Shown here in pieces: positions 1-46,289 of a stretch of 46,289 bases of DNA (the stretch's first letter is position 1; every line of letters begins with the position of its first letter). Both the position numbers and the translations under genes were made by a program. The stretch covers positions 1,186,836-1,233,124 of the forward strand of contig NZ_CVPE01000006.1 in the NCBI RefSeq assembly GCF_001049895.1, read 5' to 3'. Under the pieces are notes generated by a model that was not told the origin of the DNA, made no database searches, and worked only from the letters and a program-made list of their open reading frames with translations. The stretch comes from Rubeoparvulum massiliense (GTDB lineage Bacteria; Bacillota; Bacilli; Rubeoparvulales; Rubeoparvulaceae).

Positions 1-6
1 GATACG

Positions 7-441
7 GTGTTTATGTCTGGAAATATTACTAATCACTTTGAAATGGTATTTAAAATGATAAACAATTATACAAATACAGCACACAATTGGACTGAACCTA
101 ATAATTATTGCATTCTGGATGATAGCAATTTAGAGGTTATATTTTATCAGTCTGAATTTAGAGATTGCAAAGAAGAATTCTTAAAATTCCTTATTAGGTA
201 TTGCATAGGTGCTCAAAAGTATTTGCAAGCACAGTATCTGTTTAGTTATCTTAAAAAGTATAAAAAATATTTTAAAGAAGAACATTGTTATATGATTTTA
301 GAAGGCATGAATAACAATTCTCAATACTATGAGAATAATGATAAAACAACTTTTATAAGAGAAGTTGAGAAGATGTTTAAAGATAGTTCTGGTAAAGAGT
401 TAGCGAAAGAAGAAAAAGAATTATATGGAAATCTATACTAA
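7..441 (+). CDS. hypothetical protein, possibly cut by window start
   Basis: This is an AT-rich open frame of about 144 codons. The frame stays open to the first base of the window, so the true start may lie outside; the GTG at 7 and the ATG at 13 are the only visible candidates, and neither has a clear ribosome binding site. The protein is Lys/Asn/Tyr/Phe-rich and predicted mostly helical, with no signal peptide or membrane segment. I do not recognise a family. Base composition differs strongly from the housekeeping genes that follow and matches the other small accessory genes of this window, which suggests acquired DNA next to the IS debris at 565-880. Confidence 0.5.
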   Translation: MFMSGNITNHFEMVFKMINNYTNTAHNWTEPNNYCILDDSNLEVIFYQSEFRDCKEEFLKFLIRYCIGAQKYLQAQYLFSYLKKYKKYFKEEHCYMILEGMNNNSQYYENNDKTTFIREVEKMFKDSSGKELAKEEKELYGNLY

Positions 442-564
442 TTCGATGTTAATGATAATAATTACAATGCAGAAATAATATTGGGGTTGATTGAAGGTAG
501 TGTCAATAAGTTTGTGTAATTTGTAGGGTACCTATCACGTTCAATTCTATCTTGATAAATGATT

Positions 565-755
565 CTATTGGTTCATATTATAAGGATCAATAGAATGCTC
601 AGTTAGCACTTTTTCGCCATAACGTTGCTTGAACATCTCTTGTAGCTCCGAATAAGCTGCATCAAAACCACGAAGTTTCCTTCGTAAAGCAATTTTTTCA
701 ATTAAACAACGTTCGCTATCGTACCGGAAAGAAAGCCAAAGTCCATTTTGATTGG
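565..755 (-). pseudogene. open fragment without start codon
   Basis: On the minus strand about 63 codons are open, ending at the stop 565-567. The translation is charged and helical (it includes LRRKLRGFDAAYSELQEMF) and has no start codon at its upstream end, where a TGA closes the frame. It overlaps the plus-strand transposase-like fragment, so at most one is genuine over 705-755. I do not recognise the family. It could be the 3' end of a gene truncated by the insertion or rearrangement that left the transposase fragment. Confidence 0.25.
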
Positions 756-836
756 GTCATGCTGATTTACAATGCCTCGAAGTTGGCTGTTGATCGTATT
801 CGTAAAGCGCTCAATGAAAGTATAGTGACTGCATAG
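633..836 (+). pseudogene. transposase C-terminal fragment (probable)
   Basis: This open stretch has no start codon. From about 705 it encodes a C-terminal segment containing RYRTGKKAKVHFDWVMLIYN, ending at TAG 834-836. The Arg/Lys-rich run followed by a hydrophobic helix resembles the tail of DDE transposases. The assignment is by eye and tentative. There is no upstream catalytic part, so this is a remnant. The overlapping minus-strand frame (stop at 565-567, open to about 755) also reads as a plausible protein tail, so two fragments may be joined near 700. Confidence 0.35.
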
Positions 837-949
837 ATCTTAAAAAACCATCCAGTTATCTAAGGGACAGTCTGCTCTTTTTCTGGTAGAACCATAATAG
901 ACTACTAAAAAAACAGTTGCATAAAATTCTAAAAAAAAGATGCTTTAGA

Positions 950-976
950 AATTCTGCTCTTGCGAGCATTTTTTTA
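950..976 (+). terminator. small hairpin with T-tract
   Basis: TGCTC-ttgc-GAGCA is followed by seven T's. It resembles a short intrinsic terminator on the plus strand, downstream of the IS debris. No intact gene directly precedes it. Confidence 0.45.
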
Positions 977-986
977 AAGGTGAATT

Positions 987-1115
987 ATGAAATTGATTCA
1001 CATAGGAATCAAAAAAGTAAAATCCTTTAAATTTGGTACTATGGAAAGCCCAAAGGGCAAACAGGAAGAAAAATTAGAAAGAGTTTATCGCTATTTCAAA
1101 AAAATCAAGAATTAG
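987..1115 (+). CDS. possible small protein, 42 aa
   Basis: An ATG is preceded by AAAGGTG at suitable distance. It opens a 42-codon frame ending in TAG, four bases before the hairpin at 1119-1162. The product is very basic (about a third Lys/Arg), with no signal peptide or membrane segment. It may be a real small gene, because the ribosome binding site, frame and terminator line up, or a leftover of a mobile-element gene. No family recognised. Confidence 0.3.
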   Translation: MKLIHIGIKKVKSFKFGTMESPKGKQEEKLERVYRYFKKIKN

Positions 1116-1118
1116 AAA

Positions 1119-1167
1119 GGGGCTGTCTAGAAAGTCATTGAAAGCTGACTTTTGGACGCCCCGTTTT
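1119..1167. terminator. bidirectional terminator / IS-end-like inverted repeat
   Basis: The arms are GGGGCTGTCTAGAAAGTCA and TGACTTTTGGACGCCCC, separated by 8 bases. A T-run follows on the plus strand and a T-rich stretch on the minus strand. It can end tyrS (minus) and the small ORF (plus). The arm sequence also resembles terminal inverted repeats of IS1182-type elements (recalled, not checked), so it may be a captured element end. Confidence 0.6.
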
Positions 1168-1204
1168 TGTCGCCTTCATCGTTAGGCGGTATAATCGATT
1201 CCAA

Positions 1205-2461
1205 TTATGCAAGATGAATCTTCGCAAACTTCCGCTTGCCTACCTGCCAGATCATGCCATCCTCAACAGCCACCTGCAATTGCTCATCATCGACTCGCTC
1301 CCCATTCAGCTTCACAGCTCCCTGCTGAATCATCCGCCGCGCATCGCCATTGGAACTGCAAAGATCTAGTGAAACAAGAAGGGAGACTACCCAGATGTTG
1401 CCATCCTCTAATGAGCTTTGCTCAACAGTAACCACAGGAATATCATCTGGTAAAGCCCCTTGTTGGAAGACGGTTTGGAAATGCTCCTGCGCTTGCACAG
1501 CCGCTTCTTCACCATGGTACATCGCAACAAGGCGGTGGGCAAGCATCATCTTGGCATCGCGAGGATGAACAGCACCATCCTTCAATCCCGCAGCGAGCTT
1601 GCTTAGTTCCTCCATGGGAATATCAGTGGCAAGCTCAAAATACTTCAGCATCAATTCGTCCGGAATGGACATGGATTTTCCAAAAATCTCATTCGGCTCT
1701 TCACTTACACCGATGTAGTTGCCGAGGCTCTTACTCATCTTCTTCACGCCATCTAAGCCTTCGAGCAATGGAGTCATCATCACCACTTGCTGTGCTTGGC
1801 CAAACTCCTTCTGTAATTGACGACCCATGAGCAGATTAAACTTCTGATCAGTTCCACCCAATTCAATATCGCTTTGGAGATGTACAGAATCGTAGCCTTG
1901 CATTAAGGGATAGAAGAATTCATGAAGGCTGATAGCTTGGCCAGATTGGTAGCGCTTTTCGAAGTCATCCCGCTCCAACATCCGGGCTACAGTCATGGAG
2001 GATGCAAGACGGATGATTTGCTCAAAGTTAAGAGGTGCTAACCAGCTCGCATTATAATGGATCTCTACTTTATTGACATCGAGGATTTTACCATACTGAG
2101 CTACATAGGTTGCTGCATTCTCCCGCACTTGCTCATGGGTTAAAGGCTTCCGTGTCTCTGATTTCCCTGTAGGGTCTCCGATCTGACCGGTAAAGTCACC
2201 GATGACTAATTGAATCTGATGGCCTAGCTCTTGAAACTGTCGTAATTTATGAAGCACAACGGTATGACCAAGATGGAGGTCTGGTGCTGATGGGTCTACA
2301 CCGAGTTTGATTTTTAACGGTCTTCTTGTATGGATGGACTCCATCAGTTTTTGCCGTAGTCCTTCTCCTGGAATGATCTCCACCACACCGCGCTTTAACA
2401 TAGCTAATTGGCGTTCTACCTCTGCAAGTTCTTCTGGTTTTAGGTCTTTTTCCTCGATCAT
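1205..2461 (-). CDS. tyrS: tyrosyl-tRNA synthetase (TyrZ-like)
   Basis: Class Ic aminoacyl-tRNA synthetase charging tRNA-Tyr with tyrosine in the cytosol. The 418-residue protein has the HIGH-type signature HLGH at 63-66 within [13 protein letters not shown], the KMSKS loop at 241-245, and a C-terminal S4-like RNA-binding domain from about 350. The long N-terminal helix and the [13 protein letters not shown] context fit the TyrZ-type branch rather than the main Bacillus TyrS branch (family knowledge). The ATG is preceded by AAGGAGGAATCTTC, a good ribosome binding site. It is monocistronic, controlled by the upstream Tyr T-box, and ended by the hairpin at 1119-1167. B. subtilis has both tyrS and tyrZ, so a second copy may exist elsewhere. 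Confidence 0.95.
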
Positions 2462-2484
2462 GAAGATTCCTCCTTTGATAAATA

Positions 2485-2709
2485 AAAAAACCCGCCCCCA
2501 AATAGGGACGAGTTAGATCGCGATACCACCCTAATGAAAATTGAACAAAGCCAGTCCATGGACTGATGCTCAATTAACACCTTCATTGGATAACGGTCAC
2601 CCGTTGCCTGTAGCAAATTGCTCCAAAGTGTAATTCACCTTAATACCGTCCTCCAGTTTGCACCAACCACTGGCTCTCTCTGCTCTCCGTATTAAGATTA
2701 CTTCGCTTC
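2485..2709 (-). promoter_or_regulatory. T-box riboswitch, tyrosine-specific
   Basis: This leader of tyrS reads uncharged tRNA-Tyr. Reading the minus strand: an AGTA box near 2697-2700, AGAGAG and a GNTG-type apical loop at 2660-2682, the specifier TAC at 2630-2632 in the context GTGAAT-TAC-ACTTTGGAG, the CCGTTATCC element near 2590, and the T-box proper AGGGTGGTATCGCG at 2519-2532, which lies within the mutually exclusive terminator/antiterminator region. The terminator stem is at 2491-2514, followed by a run of T's. UAC is a Tyr codon, matching the downstream gene. Uncharged tRNA is expected to stabilise the antiterminator and allow tyrS transcription. Confidence 0.93.
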
Positions 2710-2715
2710 TTCCTC

Positions 2716-2743
2716 ACAATATGATTGATATTGATTGTGGCAA
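2716..2743 (-). promoter_or_regulatory. sigma-A-type promoter for tyrS leader
   Basis: TTGCCA (2738-2743), a 16-base spacer and TATTGT (2716-2721) on the minus strand place the transcription start just before the first T-box element. A second TTGACA with an 18-base spacer to TACAAG lies further upstream (2799-2828) and could be an alternative start. Confidence 0.5.
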
Positions 2744-2845
2744 TGGAGCAGATACTTCCTCTCCAATACCCTAATTTGACAGTAATGCTTTATATACTCT
2801 TGTACCATAATTCTCCCCTGTTTGTCAATCTTTCTATCTAGAATA

Positions 2846-2871
2846 GAAACAAAATCGCCTTCAGCTCCGTC
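2846..2871 (+). promoter_or_regulatory. ECF-sigma (SigW-like) promoter candidate for ydbST
   Basis: GAAAC (2846-2850), 17 bases and CGTC (2868-2871) resemble the SigW type consensus TGAAAC-N16-CGTA. The site sits about 50 bases before the ydbS start. In B. subtilis the ydbST genes belong to the SigW envelope-stress regulon (established knowledge), which makes the match more believable than sequence alone. Confidence 0.5.
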
Positions 2872-2921
2872 TAAGACTTTGGTCTACTTCGTGTATGATA
2901 TCCATATGAGGAGGTAAGGAA

Positions 2922-3404
2922 ATGACATCTAATCTACCTGAGCATACGATTTCACCACGGGCAATCCGTGTATGGCGTATGACAGGCTTCTTCTATTCAT
3001 TCGCCCTTTGGCTTATAGTTATCATACTCTTTCTGTTGCGTAATCGTTGGCATCTTCCTACTTATATCCTAATCGGTGCAGGATGTCTTAGCTTTTGCTT
3101 TACCATCGTCTTCATCTTCATTTTTCCAAGCTTACGGATGAAAAGCTGGCGATACGCCATTGATGAAGAGCAGATTGAGATTCAGCATGGAATCTTGATT
3201 ATTACTCGTACATTACTACCTATGGTTCGCGTACAGCATGTGGATATGGAGCAGGGTCCACTTTTACGGAGATATCAACTGGCAGAAATTTCGATCTCTA
3301 CCGCTGCAACAACCCATACCATTCCAGCCTTAGAAGAAAAGGATGCCGAGCAGTTACGGACTTATATCACCAACATGGCTCGGCTTGCCAAAGAAGATGT
3401 TTGA
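2922..3404 (+). CDS. ydbS: membrane protein with bacterial PH domain (YdbS-like)
   Basis: This 160-residue protein has two membrane segments (about 22-43 and 49-70) followed by one bacterial PH-like (bPH2, formerly DUF304) domain at about 80-150. The domain contains the typical strand pattern with RYAIDEEQIEIQHGILI and an aromatic/proline-rich PMVRVQHVD. Length and architecture match B. subtilis YdbS (about 159 aa). The ATG is preceded by GAGGAGGTAAGGAA. The stop codon overlaps the ATG of ydbT, so the two are translationally coupled. In B. subtilis YdbST are linked to resistance against antimicrobial peptides produced by related bacilli; here that is inference from family and synteny. Confidence 0.85.
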   Translation: MTSNLPEHTISPRAIRVWRMTGFFYSFALWLIVIILFLLRNRWHLPTYILIGAGCLSFCFTIVFIFIFPSLRMKSWRYAIDEEQIEIQHGILIITRTLLPMVRVQHVDMEQGPLLRRYQLAEISISTAATTHTIPALEEKDAEQLRTYITNMARLAKEDV

Positions 3405-4815
3405 ACCGAAACGTTTACATCCCCTTGTTATTTTTATCACGTTCGCGAAAGAACTGAAAGGTGCGATATTGCCAGTAATCGCTCTCTTTGCGGTTGGTTC
3501 GCGCGATAACTGGATCATCCTCCTGATTCTCGTTGCTCCGATTATCCTAGCGTTCATTTCAGGGCTCATGAAATGGCTCACCTTCCGCTACTGGGTAGAA
3601 GAGAATCAGGTACGAATTCATTCTGGTATATTTGTGAAGAAGCAGCGATATATTCCCTTCGAACGTATTCATAATATCAATGTAACGGAAGGCATCTTAC
3701 ATCGACCATTTCATTTGGTCAAATTAGAAATTGAGACAGCTGGCTCCTCTACCGGTGCAGAGGCAAGCTTGGATGCCATCAGCAAAGCTGATGCAGAAAG
3801 CTTAAAGCAATTGATTGCAGGTCATGCAATCAATGATCAGGCTGAAGCATCCATCATGAAAGAGCATGCACAATCTCCTCTCTATGAACTACATGGAAAA
3901 CGGCTTTTTACTTTTGCAGCCACGGCTGGTGGCGCCATCGTCATGCTAGGTACCCTTGGAGCGCTCTTTTCTCAGATGGATGAGCTCATCAGTTGGGATC
4001 TTCTGTTTACAAGCTTTGAACGTCTTAGTGATTACCAGCCTATCATCTCTGTGCTCGTCGCAATCATGGTCCTCATTGCTTTATGGTTGATTGCCATTCT
4101 CCTGACCATCATCCGTTACTATCACTTTACCGTGACAAAAGAGGATGATAAGATTCATATTACTCGCGGCCTCTTAGAACGAAAAGAGCGCACCATACCA
4201 CTGGCAAGGATTCAAGGCATACTCGTTGTGGAGAATCCTCTCCGTCAGTTCCTGGGCTTTGTCTCTCTTAAGGTGGTAAGTGCAGGGGGGAATGCACTGG
4301 AAAGCGGAGAAGGAACAGAGGCGTTTTTACTTCCTCTTGTAAAACGTGATGAGGTAGCAGCTATCCTCTCAAAAATTCTACCCGAATATCCTTGGCTCGA
4401 ATCAGTTCAGCCTCTTCCCCAGCAGGCAAAGGAACGCTATCTCAGAAGACCACTCTTCTTCTTAGTACCTCTTGTCTGTCTGATCACATACTTCTGGTAT
4501 CCCTGGGGACGATACTCCCTGCTCTTGCTTCCATTGGGTATGGGTTGGGGATACTTTAAGTATCGAGCAGCTGGTTATGATCGCGAAGGCAATATTATCT
4601 GCTTCCGATGGCGTTTCGTCTCAAGGAAACAATTGATCGCCAAAAGAAATCATATCCAAGCTTATCGTATGCGACAAAATCCCTTGCAAAGGCGCAGAGA
4701 TCTAGTATCGGTGCAGATTTCCTTAAAGTCAGGAGAGTTAGCACTACATGGAAAAGTAATCGATCTAGACCAACCTACTGCCAGGGAACTCTATGCATGG
4801 TATTCCCGTAATTAA
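3397..4815 (+). CDS. ydbT: membrane protein with three bacterial PH domains (YdbT-like)
   Basis: Partner of ydbS. From the chosen ATG at 3397 (MFEPKRLHP) it has about 472 residues. It alternates membrane pairs with bPH2 domains: segments at about 12-60, PH domain to 150, a second membrane pair near 170-240, PH domain to 330, a third pair near 345-385, and a last PH domain to the end. The recurrent motif for each domain is an R(I/T)P(L/F)xRIxxI type turn (RYIPFERIHNI, RTIPLARIQGI). The frame also offers an ATG at 3343, but that lies deep in ydbS; the start overlapping the ydbS stop gives the MxEPKRLHP beginning typical of this family. A strong terminator follows at 4831. Confidence 0.85.
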   Translation: MFEPKRLHPLVIFITFAKELKGAILPVIALFAVGSRDNWIILLILVAPIILAFISGLMKWLTFRYWVEENQVRIHSGIFVKKQRYIPFERIHNINVTEGILHRPFHLVKLEIETAGSSTGAEASLDAISKADAESLKQLIAGHAINDQAEASIMKEHAQSPLYELHGKRLFTFAATAGGAIVMLGTLGALFSQMDELISWDLLFTSFERLSDYQPIISVLVAIMVLIALWLIAILLTIIRYYHFTVTKEDDKIHITRGLLERKERTIPLARIQGILVVENPLRQFLGFVSLKVVSAGGNALESGEGTEAFLLPLVKRDEVAAILSKILPEYPWLESVQPLPQQAKERYLRRPLFFLVPLVCLITYFWYPWGRYSLLLLPLGMGWGYFKYRAAGYDREGNIICFRWRFVSRKQLIAKRNHIQAYRMRQNPLQRRRDLVSVQISLKSGELALHGKVIDLDQPTARELYAWYSRN

Positions 4816-4830
4816 AATAATGATATTGAA

Positions 4831-4859
4831 AAGCCTCGTTATCGATACGAGGCTTTTTT
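4831..4859 (+). terminator. intrinsic terminator of ydbST
   Basis: AAGCCTCGT-tatcgat-ACGAGGCTT followed by a T-run, 15 bases after the ydbT stop. Confidence 0.9.
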
Positions 4860-5005
4860 CCATCAAATCGTAACTTTCCTTTTCCACCAACATCTAATTA
4901 AGTAGACTTGGTTCATGTAGGTGAATGGGTTTGAACATGAAGATAAAATGTTATGATAATAAGTATTTACCACTTAAATGCTTGATGATGTACTGATATT
5001 ACATG

Positions 5006-5014
5006 TGATATAAT
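5006..5014 (+). promoter_or_regulatory. extended -10 promoter for the PBP gene
   Basis: TGATATAAT is an extended -10 element (TG-n-TATAAT), 32 bases before the gene's start codon. No good -35 hexamer is visible at the matching distance, which is acceptable for extended -10 promoters. Confidence 0.5.
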
Positions 5015-5045
5015 GGTTGGGTAATTTGAAGGAGGAATCGAACCG

Positions 5046-8000
5046 ATGCAAAATCGTCAATCTCCCTCGCCAGAGCAAAAGAAAAAACGGAAGAAGCGTC
5101 CCGGCGCCTCCCGTACCGTTATACAAGTACTTCTACTCATCTTTTTCCTAGGTGCTGCCTTCATTGGCAGTATTGCCGCTGGCTATGTGGCTGCCCTTGT
5201 TAAAGATGATCCAGTACGCTCGAAACAGGAGATCGCAGATAAGATTTTTTCGTATGAAAAAACAAGCTTTGTTTACTTTAATGATGGCTCCTTAATGGGG
5301 AAAATGATCACCGATAAAGACCGACGCCTTGTAACAGTAAAAGATGTCTCCCCCCATTTAATCGATGCCATCATTGCCGTGGAAGATTCACAGTTCGAAG
5401 AGCATAATGGAATCAATCTTAAAGCTATTTTTCGCGCAACCATCCAAGAGGTAACCAATAGTGAGGTACAAACAGGTGGTAGTACCTTAACACAGCAATT
5501 GGTAAAACAAACCATTCTTGGCACAGAGCGAACAAAAGAGCGTAAATTTAAGGAGATCTTCCTCGCCCTTCGTACCGAGCGGATGTTCTCGAAGGATCAA
5601 ATTATTGAAGCCTATATGAACCAAATGTACCTGGGTAAAAATGCAAATGGCTCGAACATCTATGGTGTTCAAGCCGCTGCGAAAGGGATCTTTGATGTAG
5701 ATGCCAAGGATCTAAATCTTGCTCAAGCTGCTTATATCGCTGGGATGTTCCAAGCTCCTGCGCGTTTTATTCCTTTTAGTGATGAAGGATTAGAAAATGG
5801 GAAGAGACGACAAGAGCTTGTGCTCCGACGCATGGTAGAAGTAGGAAAAATTGATGAAGCACAATATAAGGAAGCAGTCGCTTTTGATATTAAAGAAAGC
5901 CTTGCCTCCCCGAAGCCCCAAACGCTAGATAAATATCCTTATGTCATGTTTGAGGTGGAGGATCGTGCAGCCCAAGCCCTCGTGGATAAAGAATTAGCAG
6001 AGCGCAATATTGACCATTCTGAATTATCCCGAGAAGAGTACACCAATCTAATCAGTACAAAACGCTATCAAATTCGTCAGGAAGGTTATCATATCTACAC
6101 CACCATTGACGGTAAGGTCCAAGATATGATGAACACCATCGCTACCAATTCTGAACTATATGCACAACCCAAGAGCTATGACTATCAGCCTGCTTCTGGA
6201 AAGTCGATTCGCGTAGAGAATGCCCTCGAGCAAGTAGGCGGAATCATGATTGATAATGAAACTGGAGCCATTCTAGGTATGATGGGTGGCCGTGATTTCA
6301 GCGTTGAGAATCTAAATCACGCAACGCAGACCAAACGTCAGCCTGGTTCATCCATCAAACCAATAGCCGCTTATGCTCCTGCCTTGGAGGAGGGCATTAT
6401 CGCACCGGGCATGCCCCTAGACGATACCCCTATAGTTCGAGCACAGCAGAGTGGGAAAGCCTGGGTTCCGTATAATTGGAATAATAAATTTCATGGGATG
6501 ATGACTGCACGTCATGCTCTCAATCAATCCTATAATATCCCTGCCATTAAGCTTTACGAAAAGGTAACCCCCCAAAAAGGGATCGAGTATATGAAAAAGA
6601 TGGGGATTACCACATTGGATGAAGATAATAGGGATGATGGCTTAGACGACTTAGGTCCTGCAGTAGCCATCGGTGGCTTAACTCGTGGATTAATCCTTGA
6701 AGAGATTACCGGGGCTTATACCACCTTTGCTAATCAAGGTGTCTATAATCCAACCTATATCATCCAAAAAATTGTAGACTCTAACGGCAATGTAATCTAT
6801 GAACATGAACAGGCACCTGTACCCGTTTATTCACCACAGACTGCCTATTTAATCACTGACATGCTACGCACTGTAGTAAACAATGGGACAGCCAGCACAT
6901 TAAGGAACCAGTTCTTCAATCATTCCTATGACATCGCTGGAAAAACAGGAACGACTAATGATACGAAGGACGCATGGTATATTGGCTATAATCCGAAAGT
7001 AACCTTAGGTGTCTGGATTGGCTATGACTATCCGTATCCATTGGAGAGTGGAAGACGCCCCATTGTCATCTGGGGTCATGTCATGAAGGAGCTCGAAGCA
7101 AGTCATCCTGAACTGTTTAATACAGAGCTTACCTTCACCCAACCTGATGGGATCAAGAAGGTCACTGTGGATGCTAAGTCTGGTCTACTACCTTCGGAAC
7201 TTACGAAAAAAGCAGCTGATTTATACGGAAATAAATACGGTTCGATTCTGGTCACTGACTATTTTAATGTGAAGTTCCTGCCTAAGGAGACCTCAGATGT
7301 ATGGCATGAGGCCCGCGTCGTGACCATCAATAGTAAGCGTTATTTAGCAAAAGAAACGACACCTTCCGATATGATTGATAAAGGTCTCTTCTTTGAGCGT
7401 GAGCCTTATGATATTCCAGGTGAGAAGGATCGGAAGCTCTCTGAATCCCGTTATCTACCACCGGACTTTGCTATTGAGATGCCAAAGGATCATGACCCGC
7501 GGGAAGAGGATGGCCATATTCCAGCCAAGCTTCAAGGTGTACAAGTAAAGATGGACACAGAAAGTGGTCATGCTGTACTCAGTTGGAAAGAAAGTCCTGA
7601 ATCCGACGTGGTTGGCTATCGAGTCTATCGCTCCAGCAATGGGGAAGATTTTAAGCATGTAGCTTCTTTAAAAGAGAAAAGTAAAGCAAGCCTAACGGAT
7701 CAGACATCCAAAGATGGTCATTACTATGCCTACTATGTTGTGGCCGTTGATGTATCGGGAAATGTTTCCGATCGCTCTGAGCTAGCCACTTTAAACCGTA
7801 CAGGCAATGATCACTTCGATCCGCTGAATCCTAGCGGTCCAAACCAAGGAGATGTTACGGGCGTACCTTCAACACCAAATGGCCTTACAATCAGCCAAAC
7901 AACAATGGGAGTACAGCTCTCTTGGAATAGTAGTCCAAGTAATGAAGGTGTATTGAGCTATAATGTTTACTATACCAATGATCTAACCAATGCATTTCAA

Positions 8001-8243
8001 CTCATCGGTTCCACCAACCTGCCCTTATTCCAGCATGTCAGTGAGCATACCAGTGGCTACTATCAAGTATCCGCTGTAAATAATGTTGGTGAATCTGCTC
8101 GCAGTGCAACAGTCCACCTTGATGGAGCTTCAAGCAATCAAAATAACGGGACGTCAACTCCCGAAACCAATCCATCAACACCTGGCACCGAGCAACCTAC
8201 GAATAACGGAGGAACCGATCCACTTAATCTCTTTAATCCTTAA
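5046..8243 (+). CDS. class A penicillin-binding protein (PBP1A family) with two FN3 domains
   Basis: Bifunctional peptidoglycan synthase: glycosyltransferase (GT51) plus DD-transpeptidase, anchored outside the membrane. The 1065-residue protein has a basic cytoplasmic tail (1-25), one membrane anchor (about 26-50) and GT51 at about 75-260 with the catalytic Glu in EDSQFEEHNG (E113) and GGSTLTQQLVKQ. The transpeptidase at about 390-690 has SSIK (S435 to K438), SYN (495-497) and KTG (633-635). Two fibronectin type III domains follow (about 823-912 and 940-1028), then a Ser/Thr/Pro/Asn-rich tail. The start is preceded by AAGGAGG. It has its own promoter and terminator. FN3 additions are seen in some Bacillota class A PBPs and probably help wall or carbohydrate contact (inference). 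Confidence 0.93.
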   Translation: MQNRQSPSPEQKKKRKKRPGASRTVIQVLLLIFFLGAAFIGSIAAGYVAALVKDDPVRSKQEIADKIFSYEKTSFVYFNDGSLMGKMITDKDRRLVTVKDVSPHLIDAIIAVEDSQFEEHNGINLKAIFRATIQEVTNSEVQTGGSTLTQQLVKQTILGTERTKERKFKEIFLALRTERMFSKDQIIEAYMNQMYLGKNANGSNIYGVQAAAKGIFDVDAKDLNLAQAAYIAGMFQAPARFIPFSDEGLENGKRRQELVLRRMVEVGKIDEAQYKEAVAFDIKESLASPKPQTLDKYPYVMFEVEDRAAQALVDKELAERNIDHSELSREEYTNLISTKRYQIRQEGYHIYTTIDGKVQDMMNTIATNSELYAQPKSYDYQPASGKSIRVENALEQVGGIMIDNETGAILGMMGGRDFSVENLNHATQTKRQPGSSIKPIAAYAPALEEGIIAPGMPLDDTPIVRAQQSGKAWVPYNWNNKFHGMMTARHALNQSYNIPAIKLYEKVTPQKGIEYMKKMGITTLDEDNRDDGLDDLGPAVAIGGLTRGLILEEITGAYTTFANQGVYNPTYIIQKIVDSNGNVIYEHEQAPVPVYSPQTAYLITDMLRTVVNNGTASTLRNQFFNHSYDIAGKTGTTNDTKDAWYIGYNPKVTLGVWIGYDYPYPLESGRRPIVIWGHVMKELEASHPELFNTELTFTQPDGIKKVTVDAKSGLLPSELTKKAADLYGNKYGSILVTDYFNVKFLPKETSDVWHEARVVTINSKRYLAKETTPSDMIDKGLFFEREPYDIPGEKDRKLSESRYLPPDFAIEMPKDHDPREEDGHIPAKLQGVQVKMDTESGHAVLSWKESPESDVVGYRVYRSSNGEDFKHVASLKEKSKASLTDQTSKDGHYYAYYVVAVDVSGNVSDRSELATLNRTGNDHFDPLNPSGPNQGDVTGVPSTPNGLTISQTTMGVQLSWNSSPSNEGVLSYNVYYTNDLTNAFQLIGSTNLPLFQHVSEHTSGYYQVSAVNNVGESARSATVHLDGASSNQNNGTSTPETNPSTPGTEQPTNNGGTDPLNLFNP

Positions 8244-8252
8244 GTCTTATGT

Positions 8253-8290
8253 AAGAAAGCCATCAGATGAATTCTGATGGCTTTCTTTTT
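8253..8290 (+). terminator. intrinsic terminator of the PBP gene
   Basis: AAGAAAGCCATCAGA-tgaat-TCTGATGGCTTTCTT, T-rich after the stem, ten bases after the stop codon. Confidence 0.9.
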
Positions 8291-8297
8291 TATTTCT

Positions 8298-8328
8298 TAT
8301 TGCATTTTTATTCGAAATCTGATACATT
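8298..8328 (+). promoter_or_regulatory. argG promoter overlapped by an ArgR/AhrC box
   Basis: The reverse complement of 8299-8315 reads TTCGAATAAAAATGCAAT. This closely matches the B. subtilis arginine-box consensus CATGAATAAAAATKCAAK (family knowledge). The same bases contain the -35 TTGCAT (8300-8305), spaced 17 bases from the -10 TACATT (8323-8328). An ArgR hexamer bound here would block RNA polymerase, so arginine repression of argG is expected. Confidence 0.65.
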
Positions 8329-8420
8329 GTTTTTAAATTAGTTCCTAGGAAGCGTATTTTTTTTAATTGCAATTGTATATTTATCTACTTCCTAGTATTT
8401 TTATGACTGGGGGAATCAGA

Positions 8421-9620
8421 ATGTCAACGAAGAAATTAGTTTTGGCCTACTCCGGCGGTTTGGATACTTCCGTAGCCATCCAATGGCTTAAGGGGCAAGG
8501 ATATGAAGTAATTGCCTTGTGCCTCGACCTAGGTGAAGGAAAGGATCTGCAATTTGTTCAAAAGAAGGCGTTGCAAGTTGGAGCTAGCAAATCCATCGTC
8601 CTCGATGTACAAGATGAATTTGCCGAAGGATATGTGCTGCCTGCACTGCAAGCACATACCCTCTATGAGCAAGAGTATCCTTTAATCTCAGCTCTATCCC
8701 GTCCACTCATTGCTAAAAAATTGGTAGAAGTAGCGGAAGAAGAAGGCGCAGTTGCTGTAGCACATGGCTGTACAGGGAAAGGGAATGACCAGGTACGGTT
8801 TGAGGTTTCTATTCATGCACTACAGCCTGAATTAGAGGTCATTGCTCCCGTTCGGGAATGGCATTGGTCACGGGATGAGGAGATCGCTTATGCCAAAGAG
8901 CATAATATCCCGATCCCTATTAATCTGGATAGTCCATACTCCATTGATCAAAACCTATGGGGACGTAGTAATGAATGCGGATTATTAGAAGATCCATGGA
9001 TTACACCTCCTGAAGATGCTTATGAATTAACAAACTCCATCGTCAATACACCCGATGAACCAGACATCGTAGAGATCCAATTTGATAATGGAATACCTGT
9101 TGCTCTCAACGGTGAAGAATTACCCCTCTCCCAATTGATTCTCCAATTGAATCAATTAGCAGGAAAACATGGTGTTGGCCGGATCGACCATGTAGAGAAT
9201 CGTCTAATAGGGATCAAGTCACGGGAGGTCTATGAAGCCCCTGCTGCTATGACCTTAATTAAAGCCCATAAAGCATTGGAAGCCATTACCCTCACCAGTG
9301 ATGTTGCACATTTCAAGCCCATCATTGAACAAAAATTGAGCGAGTTGATCTATAATGGACTCTGGTTCTCACCTTTACGCGAAGCTCTCGATGGGTTCCT
9401 CCAACAAACTCAGCATGATGTAACGGGTACTATACGTATTCGCCTCTTCAAGGGACATGCCATCGTTGAGGGACGTACTTCTCCTTATACACTCTATAAT
9501 CATGAATTGGCCACATATGGTATGGATGACCAATTTGATCACAGCGCTGCTGTTGGCTTTATCACACTCTATGGTCTACCTACCAAGGTATATCGGATGG
9601 TTCACAGCAAAAAGAATTAA
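8421..9620 (+). CDS. argG: argininosuccinate synthase
   Basis: Joins citrulline and aspartate using ATP to make argininosuccinate, the penultimate step of arginine synthesis, in the cytosol. From the ATG at 8421 the protein has 399 residues, the usual family length. It starts with the N-type ATP pyrophosphatase P-loop [12 protein letters not shown] (about 7-18) and has the conserved stretch [14 protein letters not shown] (about 115-128). The start is chosen because TGGGGGAATCAG precedes it; the frame is open 54 bases further upstream without a ribosome binding site. argH does not follow here, unlike in many bacilli. The stop overlaps the acsA stop by four bases, tail to tail, with no terminator between them. 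Confidence 0.95.
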
Positions 9621-11320
9621 TCTTCGAGGGTGGAGAGATCACCTGTTGGAAGCTTTAATTCCCAAGCTTTTAAGACACGACGCATGATTTTACCACTCCG
9701 TGTCTTTGGTAGCTTCTCTTTGATTTCAATCTCTCGTGGGGCGGCATGGGCTGCAAGTCCTTGCTTTACAAACTGCCTTAATTCCTCAAGCAGTTCGTCA
9801 GAAGCATGATAGCCGTCCCGCAGAGAGATAAATGCCTTAATAATCTCCCCCCGCACCGGATCGGGCTTGCCAATCACTCCTGCTTCTGCAACCGCTGGAT
9901 GCTCCACCAGCTTACTCTCTACTTCAAAGGGGCCTACCCGCTCTCCTGCTGTCATAATCACATCATCCACACGACCCTGATACCAAAAGTAGCCATCCTC
10001 ATCCTTAGTCGCTGCATCCCCAGAGATAAACCAACCATCTTCGGTAAAATAAGATCGATACTTTTCATCATTATTCCAGACTTTTCGCATCATGGATGGC
10101 CAGCCTTGACGAATTACGAGATTTCCCATTGTGTTAGGAGGTAATAAATTCCCTTGATCATCGATGATCTCCACTTCAACACCAGGGAATGCTTTGCCCA
10201 TGGAACCTAGTCGAATCGGCATACAAGGATAGTTTCCAATGATTTGACCACCTGTTTCTGTCATCCACCAGGTATCATGGATTCGGCGCTGAAATGCTTC
10301 CATCCCCCAACGGATCACCTCAGGGTTGAGAGGCTCTCCTACGCTTAGTAGATGACGCAAGCTATTGAGCTTATACTGATCAGCGACCTGCTTCCCTGCT
10401 CCCATCAGCATGCGAAAGGCGGTAGGTGCACTGTACCAAACCGTTACTCCATACTTCTCAATGGTCTGATACCAATCATGGGGATTAAAGCGTCCACCTC
10501 GTACTACACTGGTTGTTCCCAAGAGCCAAGGTCCAAAAATCCCATAGGAGGTTCCTGTAACCCAACCAGGATCCGCAGTGCACCAATAGATATCCTCGTC
10601 ATGGAGGTCAAGGATCCACTTTGCGGTTTGATAGTGCTGAAGCATGGCATAATGAACATGGAGCACCCCTTTGGGCTTCCCTGTAGAACCTGATGTATAA
10701 TGAAGTATCATTCCATCTTCTGGGTCCATCCAAGTTATTTCTAATTCTTCATTGGCGTCCTTCATCAATTGACGAAAATCATGAAGAGGTGATTCTACAC
10801 CTTCGCCAAGAACGAGAATATGCTGGAGCTGTTTTAGCTTTTCGATGGGAACGCGTGGTAGCAGCTCTTGCGTCGTCACTAACATTTTAGCCCCGCTATC
10901 TTCAAGACGATCATACACGGCCCCTTCCATGAATGCTTCGAATAATGGTCCTACAATGGCCCCTACCTTCAGTCCCCCTAAAAGAGCCACATACAATTCT
11001 GGGATTCGAGGCATAAAGATAAAGATTCGTTCTCCCTTCTCAATCCCCAGCTTCCGGCATACATTACCAAAACGATTGCTCAAGCGGCGCAGCTCCTCAA
11101 ATGTATAGGATTCATCCCGCTTCGCATCTGAATAATAAAGAGCCACCTTATTTTTTCTCCAGGAATACGCATGACGATCGATAGTCTCATAGGCCATATT
11201 CATTTTTCCCGTTGCGTGCCATGAGAACTCCTGCTTTACCTCTTCCCAAGAAAAACTAGAATATGCTTCATCATAATCCCGTAAATGATAGTTTCCCTTT
11301 ACAGGCACGAGTGATTCCAC
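9617..11320 (-). CDS. acsA: acetyl-CoA synthetase
   Basis: AMP-forming ligase that activates acetate to acetyl-CoA through acetyl-AMP. The 567-residue protein (B. subtilis AcsA about 572) carries the adenylate-forming signature [10 protein letters not shown] (209-218) and the C-terminal [11 protein letters not shown] with catalytic Lys544. This is the lysine that AcuA acetylates in B. subtilis (K549 there; established knowledge). The start is GTG, preceded by AAAGGAGGAATAAAA. It is divergent from acuABC with about 195 bases between, the classic arrangement in which the enzyme sits beside its own acetyltransferase and deacetylase. It is probably controlled by carbon source, but I saw no convincing cre site in the gap. 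Confidence 0.95.
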
Positions 11321-11516
11321 TTTTATTCCTCCTTTACCTTTTATTGCTATTCTATCACAAGAGTATTAGGTTAAGTCAAAATTTTTCGAATTATTTGTAA
11401 TATAAATAACTATGATTATAACAATTTCATGACATTTACCTTTTAACTACAGATTATACGAATCCTCGATTATAATGAGGGTAGGGATTGGTTGATTTTG
11501 TCAACAGGGAGGATAC

Positions 11517-12152
11517 GTGGTGAAGCATGAAAAAGTGTACCATTCATATGAAATGCTGGTAGAGGAGTGTAAGATTGTAATAGAGGGACCTGTTTCACCT
11601 GAGGAGTTAAGCTTATTAGGGATGCATCATCAATTGACTGCTTTTCGTCAGCCCGAGCAGCAGCAAGAAGCCCTTACTCAAATTGCTCTACGTGAGGAAG
11701 GACGCATTATTATCGCCCGGAAAAATGAAACTATTGTAGGCTACGTTACATTCTCCTATCCCGATCCCATTGAACGCTGGTCACAAGGTGATATCCATTC
11801 CTTAATTGAGCTCGGTGCAATCGAAGTAGCACCACCCTTTCGTGCAACTGGTGTCGGATCACAGTTATTAAAGGTTGCTTTTCTCGATCCATTTATGGAA
11901 AATTATATTGTCATCTCTACAGAATACTATTGGCACTGGGATCTAAAAGGGACCAACCTCAATGTTTGGGAGTATCGTAAGGTGATGGAGAAGGTGATGG
12001 GATCAGTAGGACTCCTATGGTGTGCAACCGATGATCCTGAAATCTGTTCCCATCCCGCCAATTGTCTAATGGTACGAATCGGTAAAAATGTTTCAATGGA
12101 TGACATCATGCGTTTTGAACGTCTACGCTTACAACGACGCTACATGTTTTAG
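11517..12152 (+). CDS. acuA: AcsA protein acetyltransferase AcuA
   Basis: GNAT-family acetyltransferase, 211 residues, matching B. subtilis AcuA in length. It acetylates the active-site lysine of AcsA and so switches it off (established for the family). Visible GNAT features include the acetyl-CoA binding stretch LGAIEVAPPFRATGVGSQLL (about 101-120), and the conserved TEYYWHWDLKG (about 137-147) and EICSHPANCLMVRIGKN follow as in AcuA proteins. GTG start; two GTG codons stand in a row (11517 and 11520) behind GGGAGGATAC, so the exact first residue is uncertain by one. First gene of acuABC; acuB follows after 23 bases. Confidence 0.93.
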   Translation: MVKHEKVYHSYEMLVEECKIVIEGPVSPEELSLLGMHHQLTAFRQPEQQQEALTQIALREEGRIIIARKNETIVGYVTFSYPDPIERWSQGDIHSLIELGAIEVAPPFRATGVGSQLLKVAFLDPFMENYIVISTEYYWHWDLKGTNLNVWEYRKVMEKVMGSVGLLWCATDDPEICSHPANCLMVRIGKNVSMDDIMRFERLRLQRRYMF

Positions 12153-12175
12153 TACATGAGCTAGGAGGGGTTTCT

Positions 12176-12817
12176 ATGCTGGTTGAAGAGATTATGATCC
12201 AACGAGTTTACACTGTCGCTCCTACGGATACTGTTAGAATGGGCCTTGTATTAATTCAACAATATGAGATTCGCCACATACCTGTAGTTGAGGATGGTCA
12301 TCTTGTTGGAATTGTTAGTGACCGCGACTTACGTGATGTCTGTCCATCTACTCTTGGCTGTGAAGAAAAGAGTGAGATCTGGAATACACCCATCGCCAAA
12401 ATCATGAAACGCGAAGTGATCACTGCTCATCCCCTAGATTTTATTGATGAGGCAGCTTATACCATGTACTCTGCTCGGATCAGTTGCTTGCCTATTGTGA
12501 GTAATGGTGAATTAGTAGGAATTATTACTGCAACCGATCTTCTCTCCACCCTTGTTGAATTGATGGGAGTTCATAATCCCACCACCCGTGTAGAGATCGA
12601 ATCTCCCAATCCAGTGGAGAACCTTCAAATGGTGACTAAAATTCTCGCCCAGTATACCTGTCATATCGATTCATTGATGGTTATGCCTGACACACCTACC
12701 AAAAAGCAACGAATTATTCTTCGTATCACTACAATGAACCCTGGTGATATCTTACTGGCATTTAAGCACTCGGGATTACGAATTCTATGGCCTCATGATC
12801 TAGGAGTCGATTTATGA
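12176..12817 (+). CDS. acuB: CBS-domain protein AcuB
   Basis: The 213-residue protein has two CBS domains (about 7-60 and 78-132) and a C-terminal ACT-like region (about 140-213), the AcuB architecture. CBS pairs usually bind adenosine nucleotides; the precise role of AcuB in acetate/acetoin use is not settled even in B. subtilis. The ATG follows AGGAGGGGTTTCT. The stop codon overlaps the acuC start (ATGA), so translation of acuB and acuC is coupled, and their products are probably made in a fixed ratio. Confidence 0.92.
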   Translation: MLVEEIMIQRVYTVAPTDTVRMGLVLIQQYEIRHIPVVEDGHLVGIVSDRDLRDVCPSTLGCEEKSEIWNTPIAKIMKREVITAHPLDFIDEAAYTMYSARISCLPIVSNGELVGIITATDLLSTLVELMGVHNPTTRVEIESPNPVENLQMVTKILAQYTCHIDSLMVMPDTPTKKQRIILRITTMNPGDILLAFKHSGLRILWPHDLGVDL

Positions 12818-13980
12818 GCAGAGAGGCTTGCTTTATCGATTCACCGCTTCTTTTAACTTATCAATTCTATGAAGGACATCCGTTCACACAGCAGCGGGTG
12901 CCTCTTACCCGTTCTTTACTTGAAGCATTGGGCTGGTTAGAAGAGAAACAGATCCAGCCCCCACGTATTGCCACCGATGAAGAACTAGAGTTGGTTCATG
13001 AACAAGGGTATATTCAACTGGTAAAAGCAGTGAGCACACCTAACACACTCTCAGCAGAATTACGCCAGCAAGCCTACCAGCATGGGCTCGGGACAGAGGA
13101 TACACCACTCTTTCCTCATATGCATGAAGCATCGACACTAGTCGTAGGTGCAACCTTATCTGCAGTGGAAATGGTGATGGAACAAGGGATTCCCCATGCC
13201 CTCAATCTGTCTGGTGGATTGCATCATGCTCTATCAGGCAAGGCCTCTGGCTTCTGTATCTACAATGATTGCGCTGTGGCCATTGCTTATATGCGAAAAA
13301 AATATGATGTCCGCGTCCTCTATATCGATACAGATGCCCATCATGGTGATGGTGTTCAATGGGCGTTCTATCATGACCCCCAGGTGATGACTATTAGCCT
13401 ACATGAAACAGGGAAATACCTCTTTCCTGGAACAGGGCATATTACAGAACGAGGCGATGGGCCAGGTCTTGGATTCACCATTAATCTTCCCCTTGAGCCT
13501 TATACAGAGGATGAGTCCTTTATCTCCATCTATCAATCTATTATTACCGAAGCCGTCAAGGTGTTTCGACCAGATGTTATCATTACACAGAATGGTGCTG
13601 ATGCCCATCGTTGGGACCCACTCACTCACCTCGCTTGCTCCACTTCTATTTATCAAATCATCCCACAACTGGTTCACGAACTGGCTCATCAATATTGCGA
13701 AGGGCGCTGGATTGCCACTGGCGGTGGTGGCTATGATATCTATCGTGTGGTTCCACGTGCTTGGGCGCTGCTCTGGGGTGTGATGAGTGAGCAAGCGATC
13801 ACTCAGCTCCCTCTCCCTCCTTCCTGGTTGCAGCAATGGCAGCCCCATAGTAAGGAACAGCTTCCCTCCCATCTCTTCGACACACCTTTTCCTGCCATGC
13901 CTCGCAAGCAAGAAATTATGGAAAAAAATCAGCGTACAGCTGATCGAGTCCGCAATTACCTACAGCGTTTACAATCGTAA
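12814..13980 (+). CDS. acuC: AcuC, class I/II-type histone deacetylase fold protein deacetylase
   Basis: Zn-dependent deacetylase of the arginase/HDAC fold, 388 residues. It contains NLSGGLHHAL (about 130-139), the metal/catalytic block YIDTDAHHGDGVQWAF (about 170-185), the ITQNGADAHRWDPL loop (about 258-271) and ATGGGGYD (about 305-312). In B. subtilis AcuC removes acetyl groups from AcsA and restores activity (established). Together acsA, acuA and acuC form a closed reversible-acetylation circuit. An inverted repeat follows at 13994. Confidence 0.94.
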   Translation: MSREACFIDSPLLLTYQFYEGHPFTQQRVPLTRSLLEALGWLEEKQIQPPRIATDEELELVHEQGYIQLVKAVSTPNTLSAELRQQAYQHGLGTEDTPLFPHMHEASTLVVGATLSAVEMVMEQGIPHALNLSGGLHHALSGKASGFCIYNDCAVAIAYMRKKYDVRVLYIDTDAHHGDGVQWAFYHDPQVMTISLHETGKYLFPGTGHITERGDGPGLGFTINLPLEPYTEDESFISIYQSIITEAVKVFRPDVIITQNGADAHRWDPLTHLACSTSIYQIIPQLVHELAHQYCEGRWIATGGGGYDIYRVVPRAWALLWGVMSEQAITQLPLPPSWLQQWQPHSKEQLPSHLFDTPFPAMPRKQEIMEKNQRTADRVRNYLQRLQS

Positions 13981-13993
13981 AAAGTCCAAAAAG

Positions 13994-14037
13994 GGCTGGT
14001 CTCAAAGGTATTATATGCTTTACCTTCGAGGCCAGCC
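13994..14037. terminator. large inverted repeat between acuC and mtnN
   Basis: GGCTGGTCTCAAAGGTA and TACCTTCGAGGCCAGCC form a 17-base stem with one or two mismatches and a 10-base loop. It lies between convergent genes and probably ends acuC transcription, although the T-tract after it is weak (CTCTT), so other roles are possible. Confidence 0.55.
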
Positions 14038-14092
14038 TCTTCATGTTGCCATTAATTCCACTTCCGCTTACGACGAATTTGAAATAGTGTTA

Positions 14093-14794
14093 TTACATAT
14101 TCCAGCGATCTAACATGCCAGTAATAATCAAGTAGGAGTGTTTAGCCACCACATGCATAAATTCATGGTAGCTAACCTCTGCTTCGCCATCAGCCTGATC
14201 AGACATGGAGCGAATCACCACAAATGGAAGCTGATTCATCCAGCATACTTGGGCAACCGCAGCTCCTTCCATCTCTGTACAGCTCGCTTGAAAAATCTCC
14301 TTTAGCTGAGTCACTTTCTTGCTGTCTGCAATAAATTGATCCCCTGAGACTACACGACCAGTGAAGACTTGTTGTTCCGGTACCTGTTCTTGACTAGCAG
14401 CAACAGCTAATTGAACTAAGCTAGGATCAGCTGGAAAAGCAATTTGTGATACATAAGGAATTTCACCAGGTTGATAGCCCAGCGCTGTTACATCAACATC
14501 GTGCTGAACACAATCTGTAGATATAATTAAGTCTCCAATGCGTAGACGGAGGTCAATGGCTCCAGCTACACCAGTAAAGAGTAATGCTCCTACTTGAAAG
14601 TGATCCACCAATAGCTGAGTTGCAACAGCCGCATTCACTTTACCAACGCCTGATTTACAGAGGACGACATCTTGTCCACGTAGGCTTCCTACATAGAATG
14701 GCATACCAGCAAACTGAAATTCTTCATAGGTTTTCATTTCAGCTAAATAGAGGGCAATCTCTTCATCCATAGCCCCCATCACAGCGATCTTCAT
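14093..14794 (-). CDS. mtnN: 5'-methylthioadenosine/S-adenosylhomocysteine nucleosidase
   Basis: Cleaves methylthioadenosine and S-adenosylhomocysteine to adenine and the thio-sugar, serving methionine salvage and the activated methyl cycle. The 233-residue protein starts IAVMGAMDEEIALYL with the conserved active-site Glu near residue 12. It has the purine-site CTEMEGAAVAQV (about 170-181) and RSMSDQADGEA with the catalytic Asp near 198. ATG preceded by GAGGGAGGATATCT. It lies 44 bases downstream of motS on the same strand and could be read through from the ccpA-motPS unit. Confidence 0.95.
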   Translation of the reverse strand: MKIAVMGAMDEEIALYLAEMKTYEEFQFAGMPFYVGSLRGQDVVLCKSGVGKVNAAVATQLLVDHFQVGALLFTGVAGAIDLRLRIGDLIISTDCVQHDVDVTALGYQPGEIPYVSQIAFPADPSLVQLAVAASQEQVPEQQVFTGRVVSGDQFIADSKKVTQLKEIFQASCTEMEGAAVAQVCWMNQLPFVVIRSMSDQADGEAEVSYHEFMHVVAKHSYLIITGMLDRWNM

Positions 14795-14838
14795 AGATAT
14801 CCTCCCTCGATGTTCAATCTCTGCTTCTATTCTATCAG

Positions 14839-15648
14839 CTATTGCTGCCCTTTGCTATTGGGATGTGAGACGACATCCATCGCTGCTTGATCAGCATAAG
14901 GATCCGCGATCACAATGACAACACGGCGATTCTGTTGCTTGCCCTCAGCTGAATCATTGGATGCAACAGGCTGTTGATCAGCATAGCCTACAGCAACAAA
15001 ACGGCTCGGATCCATCTTATGCTCATCGATAAAGTAACGGATTACCGTGCTTGCCCGTGCTGTGGATAGCTCCCAGTTACTAGGATAACGGTGACTGTAC
15101 ACGATGGGATCACTATCAGTATGTCCCTCTACTTTTATCTGATTAGGGATAGCAGAAATGAGATCGGCTATCTTTGTAAGTAATGGTAGCGCTTCACTCC
15201 TTAATTCAGCAGATCCTGAATTATAGAGAACCTGATCCTGCAATACCATCACAACACCTTGCTCTGTTCGCGTTGCTGTCACAACACCCTTGAGCTGATT
15301 CTCTTCCAAATATGTATTGATCACCTTGAGAATTTTTGCTAATTCCTGATCGCTCTTACTCTTCTTATTATCCCTTCCTGCTTGACTTTGCACATCCCAT
15401 TCATCCACTTCTAAGTTCTTAATATTCTCTGCCCGTTCAGCAGGATTATCAAAGGGAACAATGGACGGATAAAAATCAAAGATGGCACGATTTTGAAACG
15501 ATTCTGCGATAGCATTAAACTTTTGAACATCAATTTCTGAAGCAGCAAAGAGCATAATAAAGAAGACAAGAAGCAATGACATCAAGTCAGAATAGGTCGT
15601 CATCCAAGGTGGTGACCCTTTCTTTGCTTGTTTCCTCTTACGCTTCAT
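14839..15648 (-). CDS. motS: flagellar stator protein MotS (MotB family, Na+ type)
   Basis: MotB-family stator subunit: one membrane helix with the ion-binding Asp in TTYSDLMSLLLVFFIMLFAA, and a C-terminal OmpA-like peptidoglycan-binding domain (about 140-250, including VEGHTDSDP and NWELSTARA). The helix has Val-Phe-Phe where H+-type MotB has Leu-Phe-Ile, the MotS pattern (family knowledge). The ATG at 15648 is chosen over the longer frame to 15711 because GGAGG lies 9 bases ahead, inside the motP coding region. motP and motS overlap by 11 bases. No flagellar genes are in the window; the partner motor must be elsewhere. Confidence 0.88.
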   Translation of the reverse strand: MKRKRKQAKKGSPPWMTTYSDLMSLLLVFFIMLFAASEIDVQKFNAIAESFQNRAIFDFYPSIVPFDNPAERAENIKNLEVDEWDVQSQAGRDNKKSKSDQELAKILKVINTYLEENQLKGVVTATRTEQGVVMVLQDQVLYNSGSAELRSEALPLLTKIADLISAIPNQIKVEGHTDSDPIVYSHRYPSNWELSTARASTVIRYFIDEHKMDPSRFVAVGYADQQPVASNDSAEGKQQNRRVVIVIADPYADQAAMDVVSHPNSKGQQ

Positions 15649-16456
15649 AGTTTGCTTCCTCCGCTTTCGCTTCTTCCTGTTGTATTCGTTCAGCTGGTGA
15701 TAAGAAGGCAATCAATTTTTCTTCAAGAATTTTTGGGTTTTGACCGGATTGAACACCGAGTACACCTTCGATGATCACTTGCTTCATGAATACTTCCTGA
15801 TCACTTTGATTCTCTAGCTTACCTGCCATAGGAATGAAAACAAGATTGGCAAGCACAGCACCATAGAAGGTGGTTACCATGGCTAGCGCCATCTTTGGAC
15901 CTAATGTACTAGGATCATCCAGGGTTTGTAACATGAGTACCAAACCGATTAAGGTCCCGATCATCCCCCAGGCAGGGCCTAATTCACCTAAGCGTTCAAG
16001 AATCTGACGACCACGACGGTGACGTTCTTCCATGGCCACCACTTCTGCCATCATGATCTCACGAATCAATTCGGGTTCTATTCCATCAATAGCTAGTAAA
16101 ATACCTTTACGAATAAAGGGGTCATCCACTTCTTCGATCTCTTGTTCAAGAACAAGAAGACCTTCCTTTCGTGCTTTGGTCGAGAGCTGTGTAAAGAGCT
16201 GAATCAGTTCTTGTAATTCCATCTCTCTTTGAACAAATGCTTGCTTCACAACGGTAAACATCAACTTAATCTCTTTGATGTTATAGCTTACCATCAATGA
16301 AGCAAACATCCCACCCAGCACAACAATCACTGAGCCAATATCGACAAAGCCACCGGCTCCTGATAAGCCACCTCCATTTAAAATGGATATTGTGATAAAT
16401 GTAGCTCCTAAAAAGATCCCTATGGGTGTAAGTAAATCTCTCTTCTTCTTAGACAT
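15638..16456 (-). CDS. motP: flagellar stator protein MotP (MotA family, Na+ type)
   Basis: Four-helix stator subunit of 272 residues. Hydrophobic segments are near 10-30, 35-55, 155-175 and 190-210, with the cytoplasmic loop between the second and third carrying the EERHRRGRQILE charged region used for rotor contact. GPAWGMIGTLIGLVLML and GAVLANLVF line the ion path. The overall sequence is closer to B. subtilis MotP than MotA as I recall it. The gene order aroA-ccpA-motP-motS is also the B. subtilis order, which supports the name. RBS GGGGAGAGAGTC precedes the ATG. Confidence 0.88.
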   Translation of the reverse strand: MSKKKRDLLTPIGIFLGATFITISILNGGGLSGAGGFVDIGSVIVVLGGMFASLMVSYNIKEIKLMFTVVKQAFVQREMELQELIQLFTQLSTKARKEGLLVLEQEIEEVDDPFIRKGILLAIDGIEPELIREIMMAEVVAMEERHRRGRQILERLGELGPAWGMIGTLIGLVLMLQTLDDPSTLGPKMALAMVTTFYGAVLANLVFIPMAGKLENQSDQEVFMKQVIIEGVLGVQSGQNPKILEEKLIAFLSPAERIQQEEAKAEEANYEA

Positions 16457-16524
16457 GACTCTCTCCCCACACTTGTAGTAAAAATCTCTCTATTACTATG
16501 TATCGGCAGATCGATGGGAGTTAT

Positions 16525-17538
16525 TCAGCCCTTCTCAATGGAACATGTAGATTGGCGTACCTCGATGCGATGGGGAAGAATCACACATGAAGACTCCACT
16601 TCTTCATTCATCATATATTTGGTCAGAAGGCGCATGGAAACAGCACCAATGTCGTACATGGGTTGAACCACCGTGGTTAGAAGTGGCCGCACCATGGTGG
16701 CTAAGCGAGTATTATCAAAGCCAAGAACTGAAATATCCTCAGGGACACGTAAGCCTTGATCGAGGATGGCATGGATGGCACCAATGGCCATTTCATCACT
16801 TACCGCAAAAATTGCAGTGGGAGGTTGACTCTGTTGGAGTAGCTTTTTCGTCTCTTCAAAACCAGACTCATAATGCATATCCCCTGTACAGATCATATTC
16901 TCGTCAATGGTGAGACCTACATTGGTCATGGCACGGCGAAAGGCCTGTAAGCGGATGGTACCGAAGAGGGGCTCATCAGGTGGGCCACTGATCAAAGCGA
17001 TCCGTTGATGACCTAGTTCATGAAGATAATGAACTCCTTCCTCCATGGCTTTCCCATGATTGATACTCACTGAGGGGAGAATTCCTTCTTCATCCAATGT
17101 GGAACTGAGTACAACAGGGACATGTCCTGTTTGCAAAATTTCACGATGGTCTTGCGTCACCTTTGCTCCCATAAATAAAAGGCCATCCACCTGTTTCTCT
17201 AGCATTGTCTCAATGAGACGAAGCTCCTTGCCCTTATGTTCGTCTGAATTGCAAAGAAAAATATTATAATCATACATATTGGCGATATCTTCAATACCAC
17301 GAACCAATTCCGAATAGAATGGATTGGAGACATCGGGAATTACCACCCCTACGGTCTTAGTTCGTTTGCTGGCGAGACCACGGGCTACAGCATTAGGACG
17401 ATAGCCTAGACGCTGAATCGCTTCCTTTACCTTTTTACGCGTTGCTGGTTTTACATTGGGGTTCCCATTCACAACTCGAGAGACCGTGGCCATGGAAACA
17501 CCTGCTTCTTTGGCCACATCATAAATGGTTACTGGCAC
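16525..17538 (-). CDS. ccpA: catabolite control protein CcpA
   Basis: LacI/GalR-family regulator; with HPr-Ser-P it binds cre sites and controls carbon catabolite repression and activation. The N-terminal helix-turn-helix begins VTIYDVAKEAGVSMATVSRV, then the hinge NAVARGLASKRT and a periplasmic-binding-like effector domain. I choose the GTG at 17538 (MPVTIYDVAK, 337 aa) because AAAGAGGG stands 8 bases before it; the GTG three codons earlier touches that same GGG. It lies 35 bases after the aroF stop and 68 bases before motP, as in B. subtilis, and acsA/acuABC, a classic CcpA target, is nearby. Confidence 0.93.
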   Translation of the reverse strand: MPVTIYDVAKEAGVSMATVSRVVNGNPNVKPATRKKVKEAIQRLGYRPNAVARGLASKRTKTVGVVIPDVSNPFYSELVRGIEDIANMYDYNIFLCNSDEHKGKELRLIETMLEKQVDGLLFMGAKVTQDHREILQTGHVPVVLSSTLDEEGILPSVSINHGKAMEEGVHYLHELGHQRIALISGPPDEPLFGTIRLQAFRRAMTNVGLTIDENMICTGDMHYESGFEETKKLLQQSQPPTAIFAVSDEMAIGAIHAILDQGLRVPEDISVLGFDNTRLATMVRPLLTTVVQPMYDIGAVSMRLLTKYMMNEEVESSCVILPHRIEVRQSTCSIEKG

Positions 17539-17573
17539 AATTGACACCCTCTTTCTCGATACATGGGTAATCC

Positions 17574-18662
17574 TTATAAGAGCTGCTTACCCATGATTGA
17601 TAATTGATCATGCATACCTTGAATAAACTGATCCAATTGCGCTAAGTCAATTTGCTGCATGGCATCCGAGAGTGCCACATTGGGATCAGGATGAACCTCA
17701 ATCATCACGCCATCTGCACCAGCTGCAAGGGCAGCTTTAGCACATGGTAGTAAAATATCACGACGACCTGTAGCATGAGTCACATCCACCAGTACTGGCA
17801 GATGACTCTCTTGCTTAAGAAGCGGAACAGCAGAGATATCTAAGGTGTTCCGTGTCCACTTTTCATAGGTACGTATTCCCCGCTCACATAAAATCACACG
17901 ATGGTTGCCATTGCTTAAGATATATTCTGCAGCATAGAGTAGCTCTTCGATGGTGGCCGACATTCCCCGCTTTAAGAGAATGGGTACATCCACCTTACCA
18001 GCTACCTTTAAGAGCTCAAAATTCTGCATATTACGAGCACCAATCTGGATCATATCTAAGTATTGGGCTGCTTCCTCCATGTAGGCAGGATCCACTATTT
18101 CACTAATTACAGCAAGTCCATGCTTCTCTCCAGCAGCTTTTAACATTTTAATACCTGGAAAGCCTAGCCCCTGAAAATCATATGGTGAAGTTCGAGGCTT
18201 AAATGCACCACCTCGCATGGCATGAAGTCCATATCCTTGCAATGCCTTGGCAACGATCTCGAGCTGTTCGTCACTTTCCACGGAGCATGGTCCGGCGATT
18301 AATACAGGATTTTTACCACCGATGATTAGGTCCTTCACCTGAATGACCGTATCCTCTGCTTTTCGCTTACGGCTCACCAATAATTGCTTCTCACATTCCT
18401 CCTTTTGCAGATCAAGAGATGCCTTGAAAATCTCTTTAAAAATATGTTGAATGGTAGCATCACAGAATGGACCATGATTGGCTGCCTTTAATTTATTCAG
18501 CATCTCCCGCTCACGCGTAGGATCAAAGCGTTGAACACCTTGTCGTTGTTTAATCTGTCCAATCTGTTGGACGATGGTTGCACGCTGGTTTATTAAGTCA
18601 AGAATTTGAAGATTTAATTGATCCAACTCAGTTCTTAGATCTTCCAGCTCACGGTTGCTCAA
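17574..18662 (-). CDS. aroF: bifunctional chorismate mutase / DAHP synthase
   Basis: First enzyme of aromatic amino acid synthesis (condenses PEP and erythrose-4-phosphate) with an N-terminal AroQ-type chorismate mutase domain. Residues 1-85 are the mutase helices ([19 protein letters not shown], then [14 protein letters not shown]). Residues about 110-345 are the type I-beta DAHP synthase barrel with [19 protein letters not shown] and [14 protein letters not shown]. 362 aa is the expected length (B. subtilis AroA/AroG-type). The mutase domain serves as a prephenate/chorismate feedback sensor in this family. TTG start behind AAAGGG. It is first in the unit with ccpA; a palindrome lies just upstream (18765). 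Confidence 0.93.
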
Positions 18663-18764
18663 GTGCTCATCCCTTTCTACAATCGATATACATTTTTTTG
18701 AACTGCCATCCTAAAGTATTCCTAATGGTAATTATACCTTGTCCAGTACCTGATTTGAAGGTTG

Positions 18765-18784
18765 GATACCATCTGGATGGTATC
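18765..18784. promoter_or_regulatory. perfect 20-bp palindrome, candidate operator
   Basis: GATACCATC-tg-GATGGTATC, a perfect inverted repeat, stands between the divergent aroF and FtsA-like genes. A second smaller palindrome, GGTAATTATACC (18727-18738), overlaps the likely aroF -10 (TATAAT on the minus strand). Both share the half-site element GGTAT/ATACC. No T-tract follows, so an operator is more likely than a terminator. The protein that would bind it is unknown. Confidence 0.45.
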
Positions 18785-18877
18785 TGGAACTTTCTTCCTA
18801 ATTTTCTTTGATCTTGCTAGTCATTTTGCCTCTTCTTCTCTATAATCGAAGTAGTTGTATAAAAAGGAGCGAACAAA

Positions 18878-21007
18878 ATGGGTGATGAGAGAACCATTTT
18901 TGCCTTAGATATTGGGACACGTAGTGTAATGGGTATTATCGCTAAGCCTGCATCCGATGGAAACCTTTCTATCATCGATTGGGAGATTCGTGAGCATACC
19001 ACCCGCTCCATGCTAGATGGTCAGATCCATGATATAGAGGCTGTAGCCAACACGATTCTAGAGATAAAGAGCACCTTGGAGCAGCGGAACACCCCTCTCC
19101 ATCAGGTAGCTGTAGCCGCTGCAGGGAGGGCTTTACTTACTGAACGCGGTCAATTTACATTCCCCATGGATTCTCAGCAATATATTAGCAAGGAAGAGGT
19201 CCATCACTGTGAACTGGCAGCAGTTCAAGCTGCACAAACTACGCTCCACGAGGGAGCAAGCTTACAGCAGCAGTACTACTGTGTAGGCTATAGTATTTAT
19301 AATTATTACCTCGATGGCGAGAAAATCGGGAATCCCATCGATCAACGGGGTGAGAATTTAGGCGTGGAAGTGATCGCTACCTTCCTCCCTCAAGTGGTGG
19401 TGGACTCCCTGATGGCCGCCTTGAATAAAGCGGGTCTCCAATTACAAGCATTGACCCTAGAGCCTATCGCTGCCATCGAAGCGATCATCCCCTCGACTAT
19501 GCGGCGTTTAAACGTTGCCCTCGTCGATATTGGTGCAGGTACCTCCGATATTGCCATCACCGCAGAGGGAACGATCACAGCCTATGGAATGGTCCCTGCA
19601 GCAGGTGATGAAATTACCGATGCCATTAGCCAAGCTTATCTACTAGACTTCCCTGTAGCCGAGCAAGTGAAACGACAGTTGAATACTTCAGATCAGGTTT
19701 CTTATACCGATATACTGGGCTTCCAAACAGAATTAGCAAGTGCAGAGATCATCCAGACCATTAAAGGCGAGATTGAGAGCCTCGCCCAAGCTATTAGCAC
19801 GAAAATTACCGACTTAAATGGTAAGAATCCACAAGCTGTCATGCTTGTTGGTGGTGGTAGTCTCACCCCTCAGCTCGCAACCATGATTGCCCGTCATCTA
19901 CATATGCCAGAAAATCGTGTGGCCGTTCGAGATGCAAGTGCCATTGCTATGGTTAATCCAGAATTTGTTCAGGATAAAGGACCTGAATGGATCACACCGT
20001 TGGGGATTGTCACAACAGCCCTCCATCGGCCCCTCAGCTATGTTCAGGTTCAGGTGAATGATGAGATGACCCGGCTTTTTGAGCTCCGCCCACTAACGAT
20101 CAGCGATGCCTTATTGGCAGCAGGTATAAGCATGCGACAGCTTCATGGGCGTCCTGGTTTATCCATGCATGTAAGCGTGAACGGAAAAAGTCACTGGCTC
20201 CGCGGAACGCATGGAGAGCCACCTACCATCCTGCTCAATGGTCAGCATACTTCGCTCTCTTCAGCCATTCAAACAGGGGATACAATTACCATCACCCCTG
20301 GTCAAGATGGCAAGGATGGCGGTGGCACCATTAGGGATCTTCCTCTCTCATCGACATCGCTTCACTTTGAGATCAATGGTGAAGCTCAACTCATTACGCC
20401 ACGTATTCGCTGTAATGGCAAGCTCGTCACCGTAGATGAAGAACTTCATGATGGTGATCAGATCAACGATGATATACCACACACCATTGAGGAGCTTCAC
20501 GCCTGGTTGGGTACACAACAGCCTATCCTCCGTTTCAAATGTAATGGACGCTGGATGGAGCATACCATAGGTGGCTATGAGATTGAGGTGAATGGTCTCA
20601 TTGCCGATGGGAAGACGACAATACAAGCAGGCGATCGAATCCGCTTGCTTCCCAAGGAAGGTACCAACCCCACCCTTCTCCAATATGCACCTGAGCATTG
20701 GCAAGAAAACTTAACCATAGCGGTCTCCTATAATGGACAACCTGTGAAAGTTGACAACCTTCAATATTGGGTGGAACGAAATGGAGAGGTAGCCCAATGG
20801 GACGAACTCATTCAAGCAGGCGATCAACTGATTTATCGTGAGGATGAGGAGCGTTCCCCGGTTTTTAGTGACGTCTTCCGCTATGTGGATGTTCAATTGG
20901 AACCGCCTGGTGGCTTGACAAGACTCTGTCTCAGGGTGGATGGCGAAGAAGCCAATTTCCAAACACCCATTCACGCTGGAAGTGCATTGGAATTATATTG
21001 GGAATAA
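18878..21007 (+). CDS. FtsA/PilM-type actin-fold ATPase with repeat-rich C-terminus
   Basis: The 709-residue protein has an N-terminal actin-like ATPase of the FtsA/PilM/Hsp70 superfamily (about 1-370): phosphate-1 loop ALDIGTRSVMGII (9-21), phosphate-2 VDIGAGTSDIAI (about 216-227) and the adenosine loop MLVGGGSLTP (about 325-334), with HQVAVAAAGRALLTERG as in FtsA's 1C region. There is no membrane-targeting amphipathic tail as in true FtsA. Instead, about 330 residues carry several copies of the pattern NG-x(8-14)-(I/L)xxGDxI, resembling ThiS/MoaD-type beta-grasp units. It stands alone between terminators, with its own -10 (TATAAT 18841). It is not the division FtsA gene: no ftsZ follows. 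Function unknown; an actin-like scaffold is an inference. Confidence 0.75.
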   Translation: MGDERTIFALDIGTRSVMGIIAKPASDGNLSIIDWEIREHTTRSMLDGQIHDIEAVANTILEIKSTLEQRNTPLHQVAVAAAGRALLTERGQFTFPMDSQQYISKEEVHHCELAAVQAAQTTLHEGASLQQQYYCVGYSIYNYYLDGEKIGNPIDQRGENLGVEVIATFLPQVVVDSLMAALNKAGLQLQALTLEPIAAIEAIIPSTMRRLNVALVDIGAGTSDIAITAEGTITAYGMVPAAGDEITDAISQAYLLDFPVAEQVKRQLNTSDQVSYTDILGFQTELASAEIIQTIKGEIESLAQAISTKITDLNGKNPQAVMLVGGGSLTPQLATMIARHLHMPENRVAVRDASAIAMVNPEFVQDKGPEWITPLGIVTTALHRPLSYVQVQVNDEMTRLFELRPLTISDALLAAGISMRQLHGRPGLSMHVSVNGKSHWLRGTHGEPPTILLNGQHTSLSSAIQTGDTITITPGQDGKDGGGTIRDLPLSSTSLHFEINGEAQLITPRIRCNGKLVTVDEELHDGDQINDDIPHTIEELHAWLGTQQPILRFKCNGRWMEHTIGGYEIEVNGLIADGKTTIQAGDRIRLLPKEGTNPTLLQYAPEHWQENLTIAVSYNGQPVKVDNLQYWVERNGEVAQWDELIQAGDQLIYREDEERSPVFSDVFRYVDVQLEPPGGLTRLCLRVDGEEANFQTPIHAGSALELYWE

Positions 21008-21029
21008 TATCGCTTTAATATGGTATAGA

Positions 21030-21081
21030 AGGTTAAGGTTCAGGTGGCTTTTTAACTCCAGTTGAACCTTAACCTATTTTT
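21030..21081 (+). terminator. intrinsic terminator of the FtsA-like gene
   Basis: A perfect 13-base stem AGGTTAAGGTTCA / TGAACCTTAACCT is followed by ATTTTT. Confidence 0.9.
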
Positions 21082-21257
21082 GTAGCAGATTTTGCTGAAT
21101 TTTCAATATCTTTATATTGAAAGCACCACTTTTTATTCCAGTTTTCCTTTGTAAGTTTGAAATATAATGGTGCAATATGGTAATATTAATATAGTTATCC
21201 AGGTGTTGTATCTAAAGTAAAAAGAATAAAAGTATCACTATAGGATTAGTAATTATT

Positions 21258-21374
21258 ATGTTAATGATTAATGTAATAAGTGTAAATGCAAATCCTTTCT
21301 TACCTCAGTATGTTCCAGATCCAGAACCAGATTATAAAGTACCTGATGATGTACTAAAAATGTACGGACTTTAA
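21258..21374 (+). CDS. possible small secreted peptide, unclear start
   Basis: From the ATG at 21258 there are 38 residues: a hydrophobic run, then VNANPF resembling a signal-peptidase site, then an acidic, proline-rich tail ending KMYGL. In the same frame the upstream bases encode SKKNKSITIGLVIIM, which would complete a normal signal peptide, but no standard start codon exists there; AGTAAAAAG stands where ATGAAAAAG would be expected. So it is either a gene that lost its start, or one that begins inside the hydrophobic core. AT-rich, no family recognised. Confidence 0.3.
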   Translation: MLMINVISVNANPFLPQYVPDPEPDYKVPDDVLKMYGL

Positions 21375-21407
21375 AATCCATCATTAATATGCTAGGAGTT
21401 AACTATC

Positions 21408-21620
21408 ATGAAATGGAAATTAAAAAATAGCTCAATATCTACCTGGTCAGCATTTTGGACAACCCTTTTATCTTTATCAATTTCTTCGCAAATAATATTA
21501 TTCCTTAAAATATCCGAATTTTGGATTGAAATAGGATTATTTGCTGACCTTAACATTGGTTTTTTTTATATGATCAATTGTATCTTACAGTCCCTCAAAG
21601 AAAAAGCGAAAGACTCATAA
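21408..21620 (+). CDS. small membrane protein, hypothetical
   Basis: 70 residues with two hydrophobic stretches (about 14-34 and 40-60) and a charged Lys-rich C-terminus. The ATG is preceded by TAGGAGTTAACTATC, a good ribosome binding site. A terminator hairpin follows at 21635. Ser- and Ile-rich, AT-rich like its neighbours. No family recognised; it may be part of a small accessory insert between the FtsA-like gene and the ABC exporter. Confidence 0.55.
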   Translation: MKWKLKNSSISTWSAFWTTLLSLSISSQIILFLKISEFWIEIGLFADLNIGFFYMINCILQSLKEKAKDS

Positions 21621-21634
21621 CGATTAAAGCATAT

Positions 21635-21686
21635 CCTTATCCATGTTAAGCATGTCTTCATCGACCATAACATGGATAGGGATTTT
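21635..21686 (+). terminator. intrinsic terminator
   Basis: CCTTATCCATGTTA pairs with TAACATGGATAGGG and is followed by ATTTTTA; 15 bases after the small membrane protein gene. Confidence 0.75.
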
Positions 21687-21720
21687 TATAATGAAAAGTC
21701 GTTTAGAAGGAGGCTTCTTG

Positions 21721-22158
21721 GTGAAAAAGAAAAGTGTTATCCTTACTTTGATACTTATATTATTTGGAATGGGCATTTTTTTAGTTAATTGGATGCAATA
21801 CACAACCTACGGAGCAGGGATGGCAAATCTGTTTAGTGAAGGGGAAATCATTGATGAAATCATCATAGAAAATCGCTTTGAAAATTACGGGTTTAAGCTC
21901 GAAGATGATGAAGAAATTAAGAAATTCATCGCGGTTCCTTCCAATATGAGATTGAAGCGTGATCAAAATCAAAGGATGGAGTATGACATTTTCATCCGGA
22001 CGAACAAAAAATCATACCTCCTTGCCCTCGGAAAGGATGGTATACAAATCGACCGTAATTATAAAATCATCGGCGACAATATACTCTTCCAATTAATCGA
22101 GAACTGGGACATGGAGTATGAACATATTGATCTACGTACAAATGAAGTGATTCAGTGA
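21721..22158 (+). CDS. membrane-anchored hypothetical protein
   Basis: 145 residues: a basic start (MKKKS), one hydrophobic segment (about 6-26), then a soluble, acidic extracytoplasmic domain of about 115 residues with alternating strands. The GTG at 21721 is chosen because GGAGG lies 7 bases upstream; the frame is open back to 21643, but that part lies in the terminator hairpin. No lipobox cysteine follows the hydrophobic segment, so it is an anchor or signal peptide. Function unknown. Confidence 0.6.
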   Translation: MKKKSVILTLILILFGMGIFLVNWMQYTTYGAGMANLFSEGEIIDEIIIENRFENYGFKLEDDEEIKKFIAVPSNMRLKRDQNQRMEYDIFIRTNKKSYLLALGKDGIQIDRNYKIIGDNILFQLIENWDMEYEHIDLRTNEVIQ

Positions 22159-22221
22159 AAAAAGATACCAGGAATGGCTCGCTTCGAATATTTTTGACTT
22201 TTTTCAAAATTAGAAATGGAT

Positions 22222-22260
22222 TATAATAGAGCAATATCCTTCGATTTTCGAAGCTTTTTT
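22222..22260 (+). promoter_or_regulatory. promoter -10 with leader terminator (possible attenuator) of the ABC exporter
   Basis: TATAAT (22222-22227) is followed within about 15 bases by CTTCGA-ttt-TCGAAG-CTTTTTT (22240-22260), a compact hairpin with T-tract. The exporter start lies 30 bases beyond it. The hairpin may end transcripts of the preceding gene. It is equally placed to attenuate exporter transcription, comparable in concept to the bmrB leader of B. subtilis bmrCD, but no full leader peptide ORF is seen here. Confidence 0.4.
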
Positions 22261-22289
22261 GAATCATCTTGAGGAAGGGAGGGAGCACA

Positions 22290-24041
22290 TTGTCCCATTT
22301 TGCTCGGTTAAAACCTTATCTTTATCAATATCGTTGGGCTTATCTACTTGGATTGGCCGCACTTATCATCACGGACCTATTGCAGATGGTAATACCGAAG
22401 CTACTTGGCTATATTACCGATGGCCTCAAAACAGGCACCTTAACCACCTCCAATATTGCCTTGATCATCGCTACCATCCTCATCATCGCAGCGATCATGG
22501 TACTCCTCCGTTATGGCTGGCGGATGTTCGTCATGGGAACAGCGCGCAAGATTGAGTATCATATGCGGAATGCCTTGGTAGCTCACCTACAAAAGATGTC
22601 TACCAACTACTTTAATACCCATAAGACAGGTGACCTCATGGCGCTGGCCACCAATGATATTAACGCGATCCGGATGGCCTGTGGACCGGGTGTAGTCATG
22701 TTCTTCGATACCGTGATCCTCATTAGCATGGCTGTTTTGATGATGGCCTCCACCATCAGTTGGAAGCTAACCATCGTCGCGCTCCTCCCCTTACCCTTCT
22801 TAGCCTTAGTGACGGGACGATTCGGCAAGGTGATTCACCGCCGCTTTCGTAAGGTGCAAGAAGCGTTTGCCCATCTCACTGATCAAGTGCAGGAGAATGC
22901 TTCTGGTGTTCGTGTGGTCAAAGCCTTCGTTCAGGAAGAAGCAGAGATCACCAAATTTTATCAAGCCAATGATGAGAACTTTAAGAAAAATGTTCACCTC
23001 ATCAAGGTACAGGCCTTGCTCAATCCCCTGGTTCAATTCGTCTCAGGCTTAAGCTTCCTAGTTGTTCTTGGCTATGGGGGCACCTTGGTCATCCGTCAAG
23101 AGATCAGCTTGGGTGATTTCGTCGCCTTCAACAGCTACTTAGGCTTGCTGATCTGGCCCATGATGGCCATCGGCATGATCATTAATATCTTCCAACGGGG
23201 CTCCGCATCCATGGCTCGTCTCAATGAGGTATTTGAGACTAAACCAGAGATCCGTGATGATGATGAAACGGATCTCTCCATTCAGCATCTCTATGGTAGA
23301 ATCACCATTCACAACCTAAGCTTTACTTATCCTGAGACAGAGAAGCCCGTCCTTCAGCATCTGGATCTGGAGATTCCTGCAGGTGGTTCCCTCGGTATTG
23401 TGGGTCGAACCGGTGCAGGCAAGTCCACCTTGGTCAATCTCCTCCTCCGTCTCTACGATGCACCAGCAGGTACCATCCTCCTCGATGGTCAAGATATTCG
23501 TACCATTCCCTTGAAGACTTTACGTCAGGAGATTGGTTTTGTTCCCCAGGAGAACTTTCTCTTCTCCCGCTCTATTGCTGAGAATATCGCTTTCGGTGTG
23601 GATCAGTGTGAACCAAGGACAGTTGAGGAAGCGGCCATCGATGCGCAAGTTCATGAGAATATCATGCAATTTCCCGATCAGTACGAGACCATCCTCGGTG
23701 AACGGGGTGTTACCCTCTCAGGTGGGCAAAAACAACGGGTCTCCATCGCCCGTGCTCTCCTGAAGAATCCACCCATCTTGATTCTTGATGATGCCCTCTC
23801 AGCGGTGGATACAAAAACAGAGGAGGCCATCCTAGGGCGCTTACGTTCGCAGATGAAGGAACGAACCACCATTCTCATCTCTCACCGCCTCTCGACGCTC
23901 AAAGAGGTGGATCAGATCATCGTTCTCGATGAAGGGAAGATCATTGAACAAGGAACCCATAACGAGCTCATGGCGCTACAAGGTCTCTATTATCAGATTC
24001 ATGAAAAACAACAGTTAGAGGAATTGATCGCCACACACTGA
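22290..24041 (+). CDS. bmrC: ABC multidrug exporter half-transporter (BmrC/YheI-like)
   Basis: 583-residue half-transporter: six membrane helices (about 15-310) and a C-terminal nucleotide-binding domain (about 335-580). Walker A is GRTGAGKST, the signature LSGGQKQR, and Walker B ILILDDALSAVDT. The residue after the Walker B Asp is Asp rather than the catalytic Glu, as in BmrC, which makes one of the two ATP sites of the heterodimer degenerate. TTG at 22290 chosen because GGGAGG stands 7 bases before it. The partner gene starts 20 bases downstream. Gene order and sizes match B. subtilis yheI-yheH (bmrC-bmrD), exporters of drugs and possibly peptides. Confidence 0.85.
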   Translation: MSHFARLKPYLYQYRWAYLLGLAALIITDLLQMVIPKLLGYITDGLKTGTLTTSNIALIIATILIIAAIMVLLRYGWRMFVMGTARKIEYHMRNALVAHLQKMSTNYFNTHKTGDLMALATNDINAIRMACGPGVVMFFDTVILISMAVLMMASTISWKLTIVALLPLPFLALVTGRFGKVIHRRFRKVQEAFAHLTDQVQENASGVRVVKAFVQEEAEITKFYQANDENFKKNVHLIKVQALLNPLVQFVSGLSFLVVLGYGGTLVIRQEISLGDFVAFNSYLGLLIWPMMAIGMIINIFQRGSASMARLNEVFETKPEIRDDDETDLSIQHLYGRITIHNLSFTYPETEKPVLQHLDLEIPAGGSLGIVGRTGAGKSTLVNLLLRLYDAPAGTILLDGQDIRTIPLKTLRQEIGFVPQENFLFSRSIAENIAFGVDQCEPRTVEEAAIDAQVHENIMQFPDQYETILGERGVTLSGGQKQRVSIARALLKNPPILILDDALSAVDTKTEEAILGRLRSQMKERTTILISHRLSTLKEVDQIIVLDEGKIIEQGTHNELMALQGLYYQIHEKQQLEELIATH

Positions 24042-24061
24042 AAGAAAGGATGTGATGGGAA

Positions 24062-26164
24062 ATGGCAGAGGAATTTCATGAGGAGGAACAGCTAGGGAAA
24101 GCATATGATGGGCGCCTGATGCGACGACTTCTCCAATACGCCCGACCCTATAAGTGGATCTTAATGCTGTGCATCGGACTTATCCTCTTGATTACCGTAA
24201 GTGAGTTGGCTGGCCCCTATATTATTAAAGTGGCCATCGATGAGCATATCAATGTCTGGGATCAGCCCTATGCGGTCTACCCTGCCCATCATTCCATGGA
24301 TGCAGGCTTTCTCTGGAACGAGGAGCGCTATGTACGCCTCCAGCCAGATTCACCGCTCCCTGTGGGAGCGGCGCCTGCACAAGTAATTGAAGAGGGTGAG
24401 CAGCTCCTGCTCGTGCCAGCTTGGCTAGATGAAGCGAAGGGCTGGACGGTGAGTCAACAAGGAGATACATGGCTTGTACAGCAAGGAACGGAACAATGGG
24501 TGGCTCCCCCCCTTGACCAAGAAGCTCTTACACAATTTCGCCAGCAGGATACCGCTGCCTTGTTCCAGTTGGCCCTCCTCTATTTCACCTTGCTTCTATT
24601 CGGCTTCGGGCTTGGCTATTTACAACAATATTATCTGCAGAAGACGTCGCAACGCATTATCTTTAATCTGCGTCAGGAAATTTTTACCCATCTTCAGCGT
24701 CTCCCCCTTGGCTTCTATGATAAGAATCCTGTGGGACGACTGGTAACAAGAACCACCAATGATACGGAAGCCATCAATGAGATGTTTAGCAGTGTAGTGG
24801 TCAATCTTTTTAAGGACGTCTTCATTCTTCTGGGAATCATGCTGATCATGCTTCAACTCAATGTGAAGCTGGCACTACTTAGCTTCTGTACCTTACCCCT
24901 GATCATCGCTAGCTCCTTAGTCTATAAAAAGCTAGCACGTCAAGCCTTCCGCGAGGTGAAGCTAAAGATTGCACGGATCAATGCCACCCTCAATGAAAAT
25001 ATTACAGGGATGCGGATCGTCCATATTTTCAAACGGGAAGAGGCACAGCATGACCAATTTGATCAGATTAACCGCTCCCATCTGCAGTCTAGCTTGAAGG
25101 AGTTACGAACGGCGGCAATCTTTCGTCCATTCATGGACTTCATCTATGCCTTTGGACTCTCCCTCTTAATCTGGTTCGGAGGTCACGACGTACTAGGTGG
25201 TACATTACAATTTGGGGTACTCTATGCGTTTATCGATTATATTAATCGCTTCTTCCAGCCTATTAATAATCTGTCGGAGCGCTATACTGTACTCCAATCC
25301 GCTATGGCATCAGCAGAACGGATCTTTCAATTGCTCGATCAGCAGGATACCCTCCCTGATCCTGAGAAGCCTATTGAAATACCGAAGATCGAGGGACGGG
25401 TTCAGTTTCAGAATGTCTATTTTGCCTATCAGAATGATGAATATGTCTTGAAGGATATCTCCTTTACCGTAGAGCCTGGTGAGACTGTGGCGTTTGTAGG
25501 AGCCACCGGAGCAGGTAAGAGTTCCATTATCAATCTGCTCAGCCGCTTCTATGATATTCAGAAAGGCCATATCCTCATCGATGGCATCGATATTCGGCAG
25601 ATGCGGAAGGCTGACCTACGTCGGCAAATCGGCGTGGTTCTGCAGGATGTCTTCCTATTTAGTGGCGATATCCGTTCCAATATTCGTCTTAATCAGACGA
25701 ACATCCCCGATGAAGAAGTGGAACGCGTGGCACGCTATGTCAATGCCCATACCTTTATTGAGAAGCTTCCACAGCAATACGATGAGCCTGTTACTGAGCG
25801 GGGATCCACCCTATCTGCTGGTCAGCGGCAGCTGCTCTCGTTCGCCCGTACGCTCCTTGTGGACCCTGCCATACTCGTATTGGATGAGGCCACAGCCAAT
25901 ATTGATACCGAAACCGAGCTACTGATTCAGGATAGCCTGAAGAAGGTGAGTCATGGACGTACCACCTTCATTATTGCCCATCGCCTCTCCACCATTCAGC
26001 ATGCCGATAAAATCATCGTCCTCCATAAGGGCGAGATCCGGGAGATGGGTAATCATCAAGAGCTCCTTCAGCAGCAAGGACTCTACTATAATCTCTACCA
26101 GCTCCAATATAAGGAGCAATTCCTCCAACAAGGAAAAGGCGCACAACAGTTAGGCTTAGCCTAA
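24062..26164 (+). CDS. bmrD: ABC multidrug exporter half-transporter (BmrD/YheH-like)
   Basis: 700-residue partner of the preceding gene. After the first helix (about 34-55) there is an inserted extracytoplasmic region of about 100 residues (about 70-165), rich in Gln, Glu and Trp, as in BmrD. Five more helices follow, then the nucleotide-binding domain (about 455-690) with Walker A GATGAGKSS, Walker B AILVLDEATANIDT with the catalytic Glu, and a changed signature LSAGQRQ in place of LSGGQ. So this subunit supplies the intact Walker B while its altered signature faces the degenerate site. The start follows AAAGAAAGGATGTGATGGGAA. It ends inside a terminator stem. Confidence 0.85.
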   Translation: MAEEFHEEEQLGKAYDGRLMRRLLQYARPYKWILMLCIGLILLITVSELAGPYIIKVAIDEHINVWDQPYAVYPAHHSMDAGFLWNEERYVRLQPDSPLPVGAAPAQVIEEGEQLLLVPAWLDEAKGWTVSQQGDTWLVQQGTEQWVAPPLDQEALTQFRQQDTAALFQLALLYFTLLLFGFGLGYLQQYYLQKTSQRIIFNLRQEIFTHLQRLPLGFYDKNPVGRLVTRTTNDTEAINEMFSSVVVNLFKDVFILLGIMLIMLQLNVKLALLSFCTLPLIIASSLVYKKLARQAFREVKLKIARINATLNENITGMRIVHIFKREEAQHDQFDQINRSHLQSSLKELRTAAIFRPFMDFIYAFGLSLLIWFGGHDVLGGTLQFGVLYAFIDYINRFFQPINNLSERYTVLQSAMASAERIFQLLDQQDTLPDPEKPIEIPKIEGRVQFQNVYFAYQNDEYVLKDISFTVEPGETVAFVGATGAGKSSIINLLSRFYDIQKGHILIDGIDIRQMRKADLRRQIGVVLQDVFLFSGDIRSNIRLNQTNIPDEEVERVARYVNAHTFIEKLPQQYDEPVTERGSTLSAGQRQLLSFARTLLVDPAILVLDEATANIDTETELLIQDSLKKVSHGRTTFIIAHRLSTIQHADKIIVLHKGEIREMGNHQELLQQQGLYYNLYQLQYKEQFLQQGKGAQQLGLA

Positions 26165-26180
26165 ACTGCTGTGCGCTTTT
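26139..26180 (+). terminator. intrinsic terminator of bmrCD
   Basis: GCGCACAACAGTTAGGC and CCTAAACTGCTGTGCGC pair (one bulge) and are followed by TTTT. The last codons of the exporter gene form the left arm. Confidence 0.85.
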
Positions 26181-26184
26181 AAGT

Positions 26185-26420
26185 AGAAAACTTTGTCCAT
26201 TTACATTGCTTAAAGCAGCGTGGGAAGCGTGGGAGAAGAAATATCCAAAAGTTGTTCGTTCATGGGAACAAGATTTATCCGTGTTGCTAACATATTTAGA
26301 TGATCCTGCATCCATACGTTCCTCGATCTATACCACGAATATCATTGAACGCACCATGAAAGAGATCAAAAAACGCACCAAGCCCATGAACAGTTTACCT
26401 ACCAAGGAGGTATTTGAATG
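26185..26420 (+). pseudogene. IS256-family transposase C-terminal remnant
   Basis: About 71 codons match the C-terminal part of mutator-type (IS256) transposases: AWEKKYPKVVRSWEQDL, then the highly conserved SSIYTTNIIERTMKEIKKRT and a SLPTKE segment. All of the DDE catalytic domain is missing, and no inverted repeat is visible. The frame ends in TGA overlapping the ATG of the next gene (ATGA). The final codons ACC AAG GAG GTA contain AAGGAGGT, a perfect Shine-Dalgarno sequence for the downstream lipoprotein gene. Confidence 0.85.
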
Positions 26421-27044
26421 AAAAAATTAGTAGCATCAGTGGCAGCAATATTAATGATTACTACAATTACTGGTTGTAGCGAGCATTATAGTAATAAAAT
26501 GTCAAAAACATATGATAGCCTTACATTAAGCTCTGAATTGCCTGTAGTGTATGATGAAGGAAGTTTTATGGTAAATATTGATAATCCTGAAGAAATAGTA
26601 GGGTGGGGAGATTATGTTTTTGTTGCAAAGGTTGAAGATGAATTAAGAACAGAATATACAAATGTCCGTAAAAGTGAAGATGGTACTATCACAGGAAAGC
26701 CATATACTGTATATTCAATTACTGTTATAGACAATCTAAAAGGTAATTTAAAGAAAAATAAGCCAATTGAATTTTTTAAACATGGTGGCGTGAATTATGA
26801 TGGTAAAAGTATATCATTGCTAAAAGGCGATATATTACTAGAAAGTAGAAAATATTATATTTTAGTTGCAGCTTCAGAAGCTGATGGTAGATTAGGTCAA
26901 GGAATGCCTAATTCAGCTATTGAATTAAATGTAAGCAATAAACAAGAAATAGTATCTAATAAAGAGTATGAAAATTATAAAAAGTATGTTAAAGATGAAG
27001 TTAAATTTGAGAGAGAACGATTTAAATCACTTGAAGAAGAATAA
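26418..27044 (+). CDS. lipoprotein, hypothetical
   Basis: 208 residues with a lipoprotein signal peptide: MKKLVASVAAIL, a hydrophobic core, and lipobox TITG-C20. The mature part holds a region (about 55-185) resembling a small beta-barrel: GDYVFVAKVEDEL, a regulated strand pattern and IEFFKHGGVNYDG. It ends in a Lys/Glu-rich helix. No enzyme motif. The start is decided by AAGGAGG 7 bases upstream, which belongs to the IS256 remnant. AT-rich and unlike the exporter genes before it, so probably acquired. Function unknown; a surface-attached protein is inferred only from the lipobox. Confidence 0.7.
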   Translation: MKKLVASVAAILMITTITGCSEHYSNKMSKTYDSLTLSSELPVVYDEGSFMVNIDNPEEIVGWGDYVFVAKVEDELRTEYTNVRKSEDGTITGKPYTVYSITVIDNLKGNLKKNKPIEFFKHGGVNYDGKSISLLKGDILLESRKYYILVAASEADGRLGQGMPNSAIELNVSNKQEIVSNKEYENYKKYVKDEVKFERERFKSLEEE

Positions 27045-27049
27045 AATCT

Positions 27050-27166
27050 GCATTGATGGAAGAATGGAAGCATGCCTCCCATAGAAATAGAAAATATCGT
27101 AATATGCTCAGACTTGTAATGATGGCTGTCCTAAAGTATAATATTGGAAATGGCATAAAAAGCTAA
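27050..27166 (+). pseudogene. short coding remnant, family unclear
   Basis: 39 codons open without a start, containing EEWKHASHRNRKYRNMLRLV and ending in TAA. The composition (basic, then hydrophobic) is reminiscent of a transposase or integrase tail, but I cannot assign it. It lies between two accessory genes, and its left edge abuts the lipoprotein stop. Confidence 0.25.
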
Positions 27167-27265
27167 GAACAATGGCATTCAATAGTTTTTGTAAAGTACT
27201 TGAGGAATAAATATGGTAGGGTACCCTTAGGTTAATCACTAAAGCAACCATAAGGAGATACCAAT

Positions 27266-27530
27266 ATGAAAAAAATTGATAATTCCCGCTATTAATGGAA
27301 TCATTCTTGGTTTATTTTTTAATATTTATTATGACTACTTTATGGTGTATAAGGGTTATAAAAATCAGTTCATCATGAAATTTATAATATTTTTTGTTGG
27401 ACTTTCACTTGTAACACTTCTCATGAAGCAAACATCAGTTCAAATTCAAAATAAACGTAATCTTCTTTCAATTCATTATGTTAGTTTTATCATAGTTCTT
27501 TTGGCATATATATTAGTAAGGCTCTTATGA
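27266..27530 (+). pseudogene. small membrane protein gene with frameshift in an A7 tract
   Basis: ATG 27266 is preceded by TAAGGAGATACCAAT but runs only nine codons (MKKIDNSRY). Removing one A from the seven-A run (27269-27275) would join it to an 84-codon frame starting LIIPAINGIILGLF and give one protein of about 87 residues with three hydrophobic segments. As written, translation of the long frame would need a TTG at 27276 with the ribosome binding site about 20 bases away. It could be a true frameshift, polymerase or ribosome slippage on the A-run, or a sequencing error. No family recognised. Confidence 0.55.
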
Positions 27531-27552
27531 TGTAAGACATGAGAGCCTTATT
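27519..27552 (+). terminator. terminator-like hairpin
   Basis: AAGGCTCT and AGAGCCTT pair around a 15-base loop, T-rich further on. The arm covers the stop of the small membrane protein and also the ATG at 27539, which argues against that ATG as the start of the next gene. Confidence 0.5.
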
Positions 27553-27625
27553 AATAAGATTTTTCAAAGATAAGGAAGAAAAAAACAGATCAAAATGTTA
27601 TGCATTTTTTCAGGTAGCAGAAGAG

Positions 27626-28546
27626 GTGAATATCATCGCTATTAATCTATTCAAGACCTTATTTCGAAATGCTATCAACTTTTTACTTGTCATGATCGGG
27701 ATAACCATGATTGTTCTGCTCCCTACAATGTTCTTTAATGCAGAGGGGGCATTTACGCCACTAAACTACTTACATAACTGCTGGAGCATGTTCTCAGAGC
27801 TTTTAACGGGAGACTTCGGAACGTATTACCCGACGATCGATTTATATTTGCGGGATGTGAACCAACGTTCCATCATCCAAGATCTCCTTCCCTTTATGTT
27901 GAAAAGTGCCAAGATCTTCATTCCAGGATTGTTATTGGGAATAGGGATGGGTATTTTGATTGCATTTATTTTTACGCTCTTCGGGAAAAAAGCAAGGGCT
28001 ATACTAAATCGAAGTAGCGTTCTATTGATCTCGTTTCCTGATTTTGTCATCATTGTACTTTTACAAGTTCTCTTTATTACCATCAATCAAAAGACTGGGA
28101 TTCGCTTTGTATCACCAATCTCCTCCAACCTCCATGGTGATGCTTGGCTATTACCTGTTCTCTCCTTGTCTGTCTTACCCATGTTCTTGACCATTCGCTT
28201 TGCGATGGAAGGAATTCAGGAAGTATACGCCAAGGATTATATTCTTCTGGCCTATAGTAAAGGTCTAAATCGCGTAGAAGTACTAATAAAACATGTGCTT
28301 GCCAATGTGATTACCCGTATTTTTTCGAATTTTACAACCATTTTTATGATGGTCATCTCTAACTTGGTCATTGTGGAACAACTCTTTAATACGAAAGGAA
28401 TCAGTTTTTTCTATTTTGATTTTTACCCGAAATTAAGTGAAAAAAGTCTCATCATCATGATCATGGTCTTCTGGCTAATCGGGTTGGTCATAAGAGAAAC
28501 CACGGAAAGATTCCTAAAGAAGATCGAAAGGAACTATCAGATATGA
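27626..28546 (+). CDS. OppB/DppB-type ABC transporter permease
   Basis: About 306 residues from the GTG at 27626 (MNIIAINLF). There are six hydrophobic segments, the first at about 13-35, then near 105-130, 140-165, 180-200, 245-270 and 280-300. The binding-protein-dependent permease loop is present as AYSKGLNRVEVLIKHVLANV (EAA motif region). The frame is open to ATG 27539, but that codon sits inside a hairpin with no ribosome binding site; GAAGAG directly before the GTG is close, so the start stays uncertain. It pairs with the next gene as OppB/OppC partners. No substrate-binding protein or ATPase is encoded here. Confidence 0.75.
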   Translation: MNIIAINLFKTLFRNAINFLLVMIGITMIVLLPTMFFNAEGAFTPLNYLHNCWSMFSELLTGDFGTYYPTIDLYLRDVNQRSIIQDLLPFMLKSAKIFIPGLLLGIGMGILIAFIFTLFGKKARAILNRSSVLLISFPDFVIIVLLQVLFITINQKTGIRFVSPISSNLHGDAWLLPVLSLSVLPMFLTIRFAMEGIQEVYAKDYILLAYSKGLNRVEVLIKHVLANVITRIFSNFTTIFMMVISNLVIVEQLFNTKGISFFYFDFYPKLSEKSLIIMIMVFWLIGLVIRETTERFLKKIERNYQI

Positions 28547-29436
28547 TGAAAAAGAATTCTGCCATCGTGATGGGAATCATCATCCTTGTTGTCTTACTAG
28601 TGCTCTCCTTCCTTTCAATTCTTCATCCCGCTCATGATGAAGATGCACATCGAATGAATGAAGAGTATCAAAAACCTTCATTCGAGCATTGGTTTGGAAC
28701 AGGAAGAGGTGGATATGATTTATTTTATCTCGTTATCTCCGGCATTAAATATACGATCCTTGTTGCTCTAGCCATTTTGTTCTTACGGATGCTCATCGCT
28801 CTACCTATCGGTCTCTTAACAGGAATTAATGGAGGTCTCATTCAAAAAGTATTACGAAAAATTGCTACAACACTATCTGCAATTCCCTTATTTTTAATCT
28901 CATTTGCATTATTAGCAAGAATCACGTTCAATGAAGCGATTCCAATAACCACGAAGCTAATCATCTTCATCATCATCAATGCATGCGTAGGTGCACCCAT
29001 CATTGCCTATACCATTAGTAAGATCGTAGAACGTATTAATCAAGAGCCCTTTGTCGAGGGGGCACTTATCTTAGGCGCTAGCAAGCTATATCTATTACGA
29101 AAGCATATCTTTCCTCATATGAAACCTTATTTAATCTCTCTATTAATTACAGAAATTGTCCATATCCTTTGGCTGATGGGACATTTAGGTATCTTCAACA
29201 TCTTTGTAGGTGGCACCCTCGTTGAATCTTCTCCAGGGTTAATCATCTATTACTCCATCACCAATGAGTTAGCTGGCTTATTAGCACAGAACTTTAGTTT
29301 CATCATTGTAAGACAGGCACCTTGGCTAGCTTTAATTCCCGCAGCAGTATTCGTCTTGATTATCCTTGCTTTTAACCTCATTGCCGAAGGTATACGAAAA
29401 AGGGAGCAGGCCCCCTTGAGAGGAGTTAATTTATGA
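28543..29436 (+). CDS. OppC/DppC-type ABC transporter permease
   Basis: 297 residues. First helix at 8-28, an extracytoplasmic stretch with HWFGTGRGGYDLFY, the hallmark of DppC/OppC proteins (compare GTDxxGRDxxSR), then five helices with the EAA-like loop GALILGASKLYLLRKHIFPH. It overlaps the preceding gene by four bases (ATGA) and is itself overlapped by the next gene. Peptide, nickel or oligopeptide substrates are usual for the family; without a binding protein or ATPases the substrate cannot be named. It may borrow subunits encoded elsewhere. Confidence 0.78.
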   Translation: MMKKNSAIVMGIIILVVLLVLSFLSILHPAHDEDAHRMNEEYQKPSFEHWFGTGRGGYDLFYLVISGIKYTILVALAILFLRMLIALPIGLLTGINGGLIQKVLRKIATTLSAIPLFLISFALLARITFNEAIPITTKLIIFIIINACVGAPIIAYTISKIVERINQEPFVEGALILGASKLYLLRKHIFPHMKPYLISLLITEIVHILWLMGHLGIFNIFVGGTLVESSPGLIIYYSITNELAGLLAQNFSFIIVRQAPWLALIPAAVFVLIILAFNLIAEGIRKREQAPLRGVNL

Positions 29437-29744
29437 AGTTCCTTATTCCGACTCTGATTGTGATCCTCGTTGAGCTAGGGATTATTTATGGATTTACATT
29501 TTTTGTAGAGATGTCCTTTGTTGATCTTTGGTTTTTCATTGGTGTTGCCTTTACTGCGATTACTTTTTTCTTTAGTTCTACTGAATCGCAGGAAGCAGGT
29601 CAACGTCAAGACCAACTTCTAAGTCGAACAGGTATCATGCCTACAAGCTATGCAGCGAAGAAATATCGCATCAATCCACTGACCATTGGATCGATCATCG
29701 TGACGATTTCTGGACTGATCTTTACTTTGGTCTATTTTAGCTAG
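29433..29744 (+). CDS. small membrane protein next to permease pair
   Basis: 103 residues with three hydrophobic segments (about 5-27, 30-48 and 82-102) and a cytoplasmic loop rich in Gln/Arg (AGQRQDQLLSRTG). It overlaps the OppC-type gene by four bases (ATGA), so it is co-translated with it. A DUF3899-like assignment is possible but I cannot confirm it. It is probably an accessory subunit of the permease pair (inference from coupling only). Confidence 0.6.
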   Translation: MKFLIPTLIVILVELGIIYGFTFFVEMSFVDLWFFIGVAFTAITFFFSSTESQEAGQRQDQLLSRTGIMPTSYAAKKYRINPLTIGSIIVTISGLIFTLVYFS

Positions 29745-29891
29745 AATAGCTTATCTACTCGATTCCGATTTTAGCATTATCTATAGCTTTTTATTCTAGC
29801 GATGGCTATGACCACTTTACTGCTACGCTTTAACAGTTATCATTATTATTGGAGGTTCACAGATAATTCACTGAAAGGAAGGAAGATATTC

Positions 29892-30260
29892 ATGCATTAC
29901 GAGGTTGTGAAAGAGCATCGGAGTAATTACCCCCAGCCCATTACCTTAGTAAAGGGGGACTCAGTCATTGTTGGGGAACGCTATGCTGGTGTAGAGGGCT
30001 GGAATAACTGGGTTTTCTGCATCAAGCTTGACCATTCAGCACAGGGGTGGGTGCCCGAGCAATTGCTGCAACGAGATGGAGAGCTAGGCGTACTCACCGC
30101 GGACTATACTGCAAAGGAATTGAATGTGGATATTGGTGATGAAGTAGTGGGCAGCAAGGAATTGAATGGTTGGATGTGGTGTGAAAAGCTTGATGATCAC
30201 GATACAGGTTGGGTCCCTAAAGAAAATTTTAAAAAATCGAGCACGATGGGTTCAGCGTAA
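29892..30260 (+). CDS. tandem SH3-like domain protein
   Basis: 122 residues from the ATG at 29892, which follows GAAAGGAAGGAAGATATTC; the frame is open back to 29802 without a ribosome binding site. Two copies of an SH3-like beta-barrel are visible: about 1-60 ending SAQGWVPEQLL and about 65-117 ending HDTGWVPKENF, each with a Trp-rich (W-x-x-W) core. No signal peptide, so it is cytosolic despite resembling wall-binding SH3 domains. Similar short proteins occur in Bacillota without known function. A hairpin lacking a T-tract follows at 30239-30281. Confidence 0.7.
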   Translation: MHYEVVKEHRSNYPQPITLVKGDSVIVGERYAGVEGWNNWVFCIKLDHSAQGWVPEQLLQRDGELGVLTADYTAKELNVDIGDEVVGSKELNGWMWCEKLDDHDTGWVPKENFKKSSTMGSA

Positions 30261-30314
30261 ATCGCTTACCCCTTCGTGCTCCTGTTCCACATCGAATAAA
30301 GAAACCCTCAAGCC

Positions 30315-30539
30315 TCAATGGTAATTCCCATTGGTCTTCCTGCACTCTTCACATACCACCACATGTCCATGGGCGCCATCATGATTCTCGATTCCGTACC
30401 CTACTAGCCCTTCCTTCCCACAGTAAAGACACGCAACAGAGAAATCCATGTGATACCTTGCCTTCCATGCGATGGGCTTAAATTCCACACCTAAAGGAAT
30501 GCGAAAGGGCATCCTTGTACTGGTTTCCTGTAAAGCCAT
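30315..30539 (-). CDS. zinc-ribbon-like small protein
   Basis: 74 residues with two CxxC pairs (CLYCGKEG and CEECRKT), spaced about 24 residues apart, giving a likely single structural zinc site. The segment between them is GYGIENHDGAHGHVVV. No signal peptide or membrane segment. ATG preceded by GGGGGAATCATC. Single gene with about 300 bases of non-coding sequence upstream. The family is not recognised; possible nucleic-acid or protein-binding role. Confidence 0.6.
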   Translation of the reverse strand: MALQETSTRMPFRIPLGVEFKPIAWKARYHMDFSVACLYCGKEGLVGYGIENHDGAHGHVVVCEECRKTNGNYH

Positions 30540-30599
30540 GATGATTCCCCCTATTCATTAGCCATCTTGTTATTCTTTACTACTATAACCAGTATTCTG

Positions 30600-30768
30600 A
30601 AGATTGATACAGAATGGGATAGGCCCTCGCCGTTCCCCATTCAGCAATTACCCATATGATGGCAGTGGGAATCTTTTTCAAAATGAATACGAGACCCCAT
30701 CTGGTGAAAAGATTCCCTAATGAGGGTACGTCAAAATGGGATGACGGCTTCCGTCATCTTTTTTTTCT
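30600..30768 (+). ncRNA. orphan structured region ending in an intrinsic terminator
   Basis: A strong terminator GATGACGG-ctt-CCGTCATC-TTTTTTTT (30742-30768) stands here without any plus-strand gene before it. The preceding 130 bases contain further pairings: GAATGG with CCATTC (30632-30663) and GGGAATCTTTTTCA with TGAAAAGATTCCC (30667-30714). Together they could be a small RNA or a leader attenuator for the aminopeptidase gene that begins 79 bases later. No known riboswitch class recognised. The opposite strand would be the 5' leader of the zinc-ribbon gene. Confidence 0.35.
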
Positions 30769-30846
30769 TTACGCCTTCGCCTTTCCTTCTTCAATTTGAT
30801 ACAATAGGAACGTAAAACATTGTCAACGGAAAGGGATGGATGAATA

Positions 30847-31962
30847 ATGCGAGATCCTCGCTTAACGCAGTTAGCAAAAAATTTAATTAACTATTCTGTC
30901 TCCCTGAAACCAGGGGAAAAAATCTTGATCGAAATGTTCGATCATGATGCAGAGATGGTGAAAGCCTTGGTAGAAGCTACCTATGAAGCAGGTGGTCTAC
31001 CCTTCGTACATCTCTATGACCAAAATGTCCAACGTAGCCTCCTCCTCGGCATGAGTGAAGAGCAAGCGAAGATGCAAGCAGAATGGGACTTAGAACGGAT
31101 GAAGGCCATGGACGCCTATATTGGCGTACGCGCTGCCAAAAACGTCTCCCAAACCTCCGATGTTCCGAGCGAAAAGAACAACATCTGGGCTAAATTCTAT
31201 AACCACCCTGTACACTCGCGGGAACGCGTACCCCACACGAAATGGTGCGTTCTCCGTTACCCCAACCATTCCATGGCACAGCTCTCGAAGATGAGCACTG
31301 AAGCCTTCGAAAACTTCTATTTCCAAGTCTGTACCCTCGACTACAGCAAGATGGACAAAGCCATGGATGCCTTGGTAAAAGTAATGGATCGTACAGATAA
31401 GGTACATATCAAAGGAAATGGTACCGATCTCACCTTCTCCATCAAGGATATCCCCAAGATTAAATGCTCTGGTCATATGAATATTCCTGATGGTGAAGTT
31501 TACACAGCACCTGTTCGCGACTCCGTCAACGGTGTTGTACAATACAATGCACCATCTCCTTACCATGGCTTCGTCTTTGAAAATGTACGTCTACGTTTCG
31601 AAAACGGTAAGGTGGTTGAAGCAACCTCCAACAACACCAAGCTATTGAACGAGATTTTGGATACTGATGAAGGTGCTCGCTTTATTGGAGAGTTTGCCAT
31701 TGGTGTGAATCCCTATGTCCAACATCCCATGGGAGATATTCTTTTCGATGAGAAGATTGACGGAAGCTTCCACTTCACACCTGGTCAATCCTATGATGAG
31801 GCGCCCAATGGGAATAACTCAGCGATCCATTGGGATCTAGTCTGCATCCAACGCCCTGAATATGGTGGTGGCGAAATCTACTTCGACGATGTCTTGATCC
31901 GTAAAGATGGTCGCTTTGTCCTTCCAGAATTAGAGATTTTAAATCCCGAAAACTTAAAATAG
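30847..31962 (+). CDS. M29-family aminopeptidase (AmpS/aminopeptidase T)
   Basis: Metallo-aminopeptidase of family M29, 371 residues, slightly shorter than B. subtilis AmpS (about 410). The N-terminal Rossmann-like part begins DPRLTQLAKNLINYSVSLKPGE. The C-terminal metal-binding part includes GEVYTAPVRDSVNG, NEILDTDEGARFIGEFAIG and a His in HWDLVCI. Cytosolic release of N-terminal residues from peptides. The start has AAAGGGATGG 13 bases ahead. It is a single gene convergent with the L,D-transpeptidase. Confidence 0.88.
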   Translation: MRDPRLTQLAKNLINYSVSLKPGEKILIEMFDHDAEMVKALVEATYEAGGLPFVHLYDQNVQRSLLLGMSEEQAKMQAEWDLERMKAMDAYIGVRAAKNVSQTSDVPSEKNNIWAKFYNHPVHSRERVPHTKWCVLRYPNHSMAQLSKMSTEAFENFYFQVCTLDYSKMDKAMDALVKVMDRTDKVHIKGNGTDLTFSIKDIPKIKCSGHMNIPDGEVYTAPVRDSVNGVVQYNAPSPYHGFVFENVRLRFENGKVVEATSNNTKLLNEILDTDEGARFIGEFAIGVNPYVQHPMGDILFDEKIDGSFHFTPGQSYDEAPNGNNSAIHWDLVCIQRPEYGGGEIYFDDVLIRKDGRFVLPELEILNPENLK

Positions 31963-31974
31963 GGCTTGAGAGAA

Positions 31975-32475
31975 TTACTCAATAATCACCTTCGTCCCAA
32001 TGGGGAGATGGCGAAAGAGGAACTCTACATCCTGATTGCGCATGCGGATACAACCGGTGGAGACAGGATTGCCTAAGAGATCATTCCGATTGGTGCCATG
32101 AATACCATACTTGTATCCGCCTGTTCCAGGTACACTTAAGCCTAACCAGCGTGTACCTAGTGGATTTTTGGCAGAACCGCCTGGGATATTCTTCGGTAGA
32201 TACCAGGGATGATATACCTTCGTCGTAATGGTAAACTGTCCCGCAGGAGTGGGATGGCCTGGTCTCCCGGTGGCAACAAGAAAGCGGTAGATCGGTACTT
32301 CATTCATGTAGACTGTGAGCAAATTCTGTTTCCGGTTCACATGAATGATCACACCTTCTTCTACCGCTTTTACTTGTATGGAGAGTAAAAGAATCAGAAG
32401 GAGAGATATCAATATCCATTGCGGTCTACAGATGAATCCGCCTAGGCTCTTCTTCCAACAACTCATCCACGCCAT
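31975..32475 (-). CDS. L,D-transpeptidase (YkuD domain)
   Basis: Extracytoplasmic peptidoglycan crosslinking or editing enzyme. From the ATG at 32475 (166 aa; GGAGG 8 bases before) it has a signal anchor near 18-40 and a YkuD domain (about 50-166) with the catalytic motif HGTNRNDLLGNPVSTGCIRM: His, then Ser-Thr-Gly-Cys with the nucleophilic Cys. There is no LysM or SH3 wall-binding module, so it is a minimal form. Convergent with the aminopeptidase; only 12 bases separate the two stops. Confidence 0.9.
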   Translation of the reverse strand: MAWMSCWKKSLGGFICRPQWILISLLLILLLSIQVKAVEEGVIIHVNRKQNLLTVYMNEVPIYRFLVATGRPGHPTPAGQFTITTKVYHPWYLPKNIPGGSAKNPLGTRWLGLSVPGTGGYKYGIHGTNRNDLLGNPVSTGCIRMRNQDVEFLFRHLPIGTKVIIE

Positions 32476-32634
32476 GTGATACACCTCCTGCCCTTGATGG
32501 ATAGCCTTTGCTCCTTGGCCTTAGTTTCCACATGATGTTCAACCAATATTCTGTTTCATCGAAATAACAGGCGATATGCCATTGCGATGATATGGTATCG
32601 ATGGAGTTTCCAACAGATCATGCCTAAACCATGC

Positions 32635-32673
32635 AAAAAGCTCTTCAGTGGATGATGCACTGAAGAGCTTTTT
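32635..32673. terminator. bidirectional terminator after argS-exonuclease
   Basis: AAAAAGCTCTTCAGTG pairs perfectly with CACTGAAGAGCTTTTT around a 7-base loop. It ends the minus-strand argS operon. Confidence 0.9.
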
Positions 32674-32716
32674 ATCGAATCTCTTTCATTTCATTCTTGT
32701 CGTTCCAACTTCTCCA

Positions 32717-33592
32717 TCAGACTTGTGCATTGGGGATTTCCTGTAATAATCGCCAGAGCGTATTGCGATCCATCTCCATATACTCCCCTTGCCAACGTGC
32801 TTCTTCCAGCTGAACTGAGAGTGGAATATCACATTTAATGGTAGCTAATTGACGGGAGAGCTGGAGCATCTCTAGATCCTGTTCAATCTTCTGACGAACC
32901 CCTTTTGAGACCTCATCAAGGTTTGCTAACAAGTGATCGATGGAGTGGAATTGTGTGAGTAGCTTTAAAGCGGTCTTCTCGCCAACACCTCGAACACCTG
33001 GGTAATTATCGCTTGCATCGCCCATCAAGGCCTTGAGATCAATGATCTGAGCAGGCTGTAATCCCACTTCCTCTTGCAATGCTTCTATGGTATAACGCTT
33101 ATAATTAGCAAAGCCTCGCTTCATGATAATGGCATGTACTTGCTCATCGATCAATTGAAGGCTATCCCGGTCAGAGGTCAAGATTTGGACCTCCATATCC
33201 TGCCCATAATTAGCTGACAGCGTCCCAATGAGGTCATCTGCTTCAAAGCCTGGCTTCTCCATATTCAGAATCCCCAATTGCTCCACCAGCGGTTGAACCA
33301 GGGTAAACTGAGGGAGCAATTCAAGGGGTGGTTCTCCCCGATTCGCCTTGTACTCTGTATATAATTGATGCCGAAAGGTGGGCTGAGGTGTATCCCAGCA
33401 ACAGATCACATGGCTTGGCTCATACTGTTGAACTGCGTCCAATAAGTATTGCATAAAGCCAAAGAGACCATTGGTGGGAACACCTTGTGGGTTGAACATG
33501 AAGTTTCCATGAATGCCCGTGGCATAAAATCCGCGGAACAACAGGGACATGCCGTCCACCAGCATCAGCTTCTCCTCTGGAACCATCTTCAT
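32717..33592 (-). CDS. 5'-3' exonuclease (PolA N-terminal type, YpcP-like)
   Basis: 291-residue flap-endonuclease/5'-3' exonuclease, the same fold as the N-terminal domain of DNA polymerase I. PIN-type metal site residues are visible in KLMLVDGMSLLFRGF, CCWDTPQPTFRHQLY, KPGFEADDLIGTL and TSDRDSLQLI. The helix-hairpin-helix is GDASDNYPGVRGVGEKTALKLL at about 190-211. Its ATG overlaps the argS stop (TAATG), a translational coupling that puts an RNA/flap nuclease under the Arg T-box. A second ATG at 33565 with GAGGAG before it is an alternative start, but the KLMLVDGM context suggests the longer form. Confidence 0.9.
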   Translation of the reverse strand: MKMVPEEKLMLVDGMSLLFRGFYATGIHGNFMFNPQGVPTNGLFGFMQYLLDAVQQYEPSHVICCWDTPQPTFRHQLYTEYKANRGEPPLELLPQFTLVQPLVEQLGILNMEKPGFEADDLIGTLSANYGQDMEVQILTSDRDSLQLIDEQVHAIIMKRGFANYKRYTIEALQEEVGLQPAQIIDLKALMGDASDNYPGVRGVGEKTALKLLTQFHSIDHLLANLDEVSKGVRQKIEQDLEMLQLSRQLATIKCDIPLSVQLEEARWQGEYMEMDRNTLWRLLQEIPNAQV

Positions 33593-35280
33593 TAGATCTG
33601 CTCTGGTGTCCGAAGTGTGAGCACTTCCAACCCATGTTTCAATACCCGTGCAGCTGCATCCACCAATTGGAGCTTCGCAATCTGTTCCGCTGGATCATCC
33701 ACCAATAACCGCTCTTGATTATAATAGCGATTGAACAAGGCACATAGATCGAGGACAAACCGTGCTACCTGCGATGGATCATATTTTTCTGCTGCCCGCT
33801 CCATGGCTTCCTGATATTTGGTCAGGTGGAATAGGAGATCCCATGCCACCGGCGTTTGGAACGCAGGATGTGCTTGTAGAGGTGCTTCTTTCCACTCGAC
33901 CGTGGCCTTCCGTAATACACTCTGCATCCGTGCATAGGTGTATTGAACATAGGGACCTGTCTCGCCATCGAAGTTGAGCGCTTCGTCCCATTGGAAGTTC
34001 ACATTATGAGCATAGTAGTTCTTCAGGTCATTGAAGACAATGGCACCAACGCCCACCCATTCTGCCACTTGCTCCTTATTGGGGAGGTCAGGATTCTTCT
34101 CGTCAATAATATTCTTTACCTTAGAGATAGCTTCATCGAGTACATCTTCAAGGAGAACCGCCTTCCCTTTCCGAGTGGACATGCTCTCTCCTTCAATCTT
34201 CATGAGCCCGAAGGCAATATGCTTACACTGCTTCGCCCATTCATAGCCCATCTTCTCAATCACACCGAAAACCTGTTGGAAGTGTAGGCTTTGACGCGCA
34301 TCCACTACGTAGAGAATCTGCTCTGGATGGAACTTCTCATACCGATAGATGGCCGCTGCAATATCCCGTGTTGCATAGATCGTGCTTCCATCATTCTTCA
34401 GCACGATACAGGGTGGAATCTCTTCACTCACTTCTACCACAAGGGCACCTTTACTCTCAACGAGGAGATCCTTTTCCTTCAGTTCATTGAAGACCCGATC
34501 CATTTGGTTCTGGTAGTAGCTCTCACCCCAGAAGTGGTCAATATGCACATTGAGCTTCTCGTACATCCGATTAAACTCTTTCAGGCTTTCAGAAACGAAC
34601 CATTGCCAGAGACGATGAGCTTCTTCATCCCCCTGCTCAAGACGATGGAACCAAGCACGGCCTTCATCCTCCAGATTTAATTCAGGGTGTAGCTCCACCT
34701 CTTCATGGAATTTCACATAGAGACGAAGTAATTCTGGAATCGGGTTGGCCACAACCTTCTCCTCTTCACCCCAACGGAGATAGGCAGAGATAAGCTTCCC
34801 GAACTGGGTTCCCCAGTCACCCAAGTGGTTGATACCGATGGCTTCATACCCCATCGTTCCATAGATATTCTTTAATGCCTGGCCGATCATCGTCGAACGG
34901 ATATGAGCAAGGGTAAATGGCTTCGCAATATTGGGAGAAGAATACTCTACAATCATGGGCTTCCCTTCGCCAATGGAATGGAGAAGCTTACCTGCCCGCG
35001 CATCCTCCATGATTTGAATCGCATATTGGTTCCGATCTACAAAGAAATTGAGATAGGGCCCATTGGCTTCCACCTTCGTAAACAATGGATCATGAAGCTC
35101 ATTGGCTAGCTCCTGCGCGATAACGGCTGGAGCCTTTTTCAACTGCTTTGCTAAGATAAAACAAGGAAATGCAACGTCACCAAGCTCACGGTTTGGCGGT
35201 GTTTCCAGTAGACCCATGATCTTGTCTGGCTCTATGGAAACCTGGGCTTCAAGTAATTGAACAACCTTCTCTTTAAGCAT
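33592..35280 (-). CDS. argS: arginyl-tRNA synthetase, alternative (T-box) type
   Basis: Class Ia synthetase charging tRNA-Arg, 562 residues from the ATG at 35280, which follows GGAGGGACAAAG. It has the N-terminal Arg-N domain (1-90), the catalytic Rossmann domain with SSPNIAKPFTLAHIRST (114-130), INHLGDWGTQFGKLI, the MSTRKG loop and a C-terminal anticodon-binding domain (DALR) from about 440. It belongs to the eukaryote-like SSPNIAKPF branch found as argS2 in some bacilli and in enterococci, not the ANPTGxLHIGH branch of B. subtilis argS. The HIGH-type tetrad is T-L-A-H. A housekeeping argS of the other type may exist elsewhere. Confidence 0.93.
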   Translation of the reverse strand: MLKEKVVQLLEAQVSIEPDKIMGLLETPPNRELGDVAFPCFILAKQLKKAPAVIAQELANELHDPLFTKVEANGPYLNFFVDRNQYAIQIMEDARAGKLLHSIGEGKPMIVEYSSPNIAKPFTLAHIRSTMIGQALKNIYGTMGYEAIGINHLGDWGTQFGKLISAYLRWGEEEKVVANPIPELLRLYVKFHEEVELHPELNLEDEGRAWFHRLEQGDEEAHRLWQWFVSESLKEFNRMYEKLNVHIDHFWGESYYQNQMDRVFNELKEKDLLVESKGALVVEVSEEIPPCIVLKNDGSTIYATRDIAAAIYRYEKFHPEQILYVVDARQSLHFQQVFGVIEKMGYEWAKQCKHIAFGLMKIEGESMSTRKGKAVLLEDVLDEAISKVKNIIDEKNPDLPNKEQVAEWVGVGAIVFNDLKNYYAHNVNFQWDEALNFDGETGPYVQYTYARMQSVLRKATVEWKEAPLQAHPAFQTPVAWDLLFHLTKYQEAMERAAEKYDPSQVARFVLDLCALFNRYYNQERLLVDDPAEQIAKLQLVDAAARVLKHGLEVLTLRTPEQI

Positions 35281-35304
35281 CTTTGTCCCTCCAAAAATTG
35301 AAAT

Positions 35305-35600
35305 AAAAAAACCCCGTCTCCTTGCAGAGACGAGGTATAGCTCGCGGTACCACTCTACTGAACACCCTAATTCTCGATACGTTCTCCCGAAATGGAAAAC
35401 TCGAATGAAGATGAACACTTACAGGATAACGGCCTGAGCCGGTATGGCTTACACAATGTCTCCATCTTCTGCCATACATTTCAAGGGTGCGCTTCACCTT
35501 GGACCAATAACAGGCTCTCACCATCCCTGTCTCGCTAAGCACTGGTGTAAAGGCTACTCTCCCTCTCATCAATGATCCTTTTACTTCATGATTGTAATAG
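35305..35600 (-). promoter_or_regulatory. T-box riboswitch, arginine-specific
   Basis: Leader of the argS-exonuclease operon. On the minus strand: GAGAGTAG with the AGTA box near 35550, the apical GGGATGGTGAGAGCC (35515-35529), the specifier CGC at 35489-35491 in GTGAAG-CGC-ACCCTTGAA (an Arg codon), the CCGTTATCC element near 35428, the T-box proper AGAGTGGTACCGCG (35343-35356), and a terminator at 35309-35339 followed by TTTTTT. Each element lines up with the tyrosine T-box at 2485, which gives mutual support. Uncharged tRNA-Arg reading CGC is expected to raise expression. Confidence 0.92.
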
Positions 35601-35602
35601 GT

Positions 35603-35631
35603 ATTATACCCTGTGGTATTAAAAAAATCAA
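35603..35631 (-). promoter_or_regulatory. promoter of argS T-box transcript
   Basis: TTGATT (35626-35631), 17 bases, TATAAT (35603-35608) on the minus strand. The -35 lies in the last codons of moaC, so the argS unit starts inside the upstream gene's end. Confidence 0.7.
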
Positions 35632-36140
35632 TTCTGATTCAATTGTAGGGGAGATGTCCCAGGAAAGGTAAAATCTCCACTCTTACCACCGCTTTTTTTC
35701 AGTAAATGAGTGGGGCCTAGGATCATGGCCTTATCCATGGCTTTACACATATCATAGATGGTTAATCCCACTACCTGTGCAGCCGTTAAAGCCTCCATCT
35801 CCACGCCTGTTTTCCCTGTTGTTTTCACCGTTACTTCGAAAAAGATCGTATCCTTTTCATTATTCCAGAAGCGGATATCCACACCAGTGAGAGCCAGGGG
35901 ATGACACATGGGGATCAGATCAGAAGTTCGCTTCGCTGCCATGATGCCAGCCACTTGCGCAACTGCGAGAACATCACCCTTTTTCACAGTGCCAGCAAGA
36001 ATTCGTTCTAATGTCTCAGGCTGCATCTGCACCTGACTCACGGAGACAGCAACTCGTGCTGTCTCCGCTTTATCCGATACATCCACCATCTTCGCCCGTT
36101 GCTGTTCATTAAAATGGGTTAATACATCATGCTGATCCAT
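35628..36140 (-). CDS. moaC: cyclic pyranopterin monophosphate synthase MoaC
   Basis: Converts the MoaA product (3',8-cyclo-GTP) to cyclic pyranopterin monophosphate, step 1b of molybdenum cofactor synthesis. The 170-residue protein has [16 protein letters not shown]-like start, [19 protein letters not shown] (active-site region) and [24 protein letters not shown], all MoaC hallmarks. The ATG at 36140 is preferred over 36146 because GGAGG lies 9 bases before it and only 3 before the other. That GGAGG is part of the last moaA codons. Coupled to moaA; the stop overlaps the argS promoter. Confidence 0.93.
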
Positions 36141-36145
36141 CTCCA

Positions 36146-37144
36146 TTAGCCTCCAATCTGGGACATCCGTCGTGTCGTTGGTTTGTGACTCTTTGCTTCA
36201 TGATTGAGGGCATTAGCCATTTCATGATTCTCTGGCTTCACTTCCAATGCTTTATTGAAAAGCTGAGTTAATGCTTCTTCATCGCCAAGAGCTCTCTTCA
36301 CATTGAGTTCCTCATCCCAGTATAGGCAAGGCTTCAGAAAACCATCTGCAGTAAGACGGAGACGATTACAGTTACTACAGAAATGCTCACTCACTGGATG
36401 AATTAAGCCAAAGCTCCCCTTGGCTCCTTCAAAGCGGAAGTTCTCTGCTGGCCCATTCCCATAGACTAAATCCGTTGGACCATAGGGAACGCCTAACTGG
36501 TCACAGATGGTATGCACATGGGTGAGGGGCAGATACTTCGTACGCCATTCATCATTCTCATGTCCAATGGGCATATATTCGATAAAACGCACTTGAATGG
36601 GATGCTCCATGCTCAACTTCAAGAAGTCTGCTACTTCATTATCATTGACACCCTTCATTAGCACCACATTTAACTTAATAGGTGAGAAGCCAACGGCGAT
36701 GCTGGTATGGAGTGCATCCAATACCCGCTTCACATCACCGCCACGAGTGACCATGGCGAATTTCTCAGGATCCATAGTATCAAGACTGAGATTGATCCGA
36801 GTGACCCCAGCCTCCTTGAGGGCTTGTGCTTTTTTCGCTAAGAAGATACCATTGGTGGTCAAAGCGATATCTTCAATGCCTTCAATGGCTGCAAGCTGGG
36901 AAACCAGTTTCTCAATATCTTTACGGACGAGCGGTTCTCCTCCTGTTAAACGAAGGCGACGAATCCCGAGCTTGGCACCGACCCGTACCACTTCAGTAAT
37001 CTGTTCATAGCTTAGAATTTCAGAGTGAGGGACGAATGGCACACCCTCAGGGGGCATGCAGTATACACAACGTAGGTTACAGCGATCTGTAACACTGATC
37101 CGTAGATAATCATGTTTTCGTCCAAAGCGGTCAATAAGAGCCAT
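36146..37144 (-). CDS. moaA: GTP 3',8-cyclase MoaA (radical SAM)
   Basis: Radical SAM enzyme starting molybdenum cofactor synthesis from GTP. The N-terminal cluster is [15 protein letters not shown] (CxxxCxxC, residues about 21-28), followed by [14 protein letters not shown]. The C-terminal cluster is [13 protein letters not shown]...KPC (about 258-275). It ends MSQIGG: the C-terminal Gly-Gly is known to be needed for activity. 332 residues as usual. Divergent from the MoaDE fusion gene, with about 150 bases between. The final GGA GGC codons double as the moaC ribosome binding site. Confidence 0.95.
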
Positions 37145-37202
37145 GATCTCTCACATCCTTCACATGTGGTCACTTCGATGTTCACATCTTTACCAAAAAT
37201 AA

Positions 37203-37236
37203 CACTGATAAAATCACTAGATTGTGTTACGCTGAT
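37203..37236. promoter_or_regulatory. inverted repeat in the moaA / moaDE gap
   Basis: TAACAC and GTGTTA stand about 20 bases apart in the shared divergent promoter region, with CTGATAA direct repeats (37206 and 37233) flanking. It may be an operator controlling both directions. No known consensus (ModE or a Moco riboswitch) recognised. Confidence 0.2.
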
Positions 37237-37292
37237 AATGAATCTTTTAATAATATTCACATTATACCACATGAACTTATGAGGTGTTGGGA

Positions 37293-38075
37293 ATGAAAGT
37301 TACAGTTTTGTTATTTGCCAAGTTAGCCGATATTGCCCAGTCTCCCCAAATGGTGCTTTCATTACCTGAAGGGGCGTATGTTAATCAGTTACAAGAAGAA
37401 CTGATTCAACTGTATCCAGCTCTGAAGGATGTGCTTACAGAAGCAGTTGCTTCCGTGAACCATGAATATGCTGAGCCACAACATATCCTCCATGATGGTG
37501 ATGAGATCGCCTTCCTTCCACCTGTCAGCGGTGGAGAGAAAACTAAGCCTGCTGGTATCGTTGGTAGCAATCACGATGGAACCATCTACATTGCTAATGA
37601 GCCGCTCCAAGTTGAACATTTCTTATCCAATGTAGCCAGTCGAAATGCTGGAGCCATTGTGACCTTTATTGGGACGGTTCGGGAAATCACCCATGGTCTC
37701 CGTACCCTTCACTTAGAGTATGACTCTTATGTTCCAATGGCTGTGAAAAAGCTGGAACAGATCCAAGCAGAGATTGCTGAAAAGTGGCCTGGAGCCAAGA
37801 TCTCCATGGCCCATCGGATCGGTCATCTCAACATTGAAGAGATTGCTGTCATTATCGCCGTCTCTACCCCTCACCGTCAAGCCGCATTTGAAGCATGTAA
37901 GTATGCCATTGAGCGCGTGAAGCAGATGGTGCCCGTCTGGAAGAAAGAGCAATGGGAGGATGGAACTGAATGGCAAGGTGCTCAAGAAGGGCCTTGGAAG
38001 CCTACAGAACCACTGCCTGAAGAAGTGTATCGCTTCGTTACCGAAAAACGGGAAGCAGGCGACAAGCATGACTGA
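37293..38075 (+). CDS. moaX: fused molybdopterin synthase, MoaD-MoaE
   Basis: A single 260-residue chain joins both subunits of molybdopterin synthase. Residues 1-81 are MoaD (ubiquitin-like sulfur carrier) ending FLPPVSGG, Gly80-Gly81. A linker EKTKPAGIVGSNHD follows, then MoaE at about 92-250 with GAIVTFIGTVRE, LEYDSYVPMA, HRIGHL and the active-site VPVWKKEQWEDG. MoaD normally needs a free C-terminal Gly-Gly for thiocarboxylation, so the fusion must be cut or act otherwise, as studied for mycobacterial MoaX. The ATG at 37293 has GAGG 8 bases upstream. It overlaps moeB by 8 bases. Confidence 0.9.
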   Translation: MKVTVLLFAKLADIAQSPQMVLSLPEGAYVNQLQEELIQLYPALKDVLTEAVASVNHEYAEPQHILHDGDEIAFLPPVSGGEKTKPAGIVGSNHDGTIYIANEPLQVEHFLSNVASRNAGAIVTFIGTVREITHGLRTLHLEYDSYVPMAVKKLEQIQAEIAEKWPGAKISMAHRIGHLNIEEIAVIIAVSTPHRQAAFEACKYAIERVKQMVPVWKKEQWEDGTEWQGAQEGPWKPTEPLPEEVYRFVTEKREAGDKHD

Positions 38076-39099
38076 TCGCTATCATCGCCAGGCACTCTTT
38101 GCTCCCATTGGTGGGGAAGGGCAACGCCTGCTCCAATCCAAAAAGGTAGCCATTATCGGTCTAGGAGCTCTCGGAGCATCTCTAGCACAGATGGCGGCAC
38201 GAGCTGGCATTGGTCATCTTGTGCTAGTGGATCGCGATGTGGTGGAGCTGACCAATCTTCAACGACAAATTCTCTATACAGAAGAGGACGTCAAGGAGCA
38301 ATTGCCGAAGGCCGTAGCTGCTCAAGAACATCTTAAAGCGATTAACTCAGAAATTACCATCGAAGCCCATGTCTCTGATCTAAATGCTGAGAATGCCGAT
38401 GACCTTCTCCAAGACTGTGATTTAATTCTCGATGGTACCGATAACTTCGCGACCCGTTACCTGATTAATGATGTAGCGGTTAAACATCATATCCCCTGGA
38501 TCTATGGTGCAGCCGTCCGCTCCCAAGGGGCAGTAGCCACCATCATTCCAGGTGTTACGCCATGCTTTCAGTGCTTATTCCCGCAAGCACCGGTAGCCTC
38601 CATTGATACCTGTGATACAGCGGGAGTGATCTCCCCCATTATTCAGATTGTCACCGCCTATCAAATGACGGAGGCGATGAAGATTCTCACGGGACATGTG
38701 GAGACGATTCGTTCTCAGCTCTTGCATGTGGATCCTTGGTATGGCCTCCACTATCAGATGGATACAACGAAGCAAAAAAAAGTGGATTGTCCATGCTGTG
38801 GTAAGCACCATTTCCACTTCTTAGATAATCGAATGAACCAGCCTATCACCTCGGTGCTCTGTGGTCGAGACACGGTGCAAATTCGTGTGCCACATCGTCA
38901 GCAGTTAAATTTTACCCAGCTTGAGGAACGTCTACAGGAGAGTGGATCCATCCATCGCACTCCCCACTTTCTACAATTTAAGCCCACAGAGTATGCAGGA
39001 CTTACCCTCACCGTCTTTCAGGATGGCCGTGTACTGCTTCATGGGATCACCGATCCTGATGAGGCATTGAGCTTGTATCGGAAGCTAATCGGGCTGTAA
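38068..39099 (+). CDS. moeB: MoaD-adenylating enzyme (MoeB/ThiF family)
   Basis: E1-like enzyme that adenylates the C-terminal Gly of MoaD (or ThiS) before sulfur transfer. 343 residues: AIIGLGALGASLAQMAARAG (nucleotide-binding loop, about 30-49), LVDRDVVELTNLQRQ, the Arg and Asp residues in DNFATRYLIN, a Cys in SIDTCDTAGV, and a structural Zn site CPCCGKHH with a second CxxC earlier (CFQCLF). It has an additional C-terminal region of about 80 residues, as in Bacillus MoeB. It starts inside the end of the MoaDE gene (ATGACTGA); a longer frame to 37960 is ignored. Its direct substrate is probably the neighbouring fused protein. Confidence 0.92.
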   Translation: MTDRYHRQALFAPIGGEGQRLLQSKKVAIIGLGALGASLAQMAARAGIGHLVLVDRDVVELTNLQRQILYTEEDVKEQLPKAVAAQEHLKAINSEITIEAHVSDLNAENADDLLQDCDLILDGTDNFATRYLINDVAVKHHIPWIYGAAVRSQGAVATIIPGVTPCFQCLFPQAPVASIDTCDTAGVISPIIQIVTAYQMTEAMKILTGHVETIRSQLLHVDPWYGLHYQMDTTKQKKVDCPCCGKHHFHFLDNRMNQPITSVLCGRDTVQIRVPHRQQLNFTQLEERLQESGSIHRTPHFLQFKPTEYAGLTLTVFQDGRVLLHGITDPDEALSLYRKLIGL

Positions 39100-39147
39100 C
39101 CCAACAACAATAGAACAATAGAATCACGTCGCAATAGACTGAAACAA

Positions 39148-39197
39148 AAAGGGAGTGTAAGGCAATCATTGCTTGATGATCGCCTTGCACTCCCTTT
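39148..39197. terminator. bidirectional terminator between moeB and sftA
   Basis: AAAGGGAGTGTAAGGC and GCCTTGCACTCCCTTT pair with one mismatch around an 18-base loop; A/T-rich on both sides, between convergent genes. Confidence 0.8.
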
Positions 39198-39232
39198 GAT
39201 CTGAGTAGTGTTACTTATAATGATCTTAACTT

Positions 39233-41419
39233 TTAGCCTAATGAAAAGTACTCTTCATACTCCTCATTACTAATTAAGACGGTCCGTGGCTTACTCCCTG
39301 CCGATGCTGAGATAAAGCCTTGATCCTCCATCATATCGATGAGGCGTGCTGCTCGATTATAGCCAATCCGAAAGCGACGCTGCAATGCAGACGTTGAAGC
39401 CTGACCTGCCTCCATGACAAACTTCACCGCATCAGGGAAGAGCTCATCCTCTCCCTCCTGGGCAATCTCCCGCTGTAATAGCTCACGATCGAAAAGGAAT
39501 TGCGGTCTACGTCGTGCCTTAATGTATTCTGTAACCCGCTCGATCTCCTCATCCATCAGATAGGCTCCCTGTAAGCGAATGGGCTTGGAACTTCCATTGG
39601 GTAAGTAAAGCATATCGCCTCGCCCCAATAGTTTATCTGCCCCTGCCATATCCAGGATGGTCCGTGAATCTGTCTGAGCAGAGACTGAAAAGGCAATTCG
39701 TGTAGGAATATTGGCCTTGATTAAACCGGTTATTACATCCACCGAAGGACGTTGTGTTGCCACCAAGAGATGAATGCCACAAGCCCGTGCCTTTTGAGCA
39801 AGCCTTGCAATGGACTCCTCCACATCTGCTGGTGCAACCATCATCAGGTCAGCCAATTCATCGATGATGATCACTAAATAGGGCATGGCTGGAGTGGAGC
39901 GCTCAGGCTCCTGTTGTTGCATCCATTCATTATAACGCTGAATATCACGGACACCTACATTGGCGAATTCCTCATACCGTCGCTCCATCTCTTGCACTGC
40001 CCAAGCTAAAGCCTGTGTAGCCTCTTTCACATCATTAACGACTGGTGTGACTAAGTGCGGAATGTCATCGTAGGCAGCAAATTCCACCATTTTAGGATCA
40101 ATGAGGAGCATTTTCACCTCATCTGCGGTAGCACGGTAGAGGAGACTCACAATAATGGAATTGATACAGACACTCTTCCCAGAGCCTGTAGAACCGGCGA
40201 TTAATCCATGAGGCATCTTTTGTAAATCCATGGTGACCAGATCGCCACCAATATCTAAGCCCAATGGACAGGTGAGGAGCGGCGCATTGACCATGGCTTC
40301 ATGGGTGAGAAGTGGTCGAAGCCATACTGCCTCCCGTTTCCGATTTGGCACCTCAATTCCGATGGCCGACTTGCCAGGAATAGGTGCTTCCATCCGAATA
40401 TCCTCCACAGCCATGCTCAGTTGGATATCATCAGCCAGGTTGGTAATTTTATTCACCTTGACCCCAGGACCAGGATAGACCTCGAAGCGTGTCACGGTAG
40501 GTCCTTGCGTTGTTCCGCGAACCTCAGCGTCCACATTGAACTGTTGGAGCGTTTGCTGAAGCATCTCCATTCGTTCTTCTATATAACCCTCATCTTGTGG
40601 TGAGGGTGGTGGTGGATCGATGAGTAATGAGAGTGAGGGAAGCTGCCCCTCACGATCAATTGCTTCAAGAGTTTGTTTCATGACAGGCTTGACGCTGTCC
40701 TGCTTCACCACGTCTGGAATATGTATATGAGGTGCTTCTGCTTTGAATATCGAGGCTTTCATCTGCTTCTCTTCGAGCTCTACTTCAGTCTTATCGATAG
40801 TGAGTTCATTTTGGTCATTCAAGGTTGATTCTTCATGTAGATCCTCATTCTTTTCAGGTAAATCAATCAATACCTTAGTGATTTCAGGTAAATCTGTCCG
40901 TTCCTCAGCGACCTCGGGTAAATATGTTAGTTCCTTCGTTGTTTGAGCCTCTTGTAAACTGGACTCAGGCTCAGACATAGGAGTAGGGGGAGTTTCTGCT
41001 TGAACCGGGTGTGAGTTAAATCCGTAGATTGCAGAAGGCACCCTTGTTAATTGAAATGGTTTTTTCTTTTTTTGTTGCTCCTTTTGTCCACCATCTGCTT
41101 GTTCAACAGGCTGTTGTTCTAGATGAATAGGAGGTTCTGACTTTTTGGGTTTGGAAGATACCTGCTTGATTGACCTTTCCTTACGGGCATGTGGATCCAC
41201 AATATCTTCAGTTCGTGAAGAACGTGAAGGATATAAATATGCCACACGCATTTCAACCTCTTCTCCAATTGTTGAAGAAGAGGCATATTGAAAATTGGCT
41301 CCATCCTCATCTGCTTGCGTCCATGCTACTTCATCCATGATAGTAGAAGAGTTGTCCTCTTCTTCCTTTTCACTAAAAAATCGTTGACGTAAGCGTTCGA
41401 ACCATTCCTTAATACTCAT
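39233..41419 (-). CDS. sftA: FtsK/SpoIIIE-family DNA translocase SftA
   Basis: ATP-driven DNA translocase clearing chromosome from the septum. 728 residues. No N-terminal membrane helices but a long charged, Glu/Pro-rich linker (about 20-240), which identifies the soluble SftA type rather than SpoIIIE. The motor has Walker A AGSTGSGKSVCIN (about 405-417) and Walker B LVIIIDELADLM, then LLVATQRPSVDVITG. A C-terminal winged-helix gamma domain (about 660-728) with TSALQRRFRIGYNRAARLID recognises polar DNA motifs. Shorter than B. subtilis SftA (about 950 aa), mostly in the linker. Confidence 0.92.
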   Translation of the reverse strand: MSIKEWFERLRQRFFSEKEEEDNSSTIMDEVAWTQADEDGANFQYASSSTIGEEVEMRVAYLYPSRSSRTEDIVDPHARKERSIKQVSSKPKKSEPPIHLEQQPVEQADGGQKEQQKKKKPFQLTRVPSAIYGFNSHPVQAETPPTPMSEPESSLQEAQTTKELTYLPEVAEERTDLPEITKVLIDLPEKNEDLHEESTLNDQNELTIDKTEVELEEKQMKASIFKAEAPHIHIPDVVKQDSVKPVMKQTLEAIDREGQLPSLSLLIDPPPPSPQDEGYIEERMEMLQQTLQQFNVDAEVRGTTQGPTVTRFEVYPGPGVKVNKITNLADDIQLSMAVEDIRMEAPIPGKSAIGIEVPNRKREAVWLRPLLTHEAMVNAPLLTCPLGLDIGGDLVTMDLQKMPHGLIAGSTGSGKSVCINSIIVSLLYRATADEVKMLLIDPKMVEFAAYDDIPHLVTPVVNDVKEATQALAWAVQEMERRYEEFANVGVRDIQRYNEWMQQQEPERSTPAMPYLVIIIDELADLMMVAPADVEESIARLAQKARACGIHLLVATQRPSVDVITGLIKANIPTRIAFSVSAQTDSRTILDMAGADKLLGRGDMLYLPNGSSKPIRLQGAYLMDEEIERVTEYIKARRRPQFLFDRELLQREIAQEGEDELFPDAVKFVMEAGQASTSALQRRFRIGYNRAARLIDMMEDQGFISASAGSKPRTVLISNEEYEEYFSLG

Positions 41420-41446
41420 TCAGCTTCACCCATTCTTCCATTCCTG

Positions 41447-42487
41447 CTATAGCATCTTTTCAATCATAATGGTGGTTTGTTTAGATAGATCGATCTCTTC
41501 AATTTCTACCTCTTCATCTTCGGAGGAGGAGATAATTCGAACTACTGGACGTGCTGGTAGACCTAAATGTTGGTCCACCACAACCCCCACCTTGCCATTA
41601 CTTAGTTTTAACGAGCTGCCTGTTGGATAAATAGCCACAGAGCGTAAGAATTGCCAGACGATCTCGTAATCTAACTTTTTCTCTGCGTATCCCATGAGGA
41701 TCTCTGCCGCTTCATACGGTGCATAGGGACGCTCACCATCAAATGGCGAAATTAAATTATCATATAAATTGGTAACTGCCACAATTCGTGCAAATTCATG
41801 GATCTCATCACCGCTTAGTCCCCGTGGGTAACCGCTACCATCTAAAAATTCATGATGCTGCAAAGCGACGTGAGCAGATAGGAGACTCAATTCATGCTTC
41901 TTTTTTAAGATATTAAAACCCTTCCATGTATGATCCTGAGTATTGGTCATCGATACTTTTCGTTCTTCCTCTGACTCTTCAACGATCAATTTGCCTAGGT
42001 CATGGAAGAGGGCTCCAATGGCCAATTCCTCTAGCTGATGCTGGGATAACTGAAGATGTGCTCCGATCAAGAGCGACATCATACAAACATTCAATGAATG
42101 TAAAAAGAGATGATTATCAACGGTTCGAATATCATGAATATCCATCAAAAATTTTTTATTGACCACAATCTGATCGATGATTTTTCGAACCTGCTCCATG
42201 ATACGATTGGCATTGAAGTCTTGACCCTGTTGGACGCATTGAACCACTTCACCCATGGAAGTTAGCGTTTCACGACGGGTCTCTTCAGCCACCATATCCT
42301 CCAGCTTGATATCCTCAAAACGTTCATCCTGTATATATAACATGGTTACACCGACACGACGCAATTGATTGATCATGCCGACCGTGAGTTGTACACCTTG
42401 ATTCAAAAGAGCACGTCCATCATTGGAAAAGATACTCTTACCTAACTGATCACCTGGTTCCACCATCTCAAGAGATACATAACGCAT
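41447..42487 (-). CDS. HD-GYP domain cyclic-di-GMP phosphodiesterase
   Basis: 347 residues from the ATG at 42487 (GAGGGGCGGTACT before it). An N-terminal region (1-110) of unclear fold resembles DUF3391-type modules. An HD-GYP domain follows: HSLNVC (about 130), FHDLGKL with H162-D163, HHEFLDGSGYPRGL (211-224, GYP at 219-221). The full set of metal ligands and the GYP signature are present, so it is likely active on cyclic-di-GMP. No membrane segment or receiver domain. It sits 27 bases before sftA on the same strand. Confidence 0.88.
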   Translation of the reverse strand: MRYVSLEMVEPGDQLGKSIFSNDGRALLNQGVQLTVGMINQLRRVGVTMLYIQDERFEDIKLEDMVAEETRRETLTSMGEVVQCVQQGQDFNANRIMEQVRKIIDQIVVNKKFLMDIHDIRTVDNHLFLHSLNVCMMSLLIGAHLQLSQHQLEELAIGALFHDLGKLIVEESEEERKVSMTNTQDHTWKGFNILKKKHELSLLSAHVALQHHEFLDGSGYPRGLSGDEIHEFARIVAVTNLYDNLISPFDGERPYAPYEAAEILMGYAEKKLDYEIVWQFLRSVAIYPTGSSLKLSNGKVGVVVDQHLGLPARPVVRIISSSEDEEVEIEEIDLSKQTTIMIEKML

Positions 42488-42612
42488 AGTACCGCCCCTC
42501 ACATTTTATCATAAGGATGGGATTCTTTATTTTAGCGTATCATACTTTTGCGGTGAGTCTGTTCAGAATTTCGTACGTTTTCCTTACACTTGGGTATTCC
42601 ACTGCAAACGGT

Positions 42613-42641
42613 AAAAAAACTACCACCCTACGGAGTGGTAG
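42613..42641 (-). terminator. intrinsic terminator of yqgQ
   Basis: On the minus strand CTACCACT-ccgta-GGGTGGTAG followed by seven T's. The stem overlaps the final codons. Confidence 0.85.
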
Positions 42642-42843
42642 TACCATGTCCATTTGCCCTTCCTTTTAACTGTATGCGTCGTTCGCGGATTTCATGCAAA
42701 GCGAGACGGAAATCCTTCTCGTCAATCATTTTCATCTGATAGGCCCCGCGAATATCTGCTTCCATCAAATCTAAGTCTACCCACTGATCTTTTGTATAGA
42801 TAAATGTACCAAAGCGTCGGAGAATTTCCAAGGTTTTTTCCAC
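42628..42843 (-). CDS. yqgQ: YqgQ-family protein (DUF910)
   Basis: 71 residues, the exact size of B. subtilis YqgQ. Recognisable from RRFGTFIYTKDQWVDLDLME and MIDEKDFRLALHEIRER, giving a small helical bundle of DUF910 type that may bind single-stranded nucleic acid. The GTG start at 42843 is chosen because AAGGGA precedes it by 6 bases and gives the family length; an upstream ATG at 42858 is possible. Its stop is inside the terminator hairpin at 42613-42641. Confidence 0.85.
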   Translation of the reverse strand: MEKTLEILRRFGTFIYTKDQWVDLDLMEADIRGAYQMKMIDEKDFRLALHEIRERRIQLKGRANGHGTTTP

Positions 42844-43011
42844 ATGAGATCCCTTCATTCTTTCCGTATACTTTATCACGATGACATTAGCTAATTGACA
42901 GCATCATTGAAGTAAAAAGCGTGATGTTAGCTAGATATCTATCATTTATTGTAATCGATTTATTGATGCAAGGTCAAATGATGATCCTGTCCCTAATCAA
43001 TGAGCTGCTCC

Positions 43012-44025
43012 TTAATTGTTGAGGCGTAAATCTCCTGCTTTAATAAAACCACGTTTACGCAATGGATAGTAAATCAAATATGCGAGCACTCCAGGTAGGA
43101 TAAAATGCAGTAAGAGAATAGAGAGAAGTACATCTCCACTAAAGCCCATAGCTTGAAAAGTGGTCACTTGACCTACGAAGCCAGACGTTCCCATCCCTGC
43201 TCCTTCTTTTACATTGGTCATCTGGAATAAGGTTGTCGCAAGTGGTCCTAAAATGGCACCAGCCAAGGTAGGGGGAATAAGCACAATAGGATTCCGAATA
43301 ATATTGGAGATCTGCAGCATGGAAGTCCCTACAGCTTGTGCTAAAAACCCACCAATTCCATTATCTCGATAACTAATAACCGCAAACCCGATCATCTGTG
43401 CTGCACATCCCACTGTAGCAGCACCGGCTGCTAGGCCATGAAGATCCATCATAATCGCAATCGCTGCACTAGAGATAGGAGCAGTAAGTGCTAACCCCAT
43501 TAATGTTGCCACAGCAATTCCCATCATGATTGGTCTCAGCTCTGTAGCTTGGACGATTACATCACCAAACCAACGTAGGGATGCATCGATTCCTGGTCCA
43601 ATCAATTGGGCAGCTCCAACTCCAGCGATGATGGTAATCATCGGTGTTAGAATAATATCTAGCTTCGTCTCTTTAGAGATCATCTTACCAAATTCAGCAC
43701 CAAAGACAGCACCCATAAATGCACCAGCTGGACCACCAAAGGAGGCACCCCATGCGCCTGTTAAGACGGAGGCAAATAGTACGAGTGGTGGAGATTGTAA
43801 TCCATATGCAACTGCAACCCCGATTGCTGCACCATAGATCTCTTTCTTCCCTGCTTCAATTCCAATCTGGACTAAGCCATCGATACCTAATTGCTGTCCA
43901 ATTACCTTCAATATTAAGCCGATAATTAAGGATGAAAATAGCCCCATCGCCATATAGTTCAATGCTGTTATCAAATAACGTTCCACACTAAATTGGATAT
44001 TCTTACGCTTTAGGAATGCTTTCAT
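43012..44025 (-). CDS. PTS EIIC-like membrane protein (PfoR type)
   Basis: 337 residues with about eight to ten hydrophobic segments and Gly-rich loops (GGPAGAFMGAVFGAEFG, GVGAAQLIGPG). It matches the EIIC_2 family including PfoR of clostridia, originally described as a regulator of perfringolysin. There are no EIIA or EIIB domains, and no enzyme partner nearby, so it is unclear whether it transports sugar. ATG preceded by AGGGGAAGTTAAGAAG. An inverted repeat with AGCTAA / TTAGCT arms at 42888-42933 lies downstream, possibly its terminator. Confidence 0.8.
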   Translation of the reverse strand: MKAFLKRKNIQFSVERYLITALNYMAMGLFSSLIIGLILKVIGQQLGIDGLVQIGIEAGKKEIYGAAIGVAVAYGLQSPPLVLFASVLTGAWGASFGGPAGAFMGAVFGAEFGKMISKETKLDIILTPMITIIAGVGAAQLIGPGIDASLRWFGDVIVQATELRPIMMGIAVATLMGLALTAPISSAAIAIMMDLHGLAAGAATVGCAAQMIGFAVISYRDNGIGGFLAQAVGTSMLQISNIIRNPIVLIPPTLAGAILGPLATTLFQMTNVKEGAGMGTSGFVGQVTTFQAMGFSGDVLLSILLLHFILPGVLAYLIYYPLRKRGFIKAGDLRLNN

Positions 44026-44256
44026 CTTCTTAACTTCCCCTTTTCTCCTAGCTCATTATTGGTGTAAAGACACCTGTATATTTATATGTTAATACAAATA
44101 TATTACGTTGCCCTTCAAGAGAATGCAAGGAAAAGAAGCACAATTCTCTGGAAGCATAAAACAGGAGTTTTTCGTAATGGAGTGTTCAAATTTCCGATTT
44201 GATTAAGTCTGTGCTAACATATTGGGTAAAAGATGAAATATTCTGGAGGTATTCCC

Positions 44257-44640
44257 TTGGACCATTTCTTACTCTATCCAGCTATCGGTGAGCAACGACT
44301 ACATGAGCTGGTGGATCATTTTTATCATCATGTTTCGAAGCATCCGCTGCTTGCGCCAATATTTCCAGCAGATTTAACAGAAACAGCTCGTAAGCAAAAG
44401 CTATTTCTAACTCAATTCTTTGGTGGACCTGCCCTTTACTCTTTAGAGTTTGGTGCCCCGATGCTACGAGCTCGTCATCTGCCTTTCCCGATTACGCCAG
44501 AACGTGCAGAGGCATGGCTTCAATGTATGCAAGAGGCGATGAAAGAAGTTGGTTTATTGGATGAGGAACTTGGTCGCTTTATGTTAGAGCGGCTGACGAA
44601 AACCGCACATCATATGATGAATACCGAATCCTCGCTGTAA
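44257..44640 (+). CDS. group II truncated haemoglobin (YjbI-like)
   Basis: 127-residue globin with a 2-over-2 fold, binding haem and O2/NO. From the TTG at 44257, YPAIGEQRLHELVDHFYHHV (Phe-Tyr at B9-B10) leads to FFGGPALYS, then LRARHLPFPIT with the proximal His (F8), and ends with helices G-H including a Trp at G8 (AEAWLQCM), as in truncated HbO proteins. TTG chosen over the ATG at 44233 because TCTGGAGGTATTCCC stands just before it. In B. subtilis YjbI works with YjbH and ClpXP-related stress genes, but those neighbours are absent here. Confidence 0.88.
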   Translation: MDHFLLYPAIGEQRLHELVDHFYHHVSKHPLLAPIFPADLTETARKQKLFLTQFFGGPALYSLEFGAPMLRARHLPFPITPERAEAWLQCMQEAMKEVGLLDEELGRFMLERLTKTAHHMMNTESSL

Positions 44641-44645
44641 AAAAA

Positions 44646-44679
44646 ACGCACTGCTCCATCTGGGAACAGTGCGTTTCTT
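44646..44679. terminator. bidirectional terminator
   Basis: AACGCACTG...CAGTGCGTT stem with TCC/GGG extension, T-rich on both ends; between the convergent globin and DegV genes. Confidence 0.85.
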
Positions 44680-44699
44680 CTACATCCATATTCAGCTTA

Positions 44700-45551
44700 T
44701 TAGCTAAAAGAGATTACAATACCACCTTCACCGGCATAAGTACCAATCGTTGCGCCCATCTCGGTGAGAAATACTTTGAGCTTTCGATCCTGATAAAGTT
44801 CTTCAATGGTGTGCTTAATTTCTTCGCCCTTTTCCTTACAGTTACTATGGGCAACACCAACAAGGAATTGGTATTTATCCTGTGTAAGCTCTCCAATTAA
44901 ATTTATCAATTTAGAAATAGCACGCTTTGATGTACGTACCTTTTCATGAAGTTCAATCTTCCCCTCATCTGCAAACATAATCAGCTTAATCGAAAGGAAT
45001 TCCGCTAACCTACCTTTTATTTTATCTAACCGCCCACCCTTAATCACATTCTCTAGTGTATCCAGAACAAAGTATGTGCGTATCTTCTCAGCCTGTTCCC
45101 GAGCATATGCTACTAACTCAGCAAAGGATACACCTTCATTCCGTTTCTCAGCTACACGTAAGACGATATTGCCTAAGCCAACGGAGGCTGTTTTTGAATC
45201 AATAATTTCAATCTGTTGATTGGGACGTTCTTCTTGAAACATGGTTCGTGCCAAACAAGCATGTTCATATGTGCTACTTAATTTATCCGATACTGTTATA
45301 AGTATGATTTGATCATCATTATTAGTTTTTAAAAATTCTTCCATAAAGTGATGAGGAGCTGGACTTGCCGTACGTGGTAATACGGGAAAATTGTGCATCT
45401 TACTATAAAATTCTTGGTTGGAAATTGTCACCTGATCAATGTATTCTTCATCGCCAAAATAAACTTTTAGTGGAACAACCCGAATGTCCTGCTCCTGCAA
45501 CATTGTTTTTGGTAAGTCATTGCTACTATCAGTAATTAAGATGATGGCCAT
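44700..45551 (-). CDS. DegV-family fatty-acid-binding protein
   Basis: 283 residues; binds fatty acids and presents them to the FakA kinase (established for FakB members). The N-terminal signature IILITDSSNDLPKTM and the conserved SPAPHHF (lipid-headgroup site, here TASPAPHHFMEEF at about 61-73) and the C-terminal GAT-IGTYAGEGGIVISF are family hallmarks. ATG preceded by GAAAGGACATTAG. Single gene, with a convergent globin gene. Bacillota carry several DegV copies, so no subtype name is given. Confidence 0.9.
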   Translation of the reverse strand: MAIILITDSSNDLPKTMLQEQDIRVVPLKVYFGDEEYIDQVTISNQEFYSKMHNFPVLPRTASPAPHHFMEEFLKTNNDDQIILITVSDKLSSTYEHACLARTMFQEERPNQQIEIIDSKTASVGLGNIVLRVAEKRNEGVSFAELVAYAREQAEKIRTYFVLDTLENVIKGGRLDKIKGRLAEFLSIKLIMFADEGKIELHEKVRTSKRAISKLINLIGELTQDKYQFLVGVAHSNCKEKGEEIKHTIEELYQDRKLKVFLTEMGATIGTYAGEGGIVISFS

Positions 45552-45761
45552 TCTAATGTCCTTTCGTTTTTCAAATTATTTTTGTCCTATCCTAGTCAAT
45601 AGTACTATTATTTTCTTCCTATTATAATGTATTTACTCGCATACGTCATTAATTTATCGAAAGTAGTTGAAGAAAACCAATTCTAGGGATGTTGGAGGAT
45701 AGTTGAACCTCTCATGTCTAAAGCCACGAGTGTTCTCGACTATTCCATAAAGCTATAAAAG

Positions 45762-45794
45762 AAGCCATTCCACTAATGGAAATGGCTCCTGCTC
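45762..45794 (-). terminator. rRNA operon terminator
   Basis: GAGCCATTTCCA-ttag-TGGAATGGCTTC followed by TTTT on the minus strand, about 30 bases after the 5S gene. Confidence 0.8.
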
Positions 45795-45822
45795 TTTGAT
45801 CTTATGTATGGATAATAAAAAC

Positions 45823-45940
45823 TGCCTGGCAACGACCTACTCTCCCAGGACCCTGCGGTCCAAGTACCCTCGGCGTGAGAAGGCTTAACGGTCGTGTTCG
45901 GGATGGGAACGCGTGTGACCCTTCTGCAATCATCACCAGA
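45823..45940 (-). rRNA. rrf: 5S ribosomal RNA
   Basis: About 118 bases with the 5S core CCCATCCCGAACACGACCGTTAAG, read on the minus strand, and the closing helix between TCTGG at the 5' end and CCAGG at the 3' end. The exact ends are placed by this pairing and may be off by one or two bases. Confidence 0.95.
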
Positions 45941-46236
45941 CAGCTTATATCAATTCCTTTGTCTCGCCCTCCTGCAACAAGTTGCCGTGTCGGGCTCTGA
46001 CAAACGAATAGATATCAGTAAATTTTTTAGGAACCTTCGGTTCCTTACCTTCTAAGGCCCTTAAGCACTTCATGAAGGTACTGAGCGTATTTCATTTTGC
46101 CTTGAGCGACTTTGCAACCTTCGGTTGCCGTAAGCGAAAGGCATATGAAATAGCTCTTACAGAGAGAAGTTCATTCTCTCAAAACTGAAGACGAAATGAA
46201 TTGTATCACATTCACGATCCATAATAAAGTGAAATA
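45941..46236 (-). other. 23S-5S spacer with long processing hairpins, no tRNA
   Basis: About 296 bases between the 23S end and 5S. It contains a long imperfect stem (46089-46152: ATTTCAT..TGCCTT pairing with AAGGCATATGAAAT) enclosing GCAACC-ttc-GGTTGC, and a second GGAACC-ttc-GGTTCC hairpin at 46030-46046. Another pairing, GGCGAGACAAA near 45960-45970, may belong to the 5S precursor stem. No tRNA gene is visible. These are probably RNase III/M5 processing structures. Confidence 0.6.
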
Positions 46237-46289
46237 TTTGGTTAAGCCCTCGATCGATTAGTATCCGTCAGCTCCATGCATTGCTGCAC
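46237..46289 (-). rRNA. rrl: 23S ribosomal RNA, 3' end (partial)
   Basis: The minus strand reads the universal 3' terminus with GGATACTAATCGATCGAGGG followed by CTTAACCAA. The gene runs out of the window to the right. Confidence 0.93.

Follow-up and report, generated by a model that had tools for sequence, protein, structure and literature searches.

A third branch of FtsA/PilM-type ATPases

The gene at 18878..21007 on the forward strand of the window (the whole stretch of 46,289 nucleotides from Rubeoparvulum massiliense that we analyzed) encodes a 709-amino-acid member of a single-copy protein family that makes up a third branch, next to FtsA and PilM, among actin-fold ATPases of this type. 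In place of the flexible linker and membrane-binding helix of FtsA, these proteins carry a rod built from 3 to 5 beta-grasp units of the ThiS/TGS kind. We are nearly certain of this identity as a family of ATPase heads joined to beta-grasp arrays, and our confidence in the mechanism proposed below is about even. The open reading frame (ATG start, stop codon included in the coordinates) is an intact gene: it follows a Shine-Dalgarno sequence, AAAGGAG, at about 18863-18869, and over 100 other genomes keep its frame at full length, with 30% to 48% identity.

A tree built from 41 members of the family, 21 FtsA proteins (divergent ones included), and 20 PilM proteins sets the family apart from FtsA and PilM as a clade of its own (support 100/99), with the branch order of the three groups only weakly fixed (81/60). 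The protein matches FtsA (PF14450; 46.9 bits, cut-off 31.8), PilM_2 (PF11104; 46.8 bits, cut-off 27), and ThiS (PF02597; 41.3 bits, cut-off 22.5) above the Pfam gathering scores, and no NCBIfam model attains its own cut-off (ftsA TIGR01174, 123 of 175.85 bits; pilM TIGR01175, 81.7 of 133 bits). Public databases file family members as FtsA or PilM, and the family is without a name of its own; RefSeq, for instance, labels the Anoxybacillus amylolyticus orthologue “pilM: pilus assembly protein PilM”. That orthologue lies on a 258 kb plasmid (NZ_CP015439.1, 133647-135785). A literature search of open-licence papers found none on this family, and a survey of the beta-grasp fold mentions neither FtsA nor PilM (PMC1949818).

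We found the family in 64 of the 151 genomes sampled from the class and in 112 of the 199 from the phylum, with one copy per genome in nearly every case. A conserved ATPase kept in single copy by about half of the sampled Bacillota genomes, under a division or pilus name that it has not earned, is a blind spot in the phylum's cell biology. Among GTDB contigs, an alignment query recovered at least 592 loci (a single protein query, 0). The sequence-only reading of this DNA had called the combination unusual, which did not hold, given how common it is in Bacillota; the search for the domain arrangement across the phylum that it had proposed did find a conserved orthologous group, and no match to a known characterized family with another explanation appeared. 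Viral contigs gave 0 matches, and eight “phage” records match the family. The one that we examined (MT835512.1, H3/L174, “Bacteriophage sp.” from human feces) was rejected as a phage, since the gene sits there among polA, coaE, and other housekeeping genes as on a bacterial contig. The order in this record is polA, coaE, the ATPase gene (its start overlapping the end of coaE), and a metallo-beta-lactamase-fold gene.

The ATPase head and its relation to FtsA and PilM

Profiles, predicted structure, and alignment place an FtsA/PilM-type actin-fold ATPase head at residues 1-382 (18878..20023, forward strand), with the motifs DIGTRSV (phosphate 1), DIGAGTSDIAI (phosphate 2), and GGGSLTP (adenosine). 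Across the family, these motifs and a large part of subdomain 1C hardly vary, and the head is therefore expected to bind ATP. Subdomain 1C, assigned by secondary structure and by alignment with FtsA and PilM to about residues 84-167 (19127..19378, forward strand), corresponds to the partner-peptide site of these two proteins. AlphaFold2 modeled the head from 62 orthologues with a pLDDT of 90.5, and fold comparison aligned residues 4-384 with FtsA (7q6i; Z 34.1, 362 residues, 2.7 Å) and the head with PilM (2ych; Z 30.7), with EutJ and MreB scoring lower. Together with the Pfam matches, this bears out the earlier assignment of the protein to the FtsA/PilM type.

Like FtsA, the family thus has a head of actin fold that includes subdomain 1C and the ATP motifs, and this head is structurally closest to FtsA and scores better against the FtsA than the PilM NCBIfam profile. 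One could accordingly imagine a second FtsA that takes part in the Z ring, binds to FtsZ or to proteins of the divisome, and modulates septation, with the beta-grasp arm replacing membrane attachment. We consider this rather unlikely. Unlike FtsA, the family stays below the curated FtsA score, forms a separate clade, and is not found beside ftsZ, which is also absent next to the family gene in 20 distant loci. The PR motif of FtsA subdomain 2B matters for FtsZ binding, and our alignment shows that this motif, conserved in FtsA, is absent from the family. The FtsA-style C-terminal amphipathic helix, present in all 17 FtsA tails compared, is absent as well; the arm begins in the alignment exactly where the linker and membrane helix of FtsA start.

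The distribution of the two proteins points the same way. In 39 of the 199 phylum genomes the family is present with no FtsA above the curated cut-off, as a second FtsA might lead one to expect, but there is no complementarity: 73 genomes have both, another 39 have FtsA only, and 48 have neither above cut-off. These counts do not support the family as a substitute for FtsA; most often it occurs alongside a true FtsA, and some of the seemingly FtsA-less genomes carry divergent FtsA genes. Separately, we observed a well-supported group of divergent FtsA-like proteins of about 420 amino acids that fall below the FtsA cut-off (L169, L171, L172, and L173) and whose host genomes mostly lack canonical FtsA.

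The head also resembles PilM in its fold, its PilM_2 match above gathering score, and its solubility, and the RefSeq label mentioned above makes the same connection. A cytoplasmic clamp that, like PilM with PilN, grips an N-terminal peptide and serves a membrane machine of pilus or secretion type would fit these features, and PilM genes co-occur with the family beyond chance (80 genomes with both). We nevertheless hold this to be improbable: 32 of the 112 carriers, including the genome of the window itself, lack any PilM match at 1e-25, and among the seven Bacilli genomes of the phylum sample PilM was matched in none. Furthermore, the family differs from PilM in its separate clade, its score below the curated PilM cut-off, the absence of adjoining pilus genes, and an arm that is not found in PilM.

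The beta-grasp arm

The arm consists of five units in the protein studied here. Unit 1 (residues 383-476; 20024..20305, forward strand) contains hairpin 0, helix 1, an inserted hairpin 1, and strands 3-5, and 62 of the 64 residues of a TGS domain (3hvz) superpose on it at 1.9 Å (Z 7.3). The following repeats on the same strand each comprise a helix, a hairpin, and an NG...GD block: repeat 2 with hairpin 2 (residues 481-534; 20318..20479) and repeat 4 with hairpin 4 (residues 598-657; 20669..20848), both recognized by model and profile comparison, and between them repeat 3 with hairpin 3 (residues 535-594; 20480..20659), on which the Pfam ThiS match is centered and which profile comparison also supports. 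The terminal repeat 5 (residues 659-709; 20852..21004) has no inserted hairpin and is better conserved than repeats 2 to 4. The motif [ND]G..[ILV]..G[DS].[ILV] occurs past residue 382 exactly once per unit (at 454, 513, 572, 635, and 688), and in 20,000 shuffles of this region it was found 0.04 times on average and three times at most, with no shuffle reaching five.

AlphaFold2 predicted the array alone with a pLDDT of 94.9. Fold comparison covered unit 1, which superposes on SAMP1 (Z 7.8), TGS, MoaD, ThiS, and multi-ubiquitin domains (Z 6-8), and nearly all top rows were ubiquitin-like or related beta-grasp proteins. Units 2 to 5 were assigned by profile comparison, in which hhalign found units 1 to 4 homologous with a probability of 96% to 98% and unit 5 less clearly so (68% to 90%). 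Among the arms of 62 members, ThiS matches in 55, Ub-Mut7C in 37, and TGS in 30, and the SAMP2 profile matches too. The sequence-only reading had noticed the NG...GD pattern at least five times and likened it to repeated beta-grasp units; both observations stood, with five homologous units of beta-grasp type in the C terminus, unit 1 confirmed by fold comparison and the other four by profile comparison with it. The best sensible Foldseek matches of the array were the bacterial multi-ubiquitin proteins 9cd2 and 9d5b (E 5.6e-4 and 1.2e-2), which likewise have tandem ubiquitin-like domains but no ATPase head and another gene context, so that the likeness is one of tandem fold only.

The superposition of unit 1 and the profile matches to ThiS, Ub-Mut7C, and SAMP2 could also be taken to indicate a covalent ubiquitin-like or sulfur-carrier protein. 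Yet none of the 62 members ends in GG, and no ThiF- or E1-like gene was recognized among conserved neighbors, which makes this reading highly improbable. Compared to ThiS, MoaD, and TGS proteins (PF02597, PF02824), the units of this family are moreover arranged in tandem, fused to an ATPase, and equipped with an extra hairpin in all but the last.

This extra hairpin lies between the helix and strand 3 of each repeat, giving the order hairpin 0, helix 1, hairpin 1, block 1, helix 2, hairpin 2, block 2, helix 3, hairpin 3, block 3, helix 4, hairpin 4, block 4, helix 5, block 5, with “block” standing for strand 3-NG-...-GD-strand 5; a beta-grasp fold is made of hairpin, helix, and block. The 62 residues of unit 1 matched to the TGS domain span model positions 6 to 95, so hairpin 1 fits only as an insertion into a fold of hairpin 0, helix 1, and block 1, and the last unit, having no hairpin of its own, needs hairpin 4. 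Assigning hairpin k to unit k+1 is the simplest reading and would leave neighboring units interlocked. The order and number of elements therefore suggest that the beta1-beta2 hairpin of each unit k+1 sits inside unit k, which, if real, would be an unusual route to a stiff rod from ubiquitin-like folds.

Other members can be read in the same way. By eye, we counted five units in Bacilli and four (L125, L128, L134, and L138) or three (L124, L127, and L135) in more distant members, and within each member there are as many hairpins as helices and as many helices as NG-GD blocks, regardless of whether it has three, four, or five units. Wherever an internal unit has no inserted hairpin, it is followed by a linker and then by a new unit in which hairpin, helix, and block are contiguous (L124, L127, L128, L134, L135, and L138; also by eye). 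Mean-field coevolution, run as single and pooled analyses on few sequences, leaned towards interlocking but gave no clean ladder: of 165 couplings each with strand 5 of unit k, 5 exceeded z 2 for hairpin k-1 and 2 for hairpin k.

Proposed function

Conservation decreases from the head (entropy 1.14 to 1.40 bits) through unit 1, which is nearly equal to it (1.66 bits), and unit 5 (2.05 bits) to the variable units 2 to 4 (2.52 to 2.66 bits). A conserved first unit, a next-conserved last unit, and a variable middle are what one would expect of a lever coupled to the head, a distal dock, and a spacer, respectively, and we therefore favor an ATP-switched adaptor or peptide-binding scaffold with a modular arm, a reading to which we give an even chance. 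The head would bind ATP and capture a short cytoplasmic partner peptide through subdomain 1C, assemble head to head, or both. Unit 1, which continues straight from the final helix of the head and almost equals the head in conservation, would relay the nucleotide state to the arm; the middle units may serve as a spacer of variable length, and the conserved last unit might dock a second partner. If the head does switch the arm, this would show the FtsA/PilM fold working without membrane helix or pilus. Neither the Bacilli loci nor 20 distant loci hold a conserved gene neighbor pointing to a partner.

More tentatively, the family may be a third class of FtsA/PilM ATPase that acts as a nucleotide-switched and possibly polymerizing scaffold, in which an interlocked beta-grasp arm of 3 to 5 links, each domain lending its first hairpin to its neighbor, would form a molecular ruler. 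To a role in sporulation, for example as a paralogue of FtsA acting at the polar septum or in engulfment, we give little credence. SpoIVA is present in all 64 carriers among Bacilli, where none of 37 SpoIVA-less genomes has the family, and in 107 of the 112 carriers of the phylum sample. However, four Kurthia species without SpoIVA keep the family, which is therefore no sporulation factor in the strict sense, and there are five more SpoIVA-less genomes with the family elsewhere in the phylum. Despite the enrichment, a strict tie of the family to sporulation was thus rejected. Many spore-formers lack the family, the association with SpoIVA is confounded by ancestry, and given the SpoIVA-less carriers the enrichment reflects either lineage or a role that is useful, but not confined, to spore-formers. 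The ATP-switched adaptor remains the reading that we favor.

Genomic context

In Bacilli, aroA is the divergent neighbor at 76 of 80 loci and ccpA is nearby at 73 of 80, and 52 to 65 of the 80 have convergent downstream genes that, from our own reading of their sequences, we take to be ytxJ, ytxH, ytxG, and murC. This aroA/ccpA synteny carries no functional information. Among the 20 distant loci, no neighbor context is common to more than six, nor was any ftsZ or pilus gene recognized. In the window, aroA (DAHP synthase/chorismate mutase; 17574..18662, reverse strand) serves as a locus marker outside the system, and other genes take the place of the common Bacilli ones on the 3' side.

The gene had been described as standing alone between terminators, without ftsZ or pilus genes. 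There are indeed none of these near it, and a strong intrinsic terminator follows its 3' end (21030..21080, forward strand; a 14-pair stem and then CTATTTTTG, fold z -5.0), but on the 5' side the gene and aroA share a divergent promoter region instead. A candidate sigma-70-like promoter, TAGTCA-17-TATAAT (18818..18846, forward strand), was recognized there by its match to the consensus, in a region where promoter-like matches are hardly above expectation (19 versus 14.1 in shuffles). The same divergent region holds a near-perfect palindrome, GGATACCAT-ctgg-ATGGTATC, at 18762-18787, which could be an operator. The ATPase gene is separated from two ABC exporter genes by a 171-amino-acid open reading frame (21643-22158) that probably has a signal or membrane segment and matches no family above curated cut-off. 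Elsewhere in the window, two T-box leaders and a 5S rRNA are located on the reverse strand at 2501-2723, 35323-35578, and 45824-45940.
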